Source: Thiohalospira halophila DSM 15071 (GTDB lineage: Bacteria; Pseudomonadota; Gammaproteobacteria; Thiohalospirales; Thiohalospiraceae). From it: DNA of 64,000 nt. Numbering within the stretch: position 1 is the first letter of the stretch; each line of letters begins with the position of its first letter. The translations under genes were made by a program, and so were the position numbers. Where the stretch lies: positions 1-64,000 of the forward strand of contig NZ_FOMJ01000002.1 in NCBI RefSeq assembly GCF_900112605.1, read 5' to 3'. A model generated the notes under the pieces. It did no database searches. It worked only from the letters and a program-made list of their open reading frames with translations, and was not told the origin of the DNA. Shown piece after piece: positions 1 to 64,000 of the stretch.

Positions 1-339
1 AAGCGGGACGACGTCGAGCGTGGTCAGGTGCTGGCGAAGCCGGGCTCCATCACGCCGCACACGCGTTTCGAGTGCGAGGTGTACGTGCTTTCTAAGGAAG
101 AGGGGGGGCGTCATACGCCCTTCTTCAACGGCTACCGGCCGCAGTTCTATTTCCGTACCACGGACGTGACCGGTTCGGTGGAACTGCCGGAGGGCACGGA
201 GATGGTGATGCCGGGTGACAACGTCCAGATGACGGTATCGCTGATTGCGCCCATCGCCATGGAGGACGGTCTGCGCTTCGCGATTCGCGAGGGCGGCCGC
301 ACCGTGGGTGCCGGCGTCGTCTCGAAGATCATCGAGTAA
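1..339 (+). CDS. tuf: Elongation factor Tu, C-terminal part (truncated by window start)
   Basis: EF-Tu delivers aminoacyl-tRNA to the ribosome as a GTP complex. Only the last 112 residues are in the window, open from base 1. They match domains II/III of EF-Tu: [12 protein letters not shown], then [15 protein letters not shown] and the C-terminal [13 protein letters not shown] segment. It ends 5 bases before rpsJ, the usual tuf-rpsJ arrangement of the str/S10 junction in gammaproteobacteria, so rpsJ is probably expressed from upstream promoters outside the window. The GTPase domain is not visible. Confidence 0.97.
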
Positions 340-344
340 TCGAC

Positions 345-662
345 ATGGCCGCACTGAGTCAGCGCATCCGTATCCGCCTCAAGGGCTTCGACCACCGTCT
401 CATCGACCAGTCGGCGAGTGAGATCGTGGACACGGCCAAGCGCACAGGCGCCCAGGTCCGTGGCCCGATTCCCCTGCCGACGAAGCAGGAACGGTTCACC
501 GTCCTCAAGTCGCCGCACGTGAACAAGGACGCTCGTGACCAGTACGAGCTCCGGACCCACAAGCGGCTCATGGACATCGTGGACCCGACCGACAAGACGG
601 TCGACGCCCTCATGAAGCTGGATCTTGCCGCCGGTGTGGATGTCCAGATCAAGCTGAACTGA
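345..662 (+). CDS. rpsJ: 30S ribosomal protein S10
   Basis: Small-subunit head protein, also the NusE transcription antitermination factor. 105 residues, about the usual length (E. coli 103). It starts [19 protein letters not shown] and carries the typical [19 protein letters not shown] segment. It is tightly linked to tuf. Unlike the rest of this cluster it is followed by a 105-base spacer containing a strong hairpin before rplC. Confidence 0.97.
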
Positions 663-690
663 CGTCCACACGACAGGTGGGAGTGCGGTG

Positions 691-711
691 AGGCCCCCTC
701 GAGGGGCCTTT
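691..711 (+). promoter_or_regulatory. Hairpin between rpsJ and rplC, attenuator-like
   Basis: AGGCCCC (691-697) pairs perfectly with GGGGCCT (703-709) around a 5-base loop, followed by only TTT. It lies inside the ribosomal operon, so it cannot be an absolute terminator. A role as attenuator, RNA processing site or L4-responsive element is inferred from position only. In E. coli the L4-regulated leader precedes rpsJ, and here there is no room there. Confidence 0.5.
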
Positions 712-767
712 GCCGTCGAATGAAACGCATCGGTCAACCGAAATCGATGCCAGCGAGGTAGAGAACA

Positions 768-1418
768 ATGGCAATCGGCGTAGTAGGCCGTAAGGTGGGC
801 ATGTCGCGCGTGTTCACCGAAAACGGCGAGGCTGTCCCGGTCACCGTGATCGAGGTCGAGCCCAATCGCATCACCCAGATCAAGTCCGCGGCCACTGATG
901 GTTACGAGGCGGTCCAGGTGACCGTTGGCGAGCGCCGGCCATCGCGGGTCACGAGCCCCATGGCAGGGCATTTCGCCAAGGCGGGTGTCGAAGCCGGGCG
1001 CAACGTGCAGGAGTTCCGTATCCAGGATCCTTCCGCAGAGGAAGGGCTGGAAGCCGGGAACGAGATCCGGGTCGACCGCTTCAGCGATGGTCAGAAGGTC
1101 GACGTCACCGGGGTCAGTATCGGTAAGGGGTTTGCCGGGACCATCAAACGGCACAACTTCTCTGCGCAGCGGACCACGCACGGCAACTCCAAGTCCCACC
1201 GGGTCCCCGGCTCCATTGGTCAGAACCAGAGTCCGGGCCGCGTCTTCAAGGGTAAGAAGATGTCCGGCCAGATGGGCAACAAACGTACCACGGTTCAGAA
1301 TCTGGAGGTGGTGCGCGTGGATGCCGACCGTAACCTGCTTCTCGTCCGGGGGGCAGTCCCCGGCGCCAAGGGTGGCGATGTCATCGTCCGCCCGGCAGTC
1401 AAGGCGCAGGAGGGCTGA
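768..1418 (+). CDS. rplC: 50S ribosomal protein L3
   Basis: Large-subunit protein that helps form the peptidyl-transferase region. 216 residues, start [18 protein letters not shown]. It has the conserved loop [20 protein letters not shown] with the glutamine that PrmB methylates in E. coli. A GAGGT-type ribosome binding site lies just upstream (around 755). The stop is 4 bases before rplD. Confidence 0.97.
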
Positions 1419-1422
1419 ACCG

Positions 1423-2043
1423 ATGGAACTCAAGAAGACGACGGCGGGCGGCAACGCCTCGACCAACAGCGTTGAGCTCAGTGACGGCATCTTTGCCAAT
1501 GCGTTCAACGAAGATCTCGTCGCCCAGGTGGTGACCGCGTATATGAACCGCGCCCGTCAGGGCTCGAAGGCGCAGAAGAGCCGCTCCGACGTTCGCGGTG
1601 GCGGCGCCAAGCCCTGGCGGCAGAAGGGGACCGGGCGCGCCCGGTCCGGGACGATTCGAAGCCCGATCTGGACCGGCGGCGGCAAGACGTTCGCGGCTGA
1701 GCCCCGTGACTTCTCCCAGAAGGTCAATCGGAAGATGTACCGGGGTGCGATGCGCTCCATCCTCTCCGAGCTGGTGCGTCAGGAACGCCTGATGGTCATG
1801 GACAAGCTCGAGCTCGAGGCGCCCAAGACCCGCGAGCTTGCCGGCCAGCTGAAGAAACTCGGTGCCGAGGATGCCCTCATCGTGACGGCAGAGCTGGACG
1901 AAAAGCTCTACCTGGCCTCGCGCAATCTGCCCCACGTGGCGGCCATCGATGCCGAGGCCCTGGATCCGGTCAGCCTGGTGGGCTTCGGCAAGGTCATCAT
2001 GACGGCCGCAGCGGTCAAGCGTGTCGAGGAGAAGCTGGCATGA
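1423..2043 (+). CDS. rplD: 50S ribosomal protein L4
   Basis: Large-subunit assembly protein and, in E. coli, the autogenous regulator of the S10 operon. The reading frame stays open upstream into rplC. The ATG at 1423 is chosen because it gives the normal N-terminus and a 206-residue product, and because it follows the rplC stop by 4 bases. The extended loop [21 protein letters not shown] is present. Its last bases overlap the rplW start (ATGA). Confidence 0.96.
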
Positions 2044-2336
2044 ATCAAGAGCGACTCATGAAGGTCCTGCTCGCGCCGCACGTCTCCGAGAAGACCACGC
2101 GTGCGGCCGAAGAAGACAACCAGGTGGCGTTCCGGGTGCTGCCCGACGCGAACAAGCTGGAGATCCGCAAGGCGGTAGAGACGCTTTTCAATGTCGACGT
2201 AGTCAACGTGCAAACGGTCTACGTGAAGGGCAAGAAGAAGCGTTTCGGCGTCCAGCAGGGGCGGCGCAAAGACTGGAAGAAGGCGTACGTCCGACTGGCC
2301 GAGGGCCAAGACATCGACTTCGTCGGCGCCGAGTAA
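2040..2336 (+). CDS. rplW: 50S ribosomal protein L23
   Basis: Exit-tunnel rim protein and docking site for trigger factor and SRP. 98 residues, [20 protein letters not shown], with the typical [19 protein letters not shown] tail. It overlaps the rplD stop by 4 bases, which suggests translational coupling. Confidence 0.97.
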
Positions 2337-2348
2337 GGAGGGTTTCGC

Positions 2349-3176
2349 ATGGCACTGAAGAAGGCAAATCCGACCTCTCCGGGGCGTCGCTTCGTAGTCC
2401 AGGTCGTCAACGAGGAGCTGCACAAGGGGCGTCCATGGGCGCCGCTGACCGAGAAGCAGCACCGGCGTGGCGGTCGTAACAGCGACGGCCGGATCACGGC
2501 CCGGCACCGGGGTGGTGGCCACAAGCAGCTCTATCGCCACATCGATTTCCGGCGCGGCAAGGACGGGGTTCCGGCGCGGGTGGAGCGGCTCGAGCACGAC
2601 CCGAACCGGAGCGCGCACATCGCGCTGCTCCTGTACGCCGACGGCGAGCGCCGGTACATCCTGGCGCCGCGGAACGTGAACGTCGGCACGGAGCTTCGGT
2701 CGGGCGTGGATGCCCCCATTCGCCCCGGCAATGCCCTGCCGCTTCGCAATATCCCGGTGGGTACGACCATCCACAATGTCGAGATGAAGCCGGGCAAGGG
2801 CGGTCAGCTCGCTCGCGCTGCCGGGACCGGTGTTCAGCTGGTCGCCCGCGAGGGGACCTACGCGACTCTGCGGCTGCGCTCCGGCGAGATGCGGAAGGTA
2901 CACGTCGACTGCCGCGCTACGGTGGGCGAGGTCGGCAACTCGGAGCATACCCTGCGCAAGCTCGGTAAGGCCGGGGCCAAGCGGTGGGCCGGTGAACGGC
3001 CGACGGTTCGTGGCGTATCCATGAACCCCGTGGATCACCCCCACGGCGGTGGTGAGGGCCGCACGGCCGGCGGGCGTCATCCGGTGTCCCCCTGGGGGCA
3101 GCCCACCAAGGGCTACCGGACGCGCAAAAACAAGGCGACGGACAAGTTCATCGTCCGCCGTCGCAAGCGGAAATAA
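2349..3176 (+). CDS. rplB: 50S ribosomal protein L2
   Basis: Universal core protein needed for subunit joining and peptidyl transfer. 275 residues. It contains the diagnostic [13 protein letters not shown] segment with the essential histidine near residue 230, and a lysine/arginine-rich C-terminus. A TAAGGAGG ribosome binding site precedes the ATG. Confidence 0.98.
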
Positions 3177-3190
3177 GGGTACGAATCGTC

Positions 3191-3463
3191 ATGCCTCGTT
3201 CCATCAAGAAGGGTCCTTTCGTCGATCTCGACCTCGTCAAGAAGGTGGAGGCGGCTCACGCCTCGGGCAGCAAGAAGCCCATCAAGACCTGGTCCCGGCG
3301 TTCCATGGTGGTCCCCGACATGATCGGGTTGACCATTGCGGTCCATAACGGCCGTCAGCATGTTCCGGTGCTTATCTCCGAGAACATGGTCGGTCACAAG
3401 CTCGGCGAATTCGCGAGCACGCGGCACTTCCGCGGGCACGCCGCCGACAAGAAGTCGCGCTAG
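3191..3463 (+). CDS. rpsS: 30S ribosomal protein S19
   Basis: Small-subunit head protein that partners with S13. 90 residues, [19 protein letters not shown], with [21 protein letters not shown] and [12 protein letters not shown] as in all bacterial S19. It sits in the conserved rplB-rpsS-rplV order. Confidence 0.98.
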
Positions 3464-3475
3464 GGGGTAGAGAAC

Positions 3476-3808
3476 ATGGAAACCGCAGCTAAGCTCCGGT
3501 TCGCGCGCATCTCGCCGCAGAAGACCCGTCTGGTCGCCGACCAGGTTCGGGGCATGCCGGTGGAGGCCGCGCTACAGCAGCTCACCTTCAGCCCCAAGAA
3601 GGCCGCGGAAGTCGTCCGCAAGGTGATCGAGTCGGCGGTGGCCAATGCCGAACACAACGACGGCGCCGATATCGACGAGCTCCGCGTTCAGCGGATCACC
3701 GTCGACGAGGGCCCGGCACTCAAGCGCATCCAGGCGCGAGCCAAGGGGCGCGCGAATCGAATCCTCAAGCGGACCAGCCACATTACCGTGGTGGTCGCGG
3801 AACAGTAG
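3476..3808 (+). CDS. rplV: 50S ribosomal protein L22
   Basis: Lines the exit tunnel; its loop is a known macrolide-resistance site. 110 residues, [26 protein letters not shown], with the C-terminal ARGRANRI-type loop ([19 protein letters not shown]). Preceded by a GGGGGTAGAG ribosome binding region. Confidence 0.97.
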
Positions 3809-3820
3809 GAGAGGCACGGA

Positions 3821-4513
3821 ATGGGTCACAAGGTACATCCGACCGGCATTCGCCTCGGGATCGTCAAGGACTGGCGCTCCACCTGGTATGCCGACAGCAA
3901 GCAGTACCCGGAGCTGCTCCACAACGATCTGCAGGTCCGCGACTACCTGAACAAGAAGCTGGCGCACGCCTCCGTGAGCCGGATCCAGATCGAGCGGCCC
4001 GCCAAGAATGCGCGGATCACCATCCACACGGCGCGGCCGGGGATCGTGATCGGCAAGAAGGGCGCCGACATCGAACGGCTCCGCCAGGAGATCCGCGGGC
4101 TGGTGGGCGTCGACGAGGTCAAGATCGACATCGAGGAGATCCGTAAGCCGGAGATCGATGCCGAACTCGTCGCGCAGAACATCGCTCAGCAGCTCGAGAA
4201 GCGGATCATGTTCCGCCGGGCCATGAAGCGGGCCGTGGGTAATGCCATGCGGCTCGGTGCCCAGGGCGTCAAGGTCAACGTGGCGGGCCGCCTGAACGGC
4301 GCGGAGATCGCTCGTTCGGAGTGGTATCGAGAGGGCCGCGTGCCTCTGCACACCCTCCGGGCCGACGTTGACTACGCCCTGGCAGAGGCCAAGACCACGT
4401 ACGGCGTCATCGGCGTGAAAGTCTGGATCTTCAAGGGCGAGATCATGGACACCCACGAGCACAACAAGGCGCAGGGCGGCGACGCCGAGAAGCCGGCTGC
4501 CAACCAGGGGTAA
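3821..4513 (+). CDS. rpsC: 30S ribosomal protein S3
   Basis: mRNA-entry protein with helicase activity. 230 residues, [18 protein letters not shown]. An N-terminal KH domain carries the GKKG motif ([13 protein letters not shown] near residues 75-88), followed by the C-terminal S3 domain with the [12 protein letters not shown] segment. The C-terminal tail is short and acidic/Gly-rich. Confidence 0.98.
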
Positions 4514-4518
4514 CCGAC

Positions 4519-4932
4519 ATGCTCCAGCCGAAGCGAACAAAATTCCGCAAGCGCCAGAAGGGCCGTAATACCGGTCTCGCTACCTCCGGCACCGACGTCA
4601 GCTTTGGCGAGTTCGGGCTGAAGGCGGTGGAGCGGGGTCGGATCACCTCGCGCCAGATCGAGGCGGCCCGTCGGGCGATGAATCGCTACATTAAGCGTGG
4701 CGGGAAGATCTGGATCCGGATCTTCCCCGACAAGCCCATCTCCGAAAAGCCCCTGGAGGTCCGCATGGGCAAGGGCAAGGGCAACGTCGAGTACTGGGTC
4801 TCCGAGATCCAGCCCGGCAAGATGCTCTACGAGATGGAAGGGGTCTCGGAAGAGGTCGCGCGGGAGGCGTTCCGTCTCGCGGCGCAGAAGCTTCCGGTCA
4901 AGACGGTATTCGTAACCCGGACGGTGTTGTGA
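4519..4932 (+). CDS. rplP: 50S ribosomal protein L16
   Basis: Binds at the A-site tRNA elbow. 137 residues, [17 protein letters not shown], with the [12 protein letters not shown] motif. Its stop TGA shares one base with the rpmC start. Confidence 0.98.
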
Positions 4933-5126
4933 TGAAGGCGAGTGATCTGCGCAACAAGAACGAGGCCGAGCTGCGCGAAGAGCTCACGGGCCTGCTGCGC
5001 GAGCAGTTCAACCTGCGCATGCAGCACGCCACCGGCCAACTGGACAAGAATCACCGTTTGAAGGCGGTCCGCCGCGATATCGCGCGCGTCAAGACGGTGC
5101 TCAACGAAAGGGTCGAGCAGGCATGA
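4932..5126 (+). CDS. rpmC: 50S ribosomal protein L29
   Basis: Small tunnel-exit protein. 64 residues beginning [18 protein letters not shown] one codon earlier (4929) is also possible. The ATG is preferred because it gives the family N-terminus and a TGATG junction with rplP. It overlaps rpsQ by 4 bases. Confidence 0.95.
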
Positions 5127-5380
5127 GCGAGGAAAAGCAGGCGCGGAGCGTTGTCGGGCGAGTAGTCTCCGACAAGGCCGACAAGACCGTCACGGTGCTC
5201 ATCGAGCGCCGGGTCGCGCACCCCCTCTACAAGAAGTTCATGAAGCGCTCTACCAAGGTGCGCGCGCATGACGAGAACAACGAGGGCCGTGAAGGCGACC
5301 TCGTCCGCATCCAGGAGGGGCGGCCGCGGTCCAAGACCAAGAGCTGGGAGCTCACCGGCGTGGTTGAACGCCCGGATTAA
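5123..5380 (+). CDS. rpsQ: 30S ribosomal protein S17
   Basis: Early-assembly 16S rRNA-binding protein. 85 residues with [25 protein letters not shown] and an OB-fold core. It is the last gene of the S10-type block. An 86-base spacer with a good sigma-70 promoter separates it from rplN. Confidence 0.97.
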
Positions 5381-5383
5381 CTC

Positions 5384-5412
5384 TTGGGAATAGCGCAAAC
5401 CGGTGGTACAAT
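5384..5412 (+). promoter_or_regulatory. Internal sigma-70 promoter for the spc-type block
   Basis: TTGGGA (5384-5389) and TACAAT (5407-5412) are separated by exactly 17 bases, in the spacer between rpsQ and rplN. Both hexamers are close to consensus in a GC-rich context. This is where E. coli has its spc promoter. The assignment rests on sequence match and position. Confidence 0.7.
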
Positions 5413-5466
5413 TGCCGGCTTTGCTGCGGGTCGCCGGATCGGCATCGACAAGCTTCGGAGACAGTC

Positions 5467-5835
5467 ATGATACAGATGCAGACGACGCTGAATGTGGCGG
5501 ATAACAGTGGCGCCCGCCGCGTGCAGTGCATCAAGGTGCTCGGCGGCTCCAAGCGTCGCTACGCCAATATCGGAGACATCATCAAGGTGAGCGTTAAGGA
5601 GGCGATCCCGCGGGGTCGCGTCAAGAAGGGTGATGTCTACAACGCCGTGGTCGTGCGCTCGTGCAAGGGCGTTCGGCGGCCGGACGGGTCCGTGATCCGT
5701 TTCGATGCCAATGCCGCGGTGCTGCTGAACGCTCAGCTGCAGCCGGTGGGGACCCGTATCTTCGGGCCGGTGACCCGCGAGCTGCGCACCGAGAACTTCA
5801 TGAAGATCATCTCGCTGGCACCTGAAGTGCTGTAA
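5467..5835 (+). CDS. rplN: 50S ribosomal protein L14
   Basis: Forms inter-subunit bridges and binds the anti-association factor RsfS. 122 residues, [20 protein letters not shown], with [12 protein letters not shown] near the end. First gene after the internal promoter. Confidence 0.98.
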
Positions 5836-5848
5836 GAGGGGCGGAGCA

Positions 5849-6175
5849 ATGCGAAAAATCAAGCAGGGCGACCAGGTGGTCGTCGTTGCCGGTAAGGACA
5901 AGGGCGAGCGCGGCACCGTTCTTCGGGTCGTTCAGCGCCGCCGCGGGCTCGGGGTTGTCGTCGAAGGCGTCAACCAGGTCCGCAAGCACCAGAAGCCCAA
6001 TCCGCAGCTCGGCCAGCCCGGCGGGATCATCGAGCAGGAGAAACCGCTGGATATCTCCAACGTGATGCTCCTGAATCCGGCTACCGGTGGCGGTGACCGA
6101 GTCGGCTTCAAGGTCCTCGAGGACGGGCGGAAGGTGCGCTACTTCAAGTCCAACGGCGAAACCGTGGACGCCTGA
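5849..6175 (+). CDS. rplX: 50S ribosomal protein L24
   Basis: Assembly-initiator protein. 108 residues with an N-terminal KOW motif ([21 protein letters not shown]) and the [14 protein letters not shown] segment. A GAGGGGCGGAG ribosome binding site precedes it. Confidence 0.97.
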
Positions 6176-6192
6176 CATTGGGGGCCGAAGGC

Positions 6193-6732
6193 ATGGCACG
6201 ACTCAAAGACTACTATCGCGAACAGGTGATCCCCCAGATGCGGGATCAGTTCGGTTACGGCAACATCATGGAGGTGCCCCAGATCAGCAAAGTCACGCTG
6301 AACATGGGCATCGGCGAGGCGGTTTCCGACAAGAAGGTGCTGGAGAATGCCATGGAGGACATGGCGGCGATCAGTGGCCAGCGCCCCATTGTGACCAAGG
6401 CGCGGAAGTCGGTCGCGGGATTCAAGATCCGCGAAGGCTGGCCCATTGGCTGCAAGGTGACTCTCCGTCGGGAACGGATGTACGAGTTCCTGGATCGCCT
6501 GGTCTCGGTGGCCATTCCGCGGATCCGGGACTTCCGGGGGCTTAACGGCAACAGCTTCGACGGCCGTGGGAACTACACCATGGGGGTTCGCGAGCAGATC
6601 ATGTTCCCGGAGATCGATTACGACCGTATCGATACCATCCGTGGCATGGATATCACCGTCGCGACCACGGCGAATACCGACCAGGAGGCACGGGCGCTGC
6701 TCGGGGCCTTCAACTTCCCGTTCAAGGGGTAG
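6193..6732 (+). CDS. rplE: 50S ribosomal protein L5
   Basis: Central protuberance protein that binds 5S rRNA. The frame is open from a TTG at 6178. The ATG at 6193 is chosen because it gives the family length of 179 residues and the usual start [14 protein letters not shown]. It has [22 protein letters not shown] and the C-terminal [13 protein letters not shown]. In E. coli, S8 represses this operon near the L5 start; no such element was resolved here. Confidence 0.96.
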
Positions 6733-6736
6733 GACA

Positions 6737-7042
6737 ATGGCGAAACGCAGCATGATCGAGCGCGAAAAGAAGCGCGCCCGCCTGGCCAAGAAGTACGCGG
6801 CCAAGCGCGAAGAACTCAAGGGTCGGGTGAAGGACACCACGCTTCCCCCGGAGGAGCGGCTGGCAGCTCAGCGTGAGCTTCAGAAGATCCCGCGCAACGC
6901 GAGTCCGGTGCGGCGCGAGAATCGCTGTTCAGTGACTGGCCGTCCGCACGGGTATTACCGGAAGTTCGGCCTCGGGCGAAACAAGCTGCGGGAGGCCGTT
7001 ATGCGCGGCGATGTCCCGGGCGTTCGCAAGAGCAGCTGGTAG
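6737..7042 (+). CDS. rpsN: 30S ribosomal protein S14, zinc-independent form
   Basis: Small-subunit head protein. 101 residues from ATG 6737 ([19 protein letters not shown]); the frame runs upstream into rplE, but this start follows the rplE stop by 4 bases. It is the long form without the CxxC...CxxC zinc ribbon, ending with the family motif [22 protein letters not shown]. Confidence 0.97.
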
Positions 7043-7059
7043 GGACGGAGGAAGCACGC

Positions 7060-7455
7060 ATGAGCATGAGCGATCCCGTCAGCGATATGCTGACCCGCAT
7101 CCGCAACGGCCTTTCCGCCGAGAAGACCCGGGTCAGTATGCCGGCCTCTGGGTTGAAGTCGAATATTGCCCGCGTCCTCAAGGAAGAGGGTTTCATCAAG
7201 GATTGGTCGACCCGGGACAACGCCGGAAAACCGCTGCTGGATATTGATCTCAAGTACTTCGAGGGACGGCCCGTTATCGAGCGAATCGACCGCGTTTCGC
7301 GCCCCGGGCTCCGTACCTACCGTGGCCGCGACGACCTGCCAAAGGTGGCCAACGGGCTCGGGGTGGCCGTCGTCTCGACGCCCAAGGGCGTCATGACCGA
7401 CCGCGCCGCCCGGGCCTCCGGCCACGGCGGCGAGGTCATCTGCTACGTCTTCTAG
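7060..7455 (+). CDS. rpsH: 30S ribosomal protein S8
   Basis: Central-domain 16S binder, and the spc operon repressor in E. coli. 131 residues, [17 protein letters not shown], with the C-terminal [13 protein letters not shown] motif. A GGACGGAGGAAG ribosome binding region precedes the start. Confidence 0.97.
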
Positions 7456-7468
7456 GGGGGGTTCGGCC

Positions 7469-8002
7469 ATGGCGAGAACAACACAGAATCCGTTGAGCAT
7501 CCCGTCCGGGGTCGAGCTTCAGGTCGACGGTCGCCGGATCCAGGTGAAGGGCAGCAAGGGCGAGCTCGAGCACGACGTCCATCAGGATGTCGACATCGAG
7601 GAGGGGAGCGGCGAAGTCCGCTTCCGCCCTCGTGATGACAACTTCAAGACGAATGCCCTGACCGGTACCACTCGGGCCGTGGTGCGGAACATGATCCAGG
7701 GCGTCAGCGAAGGGTTCGAGCGTCGGCTGCAGATGGTAGGCGTCGGATACCGCGCTCAGGCGCAGGGGCAGACGCTGAACCTCAACGTCGGCTTTTCACA
7801 CCCGGTGAACTACGAGGTGCCGGAAGGCATCACCATCGAGACCCCGAGCCAGACCGAGATTTTGGTCAAGGGAATCGACAAGCAGCAGGTGGGTCAGGTG
7901 GCCGCCGAGCTTCGTGCCTACCGTCCGCCGGAGCCCTATAAGGGCAAGGGTGTACGGTATGCCGATGAGCGGGTCATCATGAAAGAGGCCAAGAAGAAGT
8001 AG
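7469..8002 (+). CDS. rplF: 50S ribosomal protein L6
   Basis: Two-domain protein near the sarcin-ricin loop. 177 residues with the C-terminal signature [16 protein letters not shown] and the N-terminal duplicate fold. The first domain is unusually acidic for L6 ([13 protein letters not shown]), in line with a halophile. Confidence 0.97.
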
Positions 8003-8010
8003 GGGCGAAC

Positions 8011-8364
8011 ATGGACAAGAAAACGGTACGTCTGCGTCGCGCCCGTCGGGGCCGCGCCAAGATTCGCGAGCTGGGGATGCACCGCCTGTGCGTCCATCGT
8101 ACGCCCCGGCATATTTATGCCCAGGTGATTGCACCCGATGGCGGCACCACCGTCGCCGCCTCCTCCACCGTGGAGACGGAGATGCAGGAGACGGTCGGTA
8201 CCACTGGCAACAGCAATGCCGCCGCCGCGGTGGGCCGGGCCATCGCCGAGAAGGCCAAGGGGGCCGGAGTCACCAAGGTGGCGTTCGACCGGTCCGGGTT
8301 CCAGTATCACGGTCGTATTCGCGCGCTGGCTGATGCCGCGCGGGAAAACGGGCTCGAATTCTGA
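8011..8364 (+). CDS. rplR: 50S ribosomal protein L18
   Basis: 5S rRNA-binding protein. 117 residues; the N-terminal basic arm [16 protein letters not shown] is followed by [15 protein letters not shown] and the C-terminal [20 protein letters not shown] signature. Confidence 0.97.
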
Positions 8365-8373
8365 GGTAACGAA

Positions 8374-8880
8374 ATGGCGTCCTTTAATCAGAGCCAAGCC
8401 ACCGATGGCCTCCAGGAACGGCTGGTCACCATTAACCGCGTCGCCAAGGTGGTCAAGGGCGGTCGGCTGTTCTCCTTCACCGCGTTGACGGTCGTCGGCG
8501 ACGGTGAGGGCCGTGTCGGTTACGGCTACGGCAAGGCGCGCGAGGTGCCGTCCGCGATTTCCAAGGCGATGGAAGACGCGCGGAAGAACATGGTTCGGGT
8601 TCCCATGAATGGAGGCACGCTTCAGTACCCGGTTACGGCCACCCACGGGGCTGCGAAGGTCTTTATGCAACCCGCGTCGGCCGGTACGGGCATTATCGCG
8701 GGCGGTGCGATGCGAGCGGTCTTTGATGTCGCCGGCGTCCATGATGTGCTCGCCAAGTGCATCGGTTCCAACAATCCGATCAACGTGCTGCAGGCGACGC
8801 TCAACGGGCTTCGCGAGATGCGCGGTCCGGAAGAGGTCGCTGCCAAGCGTGGCATCGCGGTCGAAGACCTGGTGGGTTAG
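8374..8880 (+). CDS. rpsE: 30S ribosomal protein S5
   Basis: Decoding-fidelity protein (ram mutations in E. coli). 168 residues with the S5 signature [21 protein letters not shown] and [17 protein letters not shown]. Only 2 bases separate it from rpmD. Confidence 0.98.
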
Positions 8881-8882
8881 CC

Positions 8883-9068
8883 ATGAGTGAGAACACGATC
8901 AAGGTTACGCTCGTTCGAAGTCCGGCGCATCGTCGTGAGAACCACAAGGCCTGCGTCCGGGGGCTCGGCCTCCGGCGCATGAATCATACTCGCGAGGTCC
9001 TCGATACCCCGGAGAATCGCGGCATGATCAACAAGGTCTCCTACATGCTCCGCGTCGAGGAGAACTGA
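8883..9068 (+). CDS. rpmD: 50S ribosomal protein L30
   Basis: Small nonessential large-subunit protein. 61 residues from ATG 8883 ([13 protein letters not shown]). The frame extends upstream inside rpsE, but this start gives the normal size and spacing. It has [20 protein letters not shown], the L30 signature. Confidence 0.96.
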
Positions 9069-9070
9069 CT

Positions 9071-9505
9071 ATGCGACTCAACGATCTGCGGCGCGCCAAG
9101 GGCGCACGGAAAGAGAGGAAGCGGGTCGCCCGCGGGACCGGAAGCGGGCTCGGCAAGACCGCCGGCCGTGGACATAACGGTCTCAAGTCGCGCTCCGGCG
9201 GCCGCGTCAGCCCCGGCTTCGAGGGTGGCCAGATGCCGCTGCAGCGCCGGCTGCCAAAGGTTGGCTTCCGCTCCCGGATGGCTCGGACGACCGCGGAGGT
9301 CCGTCTTGATCGCCTCGGCAAGGTCGAGGGCGATGCCGTGACACTGGAGGGCCTCAAGGCCGCGGGCGTCATCCCGCACAGCATGGAGCGTGCGAAGATC
9401 ATCGGCAGTGGTGAAATCGCCGGTCCGGTGACCGTCCGGGGCCTGCGGGTGACCAAGGGCGCCCGGGCAGCGATCGAGGCGGCCGGCGGCCGCGTCGAAG
9501 ACTAA
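9071..9505 (+). CDS. rplO: 50S ribosomal protein L15
   Basis: Late assembly protein. 144 residues. The glycine/arginine-rich N-terminal arm [16 protein letters not shown] is followed by [18 protein letters not shown]. It ends 9 bases before secY, as is standard. Confidence 0.97.
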
Positions 9506-9514
9506 GGGGGCAAG

Positions 9515-10846
9515 GTGTCGACATCGCGGAGCGCCATGGCGAGCGCCCTCGGCGGCGGGAAGCTGACGGAACTCAAGCAGCGGCTGCTGTTCGTTCTGGG
9601 AGCGATTATCGTCTTCCGGATCGGGGCGCACATCCCGGTCCCGGGAATCGACCCCGTTGCGCTTTCCGCGATGTTCGAGCAGCAGAAGGGCACCATCCTG
9701 GACATGTTCAACATGTTCTCGGGGGGCGCGCTCAAACGGCTCACCGTGTTCGCCCTCGGGATCATGCCGTACATATCGGCATCGATCATCATGCAGCTGC
9801 TCACCAAGGTATCGCCCAAGCTGGAGCAGATCAGCAAGGAAGGCGCGGCCGGGAAGCGCAAGATCACGCAGTATACGCGTTACGCCACGCTGGCTCTCGC
9901 GACCTTCCAGGCGATCGGTGTTGCCATTGCGCTGGAAGGGCAGCAAGCCGGCGGCGTTCCTGTGGTCATCGACCCGGGCTGGGCGTTCCGGTTCGTTGCG
10001 GTCATCACACTGGTTTCCGGCACCATGTTCCTGATGTGGCTCGGCGAGCAGATCACCGAGCGGGGGATCGGCAACGGTATTTCGCTGATCATCTTTGCCG
10101 GGATCGTGGCCGGGCTTCCGTCGGCCATCGGGGGTACGCTCGAGCTGGCCCGCACCGGCGAGCTGTCGGTCGCGTTGCTCATTCTGCTGTTCATCCTGGC
10201 CCTGGCCGTCACCGCGTTCGTGGTCTTCATGGAGCGCGGGCAGCGTCGGATCACAGTCAATTACGCCAAGCGGCAGCAAGGCCGGAAGGTCTATGCCGGG
10301 CAGTCGAGCCATCTCCCGCTGAAGGTGAACATGGCCGGGGTGATCCCGCCGATCTTCGCGTCGAGCATCATCCTGTTCCCGGCTACTCTCGGGGGCTGGT
10401 TCGGCTCGGCCGAGGGTATGGGGTGGCTGCAGGACCTATCCAACACCCTGTCCCCCGGCCAGCCGCTGTACGTGTTGTTCTACGCGCTGGCGATCATCTT
10501 CTTCACGTTCTTCTACACCGCGCTGATGTTCAATCCGCGGGAGACCGCCGACAACCTGAAGAAGTCCGGGGCGTTCGTCCCGGGGATTCGTCCCGGGGAG
10601 CAGACGGCGAAGTACGTGGACAAGGTGCTGTCCCGACTGACTGTAGTGGGCGCCCTGTATATCACCGCCGTGTGCCTGCTGCCCGAGTTCCTCATCGTGG
10701 CCTGGAACGTACCCTTCTATTTCGGCGGTACATCGCTGCTCATCATCGTCATTGTGATCATGGACTTCATGGCCCAGGTCCAGGCGCACTTGATGTCGCA
10801 CCAGTACGACGGCCTTATGAAGAAAGCCAACCTTACCCAGCGCTGA
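9515..10846 (+). CDS. secY: Protein translocase subunit SecY
   Basis: Central channel of the Sec translocon in the inner membrane. 443 residues with about ten hydrophobic segments. It has the plug-region motif near [12 protein letters not shown], the cytosolic loop TEYARRI-like [19 protein letters not shown], and [11 protein letters not shown]. Start GTG 9515 is preferred over ATG 9536 because TAAGGGGGCAAG, a strong ribosome binding site, lies just before the GTG. Confidence 0.97.
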
Positions 10847-10879
10847 AGCGCCGGGTCCATCGAATCGGGAGTCAAGCAG

Positions 10880-10993
10880 ATGAAGGTTCGTGCATCGGTC
10901 AAGAAGATCTGCCGCAACTGCAAGATCATCAAGCGCAACGGGACTGTCCGGGTTATTTGCTCGGACGGTCGCCATAAGCAGCGCCAGGGTTGA
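10880..10993 (+). CDS. rpmJ: 50S ribosomal protein L36
   Basis: Tiny zinc-ribbon protein of the large subunit. Translation from ATG 10880 gives 37 residues: [15 protein letters not shown], then [13 protein letters not shown]. The three cysteines and the histidine of the zinc site (C11, C14, C27, H32) are in place. It lies between secY and rpsM, the usual place. Confidence 0.95.
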
Positions 10994-11076
10994 GCGGCGC
11001 AGAAGGAAACGATAGACTAGTGGGTTCCCTGGTGGCCGCCCGGCCGCCTCGACGAGTATTGCAGGAGTCTGGGTAA

Positions 11077-11433
11077 ATGGCCCGTATAGCTGGTGTCAAC
11101 ATCCCGGTGAACAAGCACGCCGAGATCGCGCTTACCACCATCTACGGCATTGGCCGCACCACCGCGCAGGCCGTGTGTGATGCCGCCAATGTCCCGCGGA
11201 ACACGCCGGTCCGCGAGCTTAGCGAAGACCAGGTCGATCGCCTCCGGGACGAGGTCGGCAAGCTCTCCGTGGAGGGTGATCTCCGGCGTGAGATCTCCAT
11301 GAACATCAAGCGGCTCATGGACCTCGGCTGCTACCGGGGGCTTCGGCACCGGCGGGGGCTTCCCGTCCACGGCCAGCGCACGCGTACCAATGCGCGTACC
11401 CGCAAGGGTCCGCCGCGCGCCATCCGCCGCTAA
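11077..11433 (+). CDS. rpsM: 30S ribosomal protein S13
   Basis: Small-subunit head protein contacting P-site tRNA. 118 residues, [20 protein letters not shown], ending [19 protein letters not shown]. It opens the alpha-type block. The 83 bases upstream, where E. coli has the S4-binding leader, contain no promoter I could assign with confidence. Confidence 0.97.
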
Positions 11434-11445
11434 ACGGAGTCCATC

Positions 11446-11841
11446 ATGGCGAAGCAACAGCAGCAGAGCCGCGCCAAGAAGCGGGTCAAAAAGAATGTAG
11501 TGGACGGGGTGGCACATGTGCATGCCTCGTTCAACAACACGATCATCACCATCACCGACCGTCAGGGCAATGCTCTGAGCTGGGCGACTGCCGGCGGTTC
11601 GGGTTTCCGGGGGTCGCGCAAGAGCACGCCCTTCGCCGCGCAGGTCGCGGCGGAGCGGGCCGGCGCCACGGCCCAGGAGATGGGGCTGAAGAACGTCGAG
11701 GTCTGGGTCAAGGGGCCCGGTCCGGGGCGTGAGTCCGCGGTTCGCGCGCTCAACAATCTCGGCCTCAAGGTGACGAACATCGCGGACGTGACGCCCATCC
11801 CGCACAACGGGTGCCGTCCTCCCAAGAAACGCCGCGTCTGA
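11446..11841 (+). CDS. rpsK: 30S ribosomal protein S11
   Basis: Platform protein near the mRNA exit. 131 residues with [20 protein letters not shown] and the C-terminal signature [18 protein letters not shown]. Confidence 0.98.
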
Positions 11842-11859
11842 CACATCCGGAGGCTTGTC

Positions 11860-12489
11860 TTGGCAAGGTATATCGGTCCCAAATGCCGCCTTTGTCGCCG
11901 TGAGGGCGAGAAGCTCTACCTCAAGGGCGAAAAGTGCTACTCCAGCAAGTGCCCCATCGAGACGCGGGCGTTCCCGCCGGGGCAGCACGGACAGGCCCGC
12001 AAGGGCCGCATGTCCGACTACGCAACACAGCTTCGCGAGAAGCAGAAGCTGCGGCGGAGTTATGGTGTTCTCGAGCACCAGTTCCGCCTGTATTACAAGG
12101 AAGCCGACCGTCGGAAGGGTTCCACGGGTGAGAACCTGCTGCAGCTGCTCGAGTCGCGACTGGACAACGTGGTGTTTCGCATGGGCTTTGCAAGCTCCCG
12201 TGACGAGGCTCGCCAGCTGGTCCGGCATGACGGCATCCTCCTGAATGGCCGGAAGATGAATATCCCGTCCCATCAGGTGAAAGGGGGTGATCGGGTCGAG
12301 GTCGCGGAGGGTTCCCGTAATCAGCTGCGCATCGAGCGCGCGCTGGAGCTGGCCGCTGACCGGGGCTTCCCGGACTGGGTCGACGTGGATTCCAGCAAGC
12401 GGTCCGGAGTCTACAAGGCCGCGCCGGAACGCGCGGAGCTCCCGGCAGAGACCAACGAGCATCTGGTCGTCGAGCTTTACTCCAAGTAG
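11860..12489 (+). CDS. rpsD: 30S ribosomal protein S4
   Basis: Primary 16S rRNA binder and alpha-operon repressor in E. coli. 209 residues, starting at TTG 11860 ([16 protein letters not shown]), preceded by GGAGG. The N-terminal arm keeps cysteines at C9, C12 and C26 (a possible zinc knuckle). The S4 RNA-binding domain is at about residues 95-155. Confidence 0.97.
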
Positions 12490-12546
12490 GACGACGCTGG
12501 CGGCCAACGGCCGCCGGTGTTCTGAGGCGAAGACAAGAGGGCATTC

Positions 12547-13557
12547 ATGCAGGCACCCGTTTCGGAATTCCTCAAGCCCCGCATGGTCGGGGTCGAGCGC
12601 TTGGAGGCCAACACCTCCCGGGTGACGCTCGAACCCCTGGAGCGTGGCTTCGGGCACACGCTGGGTAATGCGCTCCGTCGCATCCTGCTCTCCTCCCTTA
12701 GCGGCGCAGCGGTCGTTGAGGCGGAGATCGAGGGCGTGCTCCACGAGTACACCAGCATGGAAGGGGTTCAGGAAGATGTCATGGATATCCTCCTCAACCT
12801 CAAGGGGCTGGCCTTCCAGTTGCACGGCGCCAACAGCGTCGAGCTCCGGCTGAACGCGAAGGGCCCGGGCGCGGTTACCGGCGCAGATATCGAGCTCGGC
12901 CCCGACGTCGAACTCGCGAATCCCGAGCACGTCATCGCCCATCTAACGGATGCCGGCGAACTCAATATGACGCTGCGTGTCGCGGTGGGTCGTGGCTATC
13001 AACCGGCGACCATCGGTGAAGGGGAAGAGGACGAGGAGCGGCCCATCGGGCGCCTGTCGCTGGACGCGAGCTTTAGCCCTATCCGGCGGGTTACGTATGC
13101 GGTTGAGCGGGCGCGTGTGGAGCAGCGGACGGACCTTGACAAGCTCATCATCGATCTCGAGACGAACGGAACCGTCGATCCCGAGCAGGCCATTCGTACG
13201 GCGGCCACGATCCTTCAGGATCAGCTTGGTGCGTTCGTTGACCTGGAGGGCAGTGAAGGGGGGACTACCGCTGCGGAGCAGTCGGACGTCGACCCCATCC
13301 TTCTGCGGCCCATCGAGGACCTCGAGCTCACTGTGCGCTCGGCGAACTGTCTCAAGGCGGAACAGATCTATTACATCGGCGATCTCATCCAGCGCACCGA
13401 GGTCGAGCTGCTCAAGACGCCGAATCTCGGCAAGAAGTCGCTGACCGAGGTGAAGGATGTGCTCGCCAAGCACGGTCTGTCCCTCGGCATGAAGCTGGAT
13501 AACTGGCCGCCGCCCAATCTCGGTAAGGGCGACGGCGACGAGCGCAGCTCGGCCTGA
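12547..13557 (+). CDS. rpoA: RNA polymerase alpha subunit
   Basis: Assembly platform of RNA polymerase. 336 residues. The N-terminal dimerisation domain carries [18 protein letters not shown]; an acidic linker around residues 225-245 is followed by the C-terminal DNA/activator-binding domain ([29 protein letters not shown]). Near the usual 329-residue length. Confidence 0.98.
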
Positions 13558-13579
13558 GCGAAGGAAAGGGGAATAGGTT

Positions 13580-13984
13580 ATGCGTCATCGTAAGGACGGT
13601 CGGAATTTCCGGCGGGACGGATCTCACCGTCGCGCCATGTTCAGCAACATGGCTTCGTCGCTCTTCGAGCACGAGGTCATCAAGACCACCCTCCCCAAGG
13701 CGAAGGAGCTTCGTCGAGTGGCAGAGCCGCTGGTCACCATGGCCAAGGAGGATACGGTCGCCAATCGCCGTCGGGCCTTCGCCAAACTGCGGGACAAGCA
13801 GATGGTGTCCAAGCTGTTCGACGAGCTTGGTCCGCGGTATACCAGTCGGCCCGGGGGCTACCTTCGGATCCTGAAGTGCGGATATCGCAACGGCGATGGT
13901 GCGCCGATGGCGATCGTCGAGATGGTGGATCGTCCGGAGGTGGACGAGGACGACGTGGAATCGGAGTCCGCGGCCACCGCCTGA
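13580..13984 (+). CDS. rplQ: 50S ribosomal protein L17
   Basis: Tunnel-exit protein. 134 residues, [23 protein letters not shown], with a C-terminal acidic extension ([11 protein letters not shown]). It is normally the last gene of the alpha operon; here a SAM-hydrolysing enzyme follows after 19 bases. Confidence 0.97.
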
Positions 13985-14003
13985 CGACCGACAGGCAGGG
14001 TCC

Positions 14004-14750
14004 ATGCTGGTACTGGTCACTGACTTCGGCCTGGCTGGACCCTACACCGGGCAGATGGAGGTCGTCCTCCATCAGGAGGCGCCGGGCATCCCGCAAGTGG
14101 ATCTTCTCGCCGACGCTCCGGTCTTTGACCCCCGCTCGACCTCCTACCTACTGGCGGCCTACGCCGACTCTTTCCCGCTGGACAGCGTCTTTCTCGTGGT
14201 CGTGGACCCCGGTGTCGGTACTCACCGGCCGGCAGTCGTCCTGAGAGCGGACGGCCGCTGGTTTGTCGGACCCGACAACGGTGTGCTGGTCATGGTCGCG
14301 CGGCGAGCCCGAACCGTGCACTGGTGGCGGATCGATTGGCGACCGCCGGGCCTCTCGGCGAGTTTCCACGGTCGGGATCTCTTCGCGCCGGTTGCCGCGG
14401 CGCTCACCCGGGGTGATATGCGGGGTCTGGTGGATATCCCGAAACCCGCGATGGCGGGGGCGGATTGGGACGAGGAACTGAAGGCCGTCGTCTATATTGA
14501 CCACTACGGCAACGCCATCACCGGTATGCGAGCCAGAGCGATCCCGGACGGGGTAGCGCTCCGGGCGGGGGGAACGCGGGTTGAGACGGCCAGGGTGTTC
14601 GCCGATGTCCCGGCCGGGCGACCCCTCTGGTACGAGAACAGTAATGGGCTGGCCGAGATCGCCGTCAACCAGGGCAGGGCCGATGAGGCCCTGGGGCTCG
14701 CGCCGGGGAGTGCCGTGACACCAATTGTAGGGGACAATACCCTGTCCTAG
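14004..14750 (+). CDS. SAM hydroxide adenosyltransferase (DUF62 family, SAM hydrolase)
   Basis: The DUF62/SAM_adeno_trans family splits S-adenosylmethionine with water into adenosine and methionine. At least one member studied is selective for the non-physiological sulfonium epimer of SAM. 248 residues from ATG 14004. Seen here: N-terminal LVTDFG, VVVDPGVGT, then VGPDNGVL and SFHGRDLFAPVAA, which form the substrate pocket in the family, and YIDHYGNAITG in the C-terminal barrel. The frame is open upstream inside rplQ, but this ATG gives the correct family N-terminus. The 19-base spacing after rplQ and lack of a promoter suggest it is expressed with the ribosomal operon, an unusual place for this gene. 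The family call is firm; the exact substrate is inferred. Confidence 0.9.
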   Translation: MLVLVTDFGLAGPYTGQMEVVLHQEAPGIPQVDLLADAPVFDPRSTSYLLAAYADSFPLDSVFLVVVDPGVGTHRPAVVLRADGRWFVGPDNGVLVMVARRARTVHWWRIDWRPPGLSASFHGRDLFAPVAAALTRGDMRGLVDIPKPAMAGADWDEELKAVVYIDHYGNAITGMRARAIPDGVALRAGGTRVETARVFADVPAGRPLWYENSNGLAEIAVNQGRADEALGLAPGSAVTPIVGDNTLS

Positions 14751-14759
14751 GATTTCAGT

Positions 14760-14781
14760 GGCCGGAGCGTGGCATCCGGCC
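14760..14781 (+). terminator. Hairpin after the ribosomal/SAM-hydrolase operon
   Basis: GGCCGGA (14760-14766) and TCCGGCC (14775-14781) form a perfect 7-bp stem with an 8-base loop. No T-run follows, so intrinsic termination is doubtful. It could also be a stabilising or weak attenuating hairpin before the next gene. Confidence 0.35.
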
Positions 14782-14812
14782 TGGGTGTTCAAGGGGAGAG
14801 AAGGGGAGCAAC

Positions 14813-16039
14813 ATGCAAGGGAACACGCCCCACGGTCGCGCCAAGGGCGCAGACCTGGCCCTGGCTGAGCGGATCCTCGCCGGCATGGGGAATCCTGCGC
14901 TGGCCGTGATCCTCTGGGACGGTAGCCGTGTCGGGCCGTCGGATACGGTGGCCGATGTCGCGGTCGCCGATCGGCGGGCGTTGTGGGCCATTGCCCTGAA
15001 TGCGGATCTTCACTTCGGCGACCTCTATGCGGCCGGTCGGGTGCGCATCGATGGTGACCTGCAGACCTTCCTGGAGACGGGGTATCGCGCCATGGACGGG
15101 CAGCCGACCCCCTGGCCGTTGCGCTTCCTCCACCGCTGGCAGAATCGGCCGCGACGGAACTCCCTGAACGGCTCCCGGGAGAACATCCACCATCACTATG
15201 ACCTGGGCAATGACTTCTACCGGCTCTGGCTGGATCAGGAGGTCATGCAGTACACCTGCGCCTACTATCCCAGCGAATCGGCCAGCCTGGAGGAGGCACA
15301 GATAGCCAAGCTCCACCATGTCTGCCGCAAGCTGCGGCTCAAGCCGGGAGATACGGTAGTCGAGGCGGGTTGCGGCTGGGGTGGCCTGGCTCGCTTCATG
15401 GCCAAGCATTATGGCGTGAAGGTACGCGCCTTTAATGTCTCGCAGGAGCAGTTGCGCTTCGCCCGGGAGGAGGCCGAACGGCAGGGGCTCTCGGATCGGG
15501 TGGAGTACGTCGAGGACGACTACCGGAACATTGAGGGGACCTACGACGTCTTCGTCTCGGTGGGTATGCTCGAGCATGTCGGCACGGAGCAATATCCGGA
15601 ACTGGGGGCAGTGATCGATCGGGTGCTTGCCCCCCACGGCCGGGGCCTCATCCACACCATCGGGCGGAATCGGCCCCAGCTCATGAATCCGTGGATCGAA
15701 AAGCGTATCTTTCCCGGGGCCTACCCCCCCACCCTGCGGGAGATGGCGGCCATCTTCGAGCCGTATGCCTTCTCGATCCAGGACGTGGAAAACATCCGGC
15801 TCCACTACGCGCGGACCCTCCAGCACTGGCTGGAGCGGTTCGAGGCCAACGTGGAGACGGTCCGGCAGATGTTCGACGAGCACTTCGTGCGGACCTGGCG
15901 GCTCTACCTCGCCGGCTCCATTGCCAGCTTCACCACGGGGGAGCTGCAGCTCTTCCAGACCGTCTTTACACGGCCGGACTACAATGAGCTCCCCTGGAGC
16001 CGCGCCTATCTCTACACCGCCGGGGAGGAAGGGGCATGA
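14813..16039 (+). CDS. Cyclopropane-fatty-acyl-phospholipid synthase family methyltransferase
   Basis: CFA-type enzymes transfer a methyl(ene) group from SAM to double bonds of membrane phospholipid acyl chains. 408 residues, close to E. coli Cfa (382). The N-terminal lipid-binding region (about 1-110) is followed by ENIHHHYDLGNDFYRLWLD, the SAM motif VEAGCGWGGLARF near residue 185, and VGMLEHVG. A GGGGAGCAAC ribosome binding site precedes ATG 14813. Its stop overlaps the next start (ATGA) with a GGR-like flavoprotein, so the two are translationally coupled and probably act on the same lipid. It may be a plain CFA synthase, or a methyltransferase making a methyl-branched or furan precursor. 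The family call is firm; the product is not. Confidence 0.88.
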   Translation: MQGNTPHGRAKGADLALAERILAGMGNPALAVILWDGSRVGPSDTVADVAVADRRALWAIALNADLHFGDLYAAGRVRIDGDLQTFLETGYRAMDGQPTPWPLRFLHRWQNRPRRNSLNGSRENIHHHYDLGNDFYRLWLDQEVMQYTCAYYPSESASLEEAQIAKLHHVCRKLRLKPGDTVVEAGCGWGGLARFMAKHYGVKVRAFNVSQEQLRFAREEAERQGLSDRVEYVEDDYRNIEGTYDVFVSVGMLEHVGTEQYPELGAVIDRVLAPHGRGLIHTIGRNRPQLMNPWIEKRIFPGAYPPTLREMAAIFEPYAFSIQDVENIRLHYARTLQHWLERFEANVETVRQMFDEHFVRTWRLYLAGSIASFTTGELQLFQTVFTRPDYNELPWSRAYLYTAGEEGA

Positions 16040-17163
16040 GCGAACGCAGCGACGTCCTCATCGTCGGCGGCGGTCCCGGCGGTTCCACCCTGGGTCGGGC
16101 GCTCGCTCGGCAGGGCCTGGATGTGACCATCGTCGACAAGCAGACCTTCCCCCGGGACAAGGTCTGCGCCGGCTGGGTGACCCCCGCGGTCATGGAGTCC
16201 CTGGACCTGGACCCGAACGAATACGCCCGGGATGCCGTCCTGCAGCCCATCCACGCCTTTCGCACCGGCATGCTCGGTCAGCGCACCGTGGTCTCTCGCT
16301 ACCCGGAACCGGCGAGTTACGGGATCCGGCGCTACGAGTTCGATGCCTGGCTGCTGGAACGGGCCATCAACGACGGTGTCCGTACCGCGCAGGGCCAGCC
16401 TCTGAAAGAGCTGCGCCGGGAAGACGGTGAGTGGGTGCTCAATGACCATCTGCGCACACCGCTGCTCATCGGTGCCGGCGGCCACTTCTGTCCCGTGGCG
16501 CGCCACCTCGGGGCGGCGAAGCCCGGCTCCTCGGAGACCGCGGTCCACGCCCAGGAGATCGAGTTCGAGATGACGCCGGAGCAGGCGGCTGCCTGTCCGG
16601 TGGAGGCCGACGTGCCGGAGCTCTACTTCCTCCGCGACCTCTCCGGCTACGGCTGGATCGTGCGCAAGGGGGACTGGCTGAATATCGGCCTCGGTCGCGA
16701 GGGGGGCCAGAAGCTCGGTGAGCAGGTAAGCGCCTTCGCCGAGGAGCTCAAGGCCATGGGGCGGCTCCACATCGACCCACCGAGCAAGTTCAAGGGCCAC
16801 GCCTACCTGCTCCACGGCCACAGCCCGCGGCCGCCGGTTCACGACGGGGCCCTGCTCATCGGTGACGCAGCCGGCCTGGCCTATCCGCAGAGCGGCGAGG
16901 GGATCCGGCCGGCAGTGGAGTCCGCGCTCATGGCGGCGGAGGTCATTGGTGCCGCGGGTGGCGATTACAGTGCCGACCGCCTGGCCGCCTTCGGCGACCG
17001 GCTACAGCGCCGCTTCGGCAAGGGGTCGGCGGCGGGTGAACCCGGGCCGGTGAAACAGGCCCTGGCGCGGCCGCTCATGGCCTCGAGCTGGTTCGCCCGC
17101 CACGTCATCCTCGACCGTTGGTTCCTCCACCGCCACCAGGCCCCCTTGGCCCCGGCGGCCTGA
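16036..17163 (+). CDS. Geranylgeranyl-reductase-like FAD-dependent oxidoreductase
   Basis: A p-hydroxybenzoate-hydroxylase-fold flavoprotein. 375 residues with an N-terminal dinucleotide fold [19 protein letters not shown] (G11/G13/G16 pattern), a conserved segment FPRDKVCAGWVTP as in geranylgeranyl reductases, and the second FAD motif LLIGDAAGLAYPQSGEGIRPAVESA near residue 275. GGR-type enzymes reduce isoprenoid double bonds; related flavoproteins desaturate or modify acyl lipids. The 4-base overlap with the CFA-like gene points to an acyl-lipid substrate rather than chlorophyll or archaeal lipid. No chlorophyll or carotenoid genes are nearby. Function is inferred from context. Confidence 0.8.
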   Translation: MSERSDVLIVGGGPGGSTLGRALARQGLDVTIVDKQTFPRDKVCAGWVTPAVMESLDLDPNEYARDAVLQPIHAFRTGMLGQRTVVSRYPEPASYGIRRYEFDAWLLERAINDGVRTAQGQPLKELRREDGEWVLNDHLRTPLLIGAGGHFCPVARHLGAAKPGSSETAVHAQEIEFEMTPEQAAACPVEADVPELYFLRDLSGYGWIVRKGDWLNIGLGREGGQKLGEQVSAFAEELKAMGRLHIDPPSKFKGHAYLLHGHSPRPPVHDGALLIGDAAGLAYPQSGEGIRPAVESALMAAEVIGAAGGDYSADRLAAFGDRLQRRFGKGSAAGEPGPVKQALARPLMASSWFARHVILDRWFLHRHQAPLAPAA

Positions 17164-17167
17164 AGGG

Positions 17168-17188
17168 CCCGGTAGCCGAATAACCGGG
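17168..17188. terminator. Short hairpin between convergent genes
   Basis: CCCGGT (17168-17173) pairs with ACCGGG (17183-17188) across a 9-base loop, in the 26-base gap between the converging flavoprotein gene and the hslR-like gene. Weak, with no T-tract. Confidence 0.3.
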
Positions 17189-17189
17189 A

Positions 17190-17597
17190 CTACTTGTCGT
17201 CGCGCCAGCGGTCCAGCTGGCGCCGTTCCCGCTTGGTGGGCCGGCCGGCACCGGGCTCGCGCCGGGGTGGGCCTCCGGCAGCCGCGCGGAGGCGCTCCTC
17301 GCGGCCTGCCTCCCGCGCCTGCCGGCTCTCCTCGGTCTCGGTGTAGAGGTTCTCGGCCTGGCTGGCCGGCCCACGCTTCTCCGTCAGGCCATCCACGGTG
17401 ACCGTCCAGGTCCCGCCCTCCTTGCGCACGGTGATGGAGTCGCCGATCTGGAGTCCGCGGGCCGGCTTGGTCCGTTCGCCATTGAGGTGGACCTTGCCGC
17501 CGCTGACCGCCTCCGTGGCCAGGCCCCGGGTCTTGTAGAACCGGGCGGCCCAGAGCCACTTGTCGATACGGACCCGGTCGCCGGCCACGGCGGTCAC
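17190..17597 (-). CDS. hslR: Hsp15-like S4-domain RNA-binding protein
   Basis: Hsp15 recycles free 50S subunits that carry blocked nascent chains. 135 residues, with an N-terminal S4 RNA-binding domain (DRVRIDKWLWAARFYKTRGLATE... KVHLNGERTKPARGLQIGD) and a basic, disordered C-terminal tail (GRPTKRERRQLDRWRDDK). This matches E. coli HslR (133 residues) in layout. It begins at a GTG that overlaps the purD stop by 4 bases, so it is the last gene of the purine operon here. Confidence 0.85.
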   Translation of the reverse strand: MTAVAGDRVRIDKWLWAARFYKTRGLATEAVSGGKVHLNGERTKPARGLQIGDSITVRKEGGTWTVTVDGLTEKRGPASQAENLYTETEESRQAREAGREERLRAAAGGPPRREPGAGRPTKRERRQLDRWRDDK

Positions 17598-18871
17598 TCC
17601 CCGGGGCTCGCCCCGATGTCCCGCCGGCAGAACGCCCCCGCGAAGGAGATGGCGTCCACCGCCGCATAGGTGTGGGTACGTGCCGCCTCGAGGTCGTCTC
17701 CACGGGCGGTGACGCAGAGGACGCGACCGCCGGCCGTGACCACCTCGTCCCCCGGTCTGTTCGCCGTGCCGGCGTGGAAGACCTTCCGATCATCCCCGTC
17801 CAGGCCCGTGAGCCCGTGGATGGGATCCCCCTTGCGATAGCTGCCCGGATACCCCTCGGCGGCCAGGACCACGCCCAGGGCCGGTCGGGGGTCCCAGGCG
17901 AGCTTGGCGGCCGGCAGGCCGCCCTCGGTCCCTGCCCGGCAGAGGGCCACGAGGTCCGACTCCAGGCGCAGTAGCAGAGGCTCGGTCTCGGGGTCGCCCA
18001 GCCGGCAGTTGTACTCCAGGACCCGCGGGTTGCCGTCCCCGTCGAGCATGAGGCCGGCGTAGAGGAAGCCGCGGTAGTGGATCCCGTCGGCGGCCAGGCC
18101 CTCCACGGTGGGGGTGATCACCTCGTCCAGGATCCGCTGGAAGAGGGCGTTGTCCACCTCCGGGGCCGGCGAGTAGGCGCCCATGCCCCCGGTGTTGGGG
18201 CCCTGGTCACCGTCATCCCGCGCCTTGTGGTCCCGGGAGGTGGCCAGGGGGCGTACGTCGGAGCCGTCCACCAGCGCCATGAAGGAGAGCTCCCGGCCGG
18301 GCAGGAATTCCTCGACGACGACCCGGCGGCCGGCCTCGCCGAAGGCGTTGCCGGCGAGCATATCCCGGGCAGCGGCCTCGGCCTCGTCCACCGTGTGAGC
18401 GACCACGACGCCCTTGCCAGCGGCCAGGCCGTCGGCCTTCACCACCAGGGGCGCGCCCTGCTCCCGGATCCAGGCGATGGCGGCATCGGCGTCGGTGAAG
18501 GTGGCATGGGCCGCCGTGGGGATCCCGTGGCGCTCCATGAAGGCCTTGGCGAAGGCCTTGGAGCCCTCCAGCTGGGCCGCCTCCGCCCCCGGGCCGAAGC
18601 AGGGGATGCGCACCGCGGCCAGGGCGTCGGCCAGGCCGGCCACCAGCGGGGCCTCGGGGCCGGGGATGACCAGGCCGATGCCGAGGTCGCGAGCCCGTTC
18701 CACCAGGCCGGTGACGTCCTCGGCGGCCACGTCGAGGTTCTCGATGCGGGGTTCCGCGGCGGTGCCGGCATTGCCCGGGGCGACGTAGACGCGGCCCGCC
18801 TCGGCCGATTGCGCGGCCTTCCAGGCCAGGGCGTGTTCGCGGCCGCCGCCGCCGACGATGAGTACGTCCAT
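17594..18871 (-). CDS. purD: Phosphoribosylamine-glycine ligase
   Basis: GAR synthetase, second step of de novo purine synthesis, ATP-grasp fold. 425 residues, [18 protein letters not shown]. It has the ATP-grasp regions [19 protein letters not shown] and [22 protein letters not shown]. It lies 9 bases downstream of purH, as in many gammaproteobacteria, and its stop overlaps the hslR-like start. Confidence 0.97.
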
Positions 18872-18880
18872 GGGGCCTCC

Positions 18881-20440
18881 TCAGTGGCGGAAGTGGCGGA
18901 TCCCGGTAAGGACCATGGCCAGGCCGTGCTCGTTGGCCGCGGCCAGGACCTCCTCGTCCCGCCGGGAGCCGCCGGGCTGGATGACGGCGGTGACGCCGAC
19001 CTCCGCGGCCTGGTCGATGCCGTCCCGGAAGGGGAAGAAGGCGTCCGAGGCCATGACCGAGCCGGTGACGCTCAGGCCGGCATCGGCGGCCTTTTCCGCC
19101 GCGATCCGGGTGCTGTAGACCCGGCTCATCTGGCCGGCGCCCACGCCCACGGTCTGCCCCTCGCTGCCGAAGACGATGGCGTTGGACTTCACGAACTTGG
19201 CGACCCGCCAGGTAAAGAGGAGGTCGCGCATCTCCTGTTCCGAGGGTGCGCGCTCACTCACTACGCGCAGGCCGGCATCGTCGACCATGCGGGTGTCGCG
19301 GTCCTGGACCAGGAGGCCGCCGCCGACACGCTTGAGGTCCATGCCGCCGGCGAGCCCGGACCAGGGGCCAGTGGCCAGGACGCGGATGTTGGTCTTGGCG
19401 GCAAGCTCCTCCCGGGCCTCGGCACTGAAGCTCGGCGCCAGGATAACCTCCACGAACTGCCGGTTGACGATGGTGTGGGCGGTGTGGCTGTCCACCTCCC
19501 GGTTGAAGGCGATGATCCCGCCGAAGGCGGAGACCGGGTCGGTGGCGTAGGCGCGGTCGTAGGCGGTGAGCAGGTCCTCGCCCTCGGCGACGCCGCAGGG
19601 GTTGGCGTGCTTGACGATGACGCAGGCCGGCGCCTCGAACTGCTTCACGCACTCCAGGGCGGCATCGCTGTCGGCGATGTTGTTGAAGGAGAGCTCCTTG
19701 CCCTGGAGGACCTCCGCGGTGGTCACGGTGGCCGGCTCCGGCCGGCGGTCGGTATAGAAGGCGGCGGCCTGGTGGGGGTTCTCGCCGTAGCGCAGCGGCC
19801 GGCGGTCGACGAACTGCTGATTCCAGGTCCGCGGCAGGCCCGGCTCGCCCCCCTCGGCGCGCTGGCCCAGCCACCCGGCGATGGCGCCGTCGTAGGCAGC
19901 GGTATGCTCGAAGGCCTTCACCGCCAGGTCGAAGCGCAGGGCATCATCCACCGCCCCCCCGGAGGCCTCCATGGCGGCGAGGATCCGGGGGTAGTCGGCG
20001 GCGTCCACGGCCACGGTGACGGCGGCGTGGTTCTTGGCCGCCGCGCGCAACAGCGTGGGGCCGCCGATGTCGATGTTCTCCACCGCCGTGGCCAGGTCGC
20101 AGTCCGGGTCGGCCACGGTATCCTCGAAGGGATAGAGGTTGGCCACGACCAGGTCGATGGGGGGGATATCGTTCTCCGCCATCACGGCATCGTCCTCGCC
20201 CCGGCGGCCTAGCAGGCCGCCGTGGATGCGCGGATGCAGGGTCTTTACCCGGCCGTCCATCATCTCGGGGAAACCGGTGTGGTCGCTCACCTCCACCACC
20301 GGGACCCCCGCCTCGGCGATGAGCCGGGCGGTGCCGCCGGTGGAGAGGATCTCCACCCCGCGGTCGTGGAGCTCGCGGGCGAAGTCGGCCACGCCGCTCT
20401 TGTCGGAGACACTGATCAGGGCGCGTCGGATGGCGTTCAT
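18881..20440 (-). CDS. purH: Bifunctional AICAR formyltransferase / IMP cyclohydrolase
   Basis: Catalyses the last two steps of IMP synthesis. 519 residues, [16 protein letters not shown]. The N-terminal MGS-like cyclohydrolase domain has [17 protein letters not shown]. The C-terminal transformylase domain has the KHANPCG signature, FGGIIAFN, and [15 protein letters not shown]. It overlaps the fis stop by 4 bases. Usual family length is about 520-530. Confidence 0.97.
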
Positions 20441-20766
20441 GGCGTCTGGTTCCCCCTGGATTGGCTGCCGGCGGCCGGGCCGCCGGAGGATGAACGACTG
20501 GATGAATTCTCGAGGAGCTCGTACTGCCGCACCTTCTTGCGCAGCGTGGCCCGGTTGATCCCCAGGATCTCCGCCGCCCGGCGCTGATTGCCGTCGGCGT
20601 GCTCCAGCACCCGGGCCAGCAGGGTGCGCTCCGTCTGCTCGATGAGCAGGCGATGGAGGTCACCGGGAGGGAAACCGTCCAGGGCCTGGAAGTACTGGTC
20701 CAGCGCCTGGCGGAGGCAGCGGCCCAGATCGCCCGGAGTCGGGTCGGTGGAGGGATCGGCACTCAT
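20437..20766 (-). CDS. fis: Fis family DNA-binding protein
   Basis: Fis is a nucleoid-associated HTH protein that activates rRNA promoters and bends DNA. From ATG 20766 the product is 109 residues. The C-terminal helix-turn-helix [26 protein letters not shown] is typical of Fis. Here a 25-residue Ser/Gly/Gln-rich tail follows the HTH, which E. coli Fis lacks; there Fis ends at the HTH (98 residues). It sits in the classic dusB-fis order, with ATGA overlaps on both sides. Confidence 0.92.
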
Positions 20767-21740
20767 GCGGCGAACTCCTGGAATTCGGCAGCGAAGGCAT
20801 TGGCGAGCAGGCGGCGTTGCTCGCTGGCATCGGTGGCGGCCATGAGCCGCCGCGTATCGGTTTCGGCGGTGCCCCGGGCCTGCAGGTACCACTTGATGTG
20901 CTTGCGCGCGACCCGGACCCCCTGTTCGGCGCCGTAGAGCGTGTGCAGGCCGCGCAGGTGCTCGTCGGCGACCGCGGCCACCTCCGCCGCGTCGGGTTCG
21001 GGGGCGGACTCCCCGGCCAGGAAGGCGCGGATCCGCTGGAAGACCCACGGGTCACCCCGGGCCGCCCGGCCGACCATGACGGCATCGGCACCGGTCTGTT
21101 GCAGGGCGCGGAGTGCCGACGGGCCATCGACGATGTCGCCATTGGCCACCAGGGGGAGCGAGGTGGCCTCCCGCACCCGGGCCAGGGTCCCGAACTCCGC
21201 CTGGCCGCTGTAGCCGTCGGCGCGGGTGCGGCCGTGGACGGTGAGGGTGGCGATGCCGGTCTCCTCGGCGATGCGGGCGACGGTCGGGGCGTTGCGGTGC
21301 TCCGCATCCCAGCCGGTGCGGATCTTCAGGGACACCGGGACGGGCACGGCCGCGACCACGGCCTCCAGGATGCGGCCCACCAGCGCCTCGTCGCGCATCA
21401 GCGCGGAGCCGGCCGCCCGGCGGCAGACCTTCTTGGCCGGGCAGCCCATGTTGAGGTCGATGAGTTCGGCCCCGGCGGCGGCGACGTCGCGAGCGGCGGC
21501 GGCCAGTTCCGCCGGTTCGGTCCCGGCGAGCTGTACCGCGACGGGTCCGGGCTCCCCGGTCAGGGCCAGGCGCTGGCGGCTCTTGGGGGTTGCCCAGAGG
21601 TGGCGGTCGGAGGTGAGCATCTCCGAGAAGGCCAGCCCGGCCCCCATCCGCCGGCAGAGGGCGCGGAAGGGCGCATCGGTGATCCCCGCCATGGGCGCAA
21701 GCAGTACGGGCGGATCGATGGCGTGGGGGCCGATCTGCAT
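20763..21740 (-). CDS. dusB: tRNA-dihydrouridine synthase B
   Basis: FMN enzyme that reduces uridine-17 in the tRNA D-loop. The frame is open from 21773, but ATG 21740 (MQIGPHAIDPPVLLAPMAGITD) aligns with the family start and gives 325 residues (E. coli 321). Seen: PMAGITDAPFR at the FMN site, DLNMGCPAKKVCRR with the catalytic-region cysteines, and the HGRTRADGYSG motif. It heads the dusB-fis pair. Confidence 0.94.
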   Translation of the reverse strand: MQIGPHAIDPPVLLAPMAGITDAPFRALCRRMGAGLAFSEMLTSDRHLWATPKSRQRLALTGEPGPVAVQLAGTEPAELAAAARDVAAAGAELIDLNMGCPAKKVCRRAAGSALMRDEALVGRILEAVVAAVPVPVSLKIRTGWDAEHRNAPTVARIAEETGIATLTVHGRTRADGYSGQAEFGTLARVREATSLPLVANGDIVDGPSALRALQQTGADAVMVGRAARGDPWVFQRIRAFLAGESAPEPDAAEVAAVADEHLRGLHTLYGAEQGVRVARKHIKWYLQARGTAETDTRRLMAATDASEQRRLLANAFAAEFQEFAA

Positions 21741-21837
21741 GGGACACCGTCGGGTGAGTAGGGAAGCGGGCATGATACCGGCCGGCCGGGGTCGGGAAAA
21801 GGCGCCCGGGCGAGTGCCGCGAACCCCGAAACGGGGC

Positions 21838-22602
21838 TCAGCGCAGCTGGAACCGGAAGTTCACCGCCTCCGGGCCGGGGTCGGGGATGTCCAGCTCCAC
21901 CGAGGCGGCCTCGCCGGGGGGCAGACGCTCCGGCGGCGCGGCGTGGTAGTCGGTGGGCTCGAAGCGGCCGGCCGCCAGGGGCTGATTGTTGCGGTCCGAG
22001 AGGAGCAGGTGGAGGAAGGGCAGGGGCTGGGCGTAGTCGGCGTTGTTCACCAGCTCCGCCGTGACCCGCAGCGCTCCCTCGCGTTCCGGATGGGCCCGGA
22101 TCTCCCGGCCGGCGATATCGAAGGCCGCCGGATCACGCTGGGGCTCCACGCGGCAGTCGGCCACCGCGCAGAGCTGTTCCAGGGTCGGCCGCAGCTCGGG
22201 ATAGCTGGCGGCCAGGGCGTTGCGCTCGAAGTAGAGGAACTGCACCGGGAAGAGCGCCAGCAGCAGGAGGCTGCCCACCAGCCAGCCGGTGGTGGCGGCC
22301 AGCCGACCCCCCCGGCCATGGGCGGCGAGGGGCTGCTTGCGTTGGTCCCGGGTGCCGGAGGGCTCTTGCGGCCGCCGGGGGACGGGCTCGCTATCGGGCG
22401 ACGTCTCGGGCTCGGCTTCGGGCTCCGGCGGGGCGGCCGCGGCCTCCGGGTCGGGCTCCGTGCGCGGCAGCGCCTCCTCCAGGTGTTCCAGGGCGTCGAA
22501 GACGGTATCGCAGACGCCACAGCGCACCCGGCCCTCGGCGGCGCGCAGCTGCTCGGCGGTGACTCGGAAGTAGCTGTGGCAGTTGGGGCACTGGGTATAC
22601 AT
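21838..22602 (-). CDS. Zinc-ribbon membrane protein, DUF3426 family
   Basis: 254 residues. The N-terminal zinc ribbon MYTQCPNCHSYFRV...VRCGVC has cysteines C5, C8, C28 and C31. An acidic proline-rich linker (about 45-90) precedes one transmembrane segment (about 108-128, WLVGSLLLLALFPVQFLYF). The C-terminal domain, predicted to be periplasmic, matches the DUF3426 type. Such proteins are commonly found between prmA and dusB/fis in gammaproteobacteria and often start MJ0042-like. No function is established. An oxidative or secretion role cannot be argued from the sequence. Confidence 0.82.
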   Translation of the reverse strand: MYTQCPNCHSYFRVTAEQLRAAEGRVRCGVCDTVFDALEHLEEALPRTEPDPEAAAAPPEPEAEPETSPDSEPVPRRPQEPSGTRDQRKQPLAAHGRGGRLAATTGWLVGSLLLLALFPVQFLYFERNALAASYPELRPTLEQLCAVADCRVEPQRDPAAFDIAGREIRAHPEREGALRVTAELVNNADYAQPLPFLHLLLSDRNNQPLAAGRFEPTDYHAAPPERLPPGEAASVELDIPDPGPEAVNFRFQLR

Positions 22603-22653
22603 GGGAGCCTCGAAACGGATGGACCTCGGATGGTCCCGGCCTCGGCAAGGACG

Positions 22654-23535
22654 TTAACCCATCCGGCGGCGGCCGTCCAAGCGGATCCAGCCGTCCTGCT
22701 CCACCGGCGGGTCCATCTCGAACCAGGGGGCGTAGCTGGCCGCTACCGCCTCGGCCTGTTCCTCCAGGATCCCGCTGAGGACCAGATCGCCGCCGGGAGC
22801 GGTGCGCGAGGCCAGATAGGGGGCCAGTTCCTGCAGGGTGCCGGCGAGGATGTTGGCGAGCACCAGATCGGCCGTCCCGCCGGGGTCATCCTCGATGCCG
22901 TGGCTTCGGATGCGGTCGGCCACGCCGTTGTTCCGGGCATTCTCCGGCGTTGCGGTGACTGCCTGCGGGTCGTTGTCTACCGCCAGGATGTCGGTGGCGC
23001 CCAGCAGAGCGGCCGCCACGGCGAGAACCCCGGAGCCGGCGCCATAATCGAGGACGGTACGGCCCTCGGGGGGATGGGCATCGAGCCACTCCAGGCACAG
23101 CGCCGTGGTGGCGTGAGTGCCGCTGCCGAAGGCGAGACCGGGGTCCAGGCGCAGGTTCACCGCCTCGGGATCCGGGGCGTCCGCCCAGCTCGGGCAGATC
23201 CAGAGCCGCCGGCCGAAGCGCATGGGCTGGAAGTCGTCCATCCAGGCCCGCGTCCACTCCTGATCCGCAACCTCGTTGGCCGCGGTCCCCTCGGGGATGC
23301 TGCCCAGGCTCAGGGTCAGGGCCGCCCGGATGCCGGCCGGATCTACCTCCCCCGGGAAGAGTCCCACCACCTGCGCCTCGGCCCACAGGGGGGTCTCCCC
23401 CGGCCCCGGCTCGTAGATGGGCTGATCGGCGGCGTCACGGACGGTGACCGCGCTGGCACCGGCCGCCTCCAGGGCATCACTGGTGCGTTCGACCTCGGCG
23501 GCAGGGGCGGGAATGGTGATCTCGATCCAGCTCAA
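22654..23535 (-). CDS. prmA: Ribosomal protein L11 methyltransferase
   Basis: Trimethylates L11 lysines using SAM. 293 residues, MSWIEITIPAPAAEVE. The N-terminal substrate-recognition domain is followed by a SAM-binding core, RTVLDYGAGSGVLAVAA (motif I), with DLVLANILAGTLQEL downstream. Length equals E. coli PrmA (293). It is the first gene of the minus-strand run that continues through dusB-fis-purHD. Confidence 0.96.
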   Translation of the reverse strand: MSWIEITIPAPAAEVERTSDALEAAGASAVTVRDAADQPIYEPGPGETPLWAEAQVVGLFPGEVDPAGIRAALTLSLGSIPEGTAANEVADQEWTRAWMDDFQPMRFGRRLWICPSWADAPDPEAVNLRLDPGLAFGSGTHATTALCLEWLDAHPPEGRTVLDYGAGSGVLAVAAALLGATDILAVDNDPQAVTATPENARNNGVADRIRSHGIEDDPGGTADLVLANILAGTLQELAPYLASRTAPGGDLVLSGILEEQAEAVAASYAPWFEMDPPVEQDGWIRLDGRRRMG

Positions 23536-23699
23536 TTCAGGCTCCGGTTAGGATGCCGGTTCCCGGAGTCGGGGTGGCACGGAGAAATGATTTTACATTT
23601 TCGCTGTTGCAATGTGCGAATAACGTATCACAGTAGAAGGTGGGTCACCGGAAGTGGCGGCCCCTTGTGCATCAATCAACCGAGGCTCCCGATCCGATC

Positions 23700-25445
23700 A
23701 TGCAGATGAATATCCACTCCCTGGGTTTCCGCGTTGTCGCCTTCGCCAGCGGCATCGCCGCCGTCCTGGTCGGCGTGCTCTTTTTGCTGTACGCCCAGCA
23801 GGCCCACCAGGCGGCCATCGACAAGGAGGTACAAGGGGCCCGCTCCATCGTCCTCATGGCCGAGTCGGTGCGCGAGCGCATGGCCCACAAATGGGAGATC
23901 GGAATCTTCTCGCCGGAGAAGTTGCGCAACTACGAGTGGGACTCGGAGGCGGAGAAGAAGGAGCTCATCATGGCCACCATCCCGGTGGTCACCGCCTGGG
24001 AGTCGGCCCAGCAGAAGGCGGAGCAGGGCGGCTACGAGTTCCTGACGCCGCGCGAAGGCGCCCGGAACCCGGAGAACGAGCCGCAGAACGACATCCAGCG
24101 CGAGGCGCTGCGCCACTTCAAGCAGAACCCGGACGCCGAGGAGTTCCACGTGGTGGACCAGGCGGACAATGCGGTTCACTACTTCCGCCCGGTGCGGCTG
24201 GGCGAGGTCTGCCTGAACTGCCACGGCGACCCGGCGACCTCCGAGGAGCGGTGGGGCCGGGAGGACGGCAAGGACATCACCGGCCACCGCATGGAGGACA
24301 AGGAGGTGGGCGACCTCCACGGCGCCTTCGAGGTCATCGGCTCCATGGACGATGCTGATGCTGCGGCGGCGGCCAACCTCTGGAAGGGCGGCGGCATCGC
24401 GCTGCTCATGCTCGGGCTGGCGATCATGGCCCTGGCCTGGTGGGTGCGCAAGCGGGTGACCCGGCCGCTGAATACCGCCGTGGAGGGCATGATGGCCGCC
24501 GAGCGCGACGGCGACCTCAACTACCGCATGGACATCAGCGGCCGGGACGAGCTGGCCTGCCTCGGCAACGGCTTCAACAGCTTCATGGACAAGGTCCAGG
24601 GGCTGGTGCGCCAGGTGGCCGAGTCGTCCCGCTCGGTGGGCGAGGCGGCCCAGGAGGTCTCCCGGATCGGCGAGGAGACCCGCCAGGGTCTCGGCCGGCA
24701 GGCCTCGGAGACCGAGCAGGTGGCCACGGCCATGAACGAGATGACCGCCACCGTGGACGAGGTGGCAAAGAACGCCTCCTCGGCCGCCGATGCTGCCCAC
24801 TCCGCCGACGGCGAGGTCCGCTCCGGCGATCAGGTGGTGAGCCAGACCGTGGACTCCATCCAGCGGCTGGCGGCCGAGGTGGAGCGTGCCGGCGAGGTCA
24901 TCGACCGGTTGAGCGGCGAGAGTGAGAGCATCGGCAAGGTGGTCGACGTCATCAACGAGATCGCCGAGCAGACCAACCTCCTGGCGCTCAACGCCGCCAT
25001 CGAGGCGGCGCGGGCCGGGGAGTCCGGCCGGGGCTTCGCGGTGGTGGCCGACGAGGTGCGGACCCTGGCGCAGCGCACGCAGAAGTCCACCGACGAGATC
25101 CGGCAGATGGTGGAGAGCGTGCAGAAGGGGGCCAGCGAGGCGGTGCAGGTAATGGAGTCGGGGCGGTCCCAGGCCACCGAGAGCACCGAGCAGGCCGGTC
25201 ACGCGCGGGAGTCGCTGACGGCCATTCAGGGGTCGGTCTCCACCATTACCGACATGAACCAGCAGATCGCCTCGGCGGCGGAAGAGCAGTCGGCGACGGC
25301 GGAGGAGATCAACCGCAACGTTACCAACATCACGCAGGTGGCGGAGGAGACCGCCAGCGGGGCGGACGAACTCAACCGCGCCAGCGAACAGCTCAAGCAG
25401 CTCTCCGAGCAGCTGGAGGCGCGGCTGGGGCAGTTCCGGATGTAG
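23700..25445 (+). CDS. Methyl-accepting chemotaxis protein with Tll0287-like c-haem sensor domain
   Basis: Transmembrane chemoreceptor. 581 residues from ATG 23700; a GTG at 23640 would add 20. TM1 lies at about residues 10-29. A periplasmic domain holds a covalent-haem motif CLNCH (C171, C174, H175) in the DUF3365/Tll0287-like context ([14 protein letters not shown], then GDLHGAFEV). TM2 lies at about 228-248, followed by HAMP and the signalling domain with the hairpin tip [21 protein letters not shown]. No C-terminal CheR-docking pentapeptide. The c-haem suggests sensing of redox state or a gas ligand such as NO or CO, which is inferred. It is monocistronic, with a terminator pair behind it. 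Confidence 0.92.
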
Positions 25446-25458
25446 GGTCTCCCCCTCC

Positions 25459-25479
25459 CCGGGGCGCTGGGCGCCCCGG
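25459..25479 (+). terminator. GC hairpin directly after the chemoreceptor gene
   Basis: CCGGGGCGC (25459-25467) and GCGCCCCGG (25471-25479) form a perfect 9-bp stem with a TGG loop. No T-run follows. It precedes the stronger bidirectional terminator. Confidence 0.5.
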
Positions 25480-25492
25480 TAGAACGCCAACG

Positions 25493-25530
25493 AAAAGGCC
25501 CCGGGACCGTACTGGCTCCCGGGGCCTTTT
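25493..25530. terminator. Bidirectional intrinsic terminator between the chemoreceptor and accC
   Basis: AAAAGGCCCCGGGA (25493-25506) and TCCCGGGGCCTTTT (25517-25530) form a perfect 14-bp stem with a 10-base loop. The A-run and T-run let it work in both directions. It lies between the converging chemoreceptor and accC genes. Confidence 0.9.
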
Positions 25531-25554
25531 CATGGTCGGTAGGGGATTCCCGCG

Positions 25555-26895
25555 CTATAGCCCCAGCTTGTGCTCCAGGTAGTGGATGTTGGTCCCGCCC
25601 TCGATGAAGGCGCGGTCCCGGGTCAGATCCTCGTGGAGGGCGATGTTGGTACGGATCCCCTCCACCACCATCTCGGAGAGGGCGGTGCGCATCCGCGCCA
25701 GCGCCGACTCCCGGGTGTCGCCGTGGGCGATGAGCTTCCCGATCATGGAGTCGTAGTGCGGGGGCACCGGGTAGCCGGTGTAGGCGTGGCTGTCCACCCG
25801 GATCCCGGGGCCGCCGGCGGCGTGCCAGGTCTTGATGGTGCCGGGGCACGGCATGAAGGTCTTGGGGTCCTCGGCGTTGATCCGGCACTCCACGGCGTGG
25901 CCGCGGACCGTGATGTCCTCCTGCCGGTAGGAAAGCGGCTGCCCCGCAGCGACCCGGATCTGCTCGCGGACCAGGTCGACGCCGGTGACCATCTCGGTGA
26001 CCGGGTGCTCCACCTGAAGCCGGGTGTTCATCTCGATGAAGAAGAACTCGCCGTTCTCGTAGAGGAACTCGAAGGTCCCCGCCCCGCGATAGCCCAGCTC
26101 GATGCAGGCCCGGGCGCAGCGCTCGCCGATGGCCCGGCGCTGCTCCTCGGTGATCCCGGGGGCCGGCGCCTCCTCGATGACCTTCTGATGGCGCCGCTGC
26201 ATGGAGCAGTCGCGCTCACCCAGGTGGATGGCATTGCCCTGGCCGTCGGCCAGGACCTGGACCTCCACGTGGCGCGGATTCTCCAGGAACTTCTCCATGT
26301 AGACGGTGGCGTTGCCGAAGGTCGAACCGGCCTCGCTGCGGGTGAGGCTGATGGCGTTGAGCAGGTGGCCCTCGGCGTGGACCACGCGCATGCCGCGCCC
26401 GCCGCCGCCGCCGGCGGCCTTGATGATTACCGGGTAGCCGATCTCCCGGGCCAGGCGCAGATTCTCGTCGGGGTCGTCACCCAGCGGGCCGTCGGAGCCG
26501 GGGACACAGGGGACGCCGGCGGACTTCATCGCCTCGATGGCGGAGACCTTGTCCCCCATGAGGCGGATGGTTTCCGCCTTCGGTCCGATGAAGGTGAAGC
26601 CGCTGCGCTCCACCTGCTCCGCGAATTCGGCATTCTCCGAGAGGAAGCCGTAGCCCGGGTGGATGGCCTCGGCATCGGTGACCTCGCAGGCGGCGATGAC
26701 GGCCGGCACGTTGAGGTAGCTCTCGTTGGAGAGCGCCGGACCGATGCAGACCGACTCGTCGGCCAGCAGCACGTGCTTGAGGTTGCGGTCCACGTCGGAG
26801 TGGGCCGCCACGGTCTTGATGCCGAGCTCGCGACAGGCGCGGAGCACACGCAGGGCGATCTCGCCCCGGTTGGCAATGAGGATCTTGTCGAACAT
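25555..26895 (-). CDS. accC: Acetyl-CoA carboxylase, biotin carboxylase subunit
   Basis: Carboxylates the biotin on AccB, first committed step of fatty-acid synthesis. 446 residues (E. coli 449). [20 protein letters not shown]-grasp glycine loop [34 protein letters not shown]; catalytic [16 protein letters not shown]. It follows accB by 24 bases in the conserved aroQ-accB-accC operon. Confidence 0.98.
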
Positions 26896-26919
26896 GGGGA
26901 ACCTTCCGCGGCCGGGGGA

Positions 26920-27372
26920 TCAGTCGATGACGAACAGGGGCTGATCGAATTCCACCGGCTGGCCGTTCTCCACGAGCACGGCCTTGATGGTGCCGGTCTT
27001 GTCGGCCTCGATCTGATTCATGAGCTTCATGGCCTCGATGATGCAGAGGGTCTCGCCCTCGCTCACCCGGTCGCCCACCTGGACGAAGGGGCTGGCCCCG
27101 GGCGAGGGTGCGGCGTAGAAGGTCCCCACCATGGGCGAGCAGACCTGATGGCCGCTGGGGGTGGTGTCGGCCTCCTCGCCGGCTGCGGGAGCCTCGGCCG
27201 CCGGGGCGGCCGCGGGGGCCGGAGCGGCCGCGGGGGCTACCGGGGCCGCCGCCGGAGCCGCACTGCTCTCGCGGCTGATGCGGATGGACTCTTCGCCCTC
27301 GGTGATCTCGATCTCGGCGACGCCGGACTGCTCCAGCAGCTCGATGAGTTTCTTGACCTTGCGGATATCCAT
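26920..27372 (-). CDS. accB: Acetyl-CoA carboxylase, biotin carboxyl carrier protein
   Basis: Carries biotin between the carboxylase and transferase. 150 residues (E. coli 156). The N-terminal helical region ([17 protein letters not shown]) is followed by an Ala/Pro-rich flexible linker (about 45-70) and the biotinyl domain, with the lysine in EAMKLMNQI near residue 117. Confidence 0.97.
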
Positions 27373-27392
27373 GAGTGCGACCTTGGGGTTCC

Positions 27393-27836
27393 TTATATCT
27401 GGGCCAGACGCCGGCTGGCAGCCTCCAGTGCCAGTTCGTAACCGGTGGTCCCCAGGCCGGCGATGACGCCGACGGCAAGGTCCGAGAGGTACGAGTGGCG
27501 GCGGAAGGGCTCGCGGGCGTGCACGTTGGTGAGATGCACCTCGATGAAGGGCACCCGGACGGCGGCCAGGGCGTCGCGGATGGCGACGCTGGTGTGGGTA
27601 AAGGCCGCCGGGTTGATCAGGATGAAGTCGATGCCGTCGCCAGGGGCGCGCTGGATCGCGTCCACCAGTTCGTGCTCGGCATTGCTCTGGAGGTGCCGGA
27701 GCTCATGACCCGCCTCGCTGGCCCGCTGAGAGAGGGTCGCGATCACGGACTCGAGATCGGTGGCCCCGTAGAGATCCGGCTCGCGGGAGCCGAGCAGATT
27801 CAGGTTCGGGCCATTGAGGACCAGGATGCGGGCCAT
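27393..27836 (-). CDS. aroQ: 3-dehydroquinate dehydratase, type II
   Basis: Third step of the shikimate pathway. 147 residues from ATG 27836 ([20 protein letters not shown]), matching the type II length of about 150. The active-site tyrosine follows in PDLYG, with the [10 protein letters not shown] and EVHLTN segments. It heads the aroQ-accB-accC operon. The frame is open further upstream, but only this start gives the family N-terminus, preceded by a GAGGGAGCC ribosome binding region. Confidence 0.96.
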
Positions 27837-27867
27837 GGCTCCCTCGGAAATGCGGATGGTTGCGTAT

Positions 27868-27873
27868 TTTACG
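27868..27873 (-). promoter_or_regulatory. Possible -10 box for aroQ-accBC
   Basis: TAAAAT on the minus strand lies about 32 bases before the aroQ ATG, in an AT-richer patch. No convincing -35 sits at 16-18 bases, so this is tentative. Confidence 0.35.
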
Positions 27874-27939
27874 GTAGTTTCAGCGCAGATCCTAGCAAGA
27901 TTTTCCGAAGAGTGCCGTGAACCGGTGCACAATCCCCGC

Positions 27940-28470
27940 TCAGAGCAGGGGTTCGATGGCCTTCTCCACGTCCTCGTAGGAGAGCTCTTCGCGCCAGCGT
28001 TCGACGATTCGACCCTCGCGGTCGATGAGCACGGTATACGGGAGGACACCCATCCGGTTGCCGTAGGCTTCGGCGATCCCGATGCCCTCGTCGCCTCCCA
28101 GCAGGATGGGATAGTTGACGCCCATGGGATTGGTGAAGTCCACCACCGCCTGGCGGTCGTCGATGGCCACGCCGATGATGCGCAGCCCCTGGTCGCGATA
28201 ATCCTCCTGGACATCGACGAAGGCCGGGATCTCCCGCCGGCAGGGCGGGCACCAGGAGGCCCAGAAGTTCAGGAGGACGACCTGGCCGTCCCACTCGCTG
28301 ATGGAGCGCTCCTTGCCATCGAGGTCGGGGAGGGTAAAGGCGGGCCGCGGCTCGCCCTTTGCCGAGGCCTTCGAATCGTCTCCCCCGGGACCGGCGACGA
28401 GGTAGTAGCCGCCGCCGGCCAGGGCCAGCAGGGCTAGGAGGATCACGATAAGGGCAGGGCGGCGCGACAT
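27940..28470 (-). CDS. TlpA/ResA-family membrane-anchored thioredoxin
   Basis: Periplasmic disulfide reductase anchored by one N-terminal helix. 176 residues from ATG 28470 ([27 protein letters not shown]); a start 18 codons upstream would add an unlikely basic leader. The AhpC/TSA-like thioredoxin fold has the active site [13 protein letters not shown] near residue 80 and a cis-Pro region [11 protein letters not shown]. Such proteins often reduce apocytochrome c haem-binding cysteines, which fits a genome with c-type cytochromes. The partner here is unproven. Confidence 0.88.
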
Positions 28471-28555
28471 GGTCAGGCTCCGGTGTCGTTGGCGGTCTTG
28501 GTTCCCGGGTCCGGTCCGGGCCATTATGGCTGGACTCTATGGCAGGAGGAAGGGC

Positions 28556-29869
28556 ATGGCCGGAGTACGACGAGGACAGCCGGGAAACGCCGGCGGCGGA
28601 TGGCGCTTCCCGGCCGGGTTCGCGGTGCCGATCCCGGCGTTGATCCTGGCACTGGCGGCGCCGCTGGCCCAGGGAGCGGAGTGGACCTTCGACGAGGCCC
28701 GCAGCCTCCACGAGGTCGAGGCCGGGCAGCGGCTGGTGCTCGCCGGGCCGGGCGGTGCCCGGCTGGCGCTGCGGGGCGGTCATCTGATGGTCGCCTGGGC
28801 CGAGCACGAGGGGGAGCGCCCCACCGCTACCCGGTTCCTGCACGCCCGCCTGGCGGACGGGGCGCCGAGCTTCGGGGAGCCGGAGCGGGTGACGAGTGCC
28901 GGCGGGGCCGCGGAGCCAGTGGTCGCGCCGCTGGCCGGGCGGGGGAATTTCGTCCTCGCCTGGCGGGAGCGCAACCAGGTGCGTGCACGGCTCTGGCGCG
29001 AGGGGACGCTGGCGCCGCCCCTGCCGGTGGCCCGCGGCGAGGCGGCGGAGCTGACGCTGGCCCCGGTGGGTCGCGAGGCCCTGCTGGTCTGGGGGCGGCC
29101 GGGGACCGAGTGGCAGCGTCTCGCCGGCGCGCGCCTGGCGATGACCGACCGTCGCCAGCTGGAGCGCTCCTGGCTGGGGGAGCTCACGGATGAACGCCGC
29201 CCCGGCGGCCAGCGGACCCCGGCGCTGGCCGGTGCCGGCGCGGGGGCGGTTATGCTCTTCAACCAGGTCCGTGATCGCCACACCCGGCTCTACGTCACGC
29301 GCACTCCCGCGCTGGGCGAAGGCTTCGGCCCGGCGGCGCCCCTGAATCCGCTGCCGGCGAAGAGCAGCGGCGCCATCGGGCGGGGCCCCCGGATCGAGGC
29401 GCCCGCGGTGGCCAGCGACGGCGATCGCCGGGTAGCCGGGGCCTGGCTGGAGCGGCGCGGGGATGGCGTGGGCCCCCGCCTGCAGACGGTTCACAGCCGC
29501 GATGGCGGCCGAGGTTTCCCCCGTCTGGAACCGTTCCTTGGCGAGGAGCCCGAACGCGCCCTGCGCGCCGAACCCGATCTGGCCCTCTCCTCCCTGGGGC
29601 TTGTAGTCGCCGTCTGGCGGCATCAGGAGGTGGACGAGCAGGGGCGCACTGCCGGCAGCCCGACCCTGCGCGTGGCCGTGCGCGAGGGCGAGGATGGCTG
29701 GGGCGATCCGCGAGCCCTACCGGGCTGTCGCACCGAGCGCGGTTGTCGGGAGCCCCTGGTAGCGCTGGATGGCAACGGCGGCGCCCACTTCCTCTGGCTG
29801 GAGGGGAGGCCCGAAGCCGGCATGGCGCTGCGCTACCAGCGGGCGACCCTCGCCCCCGACGGGGAGTAG
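28556..29869 (+). CDS. Exported beta-propeller-like protein of unknown function
   Basis: I do not recognise a named family. 437 residues from ATG 28556, chosen because CAGGAGGAAGGG, a strong ribosome binding site, precedes it. A signal peptide spans about residues 15-40 (FAVPIPALILALAAPLAQGA). The mature part has repeated tryptophan/alanine-rich strands of the type LMVAWAEH, FVLAWRER, VVAVWRHQ and HFLWLEGR at intervals, plus HSRDGGRGFP, which resembles an Asp-box. This suggests a sialidase-like propeller. Two cysteines near the C-terminus (GCRTERGCREP) could form a disulfide. It is divergent from the TlpA gene and upstream of copA. Confidence 0.7.
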   Translation: MAGVRRGQPGNAGGGWRFPAGFAVPIPALILALAAPLAQGAEWTFDEARSLHEVEAGQRLVLAGPGGARLALRGGHLMVAWAEHEGERPTATRFLHARLADGAPSFGEPERVTSAGGAAEPVVAPLAGRGNFVLAWRERNQVRARLWREGTLAPPLPVARGEAAELTLAPVGREALLVWGRPGTEWQRLAGARLAMTDRRQLERSWLGELTDERRPGGQRTPALAGAGAGAVMLFNQVRDRHTRLYVTRTPALGEGFGPAAPLNPLPAKSSGAIGRGPRIEAPAVASDGDRRVAGAWLERRGDGVGPRLQTVHSRDGGRGFPRLEPFLGEEPERALRAEPDLALSSLGLVVAVWRHQEVDEQGRTAGSPTLRVAVREGEDGWGDPRALPGCRTERGCREPLVALDGNGGAHFLWLEGRPEAGMALRYQRATLAPDGE

Positions 29870-29986
29870 GGATTCCGGGCGGATCGCGGCCAGCAAGCCC
29901 GGTGCGCGGTTCTCCCGCCAGGATGAGTGGGCTATGATGCTGGCCATCCGAAACTTTTCGATCGCCAGCAGAGTACGGAGGGGAAC

Positions 29987-32194
29987 TTGGCCGACGACGA
30001 GATACGGCTTTCCATCTCCGGGATGAGTTGTGCCGGCTGCGTGCGTTCCGTGGAAGAGGCGCTGGCAGCGGTTCCGGGTGTGGAAGAGGCCTCGGTGAAC
30101 TTCGCCGAGCACACCGCCGATGTCCGCGGTGAGGTGGCCCCGGAGGAGCTGGTCCGGGCGGTCAAGGAGGCCGGCTATGACGCCGCCGAGCTGCGCGGTG
30201 CCGAGGACGAGAGCGCCAAGGAAGAGGCGGAGGCCGCGCACTACCGGGGGCTCCTCCAGCGGGCGGCGATGGCCGGGGCCGCCGGGGCGCTCCTCATGGT
30301 CGGGACCATGGGCGGCCTGCTGCCGGTGGTGGAGGTCACACCGTGGCTGTGGCTGGCCATCGGCGTCGGGGTGCTGGCCGTCATGGTCTACGCCGGTGGC
30401 CACTTCTACTCCGGGGCGTGGAAGGCCTTCCGCGTCCACAATGCCAATATGGACACCCTCATCGCCCTGGGGACCGGCGCCGCGTGGGTCTACTCCATGG
30501 CCGTGGCCGCCTTCCCCGAGGCGGTGCCATCGCTGGCCCGCCACGCCTACTTCGAGGCCTCGGTACTCATCCTCGCCTTCATCAACCTCGGCCAGGCGCT
30601 GGAGATGCGCGCCCGGGGCCGCACCTCCGCCGCCATTCGCCGCCTGCTGGGGATGCAGCCGCGCACCGCCCGGGTGGTGCGTGACGGCCAGGAGCAGGAT
30701 GTCGCCATCGAGGAGGTGGGGCTGGAGGAGACCGTCCGCGTCCGGTCGGGGGAGCGGATCCCGGTGGACGGGACCCTCCTCGACGGCGAATCGGCCGTGG
30801 ACGAATCCATGCTCACGGGCGAGCCCATGCCGGTCTCCAAGGGCCCCGGGGACTCCGTCGCCGGGGGGACCACCAACACCACCGGCAGCTTCCTCTTCCG
30901 CGCCGAGCGCATCGGCGAGGACACCGCCCTGGCGCGGATCATCAAGCTGGTCCGCCAGGCCCAGGCGAGCAAGCCGGCCATCGGGCGGCTGGCGGACCGG
31001 GTCGCGGCGGTCTTCGTCCCGGCGGTTCTGCTCATCGCCATCGCCACCTTCCTGGCCTGGTACAACGTCGGCCCCGACCCGGTGGTGAGCTACGCCCTGG
31101 TGGCCACCGTCACGGTCCTGGTCATCGCCTGCCCCTGCGCCCTGGGCCTGGCCACACCGCTGTCGCTCATGGTGGGCGTGGGCAAGGCGGCCGAGAGCGG
31201 GGTCCTCATCCGGCGGGGGGAGTCGCTGCAGCAGGCGGGCGCCATTACCACCGTGGTCCTGGACAAGACCGGGACCGTCACCGAGGGCGCCCCGGCAGTA
31301 ACCGAGGTCATCGCGGCCGGGGACGAGGGCGAACTGCTGCGCCTGGCCGCCGCGGCCGAGGCCGGCTCCGAGCACCCCCTGGCGTCGGCGGTGCTGGCCG
31401 CGGCCCGGGCCCGGGGCATCACGCCGCCGAAGGCGGAGGGCTTCGAGGCCGAGAGCGGCCGCGGGGTCACGGCCCGGCTCGACGGGCAGGCCCTCTTCGT
31501 CGGTCGCCCGGACCAGGCATCGCTGACGGACGACTGGCAGCAACGGGTCGAGACCGCCCGCAGCCGGGGCGAGACACCCATTCTGGTGACCGCGGACGGA
31601 GTGCCGGCAGGCCTGCTCATCATCGCCGACCCGGTGCGCGAGGACTCGGCGGCTGCCATCCGGCGGCTCCACGAGCGCGGGATCCGGGTGGCCCTGGTGA
31701 CCGGCGACCACGAGACCACCGCCCGGGCCGTGGCGGGGCAGGGGGGGATCGACACCGTCTTCGCCGGCGTCCCCCCGGAGGCCAAGGCCGAGCGCGTGGC
31801 CGACCTCCAGGGCGGCGGCGAGGTGGTGGCCATGGTGGGCGACGGCATCAACGACGCCCCCGCCCTGGCACGGGCCGATGTCGGCTTCGCCATCGGCAGC
31901 GGGACCGATGTCGCCATCGAGAGCGCCGATATCACCCTCATGCGCGCCTCCCTCCACGGCGTGGCGGAGGCGGTGGCCATCAGCCGCGCCACGGTGCGCA
32001 ACATCAAGCAGAACCTCTTCGGCGCCTTCATCTACAACAGTATCGGCATCCCGGTGGCGGCCGGCGTCCTCTATCCCGCCACCGGCCTCCTGCTGAGCCC
32101 CATCATCGCCGGGGCGGCCATGGCGGCCTCGTCGGTGACGGTGGTGACCAATGCCAATCGACTGCGGCTGTTCCGGCCGGGGGAGGCAGCGTGA
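29987..32194 (+). CDS. copA: Cu+-exporting P1B-type ATPase
   Basis: Pumps cytosolic Cu(I) out. The start is taken as TTG 29987 because GGAGGGG (29977-29983) lies 3 bases before it and the product begins [18 protein letters not shown]; an ATG at 29927 lacks such a site. 735 residues. One heavy-metal domain (C15xxC18), actuator motif [12 protein letters not shown]6 CPC (C382-P383-C384), phosphorylation site DKTGT (D426), SEHPLAS, and [13 protein letters not shown]7/TM8 carry YNSIGIP and MAASS, the Cu(I) signature. It overlaps the cupredoxin start by 4 bases. Confidence 0.95.
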
Positions 32195-32550
32195 CGGATC
32201 TCCTGGTCAATCTTGCCGGTATCGCCCTGGCGGCCCTGGTGGTCTGGTGGTTCTGGCTGGCCAGGCCCAAGCCGCGGCGTGCCGAGTCCGGGCCGGTGGC
32301 CATCACCATGGCCGACGGCGCCTTCGACCCGGCCGTGGTGGAGGTGGCTGCCGGTCAGCCGGTGACCCTGCGCATCACCCGCCGGGACCCGGCCCCCCAC
32401 GCCGCCCAGCTCCTCCTGCCCGATCTCGACCGGGCCGTGGACCTGCCCCTGGACGAGCCGCGCAGCATTGCCCTGCCGCCGCTGGAGCCCGGGGAGTACG
32501 AGTTCACCTGCCAGATGCGTCTCTACACCGGCCGGCTCGTGGCGGCCTGA
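32191..32550 (+). CDS. Membrane-anchored cupredoxin-domain protein
   Basis: 119 residues from GTG 32191, overlapping the copA stop (GTGA). One N-terminal membrane segment (about 4-24, [19 protein letters not shown]) is followed by a small cupredoxin-like fold. Candidate copper ligands are a histidine in [11 protein letters not shown] and a cysteine-methionine pair in [11 protein letters not shown]. Related copA-linked cupredoxins usually read CGMGM; here the second methionine is replaced, so the site may be altered. It probably accepts or buffers copper released by CopA on the periplasmic side (inferred from coupling). Confidence 0.8.
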
Positions 32551-32564
32551 AGCGGGGTGCGGTG

Positions 32565-33305
32565 ATGTTCGGGTGGCGCCGGCTGGCACCGTCGGGAATC
32601 GGGGAGGCAGGGGAGGGCATCGACCCTGCGGGCCTCTTCCACCCCGACGAAGGGCCGCGGGTACGGCGGACCTTCTTTACCGCCCTGTTCGCCGTGGCCG
32701 GCCACCTGGCCAAGTCCGACGGCCCGGTACAGGAGGCCGAAATCGACGCCGCCCGGCGCATCATGCGGCGACTGGAACTGAATGACGCCGAGACGCAGGC
32801 GGCCAGGGCGCTGTTCCAGCACGGCAAGAGCGCCGAGTATCCGGTGGAGCGGGCGCTGCGCCGTCTCGGCCGGGACTGCGCCCGGCGCGCCCTGCTGGAC
32901 CGCTTCCTGGACTGGCAGATGGAGGTGGCCCTGGCCGACAGCGGCATCGTCCACGCCGAGCGGGCCCTCTTCGACACCATGGCCGAGCTCCTGGGGTATT
33001 CCCGCTACGACATCCGGCGCGTGGAGGACAGCGTGGGCACCCGCCTCCGGCCGCTACCGGAGAACGGCGGCGAGCGCGCCCTGGCCGTGCTGGGTCTCGG
33101 CGCGGACGCGGATCTGGCCACCATCCGCCGCAGCTATCGCCAGCTCCTCAGTCGCCACCATCCCGATCGGGTCACCGCCCGGGGAGGGACCGACGAGGAG
33201 GTCCGCGCCGCTGCGGAGTACACCCGGGAGCTTCGGGCCGCCTACGAGGCCCTCGCCGAACAGCGAGAGGCCGGGGTGGTTGCAAGAGCCGGCGAGGGGC
33301 CTTAG
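32565..33305 (+). CDS. DjlA-like protein: TerB-type domain with C-terminal J-domain
   Basis: 246 residues from ATG 32565 (GTG 32562 is possible). A TerB/DjlA-type helical domain occupies about residues 30-150 ([24 protein letters not shown]). A C-terminal J-domain (about 170-240) has the HPD motif in [10 protein letters not shown]. DjlA co-chaperones stimulate DnaK at the membrane. Unlike E. coli DjlA there is no clear N-terminal transmembrane helix. It lies 14 bases after the cupredoxin gene, so is likely co-transcribed with copA. Confidence 0.82.
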
Positions 33306-33307
33306 AA

Positions 33308-33335
33308 TTGCCGGTCTTTCGACAGGCCCCATAAC
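33308..33335 (+). promoter_or_regulatory. Candidate promoter for rplM-rpsI
   Basis: TTGCCG (33308-33313) and CATAAC (33330-33335) are separated by 16 bases, in the 49-base gap before rplM. Moderate match only. Confidence 0.4.
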
Positions 33336-33354
33336 GAATTCGGGACGGTCAGTA

Positions 33355-33783
33355 ATGAAGACCTTCAGTGCAAAACCGGCCGAAGTCCAGCGCGACTGGT
33401 ACGTGGTCGATGCCGACGGCAAGACGCTCGGGCGTCTTGCTACCGAGATCGCCCGCCGTCTGCGCGGCAAGCACAAGCCGGAGTACACCCCGCACGTAGA
33501 CACCGGGGACTACATCGTCGTCATCAATGCGGACAAGGTTCGCGTGACCGGCAACAAGCGGGAAGACAAGGTCTACTACCGCCACACCGGTCACCCCGGC
33601 GGCATGAAGCAGATCAGCTTCGGCCAGCTCATGGAGCGGGCCCCCGAGCGTGCTATCCAGACCGCGGTGAAGGGCATGCTGCCCAAGAACCCGCTGGGGC
33701 GCGCGATGCTTGGCAAGCTCAAGGTCTACGCCGGTGGCGAGCACCGGCATCAGGCGCAGCAGCCGCAGCCGCTGGAGATCTAG
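33355..33783 (+). CDS. rplM: 50S ribosomal protein L13
   Basis: Early assembly protein of the large subunit. 142 residues from ATG 33355 ([23 protein letters not shown]), same length as E. coli. It has [20 protein letters not shown] and [12 protein letters not shown]. The frame extends upstream through djlA, but this start is the family one. Confidence 0.97.
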
Positions 33784-33792
33784 GGGAACATC

Positions 33793-34185
33793 ATGGCAGA
33801 GCAGCAGTACTACGGCACCGGCCGGCGCAAGACCTCTTCCGCGCGCGTCTTCCTGCGCAACGGTGCGGGCCGCATCACCATCAACAAGAAGCCGCTGGAA
33901 GAATACTTCGGCCGCGAGACCAGCCGCATGGTGGTGCGCCAGCCCCTGGAGCTCGTGGAGGCGGCGGACCGCTTCGACGTGGACATCACCGTCCACGGCG
34001 GCGGCAACAACGGCCAGGCCGGCGCCATCCGTCACGGGATCACCCGTGCCCTGATGGAGTACGACGAGGAACTGCGCAAGCCGCTGCGGGATGCCGGGTT
34101 CGTCACCCGCGACGCCCGTCGCGTGGAGCGGAAGAAGATCGGCCTCCACAAGGCGCGCAAGAGCCCGCAGTACTCCAAGCGCTAG
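33793..34185 (+). CDS. rpsI: 30S ribosomal protein S9
   Basis: Head protein whose C-terminal tail contacts P-site tRNA. 130 residues, with [35 protein letters not shown] and the conserved basic tail ending KSPQYSKR. Standard rplM-rpsI pair. Confidence 0.98.
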
Positions 34186-34195
34186 CGAGTTTTCG

Positions 34196-34215
34196 GCCGC
34201 CACCGCAATGGCGGC
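34196..34215 (+). terminator. Hairpin between rpsI and tRNA-Gln
   Basis: GCCGCCA (34196-34202) pairs perfectly with TGGCGGC (34209-34215) over a 6-base loop. No T-run follows, so it may be a processing or weak termination signal ahead of the tRNA. Confidence 0.4.
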
Positions 34216-34226
34216 GCGATTTCCAC

Positions 34227-34300
34227 TGGGGGATCGTCTAAAGGCAGGACAGCGGATTCTGATTCCGTCAATCCAGGTTCGAATCCTGGTCCCCCAGCCA
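34227..34300 (+). tRNA. tRNA-Gln (anticodon CTG)
   Basis: 74 bases with the CCA end encoded. The acceptor stem TGGGGGA pairs with TCCCCCA. The anticodon stem-loop GCGGA-TTCTGAT-TCCGT gives anticodon CTG for CAG codons. The T-arm reads CCAGG-TTCGAAT-CCTGG. It starts 41 bases after rpsI and is followed by an intrinsic terminator. Confidence 0.96.
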
Positions 34301-34307
34301 ACATCGA

Positions 34308-34334
34308 CCCGCCCGGCTTCCCGGGCGGGTTTTT
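34308..34334 (+). terminator. Intrinsic terminator after tRNA-Gln
   Basis: CCCGCCCGG (34308-34316) and CCGGGCGGG (34321-34329) form a perfect 9-bp stem with a CTTC loop, followed by TTTTT. Confidence 0.93.
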
Positions 34335-34472
34335 CTTGGCGTTCAGAAAAAAATCAAAGACCTGACCCCAGATGGTTTGTCCCAATGCGGCCGTATTCGG
34401 TCGGGTCCGGTGGATCCCGACCGCGCGCACCTGGCTGGCACCCCTGGTCGGGGCACCTGGGGCCGGGGCATG
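34335..34472. other. Gap between tRNA-Gln terminator and fccAB terminator
   Basis: 138 bases without a gene. The stretch AATCAAAGACCTGACCCC (34351-34368) resembles segments often found at the edges of REP-associated (Y1) transposase genes, which could mark an old mobile-element scar. The resemblance is from memory and unverified; nothing else is visible. Confidence 0.3.
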
Positions 34473-34504
34473 AAAAAGGGGCCCACCACGGAAGGCGGGC
34501 CCCT
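34473..34504 (-). terminator. Intrinsic terminator of the fccAB operon
   Basis: On the minus strand AGGGGCCC (34504-34497) pairs with GGGCCCCT (34484-34477) over a 12-base loop, followed by TTTT. It lies 46 bases beyond the fccB stop. Confidence 0.88.
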
Positions 34505-34550
34505 GCGACGACGATGGCCCCCTCCTGCTGCAGAGGAGGGGAGGGGATCG

Positions 34551-35852
34551 TCAGCCCCAGACGTCGCTGGTGATGCTCTCGTACCAGCCCTTGGCGTAGT
34601 GCGCCTCCTGCTTGCGGAAGCCGCTGCTGGCATCCATGGGGCTGACGCCGCCGGCGCCCTCCACCCCGCTGATGCTGCCGTCGCTGTAGCGGTAGACCGC
34701 CGCCACGGTGATGCCGTACTCGGGGCCCACCAGGCTGTAGCAGGTGTTCACGTGGGAGGGCGAGACGACCTCGTCCCCGCGCAGCTGGGAGACAATGGCG
34801 GCGGCCGCCATCTTGCCCTGGCTGTTGGCGGAGTGGCCGGACTTGGGCATGGCCCCGGCGATGGAGGCGTCCCCGATGACGTGGATCCCGGGGTGGATCT
34901 CGGACTCGAAGCTCTGCTGATCCACCGGGCACCAGCCGGATTCATCGGTCAGCCCGGCCTGGAAGGCGAGCTTGCCCGCCTTCTGGGGCGGCACGAAGTT
35001 GAGGACGTCGGCCTTGTGCTCGGTGAAGCCCTGCTCGGTGAAGACGGTGCGGCTATCCGCATCCACCCGGTGGACGGTGCCACCGTCGGAGCCCGGGACC
35101 CACTCGATCATGTCGCCGTACTTCTCCGCCCAGCCCTGCTCAAAGAGTCCCTGCTTGGAGAAACCGTCCTTGGGATCGAGGATCAGGACCTTGGAGCGCG
35201 GCTTGTTCTGCTGGAGGTAGTGGGCCACCAGGCTGGCGCGCTCGTACGGCCCCGGCGGGCAGCGGAAGGGGTTCGGCGGCGGCACCAGTACGAAGGTCCC
35301 GCCGTTGGGCATGGCCTCCAGCTGCTGGCGGAGGATCCGGGTCTGATCGCCGGCCTTCCAGGCGTGGGGGATGCGCTCCTCGGTGGAGGCATCCAGGCCG
35401 TCGACCCGGTCCCAGCGGAAGTCGATGCCGGGGGAGACCACCAGGCGGTCGTAGCTCAGGCTCTCGCCGCCGGCGAGCCGCACGGTCCGGCCGTCCGGGT
35501 CGACGCCGGTGACCATGTCGTGGACGACGTTGACGTCGTAGTCGTCCTTCAGGGCGCCGTAGCCGTGGGTGATGTCCTGGAGGTCGCGGAAGCCGCCCAG
35601 GTACCAGTTGGAGGCGGGGCAGGTAGTATACTGCTTCTTGGGCTCTACCAGGGTCACGCGGACATCGGAGTCGTACCGGCGCAGGTACTTGGCGCAGGTG
35701 GCGCCGCCGAAACCGCCACCGACCACGACCACGTGGGCCCCGCGGGCGCTTCCGGAGCCACCGGTGGTGCCGCAGCCGGCGGCCGCGAGGCCCCCGGCCG
35801 CGCTGCCGGCGCCCATGAGCTTGAGCATCTCTCGGCGAGTCAGTCGATTCAT
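34551..35852 (-). CDS. fccB: Flavocytochrome c sulfide dehydrogenase, flavoprotein subunit
   Basis: Oxidises sulfide to sulfur in the periplasm and passes electrons to the haem subunit FccA. 433 residues. A Tat-type leader RREMLKLMG with an Ala/Gly-rich core is followed by the FAD fold VVVVGGGFGGATCAKYL (about 41-57). C78 in TTCPASNWYLGG fits the position that binds FAD covalently in this family. C198 (FRCPPGPYERAS) and C371 (NTCYSLVG) match the redox disulfide pair. The C-terminal KQEAHYAKGWYESI helix region is typical. Sulfide:quinone reductases lack a Tat leader and this C-terminal part. It lies 45 bases after fccA. Confidence 0.95.
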   Translation of the reverse strand: MNRLTRREMLKLMGAGSAAGGLAAAGCGTTGGSGSARGAHVVVVGGGFGGATCAKYLRRYDSDVRVTLVEPKKQYTTCPASNWYLGGFRDLQDITHGYGALKDDYDVNVVHDMVTGVDPDGRTVRLAGGESLSYDRLVVSPGIDFRWDRVDGLDASTEERIPHAWKAGDQTRILRQQLEAMPNGGTFVLVPPPNPFRCPPGPYERASLVAHYLQQNKPRSKVLILDPKDGFSKQGLFEQGWAEKYGDMIEWVPGSDGGTVHRVDADSRTVFTEQGFTEHKADVLNFVPPQKAGKLAFQAGLTDESGWCPVDQQSFESEIHPGIHVIGDASIAGAMPKSGHSANSQGKMAAAAIVSQLRGDEVVSPSHVNTCYSLVGPEYGITVAAVYRYSDGSISGVEGAGGVSPMDASSGFRKQEAHYAKGWYESITSDVWG

Positions 35853-35897
35853 TCTCTCATCCCCTCTTGTGGTTCTCGCATCGCTTCGCCGTGGTGG

Positions 35898-36212
35898 TCA
35901 TTCGCCGGCGGCGCTGATGACCTCGGCCAGTTCCCGGATCTCGGCATCGCTGTAGCCGCGGGCGTGGCGCTCCATGACGGTGGACATGCGGTTGCCGTTC
36001 TTGAAGGCCATGAGATCGGAGACGATCTTCTCCTTGGGCAGGCCGTGGAGGCTGGGGATGGCGCCGGGGCTCTTGCCGTCGGTGCCGTGGCAGGCGTAGC
36101 AGGTGCTCGCCATGACATCGCCCCGGGTGATCTCCGGATTGGCGCCCGCGGTCCCGGCGGCGGCAAGCGCCACCAGCCCGCTGGCGAGGATGGTCTTACG
36201 GATGCGTACCAT
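35898..36212 (-). CDS. fccA: Flavocytochrome c sulfide dehydrogenase, monoheme cytochrome subunit
   Basis: Electron acceptor for FccB in sulfide oxidation. 104 residues from ATG 36212, preceded by GGAGGAG. A Sec signal peptide (1-24, ending AGTAGA) precedes a class I cytochrome c fold with one haem site CYACH (C38, C41, H42) and a likely methionine ligand in KNGNRMSTVM. Some Chromatiaceae have a diheme FccA; this is the short monoheme type seen in Ectothiorhodospira and green sulphur bacteria. Confidence 0.93.
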   Translation of the reverse strand: MVRIRKTILASGLVALAAAGTAGANPEITRGDVMASTCYACHGTDGKSPGAIPSLHGLPKEKIVSDLMAFKNGNRMSTVMERHARGYSDAEIRELAEVISAAGE

Positions 36213-36445
36213 TCGCGGTCTCCTCCGTGGTGTTATTTCTTGTCGTGGCCCCGAGGGGCTCCCCGAATGGCTGCAGGATGCATGCCTTCCTGGAAAGCGC
36301 ACCGAGACCCCCGCGTGGCGGGCCCTGGTGATCCAGGCACGGGTGACAGGTTCTGACAGGTCACGAAGGTAGTGGCCTGCCCTGTCAGGACATGTCATGA
36401 CAGGGCGCCCGTGCAGCGACCTCCCGGGCGTGGTGCAATGGAGTC
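36213..36445. other. Divergent intergenic region of fccA and the DAO-type gene
   Basis: 233 bases. GGAGGAG at 36226-36232 serves fccA. I see no convincing -35/-10 pair for either gene. The TGACAGG repeat cluster annotated separately occupies 36344-36406, 40-100 bases upstream of the DAO-type start and 130-195 upstream of fccA. Confidence 0.5.
36344..36406. promoter_or_regulatory. Cluster of TGACAGG repeats with a 9-bp inverted repeat
   Basis: TGACAGG occurs at 36344-36350, 36354-36360 and 36398-36404, and in the opposite sense (CCTGTCA) at 36381-36387. The last two extend to GCCCTGTCA/TGACAGGGC, a perfect 9-bp inverted repeat around a 10-base centre containing GACATGTC. The first two copies are 10 bp apart, about one helical turn. 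It lies in the 233-bp gap between divergent fccA and the DAO-type gene, so it is probably an operator for one or both. Confidence 0.6.
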
Positions 36446-37513
36446 ATGTCGCCATTGGATGAAGACGCGCGCCCCGTGCTGGTGGTGGGGCTCGGCCTGG
36501 CCGGGGCGCTCATGACCCTGGCCCTGCAGCGTCGGGGCCGGACGGTGGTGGTCGCCGATGACGGGGGCGCCGTGACCTCCCGCGCCGCCGCCGGCCTGGT
36601 GAGCCCCATCAACGGTCCGCGCCTCTCCCGGCCACCGCGCACCAGCGAGTGGCTGGCGGCGGCCACCGCGCTCTACACCGACGCCGAGGCCCGCCTGGGC
36701 GAGCGCCTGTGGTATCCCGGCCCCATCCGCCGTCTGTTCCGGGATGCGGACCAGGCCCGGCGCTGGGAGGAGCGGCGGGCCGAGCCGGCCCGCGCGGTGA
36801 ACATGGGCCCCGCCGAGCCTCCGGGCCGCCATCCCCAGGGCCTGGATCCCCATGGCAGTGGCCCCATCCTGGGGGGCGGTCGGCTGGATGTGGCCGGCCT
36901 CCTGGCGGCCGTGGCCCGGGAGCGAGCCGCGGCGGGTCGACTCCGGGAGGCCGTCGATCCCGGGCAGCTGGAGCCGACGCCGGACGGGGTGCGCCTGGGC
37001 GGAGAGGATTATGCAGCGGCGATCCTCTGTCAGGGGTGGAGCGGAGCCGCTGGTCCCTGGCTGGCCGGGCTGCCGCTGGAACCCCTGGCCGGGGAGAGCC
37101 TGGGCCTGCGCCTGTCGGCGGGTGCCCCGGCGGAGCCGCTCCACGGCGCTGGCTGGCTGGTGGCTACCGGGCCCGATTCCGCCCGCCTGGGTGCGACCCA
37201 TCACCGCGCAGTGGGCGGGGAGCCCACGGCCGCCGGTCGGGAGGAGCTGCTGGCGGCACTGCCCGGGCTCTGGTCCGGAAGCAGCGAGGTGGTCGCCCAC
37301 TTCGCCGGTACGCGGGTGGCGGTTCGTGATCGGGCCCCGGTGGCCGGGCCCCATCCGCGGTGGCCCCGGCTGGCCATCCTCAACGGCCTGGGCGGCAAGG
37401 GGGCGCTCTGGGGACCCTGGTGCGCCGAGGCCGTGGCGGAGAATCTGCTGGACGGGGCCGCGGTCCCGGCGGAGATCGACCCGGGCCGATTCGGGACGGT
37501 GACATGCGCCTGA
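36446..37513 (+). CDS. DAO-family FAD-dependent oxidoreductase
   Basis: 355 residues. N-terminal FAD fold VLVVGLGLAGALMTLALQRRGRTVVVAD (about 11-38), followed by SRAAAGLVSPINGPRLS, which resembles the glycine/D-amino-acid oxidase and MnmC C-domain type. The C-terminal FAD closure is VRDRAPVAGPHPRWPRLAILNGLGGKG. The substrate is unknown; it resembles the FAD half of MnmC but lacks the methyltransferase half in the same chain. The next gene, overlapping by 10 bases, encodes a small SAM-dependent methyltransferase. An amine or tRNA substrate is therefore possible. Confidence 0.75.
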   Translation: MSPLDEDARPVLVVGLGLAGALMTLALQRRGRTVVVADDGGAVTSRAAAGLVSPINGPRLSRPPRTSEWLAAATALYTDAEARLGERLWYPGPIRRLFRDADQARRWEERRAEPARAVNMGPAEPPGRHPQGLDPHGSGPILGGGRLDVAGLLAAVARERAAAGRLREAVDPGQLEPTPDGVRLGGEDYAAAILCQGWSGAAGPWLAGLPLEPLAGESLGLRLSAGAPAEPLHGAGWLVATGPDSARLGATHHRAVGGEPTAAGREELLAALPGLWSGSSEVVAHFAGTRVAVRDRAPVAGPHPRWPRLAILNGLGGKGALWGPWCAEAVAENLLDGAAVPAEIDPGRFGTVTCA

Positions 37514-38076
37514 CCGAGCGCGTCCACCAGCGCCTGGGGCAGCTCCTGACCCCCGGCAAACCGGCGCTGGATGCCACCGCGGGCGGCGGGCACGACACCC
37601 TCTTCCTGGCGCGGACACTCCACCCCGGCCCGGTGCATGCGCTGGATATCCAGTCGGCCGCCCTGGAGCGGACCCGGGCCCGGCTGGAGGCCTCCGGCGT
37701 CGGTGAGTATGTCACCCTCCACCAGGCCAGCCACGGGGAACTCGGCGAGGTCCTGCCGGCCGAGCTGCGCGGGCGGCTGGCGGCGGTGCTGTTCAATCTC
37801 GGCTATCTTCCCGGGTACACGGCCGGGCCGACCACCGAGCCGGTGACCACCCTGGCCGCCCTGGAGGGGGCGATGGCCTGGCTGGCCCCCGGCGGTGTCC
37901 TCTCGGTGGTGGCCTATCGCGGGCACCCCGGGGGGAGGGAGGAGGCGCTGGCGGTGGGCGACTGGTTCGCCCGGCGCCTGCCGGCCGCCGAGGAGCGGGA
38001 TACCGGCGGTGAGGGCCCCATCGCGTGGCTGGGTCGCGCACCGGCCGTTGGCGAGGAGTCCATTAGTGGAACATAA
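37504..38076 (+). CDS. Small class I SAM-dependent methyltransferase (rRNA methylase / YtqB-like)
   Basis: 190 residues from ATG 37504, overlapping the upstream flavoprotein gene. SAM motif I is ALDATAGGGHDTLFLA (about 20-35). LFNLGYLPG is the NPPY-like motif typical of the rRMT-2 (PF06962) family, and GVLSVVAYRGHPGG follows. Family members act on RNA or, in B. subtilis YtqB/MnmM, on the tRNA wobble uridine side chain. That would fit the MnmC-like flavoprotein beside it, but this is inference. Confidence 0.8.
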   Translation: MRLTERVHQRLGQLLTPGKPALDATAGGGHDTLFLARTLHPGPVHALDIQSAALERTRARLEASGVGEYVTLHQASHGELGEVLPAELRGRLAAVLFNLGYLPGYTAGPTTEPVTTLAALEGAMAWLAPGGVLSVVAYRGHPGGREEALAVGDWFARRLPAAEERDTGGEGPIAWLGRAPAVGEESISGT

Positions 38077-38113
38077 TATTGGGCTCTCTCATCCAGTGAC
38101 CCGGAAGGAACCC

Positions 38114-39004
38114 ATGACCGAGACTGCCGTCAGCCGTACCGATGAGGAACTGATCAGCGTCCATGAGCTGGACCGCGACGGTGTGCAGGCCCTCCAGCAG
38201 CGGGCGGCCGAGGCGGCCGACATGGGCTTCGGGTTCCGCGACCTCCTCGCCGATGGCGGTCCGGGGCCGGAGCTGGCGGTGGTCCCCGCCGGGCGCTTCC
38301 TCTTCGGCTCCTCCCCGGAGGAGTTCGGCCACAAGCCCGACGAGGGGCCCCGGCGCTGGGCCGCCATCCGCCGGCCCTTCGCCATGGGCCGGTTCACGGT
38401 CACCGCCGCCGAGTTCGAGCGCTATCAGCGGGCCACCGGCTTCACCTTCCGCCGCGACCTCATTCGCGCCGACGGCGACTTCCCGGTGATGAACCTGCGG
38501 GTCCAGGAGGTGCGCGACTACCTGGCCTGGCTCTCGGAGCAGACGGGTGCCACCTATCGGCTACCCACCGAGGTGGAGTGGGAGTACGCCTGTCGCGCCG
38601 GGACCCGGACGCCCTTCGCCTTCGGCGAGTCGGTGGACTGCCACCAGGTCCACTTCAATCCCGCCTTCCCCTACGAGGAGCAGAAGCAGAAGAAACGCTG
38701 GTTCCTGCCGCGCTGCCTGCCCATGCCCTCCGCCCTGGAGGTGGGGCGCTACCCCTGCAACGCCTGGGGCCTGCACGACATGCACGGCAATGTCTGGGAG
38801 TTCACCGCCAGCCGCTGGAGCGAGTCGCTGCCCGCGGCGGTGCCGGACGAGCAGCTCTCCACCCTGCGCGAGCGCAAGCCCATCGTCGTGCGCGGCGGCT
38901 CCTACTTCGACATGGCGGTGCGCGCCCGCAGTGCCGCGCGCCAGCGCCGGGTGTGGGACGAGCTGGACGTGAACATCGGCTTCCGCGTGGTCCGCGAGCT
39001 CTGA
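38114..39004 (+). CDS. SUMF1/FGE-fold protein lacking the FGE cysteines
   Basis: 296 residues from ATG 38114 (ribosome binding site GGAAGGAA). FGE-sulfatase domain across about residues 60-295: VVPAGRFLFGSS, the FTVTAAEFERY type start, YRLPTEVEWEYACRAGT, GLHDMHGNVWEFTA, and the closing VRGGSYFD...NIGFRVVREL. The two active-site cysteines of true formylglycine-generating enzyme, which lie before the final N-x-GFR motif, are absent (ARQRRVWDELDVNIGFR). It therefore is not expected to activate sulfatases; no sulfatase gene is nearby. The actual function is unknown. Confidence 0.82.
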   Translation: MTETAVSRTDEELISVHELDRDGVQALQQRAAEAADMGFGFRDLLADGGPGPELAVVPAGRFLFGSSPEEFGHKPDEGPRRWAAIRRPFAMGRFTVTAAEFERYQRATGFTFRRDLIRADGDFPVMNLRVQEVRDYLAWLSEQTGATYRLPTEVEWEYACRAGTRTPFAFGESVDCHQVHFNPAFPYEEQKQKKRWFLPRCLPMPSALEVGRYPCNAWGLHDMHGNVWEFTASRWSESLPAAVPDEQLSTLRERKPIVVRGGSYFDMAVRARSAARQRRVWDELDVNIGFRVVREL

Positions 39005-39008
39005 GGTC

Positions 39009-39698
39009 GTGGCCGCCGAGCCCCGCTGCCTGACCCCCATCGGGGTCGTCCATTCCCCCTTCCGGCAGAAGTTCGGGATCCCGCGCCAGCCCCGGCTGGC
39101 GCCGGTGGAGGCCGAGATCGAGCTCTTCCCGCCCCTGGACGGGCCCGAGGCGGTCCGTGGGCTGGAGGGCTTCTCCCACCTCTGGGTGGTCTTCGCCTTC
39201 CACGCCGCCGGCGAGGGCGGCCCCACGGTCCGCCCGCCCCGCCTGGGCGGGCGCGACCGCCTGGGGGTGCTGGCCACCCGCAGTACCCATCGCCCCAACG
39301 GCCTCGGCCTCTCCGCGGTCACCCTGAAGGCGGTGGCCCCCGGCCGGCTCATCCTGGGCGGGGTGGACCTGCTGGACGGGACCCCGGTGCTCGACGTGAA
39401 GCCCTATCTCCCCTGGAGCGATGCCATCCCCGACGCCGCGGCCGGCTTCGCCGAGGCGCCGCCGCCCGCCCGGCCGGTGCACTTCGCCCCGGCCGCGGAG
39501 GCGGCCCTGGCCGAGCGCACCGACGGCGAGGACCTGCGCCGGCGCCTGGCAGCGGTGGTGGCGCTGGATCCCCGCCCGGCCACCGGCCGGACCGAGGGGC
39601 GGGTCTACCGCATGGCCTTCGCCGACGTGGATGTCGCCTTCACCGAAGAGGAGGAGGGCTTCCGGGTCCTGAGCCTGGAGGCGAGCCTCCGCGACTGA
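39009..39698 (+). CDS. trmO: tRNA m6t6A37 methyltransferase TrmO (TsaA family)
   Basis: N6-methylates t6A37 of tRNA-Thr using SAM. 229 residues from GTG 39009, 4 bases after the SUMF1-like stop. It has the TsaA/TrmO signature PIGVVHSPFRQKFGIPRQP, LEGFSHLWVVFAFH, ATRSTHRPNGLGLSAV and DVKPYLPWSDA. The C-terminal domain is of usual size (E. coli 235). It precedes an archaeal-type SAM synthetase. Confidence 0.93.
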   Translation: MAAEPRCLTPIGVVHSPFRQKFGIPRQPRLAPVEAEIELFPPLDGPEAVRGLEGFSHLWVVFAFHAAGEGGPTVRPPRLGGRDRLGVLATRSTHRPNGLGLSAVTLKAVAPGRLILGGVDLLDGTPVLDVKPYLPWSDAIPDAAAGFAEAPPPARPVHFAPAAEAALAERTDGEDLRRRLAAVVALDPRPATGRTEGRVYRMAFADVDVAFTEEEEGFRVLSLEASLRD

Positions 39699-39770
39699 AT
39701 GGCTCGCCATGGCGATGGGCCGCACCGCGCTGGTAACCTGTCCCCTTGTCCGCACCGGAGACATGACCGC

Positions 39771-40976
39771 ATGGAGTGGTACCTCGACGCCCGCCCCGCC
39801 GCGCCCGGCGCGGTGGAGATCGCCGAACGCAAGGGGACCGGGCACCCCGATACCATCTGCGACGCCCTCACCGAGCGGCTGAGCCTGGAACTCTCCCGCC
39901 TCTACGAGGAGCGCTTCGGCACCATCCTCCACCACAACGTGGACAAGGCGCTGCTCTGGGGCGGGGCGGCCGAGCCCGCCTTCGGCGGCGGCCGGGTGAC
40001 CGCCCCCATGGAGATCTACCTGGCCGGGCGGGCCACCCGGGAGGTCCGCGGCGAGACCCTGCCGGTGGATGAGCTGGTCCAGCAGGTCACCCGCGACTGG
40101 CTGGGGGAGAACCTCCACGCCCTGGATCCCGAGCGCGATGTCCGCGTCCACTCCCTCATCCGCCCCGGCTCCGCCGATCTCACCGAGCTCTTCCTGCGTC
40201 GCGAGAGCGGCGGCGTCTGGTACGCCAATGACACCTCCGTGGGCGTCGGCTTCGCCCCCCTCTCCGCGGTGGAGCGCGCCGTGGATGCCGCCGAGCGCCG
40301 GGTGAACGCGCCCGACTTCAAGGCGGCCCACCCCGAGACCGGGGAGGACGTGAAGGTCATGGGCGTTCGCCGGGGGGATACCCTCCACCTCACCGTGGGC
40401 TGCGCCATGGTCGACCGCGATCTGGCCGATCTGGACGCCTACCTCGCCGCCCGGGAGGCGGTGGCCGAGGCGGTGCGCGAGGCGGCCGCCGCGGTCACCG
40501 ACCTGGAGCTGGACGTCGCGGTGAACGCCGCCGACGTCCCCGAGCACGAGTCCATCTACCTCACCACCACCGGGACCTCCGCCGAGGCGGGCGATGACGG
40601 CGAGGCCGGGCGGGGCAACCGGGTCAACGGCCTCATCACTCCCTACCGGCCCATGACCATGGAGTCGGTGGCCGGCAAGAACCCGGTGACCCATGTGGGC
40701 AAGGTCTACAACCTCATCGCCAGCCGCGCCGCCGAGGCGATGGTCCGGGAGGTGGACGGTATCGAGGGGGCGGAGGTCTACCTGGTCAGCCAGATCGGGC
40801 GGCCGGTGCCGGACCCCCAGGCCGCCCACGTCCGCCTGAGCCTGGCCGACGGTACCGCCGCCGCCGGCCTGGAGGCGGAGGCGCGCCGGATCCTCAACGC
40901 CGAGCTGGAGGCCTCCCCGGACCTCTGGCGGTTGCTGCTGGACGGCACTGTGGCCTGCGATCGCTGGCCGCTGTAG
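39771..40976 (+). CDS. mat: S-adenosylmethionine synthetase, archaeal type
   Basis: Makes SAM from ATP and methionine. 401 residues from ATG 39771. It belongs to the archaeal AdoMet synthetase family (PF01941), not the bacterial MetK family: ERKGTGHPDTICDALTE at the N-terminus, HHNVDKALLWGG, and GRGNRVNGLITPYRPMTMESV with GKNPVTHVGKVYN. About 400 residues is the archaeal length. Bacteria with this form are known but uncommon. It lies beside SAM-using trmO. Codon use looks like its neighbours, so any transfer is old. Confidence 0.93.
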   Translation: MEWYLDARPAAPGAVEIAERKGTGHPDTICDALTERLSLELSRLYEERFGTILHHNVDKALLWGGAAEPAFGGGRVTAPMEIYLAGRATREVRGETLPVDELVQQVTRDWLGENLHALDPERDVRVHSLIRPGSADLTELFLRRESGGVWYANDTSVGVGFAPLSAVERAVDAAERRVNAPDFKAAHPETGEDVKVMGVRRGDTLHLTVGCAMVDRDLADLDAYLAAREAVAEAVREAAAAVTDLELDVAVNAADVPEHESIYLTTTGTSAEAGDDGEAGRGNRVNGLITPYRPMTMESVAGKNPVTHVGKVYNLIASRAAEAMVREVDGIEGAEVYLVSQIGRPVPDPQAAHVRLSLADGTAAAGLEAEARRILNAELEASPDLWRLLLDGTVACDRWPL

Positions 40977-41022
40977 GCAGAGGGAGAGTCAGCGGGCGAG
41001 CTGAACAAAATTCGCTCAATGA

Positions 41023-41028
41023 TAGAAT
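41023..41028 (+). promoter_or_regulatory. Possible -10 box of nhaC
   Basis: TAGAAT lies 30 bases before the nhaC ATG, in a locally AT-rich stretch (41004-41030). The -35 region (CTGAAC around 41001) is weak. Confidence 0.4.
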
Positions 41029-41058
41029 AAGCGGGTCTATGGCAACCCGCGAGGTCTC

Positions 41059-42588
41059 ATGATTACCCGCAACCCGGAAGAGGGGGAGCCCGAGGTTCCC
41101 CTGCCCAGCCTCGCTATGGCGCTGTTCCCCATCCTGGTGACCATGGCTCTCATCCTCCTCCAGATCGTCGCCTTCGACGAGTTCATTCCCCACATCCCGC
41201 TGACCGTCGGTATCGCCATGACCGGCCTCATGGGCTGGTATAACGGGATCCGCTGGTGGCGGATGGAGAACGGCCTCTACCACGTCGTCCACATCGGCCT
41301 GCAGTCGGTGGCCATCCTCGTCGTGGTCGGCATGATCATCGGCAGCTGGATCCTCTCCGGCACGGTTCCGCTGCTCATCTACTACGGCCTGCAGCTCATC
41401 ACGCCGGAGCTCTTCCTCCTGGCGGCCATGCTGCTGACCACCATCGTCTCCATCGCGGTGGGGACCTCCTGGGGGACCGTGGGGACGGTCGGCCTGGCGC
41501 TGGTGGGTATCGGCGAGGGGCTGGGGATACCCATGTACCTCACGGGTGGCGCCATCGTCTCCGGCGCCTTCTTCGGCGACAAGATGTCGCCGCTGTCGGA
41601 CACGACCAACCTGGCGCCGGCGGTTACCTCCACCAACCTCTTCAGCCACATCCGCGGAATGATGGCCACCTCGGTCCCGGCGCTCATCATTGCCGGCGTG
41701 ATCTACTGGCTCATCGGGCTGGGCTATGCGGAGGCCGGCATGGACGGCGAGCGCGTGGCGACCATCCTCGAGGGGCTGGAGGCACAATTCACCCTCCATC
41801 CGCTGTTGCTGCTCCCGGCGGTCCTGGTGCTCGTGCTCGCCCTGAGCCGGTATCCGGTGCTCCCCACGCTCTTCCTGGGGGCGGTTGCCGGGGCGGTGAC
41901 GGCCGTGATCGGCCAGGGGGTCGGCCCGGAGGCGGTGGTGACCGCCATGCAGGGTGGTTTCACCAGCAATACCGGGGTGGATGCGGTGGACAGCCTCCTC
42001 TCCGCGGGCGGGATCCAGTCCATGATGTGGACCATATCCCTGGTCCTCATCGCGCTCGCCTTCGGCGGGATCGTGGAGGAGACCCGCTGCATCGAGGCCA
42101 TCCTGAATGCCGTCATGGCCCGGGTGCGCGGCCGTTTCTCCCTCACCCTGGCGAGTACCGGCAGCGCGGCGGGGACCAACCTCGTCTCCGGTGATCCCTA
42201 CCTCTCCATCGCCCTGCCCGGGCGCATGTTCGCCCCGGCGTTCCGCGGCCAGGGCCTGTCGACCCTGAACCTCTCGCGGTCGGTGGAAGAGGGGGGCACG
42301 TTGTTGAACCCCCTCATCCCCTGGGGAGCCGGCGCGGCCTTTACCGCCGGCGCCCTGGGGATCCCGACCCTGGAGTACGCCGCCTTCGCCTTCGTCTGCT
42401 GGCTCTCACCGCTCATCGGGCTGGCCTACGCCGCCCTGGGCTGGTTCGTGATCCCCGCCTCCGAGGCCGAGAAGGAGCGCTGGCAGAGTGACGAGGAGCT
42501 GGTCATGGTCTCCGGCGAGATGGTCAACTCCGCCGACCTCGAACCCGAGGAGCTGGAGCGCGCCTTCGACGCCTGGCGCAAACGCTAG
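41059..42588 (+). CDS. nhaC: NhaC-family Na+/H+ antiporter
   Basis: Inner-membrane secondary antiporter exporting Na+ for H+. 509 residues with about eleven to twelve hydrophobic segments. NhaC features: GTSWGTVGTVGLAL near residue 135, GAFFGDKMSPLSDTTNLAPA near 170, and AGTNLVSGDPYLSIALPGRMF near 375. Single gene with its own likely promoter. Fits a halophile that must keep cytosolic Na+ low, together with the Mnh operon at the window end. Confidence 0.93.
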   Translation: MITRNPEEGEPEVPLPSLAMALFPILVTMALILLQIVAFDEFIPHIPLTVGIAMTGLMGWYNGIRWWRMENGLYHVVHIGLQSVAILVVVGMIIGSWILSGTVPLLIYYGLQLITPELFLLAAMLLTTIVSIAVGTSWGTVGTVGLALVGIGEGLGIPMYLTGGAIVSGAFFGDKMSPLSDTTNLAPAVTSTNLFSHIRGMMATSVPALIIAGVIYWLIGLGYAEAGMDGERVATILEGLEAQFTLHPLLLLPAVLVLVLALSRYPVLPTLFLGAVAGAVTAVIGQGVGPEAVVTAMQGGFTSNTGVDAVDSLLSAGGIQSMMWTISLVLIALAFGGIVEETRCIEAILNAVMARVRGRFSLTLASTGSAAGTNLVSGDPYLSIALPGRMFAPAFRGQGLSTLNLSRSVEEGGTLLNPLIPWGAGAAFTAGALGIPTLEYAAFAFVCWLSPLIGLAYAALGWFVIPASEAEKERWQSDEELVMVSGEMVNSADLEPEELERAFDAWRKR

Positions 42589-42627
42589 CGCCAACCGGGG
42601 TATCGGCTCCTTGCCGGTGCCCCCGCT

Positions 42628-42650
42628 TCCCCGGGAACCCCTCCCGGGGA
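42628..42650. terminator. Hairpin after nhaC
   Basis: TCCCCGGGA (42628-42636) and TCCCGGGGA (42642-42650) form a perfect 9-bp stem with a 5-base loop, 40 bases beyond the nhaC stop. No T-run. Confidence 0.5.
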
Positions 42651-42656
42651 TAGTGG

Positions 42657-42716
42657 AATTGCAATTTCCCTCCCCCGAACTCCCCTCTGCCCCGGATTGC
42701 AATCTGCAATTCGGGG
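42657..42716. promoter_or_regulatory. Two TTGCAA palindromes upstream of the sigma-54 activator relic
   Basis: AATTGCAATT (42657-42666) and ATTGCAATCTGCAAT (42696-42710) are perfect dyads about 41 bp apart centre to centre. The second is embedded in a longer hairpin, CCCCGGATTGCA / TGCAATTCGGGG (42690-42716). They precede the activator fragment, so they may be its old autoregulatory sites, or a terminator-like structure between nhaC and pilY1. Confidence 0.45.
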
Positions 42717-42736
42717 CACTCTCTTTCTCTCCGAGA

Positions 42737-42860
42737 ATGGTAGTGGCCATGAACTGTGCTGCCGTCCCGGAGAACATCATCGAGAGCGAACTCTTCGGTT
42801 ATGTGTGCGGAGCCTCCATTGGTGCTGGCGGCGAGCCCCCAGCCGCTGGCCGATTTCGTC
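42737..42860 (+). pseudogene. Fragment of a sigma-54-dependent activator AAA+ domain
   Basis: Reading from ATG 42737 gives MVVAMNCAAVPENIIESELFG, then YVCGASIGAGGEPPAAGRF. This is the stretch between Walker A and the GAFTGA loop of NtrC-type activators (usual form FVAINCAAIPE..LESELFGHEKGAFTGA). The Walker A site, the rest of the AAA+ domain and the DNA-binding domain are missing, and GAFTGA is degraded to GASIGA. It lies between the converging nhaC and pilY1 genes. I read it as a gene relic; the homologous stretch is only about 35-40 residues. Confidence 0.65.
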
Positions 42861-42878
42861 ACTCCGCGCTGAATCGCC

Positions 42879-45680
42879 TCAGCGTAGGCGCCGCCAGGAC
42901 TGGCGGCCCACGCTCCCCGGTGGCCGCTCTTCCTGGATGGTCTCCACCTCGCCGGCGGTGCCGGCGGTCACCTTCACCTCGCCGGGCTCGGTATCGCCGA
43001 TGTCCAGCACCTTCGGGGCCGTGGGCATGCCCGATTCGCTCTTGCGGCCGCTGGCGGCTACCTGGTCATCACCGTCATCACCGCTTTCGGGGTTATCGAC
43101 CATGTCCGCCTCGTCCACCGTCCCGTCGTCGCTGATGTCGAAGGGGGTCCGGCTCAGCCGCGCGCCACTAACGGCGTCCAGCTCCATGAGCCAGCCGGTG
43201 CCGCCGTAGCCGCAGGCATCGCCGCTGGGGATCCGGGTGGTGAAGATGATCCGGCCGCTTCGCAGTAGCGGGGGGTTCACCACGCGTTCGCCGGCGCTGG
43301 GCAGCTCCATGTACCAGCCGTCATGGTGGGCGCGCATTCGTTCGTCGCTGGTCACGCGGATGCCGGTGCCGTCCACCGTTCCCTCCCAGGTCACCTCCTG
43401 CTCCAGCAGGTTGTCGGCGGAGGCGGGGCTGCCCTCGTCCAGGATCCCGTAGAAGGCCTGTCGGCCCTGGCCGATGGCGTCGGCGTCGTCGGGTTCCAGG
43501 TACTGGCCGGTACCGAAGTAGACCATGACCCCGTGACCCCGCGGGTGGCGGCCCACCCGGGGGGCGCTGGTGATGGGCTGGCCCTCGCCATCGGGGCCCG
43601 TCGCCCGGAAGAGGGGGGTGCCGCCGTTGGCCACCGCCCAGCCGGAGGCGGAGGTGTTGTCGACGTCGAACTTCCAGAGGTTGCCGCGCAGGTCGCCGGC
43701 GTAGATGGTGTCCACGACGCCGTCGCCGTCGAGGTCCACGGGGGTGGCGGTGGCCAGGCCGTTGGGGTCGGCGGCGCTGCCGACGCCGGTATCCAGACGG
43801 GTGTAGTCGTCTGCGGTCCAGCCGTCGCGCCCGGCATCGATGGGGGCGATGAAGAGGCTGGCGGTCCCGCCGCCGGCGTGGCCGTCGGCCTCGCTGTTGT
43901 TGTAGCCGTTGCCGAAGATCACGGCCCACTCGCCGTTGGCCATGTGGGCGATGGCGGGGCGGGAGAAGGTATAGCCCAGTTCGGCGTCATCGGCGTCGGT
44001 GAACTCCCAGACCACCTGGTTGCCGGCGCCCGCCTCGTCGGTGAAGTCGTCGGGATCGGTGATGTCCAGCAGGTAGATCCCCTGCCCCCCGGCGCGCAGG
44101 CCGCCGGCGGCGAAGGTGCCCCAGCCATCCTGGCTCCAGGCGTCGGCCACCGTGGGGGTACCGTCGACGTAGTACTGGTGGTCGTAGACCGGGTCGGCGA
44201 GATCGCCCAGCCGGTCGACCACCGGCGAGGGGGCGTAAGCGAAGCGTTCCGTCCCGTCCTCGGCATCGAAGGCGTGGAGGAAGCCGTCGTTGGCGCCCGC
44301 CAGGATCAGCGGGGTGCGGTCCGCATGGTCCTCGCGGTAGGCGGCATAGTCGGATTCGTCGCCGCCGGACCAGTGGACCCGGTCGTAGCCCGAGGCCGGT
44401 GGCCCGGAGTAGGCCGGCCCGGAATGGACGATGTCTCCCAGACGGTGGGCGCGGTCCCGCCAGTCGCCGCCGTTCTGCTCCTCGGTGCCGCGATCGCCGC
44501 GCAGCCAGGCCACCACTTCCGGGTCGCCCAGCGCGTTCCGGGTCGCCGTGTCCAGCTGATCCCAGCGCAGGGGGGTGCCCTCCTCTCCGACGACGAGGGT
44601 GCGCTGGTCCGGTTCGGGGATCCGGTCGCTGGCGGTCCACTCCGGTGCCCCGGCGAGGGTCAGGGTCTGCGTATCCAGGGTGTAGGCGAGGAGATCGCCG
44701 CTCCAGTCGCCACCCTGGAAGCGGGCCTGGTAGATCCGGCTCTCGCCGGAGACCTGGCCGGTGTTGGCCGCCACGGGGGCGGCCGTCGCGGTGAGGTCGC
44801 GGATGGAGGCCATGGCTTCCTCCAGGGCGCGGGTGAGCTCCTCGGCGTTGTCGGCGGTGTAGTAGTCGCCGCCGCCGTAGTCGGCGGCCTCCTCCAGCAG
44901 GTCCAGGTCGGTGGTGAAGCCGATGGTGAAGGTCCGCAGCTCCTGATGGGAGAAGGGGGGCTCATCGAAGCCGGTGCCGGTGGCATCGGTGCCGCCGTGG
45001 CGCAGGTCGGTCTCCCGGGCGAAGAGGGCGAAGTCGTCCAGGTAGCCGTTGCGGTCGTTTTCGTCCTCGTCCCAGTCCGGGAGGCGGTGGTCGGGGTCGT
45101 CCGGGTCGTGGTGGGGCCAGGTATCGTCCTGAGTGGGTTCGCCGTCGCTCACGGTAATGACGAAGCTGTTCTGGCAGCGGTACTCCACGGGGGACTGGTA
45201 GTCGGCCTCCTGGAAGAAGCCGCCCAGGCCCCGGAAATAGCGTGTGACCTCGTAATAGGCCTCCGCCAGTGGTGTGCCGCCCACCGCGCGGGCGTTCTCG
45301 ATGGCATCCCGGACCGTCTGCTGGTCGCTGCCGCAGCCGGCCACCACCCGGCCTCCCTCGTTGCCGTCGAAGAGGGTCAGGCCGAAACGGGTATCGGGAT
45401 TGTCCGCTACCAGGTCGGTGGTGACCTCCCGGGCGATGTCCATGCGCGTGACCCTGCCCTCCACGCACTCCCGGCGTCCCCACCAGCTCTCTTCCCAGCG
45501 GTCGCACTCCTCTACGGTGTCCATGGAGCCGGAGTCGTCCAGCAGGATCATGACGTTGGGTTCGACGCCGGAGGCGAGGGTCAGTGGCTGCGAGGCCAGG
45601 TTGAGCGGGTCGGCGGTGGCCCCGCCGGCCGCGAGGGCGAGCAGGGCCGCGATGAACGGCGGGGAGTGGCGAGCATCCAT
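42879..45680 (-). CDS. pilY1: Type IV pilus tip/assembly protein PilY1
   Basis: Pilus-associated adhesin and mechanosensor, exported to the cell surface. 933 residues: signal peptide (1-23, ending GGATA), a von Willebrand A domain with MIDAS motif DDSGSM (about 47-52), and C-terminal PilY1 beta-propeller with VDNTSASGWAV, YFGTGQYLEPDDAD and repeated Asp-rich loops (DLDGDGVVD) that resemble calcium sites. Shorter than the 1160-residue P. aeruginosa form. An AAGGAGGGA site precedes the start. Last gene of pilV-pilW-pilX-pilY1. Confidence 0.92.
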   Translation of the reverse strand: MDARHSPPFIAALLALAAGGATADPLNLASQPLTLASGVEPNVMILLDDSGSMDTVEECDRWEESWWGRRECVEGRVTRMDIAREVTTDLVADNPDTRFGLTLFDGNEGGRVVAGCGSDQQTVRDAIENARAVGGTPLAEAYYEVTRYFRGLGGFFQEADYQSPVEYRCQNSFVITVSDGEPTQDDTWPHHDPDDPDHRLPDWDEDENDRNGYLDDFALFARETDLRHGGTDATGTGFDEPPFSHQELRTFTIGFTTDLDLLEEAADYGGGDYYTADNAEELTRALEEAMASIRDLTATAAPVAANTGQVSGESRIYQARFQGGDWSGDLLAYTLDTQTLTLAGAPEWTASDRIPEPDQRTLVVGEEGTPLRWDQLDTATRNALGDPEVVAWLRGDRGTEEQNGGDWRDRAHRLGDIVHSGPAYSGPPASGYDRVHWSGGDESDYAAYREDHADRTPLILAGANDGFLHAFDAEDGTERFAYAPSPVVDRLGDLADPVYDHQYYVDGTPTVADAWSQDGWGTFAAGGLRAGGQGIYLLDITDPDDFTDEAGAGNQVVWEFTDADDAELGYTFSRPAIAHMANGEWAVIFGNGYNNSEADGHAGGGTASLFIAPIDAGRDGWTADDYTRLDTGVGSAADPNGLATATPVDLDGDGVVDTIYAGDLRGNLWKFDVDNTSASGWAVANGGTPLFRATGPDGEGQPITSAPRVGRHPRGHGVMVYFGTGQYLEPDDADAIGQGRQAFYGILDEGSPASADNLLEQEVTWEGTVDGTGIRVTSDERMRAHHDGWYMELPSAGERVVNPPLLRSGRIIFTTRIPSGDACGYGGTGWLMELDAVSGARLSRTPFDISDDGTVDEADMVDNPESGDDGDDQVAASGRKSESGMPTAPKVLDIGDTEPGEVKVTAGTAGEVETIQEERPPGSVGRQSWRRLR

Positions 45681-45711
45681 GCGCGGTTCCCTCCTTGCTG
45701 GTCGGTAAAGG

Positions 45712-46209
45712 TCAGTCGGTGAAGCGGCGGGCGTAGATTACTTCGAGGACGACCCGGGTCCCCGGTTGGGAGCCGGTGGCGCGGGCGATGACGCGATAGA
45801 GGTCGCGCCCCTTACGGCCCGCCCGGCCCACCCCCAGGTCGTCGGGAATAAAGCCGAGGTACTCCACGACGTAGCGGCCGTCCTCGGTGAGTTCGCCGTT
45901 GTTCGTCCACCAGGTGTCGTCGGTGACCCGCCAGTTGTTGCCGGGCCCCAGGGGCAGTTCGCCCCGGGGATAGACATCGTCGCAGTCCGCCCCGGAGCAG
46001 GTGGTCGGGCGCGTCATGCGGCTCCGGCCCTCCTCCCAGGCGGCCTCCAGGGTCGCCTCCGCCGCCGCCAGGGTCGCCTCCCGATCCCGCTGGCCGGTGG
46101 CCAGAAGCTGCTGGATATCGGCCCCGCGGAAACTGGCCAGGGTCAGGGCGGCCAGGGCGACCAGCAGGGTCAGGGCGAGGATGAGCACGGCGCCGCGCTG
46201 ATGCCTCAT
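45712..46209 (-). CDS. pilX: Minor pilin PilX
   Basis: Minor pilin of the type IV pilus. 165 residues. The short leader MRHQRGAVLILALTLLVALAAL has the prepilin-like Gly followed by a hydrophobic helix; the fifth residue is not Glu, as is common in PilX/GspK-like proteins. It ends 31 bases before pilY1 and overlaps pilW by 4 bases. Confidence 0.85.
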   Translation of the reverse strand: MRHQRGAVLILALTLLVALAALTLASFRGADIQQLLATGQRDREATLAAAEATLEAAWEEGRSRMTRPTTCSGADCDDVYPRGELPLGPGNNWRVTDDTWWTNNGELTEDGRYVVEYLGFIPDDLGVGRAGRKGRDLYRVIARATGSQPGTRVVLEVIYARRFTD

Positions 46210-47327
46210 GGGCCGTCTCCCCGGTTGCGCAGGTGGAAGGTCAGGCCCACGGGTTCGCGCAGGAGGCGATCGGGGTTCCCGGTCACGCGGACCCGGCTGC
46301 CGGGCCCGGCATTCCCGCCGGGGCCGGGTCCGAGGTCATCCACGGGGTTGCTCGCCGGTTGGCGCAGGGGTCGATCGCCTGCCAGTAGCAGGTCGACCCG
46401 GACGGTTATCACCTCGGCGAAATCGCCCACCTGGTCGGCGGGCCGATAGCGGTTGGGGGTGCCGTCGCCATCGGTGTCCTCGCCGTAGAACAGCTGCAGG
46501 GTCTCCACCCCGCGGGCGATCCGGGTGAGATCGCCGTCGGCCCAGCGCAGGAGGGTCGGGATGCCGTTGGAGCGGCCCACGAACCAGGCGATGGTGGAGA
46601 CCCGCTGTACCAGGCCATTCTGCGCGGTGAAGTGGTAGCGCTGGTCGCCGGCGGCCGGCCCGCCCCAGAGGGCGGTGTCGTTGCCACCATCATCATCGCC
46701 ATCGCCGTGCACCAGGGCGTGTTCGGCACCGCTGTTCACCGACTGGATGGCGGTGACGGTGAAGACCCGGGCCCGGGCGCAGTCGGTGACCACGGCCTGG
46801 TCACCAGGGCAGAGGTCGCCGCTACACCCCTCATCCAGGCCACTGGCCGGGTCCACGAAGATCCGGTCGTTTCCCTTCTCCCGGCTCAGGGGGAGGACCG
46901 GACCGCGTCCGCGCCGCAGGATCAGGACGTCGGAGCCGGCGAGGACCCTCCCCTGCAACGCGGTGGGCAGGGCCGGGGTCCAGTTGGCGGCCGTATTGTC
47001 CCGGTTCAGGGTATCGCCGGGGCCGCTGCCGGCGGCCTCGTGGCCGGTAATGGCGGTCGTGAAATCGGTCCGGAAGGCGCTGCCGCTGCTGACCACGTCC
47101 AGCTGCTCGAGCCGGCCCGTGCTGGTGCAGCCGAGGTGACCGGCGGCCAGCAGGTCCCGCCCCAGCTGGTTCAGGGCGAAGCGGGCGTTGCCCTGGACCT
47201 GGGCCTGGTTCTGCTGCAGGCGATTGCTGTCGTGGGTGCCCTGGACGAGGCTCCCGATGCCGGCCAGCAGGATGGCACCCACGGCGAGCGCGATCATGAG
47301 CTCCACGAGCGTGAAGCCCCGGTTCAC
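46206..47327 (-). CDS. pilW: Minor pilin PilW
   Basis: Minor pilin. 373 residues from GTG 47327, chosen because GGAGGTGA, an excellent ribosome binding site, lies 6 bases upstream and the GTGA overlaps the pilV stop. VNRGFTLVELMIALAVGAIL is a type IV prepilin leader with the G/F cleavage site and Glu+5. Two cysteine pairs occur in the globular part (GCSGDLCPGDQ region). An alternative start 8 codons earlier is less likely. Confidence 0.88.
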   Translation of the reverse strand: MNRGFTLVELMIALAVGAILLAGIGSLVQGTHDSNRLQQNQAQVQGNARFALNQLGRDLLAAGHLGCTSTGRLEQLDVVSSGSAFRTDFTTAITGHEAAGSGPGDTLNRDNTAANWTPALPTALQGRVLAGSDVLILRRGRGPVLPLSREKGNDRIFVDPASGLDEGCSGDLCPGDQAVVTDCARARVFTVTAIQSVNSGAEHALVHGDGDDDGGNDTALWGGPAAGDQRYHFTAQNGLVQRVSTIAWFVGRSNGIPTLLRWADGDLTRIARGVETLQLFYGEDTDGDGTPNRYRPADQVGDFAEVITVRVDLLLAGDRPLRQPASNPVDDLGPGPGGNAGPGSRVRVTGNPDRLLREPVGLTFHLRNRGDGP

Positions 47328-47776
47328 GGCGTCACCTCCAGGGAGACACACGTAGTCGGGCTGCAGTCGTCCGCGTTGCTGGTACTCCCCCAGCCGATCC
47401 GCACGGTATAGGTATCGCCGTTCCGGCTGCTGTCGACCCAGGCGGAGGGGAGCCGGTCCAGGGCGCGCTGGCGCCAGGCAGCCAGGTCGAAGGCGGCGAG
47501 CTGGCCCGGGGTGCAGGCAGCGCTCACGCAGTCGGGGCTGCTACCCGTGCCGGTGCCGACGTAGGCGCCGCCGGCGGCGGCGTCCGCGTTGGCCCGGATG
47601 CGTTCGGCCAGGTCGCGGGCCAGCAGGGTGGCCAGGGTCTGGTGGTAGGTGGCGTTCTGGTAGCGGGCGGAATCGGCCTGGAGGCCGACCAGGCCGACCA
47701 CGCCGATGCCGAGGATGGCAACGGCGACCATCACCTCCACGAGGGTGTAGCCGGGCTGGTGCTTCGTGCTGGGCAT
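47324..47776 (-). CDS. pilV: Minor pilin PilV
   Basis: Minor pilin. 150 residues from ATG 47776. MPSTKHQPGYTLVEVMVAVAIL has a G/Y prepilin cleavage site and Glu+5; four cysteines in the C-terminal half (ADDCSPTTC, DCVSAACTPG). First gene of the minor-pilin operon in this window. The usual fimT/fimU upstream and pilE downstream are not here. Confidence 0.85.
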   Translation of the reverse strand: MPSTKHQPGYTLVEVMVAVAILGIGVVGLVGLQADSARYQNATYHQTLATLLARDLAERIRANADAAAGGAYVGTGTGSSPDCVSAACTPGQLAAFDLAAWRQRALDRLPSAWVDSSRNGDTYTVRIGWGSTSNADDCSPTTCVSLEVTP

Positions 47777-47906
47777 GCGACGTCGTCCGTGACGTAGAGC
47801 GATCCTTGCCCAAGAAACTGACACACGGGCACCACTGGATCAATGCGTGGCCGAATCGGTGCCTGCCGATGGCGGACTCGGCCCGAACCCGCCTAGAATG
47901 GACTCC

Positions 47907-49031
47907 ATGACGCGACTGGCCCCCTCATCCCCCGGCTCCGGTGACGACTGCCTGGTCGTCGGCGGCGGCCTTATCGGTATGCTCACGGCCCGCGAGCTGG
48001 CCCTGGAGGGGTGGCGCGTGCGCATCCTGGAGCGGGGCGAGGCGGGGGCGGAGTCCTCCTGGGCCGGGGGCGGGATCCTCTCGCCACTCTATCCCTGGCG
48101 GTCGCCGGAGCCCATTACCCGGCTGGCGATCTGGAGCCAGCGCCGCTACCAGGCCCTGGCGGAGCAGCTCCGTGCCGAGTCCGGGATCGATCCGGAGTGG
48201 TACCACACCGGCATGCTGGTGCTGGACAGCGGCGAGGGGAGCAAGGCCCGCTACTGGGCCCGGGACCACGGCCTGCGCCTGGAGCTGCCCGATAACGAGC
48301 GGGTAGCGAAGCTCGAGCCCGCCCTGGGGACCGCGCCCGGCGACGCCGTCTGGATGCCGGAGGTGGCCAATATCCGCAATCCCCGCCTGGTCCGCGCCCT
48401 GCGAGGCAGCCTCGACCACCTGGGCGTGCCTCTCCACGAGCAGACCCCGGTCACCGGCTGGCTGAAGAGCGAAGGGCGTATCGAGGGCGTGGAGACCGAG
48501 TCGGGCCGCTTCGAGGCCGGCTGCGTGATCCTGGCCGGCGGGGCCTGGAGCGGCAATCTGCTGGCTGGAACGAGGGTGAGCGCTGACATACGGCCCGTGC
48601 GCGGCCAGATGGTGGTCTTCCGCACGACGCCGGACCGGATCCGGCGCGTGCTGTTGCGCCATGACCATTACATCATCCCGCGCCGGGACGGCCACGTCCT
48701 GGCCGGCAGCACCCTGGAAGAGGCCGGCTTCGACAAGACCACCACCGAAGAGGCCAGGCGCCAGCTGGTACGCCTGGCTGTCAGCATGGTTCCCGCCCTG
48801 GGGAATGCCCCGGTGGAGCGCCACTGGGCCGGCCTGCGGCCGGGCTCCCCGGAGGGCGTGCCACTCATCGGGCCCCACCCGGAGCTGGAGGGGCTCTGGC
48901 TCAATACCGGCCACTATCGTAACGGCGTCGTCATGGGGCCCGCCTCGGCGCGCCTGCTCACCGATCTCCTCATGGGATGGCCCACGCGCCTGGACCCATC
49001 CGTCTACGCGCCCGCCCCGGCCGAGGTGTGA
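47907..49031 (+). CDS. thiO: ThiO-like glycine oxidase / DAO-family flavoprotein
   Basis: Glycine oxidase makes dehydroglycine for the thiazole part of thiamin. 374 residues from ATG 47907; ATG 47898 in the same frame is an alternative, and neither has a clear ribosome binding site. FAD fold DCLVVGGGLIGMLTARELALEGW, SSWAGGGILSPLYPW as in ThiO, RPVRGQMVVFR, and the closing GLRPGSPEGVPLIGPHPELEGLWLNTGHYRNGVVMGPASA. No thiamin genes are nearby, so the role is inferred from similarity. Confidence 0.82.
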   Translation: MTRLAPSSPGSGDDCLVVGGGLIGMLTARELALEGWRVRILERGEAGAESSWAGGGILSPLYPWRSPEPITRLAIWSQRRYQALAEQLRAESGIDPEWYHTGMLVLDSGEGSKARYWARDHGLRLELPDNERVAKLEPALGTAPGDAVWMPEVANIRNPRLVRALRGSLDHLGVPLHEQTPVTGWLKSEGRIEGVETESGRFEAGCVILAGGAWSGNLLAGTRVSADIRPVRGQMVVFRTTPDRIRRVLLRHDHYIIPRRDGHVLAGSTLEEAGFDKTTTEEARRQLVRLAVSMVPALGNAPVERHWAGLRPGSPEGVPLIGPHPELEGLWLNTGHYRNGVVMGPASARLLTDLLMGWPTRLDPSVYAPAPAEV

Positions 49032-49042
49032 GTGGCTGCGAA

Positions 49043-49072
49043 TTGGACTTAGTCCACTCAGCCCCCTATAAT
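49043..49072 (+). promoter_or_regulatory. Promoter and palindromic operator of the Fur-family gene
   Basis: TTGGAC (49043-49048) and TATAAT (49067-49072) with an 18-base spacer. The -35 overlaps the palindrome TGGACT-T-AGTCCA (49044-49056). This arrangement suggests repression at this promoter, possibly by the encoded regulator itself. Confidence 0.65.
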
Positions 49073-49108
49073 CCCCAGTGACGTATTGCGAGCATCGGTA
49101 CTGAGACT

Positions 49109-49516
49109 ATGCTGAACCGGGCTGAAATCAATCATCGCCTCCAGGGGCTTGGCATCAATCCCACGCAGCAGCGGGTGAGTATCGCCTCCTGCATGCTGGC
49201 CCAGCCGCAGCACCTGGCCGCCGACCAGGTGCTGGCCATGGTCCGGGCCGAGGGGGCGAACGTCTCCAAGGCCACGGTCTACAACACGCTCGCCCTGTTC
49301 GCGCGCAAGGGTCTCATCCGCGAGGTCATCGTGGATCCCTCCCGGGTCTTCTACGACTCCAACACCGACCCGCACCACCACATCTACAACGTGGATACGG
49401 GGGCCCTGGAGGACGTGGACGCCAGTGAATTTCCGGTCCCGGAGATGCCTCACCTCCCCGAGGGGACGGTGGCCGAGGGCGTGGACGTGGTCATCCGGGT
49501 GCGCAACAACGCCTGA
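49109..49516 (+). CDS. Fur-family transcriptional regulator without structural-zinc cysteines
   Basis: 135 residues. N-terminal winged helix (GINPTQQRVSIASCML... ANVSKATVYNTLALFARKGLI) and a metal-binding dimerisation domain with DPHHHIYNVDTG (H89-H91). The CxxC pairs of Fur, Zur and PerR are absent; the only cysteine is C28 in the DNA-binding part. This resembles Irr-like, haem- or peroxide-responsive members. The regulon is unknown. It lies between thiO and tRNA-Thr, with its own strong promoter. Confidence 0.88.
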   Translation: MLNRAEINHRLQGLGINPTQQRVSIASCMLAQPQHLAADQVLAMVRAEGANVSKATVYNTLALFARKGLIREVIVDPSRVFYDSNTDPHHHIYNVDTGALEDVDASEFPVPEMPHLPEGTVAEGVDVVIRVRNNA

Positions 49517-49522
49517 GGGCGC

Positions 49523-49551
49523 TTGGACGGCGCGCTGCCCTTCGCTATACT
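49523..49551 (+). promoter_or_regulatory. Promoter of tRNA-Thr
   Basis: TTGGAC (49523-49528) and TATACT (49546-49551) with a 17-base spacer, 11 bases before the mature tRNA 5' end. Confidence 0.75.
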
Positions 49552-49561
49552 CCCCCGCTTC

Positions 49562-49637
49562 GCCGGAGTAGCTCAGCTGGTAGAGCAACCGATTCGTAAT
49601 CGGTAGGTCGGAAGTTCAAGTCTTCTCTCCGGCACCA
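49562..49637 (+). tRNA. tRNA-Thr (anticodon CGT)
   Basis: 76 bases with CCA encoded. Acceptor GCCGGAG pairs with CTCCGGC; D-arm AGCTCAGCTGGTAGAGC; anticodon stem-loop CCGA-TTCGTAA-TCGG gives CGT for ACG codons; T-arm GGAAG-TTCAAGT-CTTCT. tRNA-Thr(CGT) genes are frequent integration sites, and the Fic cassette lies immediately downstream. Confidence 0.96.
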
Positions 49638-49975
49638 TACAAATCAGGGGCTTACGGTATTCTCCGAAAGGCCCCGATCCCTCCGAGTCACAAGATAGTC
49701 ACAACCCGGGAGGAACCGATTTCGCCGCCTCGCCATCACGCGAGACGGCCGTCGGGCCTCCGTGCGACTCCATCCCCCTTTCCTTGGCCGCCTTCGCTCG
49801 CTCTGTCGGCTTACGTCCCATACCGCCTTGTGGCGAGGGGCGCAACCCAAGGTGCGAGAACCACCGTGACGTCACACCACTGGTGTGAAATGCTTGTTGT
49901 CCCCTTGATCACCTTGAGGTACTTGATTTCGACATATCGGTAGCCGGTATGGAGCGCACGAAGGGGAGACCATCA
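49638..49975. other. Non-coding stretch between tRNA-Thr and the Fic gene
   Basis: 338 bases with no gene I can support; a minus-strand frame at 49644-49850 has no recognisable domain. It holds an imperfect GGGGC...GCCCC hairpin just after the tRNA (49646-49673), a CACAAGATAGTCACAA segment at 49690-49705, and short palindromes described separately. It could contain an attachment-site scar, but no integrase or second tRNA-end copy was found in the window. Confidence 0.5.
49866..49930. repeat. Palindromes and 9-bp triple repeat upstream of the Fic gene
   Basis: GTGACGTCAC (49866-49875) and TCACACCACTGGTGTGA (49872-49888) are perfect overlapping palindromes. They are followed by three 9-bp units sharing CTTGA: CTTGATCAC, CTTGAGGTA, CTTGATTTC (49904-49930). 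These sit 46-110 bases before the Fic start, a plausible operator region. Confidence 0.55.
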
Positions 49976-50590
49976 ATGGATCGCTACTCGGTGGTGGGAG
50001 TCGAGGGGAAGTACGAGCCTGGGTCTGATGAGGCCGTGCTGGCCAATAAGCTATCCATCACAGACCCCGCGGAGATGGTGGAGGTCGAGACCGACCTGCT
50101 CCTCCAATTGTATGAGGCCGTTCTCGAGAGCTTCCCCAGGGATGAGCCCATCACCGTGGCGGTCATCAAGGAGTGGCATCGCCGGTGGCTGGGGAAGGTC
50201 TATGAGTGGGCTGGTCAGGAGCGGGGGGTCAACCTGGGTAAGGACGGTTTTCAGTTCGCTAACGCCGCCCTTGTCCCCAGGCTGCTTGCCGAGTTCGAGC
50301 AGGAATACCTACTCGTTAGCATACCCTGTGCCGGGATGACCCTGGAGCAGTTGGTCCCGGCGATCGCCCGGGTGCATGTAGAGTTGGTCCTGATCCATCC
50401 CTTCCGGGAAGGGAATGGCCGTATTGCACGCCTGCTGGCGGATGTAATGGCGGCCCAGGCAGGTTTCGGGCCGCTACAGTACGACGCTTGGGGAAGCGGG
50501 AAGCCCGACTACATCGGCGCCATTCATGCGGGGCTGGATGGCGACTACGAGCCCATGGAGGAACTGGTCAGGCGAGCGTTAGATCCTTGA
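49976..50590 (+). CDS. Fic domain protein, putative AMPylating toxin
   Basis: Fic enzymes transfer AMP or another nucleotide part onto target proteins. 204 residues from ATG 49976, chosen for the AAGGGGAGA ribosome binding site before it; an ATG at 49949 would add 9. The complete catalytic motif HPFREGNGR is at 141-149, followed by IAR; the flap and RRW-WAGQER region (VIKEWHRRWLGKVYEWAG) is typical. I see no (S/T)xxxE(G/N) inhibitory motif at the N- or C-terminus, which suggests regulation in trans (class I-like). GC content looks lower than its neighbours, and it follows a tRNA gene, so it may be acquired. The 3' end overlaps an antiparallel small gene by 23 bases. Confidence 0.88.
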   Translation: MDRYSVVGVEGKYEPGSDEAVLANKLSITDPAEMVEVETDLLLQLYEAVLESFPRDEPITVAVIKEWHRRWLGKVYEWAGQERGVNLGKDGFQFANAALVPRLLAEFEQEYLLVSIPCAGMTLEQLVPAIARVHVELVLIHPFREGNGRIARLLADVMAAQAGFGPLQYDAWGSGKPDYIGAIHAGLDGDYEPMEELVRRALDP

Positions 50591-50735
50591 AGCGACCCTT
50601 GCGGGAGCGCAGGCGCTCCTCGATCTTCCGGGTCGACTCGCCCGTCTCGATCGCGGTCGAGGTGGCCACCGTCCGGATGATCCGGTCGCGCTTGGTGGGC
50701 GCGCTGGACTTGGTGTCGTCTTTACGGTCGGCCAT
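50568..50735 (-). CDS. 55-residue protein, candidate Fic antitoxin (antiparallel)
   Basis: Begins MADRKDDTKSSAPTKRDRII, then RTVATSTAIETGESTRKIEERL, with a basic C-terminal end (RSRKGRFKDLTLA). STAIET (S26 to T31) resembles the (S/T)xxxE(G/N) inhibitory helix of Fic antitoxins, with E30 as the key glutamate, but T replaces the usual G/N. Length equals the E. coli Fic partner YhfG (55). GGGGG lies about 6-10 bases before the ATG, and a -10 box at 50772-50777 lies upstream. Known class I antitoxin genes precede fic on the same strand; here it converges and overlaps. The gene is well supported; the antitoxin role is inferred. Confidence 0.7.
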   Translation of the reverse strand: MADRKDDTKSSAPTKRDRIIRTVATSTAIETGESTRKIEERLRSRKGRFKDLTLA

Positions 50736-50759
50736 GGGGACCCCCATCCGTTACGGCGC

Positions 50760-50783
50760 ATGTTAAGGGTGATTATACACCCT
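50760..50783 (-). promoter_or_regulatory. Promoter and palindromic operator of the 55-residue gene
   Basis: On the minus strand TATAAT (50777-50772) sits exactly at the centre of the palindrome AGGGTG-ATTATA-CACCCT (50766-50783); it extends to a 24-bp dyad with one mismatch. The -35 (CTGAAG) is weak. A repressor bound here would block the promoter, the pattern expected of an autoregulated antitoxin. Confidence 0.65.
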
Positions 50784-50956
50784 CAAAGGGACGGCTTCAG
50801 TCCCGAGAATGCCTTCCAGACTCGGCGACGGGCTCGACCCGGTTCCGGGCCAGCCGGTCGTCCAGGTCCTTGCGCCGGTCCACGCCGTCAGGGGGACGGT
50901 CTGGCTCGTTCCCGTCTTCTCGCGTTGCTCCGCCGGGATGACCAAGGCAAGGCCCC

Positions 50957-52168
50957 CTAAAGTACCAGGGCCGTCGCCAGGAACAGCATCAGTCCCATGC
51001 CGAGGATGTCGGTGAAGGTGGTCAGGAAGATGCTGCTAGCGGTGGCCGGGTCGGCCCCGAACCGCTTCAACGTCAGCGGGACCATCACGCCGAAGATGCC
51101 GCTGCCGATACAGGCGCCGGTCATGGCGATGACGATCACCAGGCCCAGCAAGAGCGGCTCGATGGAATTCGTCATCACGGCATAGATGAACATGACCACG
51201 CCGGCGATGAGCCCCACGATGACGCCGTTGAGCGCGCCCAGCAGGATCTCCTTGCGTAACAGCTTGCCGACCGGGTAGTCCCGGAGCTGGCCGAGGGTCA
51301 TGCCCCGGAGGGTGATGGCCAGGGCCTGGGCGCCGGTATTGCCGCTCTGGCCGGCCAGTACGGGCAGGAAGACCGCCAGGGCGACGATCCGGGTGATGGT
51401 GTCCTCGAAGGCCCCCACCACCACGGCGGCCGCAAAGGCCGTTGCCAGATTGACCAGCAACCAGGGATGGCGCATGCGGAACGACGAGAGGACCGAGGTG
51501 CTGACCTGCTCCTCCTTGTCCACGCCGTACTGGGCGCCGGCCTGGCCGCTGAGCTCCGAGGCAATGCGCTCGTACAGCTTCCAGCCGTGCACCACCCCCA
51601 GTATGCGCTGCGCATCGTCGACCACCGGGTATAACGGATAATGGCGATAGAGCACTTCGCCGATGGCCTCGTGGATCGGGGTGTCCGCCTGGAAGGCGAA
51701 CGGATTGGCGATCATGATATCCGCCAGGGTTTCGGACGGCTTGGCCAGTAGCAGCTCCCGCATCCCCACGACACCGACCAGGCGTTCGGCTTCGGTGACG
51801 AAGATGTAGCTGATCTCCTGCAGGTCCGAGCTCTTCACCAGGAAGGCGAGGGATTCGGCCACGGTGTGGCTGGCCGGCAGGACCGCCGGCACGGGCGTCA
51901 TCAGCTCGCCGATGGTCTCTTCGACGCCGGAAAGCACGGCCCTGGTGGCAAGGTCCTCCGGGCCCACCGACTCCGCCATGTGGGACGCCACCTCCATTGC
52001 CTGGTCATGGGGCAGGCGCGTCAGGACGAACTGGATCTCGTCCGGCTCCAGCTTCGCCAGTGCGTCCGCCGCCTCGGTGGGCGACTGCTCCCGAATCGCC
52101 TCGACTCGTTCGGTGAATCCGGGGTTGTTCGACATGGTGTGAGCCTGCTGGTAGTAGGGTTCTTTCAT
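50957..52168 (-). CDS. mgtE: MgtE-family magnesium transporter
   Basis: Mg2+ channel/transporter in the inner membrane. 403 residues from ATG 52168; ATG 52135 is an equal alternative. A short cytosolic N-domain (about 15-75) precedes two CBS domains (about 80-205) and five membrane helices with the pore signature LAGQSGNTGAQALAITLRG and TTFTDILGMGLML at the end. The N-domain is shorter than in the 450-residue Thermus protein. Single gene; a hairpin lies in its upstream region. Confidence 0.92.
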   Translation of the reverse strand: MKEPYYQQAHTMSNNPGFTERVEAIREQSPTEAADALAKLEPDEIQFVLTRLPHDQAMEVASHMAESVGPEDLATRAVLSGVEETIGELMTPVPAVLPASHTVAESLAFLVKSSDLQEISYIFVTEAERLVGVVGMRELLLAKPSETLADIMIANPFAFQADTPIHEAIGEVLYRHYPLYPVVDDAQRILGVVHGWKLYERIASELSGQAGAQYGVDKEEQVSTSVLSSFRMRHPWLLVNLATAFAAAVVVGAFEDTITRIVALAVFLPVLAGQSGNTGAQALAITLRGMTLGQLRDYPVGKLLRKEILLGALNGVIVGLIAGVVMFIYAVMTNSIEPLLLGLVIVIAMTGACIGSGIFGVMVPLTLKRFGADPATASSIFLTTFTDILGMGLMLFLATALVL

Positions 52169-52224
52169 GACAGTCTATACGCCTGGTTCTCACTGAACGA
52201 AACCGCGCGTTCCGGCGGATGAAG

Positions 52225-52256
52225 CCGACCCTTTCGATTCCATTGAAAGGGTGTCG
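52225..52256. promoter_or_regulatory. Bulged hairpin upstream of mgtE
   Basis: CCGACCCTTTC (52225-52235) pairs with GAAAGGGTGTCGG (52244-52256) with a 2-base bulge and an 8-base loop. It lies 57 bases before the mgtE ATG and so could be in its leader. I could not match it to a known Mg2+ riboswitch. Confidence 0.35.
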
Positions 52257-52406
52257 GGGCTGGTGGAGGGGCGGGTCCTGGAATCCCGGGTCGGTACGGG
52301 AACGCGCCCTGGTAACGGGAGTCGAACCTGCCGGATCCGGCGACGGAAGATATACTGGCGGACGGTCAGGGGCTGAGCGGCCGCGTACGAATGATAGAGG
52401 AGGAAG

Positions 52407-52826
52407 ATGATGCTGATGCTTGAGGTCAGGGACCTGGGTTGGTGGTACTGGCTGGTGACCGCGGCGCTGTTGAGCTGGGGGGTGCTGGTGGATCCGCTGG
52501 GGCTCTACCTGGCCATCGGCCTGACCGTGGTCAACCTGGCGCATTTCACCCTGCGGGCATCGGGAGTGACCGACTTCCCGGTCCAGGTGCGGTTCTTCTA
52601 TCTCCTGCTGTTGCTGATCGCGCTGCCCGAGCCCATGCGCTGGCTCTTCTGGGTCCCCATGATCGGGACCTGGGCCCAGGTGCTGGTGGGCTATTGCGCC
52701 ATGGCGCGCCTGGTCTCGCTGTTCCCGTGGAATCGGGAGGCGGGGCTCACCGGCCGGATGGTGTGGCGGACCTTCTTTTCCCTGCCGGTCCGGGGCAGCG
52801 TGGCCGCCTCTTCCGCCAACGACTGA
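52407..52826 (+). CDS. Small integral membrane protein of unknown function
   Basis: 139 residues from ATG 52407, with TAGAGGAGGAAG as a strong ribosome binding site. About four hydrophobic segments: 12-30 (WYWLVTAALLSWGVLV), 32-50, 62-75 (FFYLLLLLIALP) and 80-100. A Ser/Ala-rich tail follows. No family recognised. A TATACT at 52351-52356 could be its -10. It converges on the rhodanese gene. Confidence 0.72.
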   Translation: MMLMLEVRDLGWWYWLVTAALLSWGVLVDPLGLYLAIGLTVVNLAHFTLRASGVTDFPVQVRFFYLLLLLIALPEPMRWLFWVPMIGTWAQVLVGYCAMARLVSLFPWNREAGLTGRMVWRTFFSLPVRGSVAASSAND

Positions 52827-52833
52827 CGACCTT

Positions 52834-52863
52834 CCCGGGCGGCTCTCAGGGGGGCCACCCGGG
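52834..52863. terminator. Hairpin between the membrane protein and rhodanese genes
   Basis: CCCGGGCGGC (52834-52843) pairs with GCCACCCGGG (52854-52863) with one G-T pair, over a 10-base loop, between converging genes. No T-run. Confidence 0.45.
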
Positions 52864-52907
52864 ACGGTGGAACGAGCGAGCGGCCCGGAGGCCGGGCGCG
52901 ACCGGGC

Positions 52908-53453
52908 CTACTCGGCCGGACCGGCCATCTTCTCCCGGTTCAGGCTGCCGGACCAGGGCAGGCCGGAGTTCTGCCAGCCATTCCGCAGGCGGCGGCCGGC
53001 GAGCTGCCCCTCCTCCATGCGGTCGCCCTGGAAGCCGTGGCGAACGTAGTGGACCGACTCGAAGCCCTGTTCCAGCAGGTACTCGGCGCTGGGCTTGCCG
53101 CGGGTGCTGCCGGAGCGGCACATGGTGATCACCGTGTCGGAGCGGTCCATGCCGCGGGCCTCCAGGGCGGCGGCCACTTCCTCGGCGAAGTCCCGGTTCA
53201 TGGGCATGGCGAAGACCCCCTTGCGCTCGTTCCAGCCGGTGAGGTCGATGCGCCTGAAGGGGATGTTCGCGTCCACCACGTCGGTGAAGCCCACGAAGTG
53301 GATCTCGGCGGGATCGCGGACGTCGATGAAGAGGATCTCCTCGTCCCCGCTGGTGACGCGTTCGTGAACCTCGGTGGCCGACAGGGCCAGATCGTCGGCG
53401 GCGGCCGTGCCGGCCAGGGTCAGACCGAGGGTGAGGGCGAGAATGCGGCGCAT
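52908..53453 (-). CDS. Periplasmic rhodanese-like protein
   Basis: 181 residues. Signal peptide 1-19 (LALTLGLTLAGTAAA). A single rhodanese domain has FIDVRDPAE and an active-site cysteine, C112, in TMCRSGSTRGKPSAEYL. The loop is longer than in six-residue rhodanese loops and resembles the DUF/PQQ-linked or sulfur-oxidation-linked exported rhodaneses. It may carry persulfide sulfur in the periplasm, fitting FccAB. The ATTAG palindrome just upstream suggests transcriptional control. Confidence 0.85.
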   Translation of the reverse strand: MRRILALTLGLTLAGTAAADDLALSATEVHERVTSGDEEILFIDVRDPAEIHFVGFTDVVDANIPFRRIDLTGWNERKGVFAMPMNRDFAEEVAAALEARGMDRSDTVITMCRSGSTRGKPSAEYLLEQGFESVHYVRHGFQGDRMEEGQLAGRRLRNGWQNSGLPWSGSLNREKMAGPAE

Positions 53454-53474
53454 GGAACCTCCGAATGGGGTAAA

Positions 53475-53492
53475 TATTAGTAATTTCTAATA
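53475..53492. promoter_or_regulatory. TATTAG-N6-CTAATA palindrome upstream of the rhodanese gene
   Basis: TATTAG (53475-53480) and CTAATA (53487-53492) form a perfect inverted repeat in an AT-rich island within very GC-rich DNA, 22-39 bases before the rhodanese ATG. This looks like an ArsR-type operator; the regulator is not in the window. Confidence 0.55.
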
Positions 53493-53570
53493 CAAATCCC
53501 CGCCTTCTGCAACAGGGCCTGGGGTTCTCTGAGCCCGGCTGGAGCAGGCCGGGAACCGATTGGCCCGGAT

Positions 53571-54125
53571 TCAATCGACCCGCGCCGTGCCCCAGGAGCG
53601 CCCCTCGCCATCCACCACATCGAGTCGGTCGAAGCCGGCGCGGGGGACGCGGGCCACCAGGCAGGGGTAGGTGAGCATGGGGGCGGTGACGGTGCCGGCT
53701 TCCGGCCGGCGGGCGCGGATCTCCATGCGTGCCTGGCCGTCGGGCTGGACCAGCACCCGCGGGGTGGCCAGCTCCAGGCTGTAGCCGGAGGTGGCGCGGC
53801 GGCCCATCTCCACCAGGACCAGGCCGTGGGAACGGAAGTTGATGGCGGGGAGCCCGCCGAAGCCGTCGATGGCATTGGCACCCAGGCGGCGAACCAGCCG
53901 CTCCCGGGCGCCGCTATCCCCGATCCAGGTGATGGCCGGCTGCGGACCCCGCGTGCCGCAGTCCACTCCGACATGCACCGTGCGCGCGGCCACCCGCGTG
54001 GGGCCCTCCCGGGTCTCGGCCGTGACTGAGGGGCTGGCGGCGTCGCTACCGCCGCTGGAGCAGGCGGTGATCAGCAGGGTTGCCAGGGCGAGGAGCGAGC
54101 GATTCAGTTCTCGGATGTTGAACAT
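53571..54125 (-). CDS. PrcB-like (protease complex-associated) lipoprotein
   Basis: 184 residues from ATG 54125. N-terminal lipoprotein signal LLALATLLITACSSGGS with the lipid-accepting cysteine at about 22. The C-terminal half contains FRSHGLVLVEMGRRATSGYSLELATP, the PrcB_C (PF14343) signature also seen in periplasmic proteins with a protease-inhibitor-like fold. Two other cysteines (VDCGTRG, YPCLVARVP). It diverges from the GGDEF-EAL gene. The partner protease is unknown. Confidence 0.75.
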   Translation of the reverse strand: MFNIRELNRSLLALATLLITACSSGGSDAASPSVTAETREGPTRVAARTVHVGVDCGTRGPQPAITWIGDSGARERLVRRLGANAIDGFGGLPAINFRSHGLVLVEMGRRATSGYSLELATPRVLVQPDGQARMEIRARRPEAGTVTAPMLTYPCLVARVPRAGFDRLDVVDGEGRSWGTARVD

Positions 54126-54180
54126 GGTCAATGAGCGTACAATCCTCCGAATGATCACGTAGCCGGGACAGGGAGTGTCA

Positions 54181-56718
54181 ATGGGCTGCTGGGTAGCGGG
54201 CATGGAGGCCTCGAAGGGGAAGCTCCTGTTCATGAGTACGGATCAGCCGGTCGAGGCGATCATCCACCCCCACATCCTGGAGTGCGCCCCCGAGGAGTCG
54301 CTGCGCGAGGTGGCTCGGCGCATGAGCGATCGGCGCTGCAGCTCCATCCTCGTGGTGGAGGACGGCCAGCCGGTCGGGATCTGGACCGAGCGCGATGCCC
54401 TCCGACTGGACTATGCCAGCGGCGACACCGGGCGTCGAGCCGTGGGCGAGGTCATGACCGCGCCGGTGAAGACCATCCCCGGCTCCACCCCGGCCAACGA
54501 GGTGGCCGTTCACTTTCAGGAGGACCAGGTCCGCCACTACCTGGTGGTGGACGCGGCCGGCCGACCTCAGGGGGTGGTGAGCCAGACCGACGTCGTCCTC
54601 AACCAGTCCATCGAGCACTACCTCCATCTGCGCGAGGTGGGCTCGGTGATGCGCCAGCATCCACCGCGGGTCGCCAACGACGCCAGTCTCAGCGAGGCGG
54701 TCACGACCCTGCGCGAGTACGGCGCCGATGCCGTGGTGGTGGGCGAGGATGCCGACCCGGGGATCCTCACCGAGCGCGACCTGGTGCGCGCCCTGGCCAG
54801 CGAGTCCACTACCGCTACTGCTGGTGAGCTGGCCAGTCGACCGCTGCTGGCGGCGCCGGTGGAGCAGAGCCTCTTCCACGTGCGCAACCTCATGGTGGAG
54901 GAGGCGGTGCGCCACGTCGGCGTCACCGACGATTCCGGCCGTATCACCGGCCTGGTGGGCTTTACCGACATCCTCTCCAGCGTGGAGTTCGTCTACGTCC
55001 GCGAACTCAAGAGCGCCCTGCGCGAGCGCGACCAGGCGCTGCAGACCTCGCGGAAGAACCTCCGCATGGCCGAGCGCATCATCGAGGCCTCGCCGGACGG
55101 CGTCATCATTACCGACAGCGAGACCCGCATCCAGTCGGTGAATCCGGCCTTTACCCGGCTCACCGGCTACCAGCCCGAGGAGGCCATCGGCCAGACGCCG
55201 GCCATGCTCTCCTCGGGGCGCCACGGGCCGGAGTTCTACCGCGAGATGTGGCGCGAGCTGCGCGAGCGGGGCCACTGGCAGGGGGAGATCTGGAACCGCC
55301 GCAAGAACGGCGAGATCTACCCCGAACTGCTGACCATTACCGGGATCGAGGACGACGAGGGTGTCGTCACCAACTACGCCGCCATGTTCTCCGATATCTC
55401 CCGGATCAAGGAGAATGAAGAGCGGATCCGGCGGCTGGCCTACTACGATGCCCTCACCGGCCTGCCCAACCGGCGGCTCTTCGACGACCGCCTCCAGGTC
55501 GCCATCGCCCAGGCGCACCGCTACGAGCATCAGCTGGCCCTGCTCTACGTCGACCTGGACCGCTTCAAGCGCGTCAACGACACCCTGGGCCACGCCGTGG
55601 GCGATGCTCTGCTGCTCCAGGTGGCCGACGCCATGCGCGCGGAGCTGCGCGAGGGCGATTCCCTGGCCCGCCTTGGCGGCGACGAGTTCGTGGTCCTGCT
55701 GCCGGAGATCGACGAGAGTCGGGATGCGGTGAACGTCGCCCGGCGCCTGGTGGAGCGGCTGGGCCACCCCTTCAACGTGGACGGCAACGAACTCTTCGTC
55801 ACCTCCAGCGTCGGTATCAGTCTCTACCCCCTGGATGGCGACGACGGCGAGGCCCTCTCCCGGGCGGCGGACAACGCCATGTACCGGGCCAAGGAGCTGG
55901 GCCGCAATACCTACCAGCTCTACACCCCGGAGATGAACGCCCACACCTTCCAGAGCCTGACCCTGGAAAACCATCTCCGCCGGGCGTTGGAGCGGGAGCA
56001 GTTCGAGTGCTACTACCAGCCCCTGGTGGATGCCGCCAGCGGCGAGCTGGTCTCCGCCGAGGCGTTGCTGCGCTGGCACCATCCCGACATGGGGCTGGTC
56101 TCGCCGGCGGATTTCATTCCCCTGGCGGAGGAGACCGGGCTTATCGGCCCCATCGGGGACTGGGTCCTCCACCACGTCTGCCAGCAGCTGCGCTGGTGGC
56201 AGGAGGCCGGCCTGCCGGTGGTTCCGGTGGGGGTGAATATCTCGGCGCTGCAGTTCGGCCGCGACAACCCGGTGGAGCCCCTCGAGGCGGCACTGGCCGA
56301 TTCCGGGATCGACCCGGGGCTGCTGGCGCTGGAGCTCACCGAGGGGGTGCTCATGCAGGATACCCAGAGGTCGGTGGAGCGTCTGCGCCGGATCCGCGAC
56401 ATGGGCCTGGGGGTCGCGGTGGACGACTTCGGGACCGGTTATTCCTCCCTGGCCTACCTGCGCCGCTTCCCCATCACGGCGCTCAAGGTGGACCAGTCCT
56501 TCGTGAAGGGGATCGCCGAGGACCCGGAGGATGCCGCCATCGTCTCCACGGTAGTCAGCCTCGGCCGTAGCCTGGGGCTCAAGGTCGTTGCCGAGGGGGT
56601 GGAGACGCCGGGGCAGCTCGCCTTCCTCCAGGAGGAGGGCTGCCACGTCGCTCAGGGCTTTCACTTCGGGTATCCCCAGCCGGCGGAGGCCTTCGCCGCC
56701 GACTGGCTAGTGGACTAG
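54181..56718 (+). CDS. CBS-PAS-GGDEF-EAL cyclic-di-GMP signalling protein
   Basis: Synthesises and/or hydrolyses c-di-GMP. Start ATG 54181 is preferred for the AGGGAG site 5 bases upstream (845 residues); ATG 54232 also possible. Four CBS motifs at about 30-270 (tandem pairs, ending TGLVGFTDILSS), a short coiled region, PAS (about 300-410, MAERIIEASPDGVII), GGDEF domain with intact GGDEF (499-503), and EAL domain with EAL (E627) and DDFGTGYSSL. No membrane segments, so cytosolic. CBS pairs usually bind adenine nucleotides, so adenylate status may set output (inferred). Confidence 0.93.
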   Translation: MGCWVAGMEASKGKLLFMSTDQPVEAIIHPHILECAPEESLREVARRMSDRRCSSILVVEDGQPVGIWTERDALRLDYASGDTGRRAVGEVMTAPVKTIPGSTPANEVAVHFQEDQVRHYLVVDAAGRPQGVVSQTDVVLNQSIEHYLHLREVGSVMRQHPPRVANDASLSEAVTTLREYGADAVVVGEDADPGILTERDLVRALASESTTATAGELASRPLLAAPVEQSLFHVRNLMVEEAVRHVGVTDDSGRITGLVGFTDILSSVEFVYVRELKSALRERDQALQTSRKNLRMAERIIEASPDGVIITDSETRIQSVNPAFTRLTGYQPEEAIGQTPAMLSSGRHGPEFYREMWRELRERGHWQGEIWNRRKNGEIYPELLTITGIEDDEGVVTNYAAMFSDISRIKENEERIRRLAYYDALTGLPNRRLFDDRLQVAIAQAHRYEHQLALLYVDLDRFKRVNDTLGHAVGDALLLQVADAMRAELREGDSLARLGGDEFVVLLPEIDESRDAVNVARRLVERLGHPFNVDGNELFVTSSVGISLYPLDGDDGEALSRAADNAMYRAKELGRNTYQLYTPEMNAHTFQSLTLENHLRRALEREQFECYYQPLVDAASGELVSAEALLRWHHPDMGLVSPADFIPLAEETGLIGPIGDWVLHHVCQQLRWWQEAGLPVVPVGVNISALQFGRDNPVEPLEAALADSGIDPGLLALELTEGVLMQDTQRSVERLRRIRDMGLGVAVDDFGTGYSSLAYLRRFPITALKVDQSFVKGIAEDPEDAAIVSTVVSLGRSLGLKVVAEGVETPGQLAFLQEEGCHVAQGFHFGYPQPAEAFAADWLVD

Positions 56719-56735
56719 GTCCGACTCGGCACCCT

Positions 56736-57596
56736 TCAGGTACCGATGGCGTCCAGACGCAGGGAGAGGTCCAGGGCGCGCACATCCTTGGTGAGTGCCC
56801 CCACGGAGATGCAGTCCACCCCGGTCTGCGCCACCTCGCCCACCCGCTGCGGGGTCATGTTCCCCGAGGCCTCCAGCACCACGTGGCCACCGGCGGCCTC
56901 CACCGCCGCCTGGAGCGTCTCGGTGTCCATGTTGTCCAGCAGGATCCGGTCGGCGCCGGCATCCATGGCCTCCAGCAGCTGATCCACCGTCTCCACCTCC
57001 ACCTCCAGCGGCAGCCGGGGGGCGTGATGGCGGGCCGTGGTCACCGCCGCCGGGATGGAGCCGGCGGCGGCGATGTGGTTCTCCTTGATGAGGATGGCGT
57101 CGAACAGCCCCAGCCGGTGGTTGGTGCCGCCGCCGCAGAGGACGGCGTACTTCTGAGCCAGGCGCAGGCCGGGGAGGGTCTTGCGGGTGTCCAGGATGTC
57201 CACGTCGGTCCCGGCGGCCGCCTGGACGAAGGTCCGGGTGGTGGTGGCCGTCCCCGACAGGGTCTGGAGGAAGTTCAGCGCCGTGCGCTCGGCGCTCACG
57301 ATGGCCCGCGCCGGGCCGCGCAGGTGGCAGATCTGCGCCCCCGCGCTCAGGGAGTCACCATCGCCCTGGTACCAGGTGATGGTGACGTCCGGGTCCAGCT
57401 CGGTGAAGGCGGCCTCGAACCAGGGGGCACCGGCAAGCACCCCGCGCTCCCGGCAGATGACCCGGCCATCGGCCACGGCATCCGAGGGGATGCCGGCGGC
57501 GGTGGGATCGTCCCCGCGGCCCAGGTCCTCCTCCAGGGCGGCGCGGACCTGGCGGGTGATGGCGGCGGGGCTGAGGTAATCGGGCAAGTTGGTCAA
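56736..57596 (-). CDS. nadC: Nicotinate-nucleotide pyrophosphorylase (carboxylating)
   Basis: Quinolinate phosphoribosyltransferase of NAD synthesis. 286 residues from TTG 57596 with an AGGAG site before it. Has AALEEDLGRGDDPTA, ERTALNFLQTLSGTAT, DTRKTLPGLRLAQKYAV, and LIKENH, all NadC signatures. It is separated by 17 bases from the P-type ATPase, so may be read through with it. Confidence 0.96.
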   Translation of the reverse strand: MTNLPDYLSPAAITRQVRAALEEDLGRGDDPTAAGIPSDAVADGRVICRERGVLAGAPWFEAAFTELDPDVTITWYQGDGDSLSAGAQICHLRGPARAIVSAERTALNFLQTLSGTATTTRTFVQAAAGTDVDILDTRKTLPGLRLAQKYAVLCGGGTNHRLGLFDAILIKENHIAAAGSIPAAVTTARHHAPRLPLEVEVETVDQLLEAMDAGADRILLDNMDTETLQAAVEAAGGHVVLEASGNMTPQRVGEVAQTGVDCISVGALTKDVRALDLSLRLDAIGT

Positions 57597-57613
57597 GATG
57601 GCTCCTCAAGGGC

Positions 57614-60307
57614 TCAGGACTGGCGGCCACGGTGACGCTGGAGGGCCTTCTCGGCCTCCACGATGACGAACAGTGCCACGCCGGCAGCGAGGATGGCCAG
57701 CCAAACGGTCGGCGCGGGCGGGGCGGTGCCGAAGAGCAGCTGCAGCGGCGGCGCCCAGGTGAAGAGCCCCTGGAGGATCACCAGGGCGCCCACGGCGATC
57801 CAGATCGCCCGGTTACCGGTGAGGCCGTGGTGGCCGACGCTGCCGGTGGTGATGAAGCGGGCGTTGAAGAGGTAGAAGATCTCCAGCACCACCAGGGCGT
57901 TCACCGCCGCGGTGCGGGCCACCTCGATACCGGCCTCCATGGCCTGCTGCCAGACGAAGACCCCGCCGGCGGCGGCGAGCATGAGCGCCGAGACCATGGT
58001 GATGCGCCAGATCAGGAAACCGGAGAGCAGCGGCTCCCGGGCGTTCCGGGGTGGGCGCTCCATGACGCCCGGCTCGGAGGGCTCGAAGGCCAGGGCCAGG
58101 GCCAGGGTCACGGCGGTGACCATGTTCACCCAGAGGATCTGCACCGGTGTGATGGGCAGGGTATAACCTAGGGCGATGGCCGCCAGGAGGATGAGTGCCT
58201 GGCCCCCGTTGGTGGGCAGGATGAAGAGGATCGCCTTCTTGAGGTTGTCGTAGACGGTGCGGCCCTCGCGCACGGCGGCGGCGATGGAGGCGAAGTTGTC
58301 GTCCGCGAGCACCATCTCCGCCGCCTCCTTGGCCACCTCGGTGCCGTTGCGGCCCATGGCCACGCCCACGTCCGCCTGCTTGAGCGCCGGGGCGTCGTTG
58401 ACGCCGTCGCCGGTCATGGCCACCACCTGGTCCCGGGCCTGGATGGCGCGGACCAGGCGGAGCTTGTGCTCCGGGCTGGTGCGGGCGAAGACATCCACCC
58501 GGTCCACCTCGTCGTCGAGGGTGGCGTCGTCCATGCGGTCGACATCGGCGCCGGTGAGGACCCGCTCGCCGTCGCCGATCCCCATCTGGCCGCCGATGGC
58601 GGCGGCGGTGATGGCGTGGTCGCCGGTGATCATCTTCACCCGGATCCCGGCGCGCCGGCACTCGGCCACCGCGCGGATGGCCTCTTCCCGGGGCGGGTCG
58701 ATGATCCCTACCAGTCCCAGCAGGGTCAGGCCGCCCTCGATATCCTCGAAGCGCAGGTCGTGGCGGTGGTCGGCGGCGGGGGCGAAGGCGACGGCGAGGA
58801 CCCGCTGGCCCTCACGCCCCAGGGTCTCCATGCGCTCCGTCCATTCGGTGTGGTTCAGCGGCTTTTCGTCGCCGTCCACGCGGACGTGGCTGCACCGCTC
58901 CAGTACCGCCTCCGGCGCCCCCTTGACGAAGATGAAGGCGTGGCCGGCGTGGTCGTGGTGGAGGGTGGCCATGAGCTTGTGCGCGGAGTCGAAGGGGATG
59001 ACGTCGTCCCGTGGGCGTGCCTCCTCCTCCCGGGCGCCGTCCAGCCCCAGCTTGCCCGCCAGAGTGACCAGGGCGCCCTCGGTGGGGTCCCCGGCCAGCC
59101 GCCATTGGCCATCGATCTCGAAGACGCTGGCGTCGTTGCACAGCAGTCCGGCGCGGCCGAGCTCCATGAGGGTGTCATCCGCGGCCGGATCCACCTCCTC
59201 GCCGTCCAGGCGGAAGGCGCCCCGGGGTTCGTAGCCGGCCCCGGTGACGTGGTAGGCCCGCTCGGCGGTGAGGACCTGCTGCACGGTCATCTCGTTGCGG
59301 GTCAGGGTCCCGGTCTTGTCGGAACCGATCACCGAGACGGAGCCCAGGGTCTCCACCGCCGGCAGCTTGCGCACGATGGCGTTGCGTCGCGCCATGGCCT
59401 GGACGCCGATGGCCAGCGTGATGGTCATGATGGCCGGCAGCCCCTCGGGGATGGCGGCCACCGCCAGGCTCACGGCGGCCAGGAACATCTCGGTGAGGGC
59501 GTAGTCGCGCACCAGGATGCCGAAGGCGAAGGCCAGGCCGGCCACGGCCAGGATCACGGCGCTCAGGACCCGGCCGAAGTTGGCCACCTGTCGCAGCAGC
59601 GGCGTCTGCAGGGTCTGGACCTCCTCCAGCATGGCGCTGATCCGGCCGATCTCGGTGGTATCGCCGGTGGCAACGACCACGCCGCTGGCCTGGCCGTAGG
59701 TCACCAGGGTGCCGGAGTAGGCCATGCCGCGACGATCGCCCAGGGCGGCGTCGCCGGCCACGGTCTCGGTGGTCTTCTCCACCGCCACCGATTCCCCGGT
59801 GAGGACCGACTCGTCGATCTGCAGGTCGCGCGCCTTGAACAGGCGCAGGTCGGCCGGGACCTTGTCGCCCGGGGCCAGCAGGACGACGTCGCCGGGGACC
59901 AGCGCGGTGGCGTCCACGGTGGTGCTCTGGCCGCCCCGCCGCACGGTGGCCCGGGGCGAGAGCATGTTGCGGATGGCGTCCAGCGCCTGTTCCGCCTTGC
60001 CCTCCTGCAGGAAGCCGATGATGGCGTTGATGATGACCACGCCGACGATGACGCCGGTGTCCACCCAGTGGCCGAGCAGGGCCGTGACCGCCGCGGCGGC
60101 GAGGAGTACGTAGATGAGGACGTTGTGGAACTGGGCGAGAAGGCGGGAGAGGGCGGAGCGCCGGGCGGCGGTGGTGATGCGGTTGGGCCCGTGGCGGGTC
60201 AGCCGCTGCTCGGCCTCGCTGGCGGAGAGCCCTTCCGGCTGGCTCTCCAGGGCGGAGAGCGCGGCATCGGCCTCCAGGGTGTGCCACGCCTGTTCGGTCT
60301 CCGTCAT
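57614..60307 (-). CDS. P2-type cation-transporting ATPase
   Basis: Type II P-type ATPase. 897 residues: N-terminal cation-ATPase domain (PEGLSASEAEQRL), actuator loop LTGESVAVEKT, TM4 AAIPEGLPA, phosphorylation D330 in GSDKTGTLTRNEM, FVKGAPEAVLERC, TGDGVNDAPALKQADVGVAMG, and a C-terminal membrane domain. PEGLPA is the Ca2+-ATPase form, but TM6 reads LWVNMVTAVTLALALAFEP, with Ala where Ca2+ pumps have Asp (NxVTD). So the ion, perhaps Na+, K+ or Ca2+, is not certain. It overlaps the UspA stop by 4 bases and lies within the mnh cluster. Confidence 0.9.
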   Translation of the reverse strand: MTETEQAWHTLEADAALSALESQPEGLSASEAEQRLTRHGPNRITTAARRSALSRLLAQFHNVLIYVLLAAAAVTALLGHWVDTGVIVGVVIINAIIGFLQEGKAEQALDAIRNMLSPRATVRRGGQSTTVDATALVPGDVVLLAPGDKVPADLRLFKARDLQIDESVLTGESVAVEKTTETVAGDAALGDRRGMAYSGTLVTYGQASGVVVATGDTTEIGRISAMLEEVQTLQTPLLRQVANFGRVLSAVILAVAGLAFAFGILVRDYALTEMFLAAVSLAVAAIPEGLPAIMTITLAIGVQAMARRNAIVRKLPAVETLGSVSVIGSDKTGTLTRNEMTVQQVLTAERAYHVTGAGYEPRGAFRLDGEEVDPAADDTLMELGRAGLLCNDASVFEIDGQWRLAGDPTEGALVTLAGKLGLDGAREEEARPRDDVIPFDSAHKLMATLHHDHAGHAFIFVKGAPEAVLERCSHVRVDGDEKPLNHTEWTERMETLGREGQRVLAVAFAPAADHRHDLRFEDIEGGLTLLGLVGIIDPPREEAIRAVAECRRAGIRVKMITGDHAITAAAIGGQMGIGDGERVLTGADVDRMDDATLDDEVDRVDVFARTSPEHKLRLVRAIQARDQVVAMTGDGVNDAPALKQADVGVAMGRNGTEVAKEAAEMVLADDNFASIAAAVREGRTVYDNLKKAILFILPTNGGQALILLAAIALGYTLPITPVQILWVNMVTAVTLALALAFEPSEPGVMERPPRNAREPLLSGFLIWRITMVSALMLAAAGGVFVWQQAMEAGIEVARTAAVNALVVLEIFYLFNARFITTGSVGHHGLTGNRAIWIAVGALVILQGLFTWAPPLQLLFGTAPPAPTVWLAILAAGVALFVIVEAEKALQRHRGRQS

Positions 60308-61197
60308 CTCTCCTCCTCCCGATTCTCGTCCCGGGTCCCGCTGACGAGGATGTCCCCCGGGGCATGGCGCAGGCAGTCCGTCGCCGTGCTGCCCAGCAAC
60401 AGGCGTTCCACGCCGTGGCGACCGCTGGCCCCCACGGCGGTGACGTCGGGTTGATACTGGCCCATCAGTCGCCGCAATACCAGGCGGGGATCGCCGGCGC
60501 GGACCAGCAGGTGGGGGACGATGGCCGCCGTGAGGTATTCCCGCGCCCAGCGGCCCAGCTCCTCCCGGGCCGCGGCCAAGGTGGCGTTGTGCTGGCGTTC
60601 CACCTCCGCCTCCGCCACGCCGGCGGCGCGGGCGCGATCCTCCTGCCAGTCATCCACCACGTGGGCCAGGGAGAATTCCGCCTGGGGAAAGAGGGTCGCC
60701 GCGGCGGTCAGGGCGGCGGCGGCGCCCTCGGAGAGGTCGCTGGCGGCCAGGACGGTCCGGATCGGATCCCCGGCGCCGCGCCGCAGGACGAGGACCGGGC
60801 AGTGTGCCTCGCGGACCACGCGTTCGGTCACGGTGCCGAGTTCGGCATCCCGCTCACTGACGGCGCCGATGCAGAGGAGGCCGGCATCGGTCTCGTCGGC
60901 CGCCATGACGATGCACCGGTCCGGGCGGCCGTGCTGGATCCGGGAGCGGGCGGCCACGCCGGTGGCCTGCTCCAGGTCGGCGGCCAGCCCCTCCAGGGCG
61001 CTGGCCGCGGCGTGGTCCCGGGTGTTGGCCGGTTCGCCGCCATTCGGGACGGGGTGGCTGGAACGGCGGTCCTCAACCACGTGGATCAGGGTCAGGTTCG
61101 CGCCGTGCTGCAGCGCCAGTTCGGCACCGCGCCAGGCCGCTGTATTGCCCCCGGGCGAGAGGTCGGTGGCGGCGAGGATCCGGCGCGGCGCCCCCAT
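60304..61197 (-). CDS. Tandem UspA-domain universal stress protein
   Basis: 297 residues, two Usp repeats: repeat 1 (1-145) MGAPRRILAATDLSPGG...CIGAVSERDAELGTVTERVVREAHCPVLVL; repeat 2 (150-295) RTVLAASDLSEGAAAAL...VGASGRHGVERLLLGSTATDCLRH. Both repeats carry a recognisable GxxGxxx-S/T ATP-binding type end. Overlaps the ATPase and starts 3 bases after mnhG, so part of the same operon. Probably a nucleotide-sensing partner of the ion transporters (inferred). Confidence 0.88.
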   Translation of the reverse strand: MGAPRRILAATDLSPGGNTAAWRGAELALQHGANLTLIHVVEDRRSSHPVPNGGEPANTRDHAAASALEGLAADLEQATGVAARSRIQHGRPDRCIVMAADETDAGLLCIGAVSERDAELGTVTERVVREAHCPVLVLRRGAGDPIRTVLAASDLSEGAAAALTAAATLFPQAEFSLAHVVDDWQEDRARAAGVAEAEVERQHNATLAAAREELGRWAREYLTAAIVPHLLVRAGDPRLVLRRLMGQYQPDVTAVGASGRHGVERLLLGSTATDCLRHAPGDILVSGTRDENREEER

Positions 61198-61200
61198 GGC

Positions 61201-61539
61201 CTACTCCTCCCGGCCGTCGTGGTAGGAGCGCCGGGGCGGGGTGGTCCGGCTCGGCGCGCCCAGGTGGAGTGCCGTGCGCGCCAGGAGGTAGGCGCTGATG
61301 GGGGCGGTGATGAAGAGGAAGAGTGTCACCAGCAGCTCGTGGAGGCTCACGCCACCGCCGGTGACGCTGAAGTGGAGCACCGAGGCGAGCAGGGTCGCCC
61401 CCACGCCCAGGGTGGTGGCCTTGGTGGGGCCGTGCAGGCGCATGAACAGGTCCGGCAGCCGCGCCAGGCCGATGGAGCCCACCAGAGTGAAGCCGGCGCC
61501 GAGGAGCAGGAGCAGGGCGATGAGGATCTCGACGAGCAC
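61201..61539 (-). CDS. mnhG: Na+/H+ antiporter subunit G (Mnh/Mrp)
   Basis: 112 residues from GTG 61539. Three membrane helices; family motif LARLPDLFMRLHGPTKATTLGVG. Last antiporter subunit before the UspA gene. Confidence 0.92.
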   Translation of the reverse strand: MLVEILIALLLLLGAGFTLVGSIGLARLPDLFMRLHGPTKATTLGVGATLLASVLHFSVTGGGVSLHELLVTLFLFITAPISAYLLARTALHLGAPSRTTPPRRSYHDGREE

Positions 61540-61549
61540 GTTTCGCCTC

Positions 61550-61819
61550 CTATTCGATGATGTCGCCGCGCAACAGGTACTTGGTCAGCGCCACGGTGCC
61601 GACGAAGCCCATCATGGCAATGAGCAGGGCCGCCTCGAAATAGGTGGCGCTGTCCAGCCGGATCCCCACCAGCACCAGCAGGGCGATGGTGTTGATGTAG
61701 AGGGTGTCCAGCCCGAGGATGCGGTCGGAGACACTGGGCCCGATGAGAATGCGCCAGACGTTGAGCAGCATGGCGACCACCACCATGCCGATGGCGATGG
61801 GCAGGACCGCGTTCAGCAT
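61550..61819 (-). CDS. mnhF: Na+/H+ antiporter subunit F (Mnh/Mrp)
   Basis: 89 residues, three membrane helices with GPSVSDRILGLDTLYINTIALLVLVG, the MrpF signature. Its ATG overlaps the mnhE stop by 7 bases. Confidence 0.92.
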   Translation of the reverse strand: MLNAVLPIAIGMVVVAMLLNVWRILIGPSVSDRILGLDTLYINTIALLVLVGIRLDSATYFEAALLIAMMGFVGTVALTKYLLRGDIIE

Positions 61820-62304
61820 CCGAAGATCTCCTTGAGCGGCGCCTCGTAGCGCGCCTTGACCTGTTCGGCCACCGCCGCCGGGTCATCGGCGTGGAGGGCG
61901 TGGACCAGCAGCCAGCACCGGTCGTCGGAGACGTCCGCCGAGACCGTCCCCGGTGTCAGGGAGACGGTGCTGGCGAAGACGGTGAGGGCGAAATCGTCGG
62001 TCAGATCCACCGGCACCTCCACGAAGGTCGGCTGGAGGCTGCTCACCGGCCCCAGGACCTGGCGGGCCACCTCGAAATTGGCCACCACGATATCGGCCAG
62101 GACCCGGCCGATGTAGGCCGGGATCCGCCCCGGCCGCGCCAGTCGGGGTCGATCCGGCCAGAAACGCCAGGTGATCCAGGGGATGGTCAGCCCCAGCACC
62201 GCGGCCAGGAGCAGGTGGCCGATGGTCACGGTATTCGCCACCAGCAGCCAGGTGGCCGCCAGCACCAGGGAGAGCACGGGATGGGGTAACAGGGGTCGGG
62301 TCAC
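61813..62304 (-). CDS. mnhE: Na+/H+ antiporter subunit E (Mnh/Mrp)
   Basis: 163 residues from GTG 62304, preferred because GGAGGAGAGG precedes it; a GTG at 62325 that overlaps the mnhD stop is the alternative. Two to three N-terminal membrane helices and the soluble domain with VFASTVSLTPGTVSADVSDD, typical of MrpE. Confidence 0.9.
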   Translation of the reverse strand: MTRPLLPHPVLSLVLAATWLLVANTVTIGHLLLAAVLGLTIPWITWRFWPDRPRLARPGRIPAYIGRVLADIVVANFEVARQVLGPVSSLQPTFVEVPVDLTDDFALTVFASTVSLTPGTVSADVSDDRCWLLVHALHADDPAAVAEQVKARYEAPLKEIFGC

Positions 62305-62321
62305 GGCCTCTCCTCCTCCGG

Positions 62322-63803
62322 TCACGGTAGCACCGCCGCGCGCCAGGCGTCGCCCTGGTCGAGCCAGCCGGCGGCGCTGGCGGCGTACTCGGCCGCCGGG
62401 GCCGCGGCCAGGGCCCAGCCGATCACCCCGACCACGAGCAGGGCCGCCGGCGCAAAGGCTGCCCGATCCACCCGGATCCCCGGCTCCGCCTCCGGCTCCA
62501 GCCGCCAGAAGACGATGGAGCCGGCCCGTGCGGCGGCGACGATCATCACCAGGCCCGTGGCCAGGACCACGGTCCAGATGGTCGCCTGCCAGGGGTGGTC
62601 CGCGGCCGCCTGCAGCAGCAGGACCTTGCCCAGGAAGCCGCCCAGCGGGGGCAGCCCCACCATGCCCACGGCGGCCGTCATGAACAGCAGTCCGGCGCCG
62701 CTCCCCAGGACTCCGGCCGGGCCGGCGCCGATGCGGTCCGAGCGGCTGCCGCGCGCCTCGGCGATGAGGCCGGCCAGCAGGAAGAGGGCGCCAGCGGCCC
62801 AGGTGGAGTGGACCAGGTAGTAGACGGCGGCGGTGAGGGCGTCGGCCCCGCCGATGCCGATGCCGATGAGCAGCGTCCCTACGGAGGCGATGACCAGCCG
62901 CGCGACCAGGGAGGCCAGCCGCGTGGCGCCCAGCGCCCCCAGCGCGCCGTGGGTCAGGGTGATCAGGCCCAGGACCAGGAGGCCGTCCTTCAGCAGCGGG
63001 TCCAGGCTCGCCGGGGCGCCCACGGCATCGGTGAGCCGCAGCAGGGCGTAGATCCCGACCTTAGTCATCACCGCGAACAGCGCCGCCACCGCCGGCGTGG
63101 CGGCGGTGTAGGCGCGGGTGAGCCAGAAGTGCAGCGGGATGAGGGCCGCCTTGAGGCCGAAGACCACCACCAGCAGCAGCACGGCCATGGCCGCCAGGCC
63201 GCCCTCGTCGGGCCCCAGTGTGGCCATGGCGCGGCCGGCGTCGGCCATGTTCAGGGTGCCGAGGCTGGCGTAGACCATGCCCAGGCCGATGAGGAAGACC
63301 GCCGAGCCGGCCAGGTTGAGGATGACGTAGTGGACCGCCGCCCGGCTCCGGCTCCCGCCGCCCCCGTGGATGAGCAGGCCGTAGGAGGCGATGAGGAGGA
63401 TCTCGAAGAAGACGAAGAGGTTGAACAGGTCGCCGGTGAGGAAGGCGCCGTTGAGCCCCATGAGCTGGAACTGGAACAGCGCGTGGAAGTTCAGCCCCCG
63501 ATCGTCATCGCCCCGGCTGGCGTGGAGCAGGGCGGCCAGCCCCAGAACGGCGGTGGTGGCCACCATGATCGCCGCCAGCGGATCGAGGATCAGCAGGATC
63601 CCGAAGGGGGCCGGCCAGTCGCCCAGGGCGTAGGTCATGGGCTCCCGCGCCGCCGGCAGCAGCCAGAAGAGGCTGGCCACCAGGGCCAGGGTGGCGCCGA
63701 TGCCGATGGCGCGCTGGGTGGCGATGTCCCGCGGATGCCAGGCCAGCAGCAGGAGCGCCCCGGCCAGCGGGATGAGGATGGGCGCGATGGGCAGGTGGTT
63801 CAT
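62322..63803 (-). CDS. mnhD: Na+/H+ antiporter subunit D (Mnh/Mrp)
   Basis: 493 residues, about 14 membrane segments, related to complex I subunits NuoL/M/N. Proton-conducting subunit features: FFEILLIASYGLLIHGG, the lysine region VFGLKAALIPLHFWLTRAYTAATPAVAALFAVMTKVG, and GLPPLGGFLGKVLLLQA. Overlaps mnhC by one base (TGATG). Confidence 0.95.
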   Translation of the reverse strand: MNHLPIAPILIPLAGALLLLAWHPRDIATQRAIGIGATLALVASLFWLLPAAREPMTYALGDWPAPFGILLILDPLAAIMVATTAVLGLAALLHASRGDDDRGLNFHALFQFQLMGLNGAFLTGDLFNLFVFFEILLIASYGLLIHGGGGSRSRAAVHYVILNLAGSAVFLIGLGMVYASLGTLNMADAGRAMATLGPDEGGLAAMAVLLLVVVFGLKAALIPLHFWLTRAYTAATPAVAALFAVMTKVGIYALLRLTDAVGAPASLDPLLKDGLLVLGLITLTHGALGALGATRLASLVARLVIASVGTLLIGIGIGGADALTAAVYYLVHSTWAAGALFLLAGLIAEARGSRSDRIGAGPAGVLGSGAGLLFMTAAVGMVGLPPLGGFLGKVLLLQAAADHPWQATIWTVVLATGLVMIVAAARAGSIVFWRLEPEAEPGIRVDRAAFAPAALLVVGVIGWALAAAPAAEYAASAAGWLDQGDAWRAAVLP

Positions 63804-64000
63804 CAGTCCTCCTCCCGGCCGTCGACGCGGTCACTGTCGTGGTCGCCGTAGGCGCGAATGGCGAGGATGACCAGGAAGGCGGTCATGCCGAAGCCGATGA
63901 CGATGGCCGTGAGGACCAGCGCCTGGGGCAGCGGGTCGGTGTAGGGGCCGTCGCCGTGGATGAGGGCCGGCGCATCCTCGGTGAGCCGCCCGGCGGCGAA
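63803..64000 (-). CDS. mnhC: Na+/H+ antiporter subunit C (Mnh/Mrp), C-terminal part
   Basis: The last 65 residues are visible, running off the window end. DPLPQALVLTAIVIGFGMTAF is the conserved MrpC/NuoK-like third helix with preceding loop; the tail is acidic (GDHDSDRVDGREED). Subunits A and B are expected just beyond the window. Confidence 0.93.
   Translation of the reverse strand, partial: FAAGRLTEDAPALIHGDGPYTDPLPQALVLTAIVIGFGMTAFLVILAIRAYGDHDSDRVDGREED

Follow-up and report, generated by a model that had tools for sequence, protein, structure and literature searches.

The window, i.e., the whole 64,000-nucleotide stretch of the Thiohalospira halophila DSM 15071 genome that was analyzed, contains the pair of open reading frames reported in a preliminary description, and their limits were confirmed: both genes lie on the forward strand, at positions 14813-16039 (408 amino acids) and 16036-17163 (375 amino acids), and have the ATGA at 16036-16039 in common. 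The first is a tmpB-type gene for a SAM-dependent methyltransferase of the Cfa/CMAS family, assigned by PF02353, bicarbonate-site residues, and membership in the TmpB clade. The second is a tmpA-type gene for a flavoprotein of the geranylgeranyl reductase (GGR) superfamily, a predicted methylene (C=C) reductase, assigned by TIGR02032, an AF2 model with its match to 3oz2, and the GGR motifs. Shine-Dalgarno-like sequences were read on the same strand for both genes, AAGGGGAG at 14801-14808 for tmpB and GGAGG at 16024-16028, within the 3' end of tmpB, for tmpA. The start/stop overlap suggests that translation of tmpB and tmpA is coupled.

Outside this core module, the neighboring forward-strand gene (14007-14750, start approximate) encodes a SAM hydroxide adenosyltransferase of the (R)-SAM hydrolase family (PF01887/PF20257) and is located between rplQ and tmpB. 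The order of rplQ, this gene, tmpB, and tmpA recurs in all three genomes of the sister genus g3, and tblastn gave no match for the SAM hydroxide adenosyltransferase at the remaining TmpA loci (locus L084 is a g3 contig repeated). Two matches to the RuBisCO large subunit were observed in the genome, consistent with an autotroph.

The first protein matched PF02353 (CMAS) with 280 bits in a profile search, and it scores below the NCBIfam equivalog cut-offs for Cfa, the canonical cyclopropane fatty acid synthase (287.6 versus 400 for PRK11705 and 328.7 versus 600 for CPFASynBruc). It shares 43% identity with E. coli Cfa over 271 residues, and its residues C149, E254, H281, I283, and Y332 correspond to C139, E239, H266, I268, and Y317 of the E. 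coli enzyme, which we take to form the bicarbonate site. On the methyltransferase tree, the protein from the window falls within the TmpB clade (support 100/99). The predicted activity of TmpB is the introduction of a 10-methylene group into phospholipid acyl chains.

The preliminary description had made its reading depend on conservation of the pairing in relatives, and the pairing is indeed kept there. Among relatives found using TmpA alone, a CFA-type gene adjoins TmpA in 35 of 38 loci; in a separate scan of named contigs, where 80 loci were kept of at least 470 confirmed, a CFA-type gene is present in 79 of the 80. Because so many loci hold this gene, the adjacency is not due to chance. 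Gene spacing was determined for 110 of 118 loci (L053, L063, L069, L071, L082, L084, L095, and L100 were left out): in 101 of them the methyltransferase comes first, both genes are on one strand, and the stop-to-start distance ranges from -28 to +106 nt, single values being possibly off as the starts used were those nearest to the aligned start. The genes overlap in 47 of these 101 loci, by exactly 4 nt in 16. Two loci, L063 and L069, carry orphan TmpA-like genes, with no methyltransferase within the stretch fetched. Among the 80 loci kept of at least 470, TmpA pairs were found in records titled Desulfobacula, Desulfobacterales, and Geobacter, and in records of many phyla. Named isolates with tmpBA include Marinobacter shengliensis, M. 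denitrificans, and Steroidobacter agaridevorans. No match to TmpA was found on plasmids at 1e-15.

Clustering of open reading frames from 116 regions (115 loci and the window) revealed no third conserved gene that could supply the electron donor, in that, apart from TmpA and from TmpB with its antisense frames, no cluster occurs in more than 5 of the 116; the longest frame was chosen in GC-rich DNA, which recovered TmpA in 92 and TmpB in 89 regions, so that true neighbors were certainly missed, and the clustering is blind to ferredoxins shorter than 80 amino acids. As no further gene cluster exceeds this number, tmpBA looks like a self-contained pair. This bears on the explanation that TmpB simply makes cyclopropanes, like other synthases of its family, while the adjacent TmpA has another job, for example saturation of isoprenoid quinones, the two being joined by operon history only. 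Annotation at the family level alone would yield just this combination, Cfa plus GGR, the identity of TmpB to E. coli Cfa agrees with it, and GGR relatives such as MenJ do act on quinones. We nevertheless consider it improbable: the adjacency extends over many phyla (80 loci kept of at least 470) with no other shared gene, BfaA-type proteins replace TmpA (see below), and published TmpBs are reported to yield 10-methylene products, even in cfa-deleted E. coli (PMC7791843).

Profile searches assigned TmpA to PF01494 and to the geranylgeranyl reductase family TIGR02032 (163.3 bits; cut-off, 158.8), and not to PF01565; three relatives scanned (L093, L122, and L129) score 142.5-157.4 bits with TIGR02032, just below the cut-off. 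The AF2 model of TmpA (pLDDT 95.1) has its best structural match in 3oz2 (Z 36.8, rmsd 2.7, 351 residues), which is also ranked first by Foldseek; FixC of 7koe is nearly as similar (Z 35.8). TmpA is thus modelled with a GGR fold. The motifs described for GGRs are a cysteine, RxxFD, PxxYxWxFP, and LxGD (PMC10821996). In alignment A1, which holds 37 of the 39 available TmpA rows (L051 and L071 were left out), C44, R99, F102, D103, Y205, W207, G276, and D277 are invariant in 37/37 rows; residue 210, the proline at the end of PxxYxWxFP, is arginine in 28/37 and proline in 6/37. Judged by sequence, TmpA retains most of the GGR motifs, and PxxYxWxFP only in part. Motif conservation was taken from A1 alone, and the seeds of the named-contig scan contain the CAGW motif; L071 and L104 were omitted from protein alignments because of stops inside their matched stretch.

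The distribution of reductases points to the reaction of TmpA. Among 48 TmpB-positive genomes of the window's class, 35 have TmpA, 10 have a BfaA-type protein of the FAD_binding_4 family, none has both, and 3 have neither; as these genomes are mutually related, any probability attached to this exclusivity is only indicative. TmpB-positive genomes were defined by a score of at least 300 bits, which selects 48 of the 56 listed at 1e-75, the next score being 274. The three genomes with neither reductase at the thresholds used are G039, G184, and G294. Weak FAD_binding_4 matches (28-30% identity) in G039, G146, G184, G190, and G258 were not called BfaA-type, and adding all five still leaves no overlap with the TmpA-positive genomes; likewise, TmpA was not assigned on the basis of weak GGR matches in G320 (59 bits), in G294 (44 bits), and in G039, where the match of 51 bits lacks the CAGW motif. 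Five of the 35 genomes with TmpA (G131, G245, G341, G248, and G163) have their TmpB-type gene at a place apart from TmpA. The BfaA-type gene adjoins TmpB in only 3 of its 10 genomes, and in G336, one of the other seven, it lies beside a different CFA-type gene. Along its length, the BfaA-type protein shares 43% of its residues with a Tsukamurella FAD oxidoreductase, the gene for which directly precedes that of a class I SAM methyltransferase, as in the bfaAB arrangement.

Trees were built from 140 rows (145 minus L056, L071, L084, L100, and L117) and, more carefully, from 78 hand-picked rows. At least 9 switches of reductase type are seen on the 78-row tree and at least 10 on the 140-row tree; by adjacent genes alone, there are 5. 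BfaA is a demonstrated NADPH-dependent methylene reductase, and the exchange of TmpA with it therefore suggests that TmpA may catalyze the same reaction, methylene reduction.

The same exchange, with a demonstrated reductase as the substitute, makes desaturation linked to TmpA less likely. Of the two fates offered in the preliminary description for a methylated chain, reduction is thus supported and desaturation is disfavored, and its idea of a chain other than a simple cyclopropane has gained support. The parallel drawn there with furan fatty acid synthesis would make TmpA, like UfaD, a desaturase or monooxygenase that depends on O2, and the product a methylated and then desaturated or oxidized chain. 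Halogenases and flavin monooxygenases have the fold of the TmpA model as well, at Z values of about 26-31, and TmpA reportedly showed no reductase activity in E. coli (PMC7791843), both in line with such a role. However, the genome has a separate ufaD-ufaO-CFA2-like operon at about 588.2-591.5 kb of contig C1, on another contig than tmpBA, and the parallel is not supported for tmpBA. The only DUF1365 (UfaO) match found in the genome belongs to that operon and is accompanied by a PF01593 gene; neither domain was matched in TmpA or in the two upstream genes scanned. Similarity between TmpA and the UfaD-like protein that this genome encodes is not meaningful (best 21.9 bits, E 0.035). Moreover, an O2-dependent step is unlikely in Desulfobacula, Desulfobacterales, and Geobacter, records of which include TmpA pairs (among the 80 loci kept of at least 470). 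We regard a furan-type pathway at this locus as highly unlikely.

We are confident that the pair in the window is a tmpBA operon, in which methylene synthesis by TmpB would be followed by TmpA-dependent reduction to a 10-methyl chain. By the chemistry of the Cfa-type family, proton loss from the cation can give a methylene in place of a cyclopropane. In the proposed pathway, (i) the cation formed by TmpB would lose a proton without cyclopropane closure, leaving a 10-methylene chain with an exocyclic C=C bond, (ii) TmpA, an FAD enzyme of the GGR fold, would receive electrons from a donor, possibly a low-potential one such as ferredoxin, and (iii) TmpA would reduce the 1,1-disubstituted C=C bond to produce a 10-methyl-branched saturated chain, mainly 10-methylpalmitate. 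For the organism of the window, we infer the TmpA reaction, the electron donor, and the product. The demonstration in print covers the TmpB step in other members, and the evidence for the role of TmpA, which comes from comparisons, is good but indirect. Alternatively, the methylene made by TmpB could be the physiological end product, with TmpA protecting or regulating TmpB and reducing no lipid, a scheme that would suit the three of 48 TmpB-positive genomes with neither reductase at the thresholds used. Yet two of these three carry the weak FAD_binding_4 matches, TmpA still has the cysteine of GGRs together with its FAD-site motifs, and some gammaproteobacteria as well as Desulfobacteraceae are reported to contain 10-methylpalmitate itself (PMC7791843), which leaves this scheme extremely unlikely.

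In a wider context, TmpA is probably a member of the GGR family whose substrate has shifted from isoprenoids to a fatty acyl chain of bacteria, where it reduces the exocyclic methylene made by TmpB, and GGR-type and BfaA-type reductases have probably been swapped repeatedly next to Cfa-type methyltransferases of three or more lineages. If so, the published view of bfa and tmp as two independently evolved operons would give way to mix-and-match assembly. Many "cfa" genes beside such reductases would encode methylene synthases, including those of sulfate reducers bearing 10-methylpalmitate, a marker lipid of certain members of this group, and the label "cyclopropane synthase" would have to be revised for genes adjoining a reductase of this kind. 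If TmpA were shown to work, it would be a GGR whose substrate is a non-isoprenoid chain. The TmpA/BfaA-type exchange, evident across genomes of many families as well as on the methyltransferase tree, points to the reaction to assay, and the likeness to GGRs suggests how to assay it. In E. coli, the GGRs of two archaea reportedly showed little activity, which for one of them increased when a ferredoxin-like protein was co-expressed (PMC9385802).

The tmpBA operon type has been published previously for T. halophila, Marinobacter hydrocarbonoclasticus, Desulfobacter postgatei, and Desulfobacula toluolica, and the activity of TmpB has been published with it (Blitzblau et al. 2021, PMC7791843). According to that report, four of five tmpBA operons, including that of T. 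halophila, formed 10-methylenepalmitate in E. coli, and the GGR-like TmpA was silent in both E. coli and yeast, so that the reductase step was left unproven in print; the same study notes that methylene chains are degraded by acid; in open-licence PMC literature, we found no later work on tmpA and tmpB in this sense. Compared by the published description, the pair in the window shows no difference: it has two genes with the methyltransferase first, a Cfa-family TmpB with a conserved bicarbonate site, and a flavoprotein TmpA resembling geranylgeranyl reductases and non-homologous to BfaA. It is possibly identical to the published T. halophila operon.

The bfaAB operons of actinobacteria, e.g., Mycobacterium chlorophenolicum (Machida et al. 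2017, PMC5660069) and Thermomonospora curvata, follow the same two-gene, two-step logic, in which a methylene synthase and a flavoprotein reductase yield a 10-methyl chain. However, BfaA-type proteins belong to FAD_binding_4 and are unrelated in sequence to TmpA (best BLASTP hit to the Tsukamurella protein, 16.9 bits, E 1.3), and the reductase gene comes first in actinobacterial bfaAB; the pair in the window has neither this reductase nor this order. The reported chain preferences are C16-C18 for BfaB and C14-C16 for TmpB (PMC7791843). UfaM, UfaD, and UfaO of Rhodobacter sphaeroides (Lemke et al. 2020, PMC7380195) likewise combine a SAM-dependent acyl methyltransferase with a flavoprotein acting on phospholipid chains, but UfaD is described as similar to phytoene dehydrogenases, with UfaO (DUF1365) coming after it, whereas TmpA belongs to another family. 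The archaeal GGRs of Thermoplasma acidophilum (3OZ2) and Sulfolobus acidocaldarius (3ATQ) resemble TmpA in fold (Z 36.8 and 33.4, respectively), in the position of the cysteine, and in RxxFD, Y-x-W, and LxGD, whereas most TmpA rows do not have the final proline of PxxYxWxFP. The archaeal enzymes hydrogenate unactivated C=C bonds of membrane lipids, and TmpA would likewise act on a lipid C=C bond, the substrate being an isoprenoid in the former and, presumably, a methylene fatty acyl chain in the latter.

The genes for the Cfa/CMAS-family methyltransferase (TmpB, 408 aa; 14813-16039) and the flavoprotein (TmpA, 375 aa; 16036-17163) overlap by ATGA and are preceded by rplQ and a SAM hydroxide adenosyltransferase gene. 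Blitzblau et al. (2021, PMC7791843) describe the tmpBA operon, a methyltransferase gene followed by one for a flavoprotein like archaeal geranylgeranyl reductases (GGRs), from Thiohalospira halophila, Marinobacter hydrocarbonoclasticus and Desulfobacteraceae. In E. coli, four of five tmpBA operons yielded 10-methylenepalmitate, with 70.4% conversion for that of T. halophila, and none of the five yielded 10-methylpalmitate; the authors suggest that TmpA may be sensitive to oxygen or be missing an electron carrier. A full-text search of open-licence PMC papers found no other paper using tmpA/tmpB in this sense.

The window methyltransferase shares 43% identity with E. coli Cfa over 271 residues and scores far below the cut-offs of the curated NCBIfam cyclopropane synthase models. 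It retains all five residues taken to form the E. coli Cfa bicarbonate site, each being found in 141-145 of the 145 aligned rows. The genome (a 2.69-Mb assembly) has two RuBisCO large-subunit matches. The SAM hydroxide adenosyltransferase gene ((R)-SAM hydrolase family; 14007-14750) lies between rplQ and tmpB, an order kept in all three genomes of sister genus g3; no such gene was found at TmpA loci outside the window and g3, and a link to SAM supply for TmpB is possible.

TmpA occurs in 36 of the 369 genomes of the class set (E<=1e-40); within the window's family, the window genome and all three g3 genomes are positive, and all eight genomes of genus g2 lack it. The preliminary description took the coupled genes to act on one lipid, and their pairing proved conserved: a CFA-type gene adjoins TmpA in 35 of the 38 fetched loci (35 class, 3 family) and is present in 79 of 80 loci on named genome contigs, kept from at least 470 confirmed stretches. 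Among the three exceptions in the former set, L053 has 994 upstream bases without a CFA-type gene, its genome's TmpB being on a different contig; L063 and L069 contain none within the fetched stretch. The TmpA-like genes of these two are orphans (L063:5083-6195 in G148; L069:1389-2255 in G334), and the L063 protein has GDAADIA instead of GDAAGLA. The single exception among the named contigs, L082, begins 172 bases into its contig. Titles of these records, mostly MAGs and possibly erroneous, include Marinobacter, Steroidobacter, Gallionellaceae, Geobacter, Desulfobacula, Acidobacteria, Planctomycetes and Rokubacteria. The methyltransferase precedes TmpA on one strand in 101 of 110 measured loci (spacing -28 to +106 nt; overlapping in 47 of the 101); the CFA-type gene is divergent in L095, ~600 nt downstream in L149 and ~800 nt upstream in L147, and in L122-L128 a GGR-type reductase comes first. 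Clustering of longest-frame ORFs (80 aa or more), a procedure that missed real neighbours, brought up no third gene shared by more than 5 of 116 regions.

TmpB (at least 300 bits; next score 274) was found in 48 of the same 369 genomes, 14 of which lack TmpA at E<=1e-40 when G025, barely short of the threshold, is counted as positive. A different flavoprotein (PF01565, FAD_binding_4) adjoins TmpB in G216 and G047 and lies tail-to-tail with it in G274; as a query it matches 19 of 369 genomes, 14 at >=36% identity. Over its length it shares 43% identity with a Tsukamurella FAD oxidoreductase whose gene immediately precedes one for a class I SAM methyltransferase, the same arrangement as in actinobacterial bfaAB; our label "BfaA-type" is assigned from this arrangement and identity. 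BfaA itself has been shown to act as an NADPH-dependent reductase of the methylene group (PMC7791843, section 25; PMC5660069).

The 48 genomes initially divided into 34 with TmpA, 10 with a BfaA-type protein, none with both and 4 with neither; the chance of zero overlap is 1.5e-7 assuming independent genomes, which these are not. Relaxed thresholds revealed an unlinked TmpA in G248, giving 35, 10, 0 and 3, and no BfaA-type protein was detected in 36 genomes (35 TmpA-positive) re-searched at 1e-10 with the query that matched 19 of 369. TmpA adjoins the TmpB-type gene in 30 of 35 genomes; it stands beside a different CFA-type gene in G131, G245 and G341, the others being G248 and G163. The BfaA-type gene adjoins TmpB in 3 of 10 genomes, and a different CFA-type gene in G336. 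Both reductases occur within genus g14 (TmpA in G022; BfaA-type, 37%, in G174) and g157 (tmpBA in G165 and G275; BfaA-type with its own methyltransferase in G370). Genomes G039, G184 and G294 have a TmpB-type gene without TmpA or a clear BfaA-type gene; their pathway may stop once the methylene or cyclopropane has formed, or may rely on a third reductase. That TmpB is a plain cyclopropane synthase and TmpA an unrelated neighbour is disfavoured, since both this exchange of reductases and the published TmpB chemistry (PMC7791843) argue against it.

For 78 methyltransferases, a careful maximum-likelihood tree requires at least nine changes of partner type, and a quick tree of 140 rows ten, five in each by adjacent partners alone. 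BfaA-linked L181 is nested within TmpA-linked rows (100/95), and L177 (G174) and L043 (G022) form a sister pair (100/97). Methyltransferases of genus g123 and of the reverse-order GGR loci, titled Rokubacteriota, Binatia and Tectomicrobia, form the sister group of the BfaB-type ones of actinobacteria (100/99); L122-L128 are reductase-first as in bfaAB, with a GGR partner and a methyltransferase on the BfaB side. In the careful tree, four GGR-paired rows, including Desulfobacula and one Desulfobacteraceae MAG, and BfaA-paired L219 group near E. coli Cfa (98/93). The Desulfobacula methyltransferase beside TmpA (L129:4187-5912, titled Candidatus Desulfobacula maris) exceeds the NCBIfam E. coli-type Cfa model (443.7 vs 400 bits), so automatic annotation would read Cfa. 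From these placements, we infer that methyltransferases of at least three lineages have GGR-type reductases beside them, and that BfaA-type ones accompany the same three and also a fourth, in which no other type was seen.

AlphaFold2 modelled TmpA with high confidence (pLDDT 95.1), and the model best matches archaeal GGRs (3oz2, Z 36.8; 3atq, Z 33.4); FixC (Z 35.8) and flavin halogenases (~31) are also close, so the fold by itself is no proof of the reaction. TmpA contains most elements of the GGR motifs described in PMC10821996: GxGxxG, the cysteine position (C44, in 37/37 rows), RxxFD (R99-D103), Y205, W207 and LxGD; in 28 of 37 rows, R takes the place of the P that ends the catalytic motif. 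The modelled fold and these motifs are consistent with an enzyme that delivers hydride to an unactivated C=C, and an exocyclic methylene would chemically resemble the isoprenoid double bonds reduced by GGRs. PMC9385802 reports poor activity of Sulfolobus acidocaldarius and Methanosarcina acetivorans GGRs in E. coli, that of the latter being raised by a ferredoxin-like protein; by analogy, lack of such a partner may explain the silent TmpA. No electron-donor gene linked to tmpBA was found among the 116 clustered regions (recurrence above 5 sought).

The preliminary description had also drawn a parallel with furan fatty acid synthesis. A furan (Ufa-type) route at the window locus is disfavoured by family membership; the flavoprotein exceeds the NCBIfam geranylgeranyl reductase cut-off (163.3 vs 158.8 bits). 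A run of overlapping or abutting ufaD-like (PF01593), ufaO-like (DUF1365), CFA-family (CFA2), MFS_2 and DUF3833 genes lies on another contig of the same genome (G000:C1 ~588180-593380; L077:4181-9377); this run, distinct from the window pair, is likely an operon for furan or related fatty acids, and with it T. halophila may make both furan-type and tmpBA-type lipids. The description's suggestion of a chain methylated and then reduced was largely right.

Mixed pairing of GGR- and BfaA-type reductases across methyltransferase lineages is not stated in the literature consulted; PMC7791843 considers bfa and tmp independently evolved. The comparative evidence for the unproven half of tmpBA, the TmpA reaction, is new here. 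The window pair, sharing the methyltransferase-first order and GGR-like flavoprotein of the operon described there, belongs to the already published tmpBA type.
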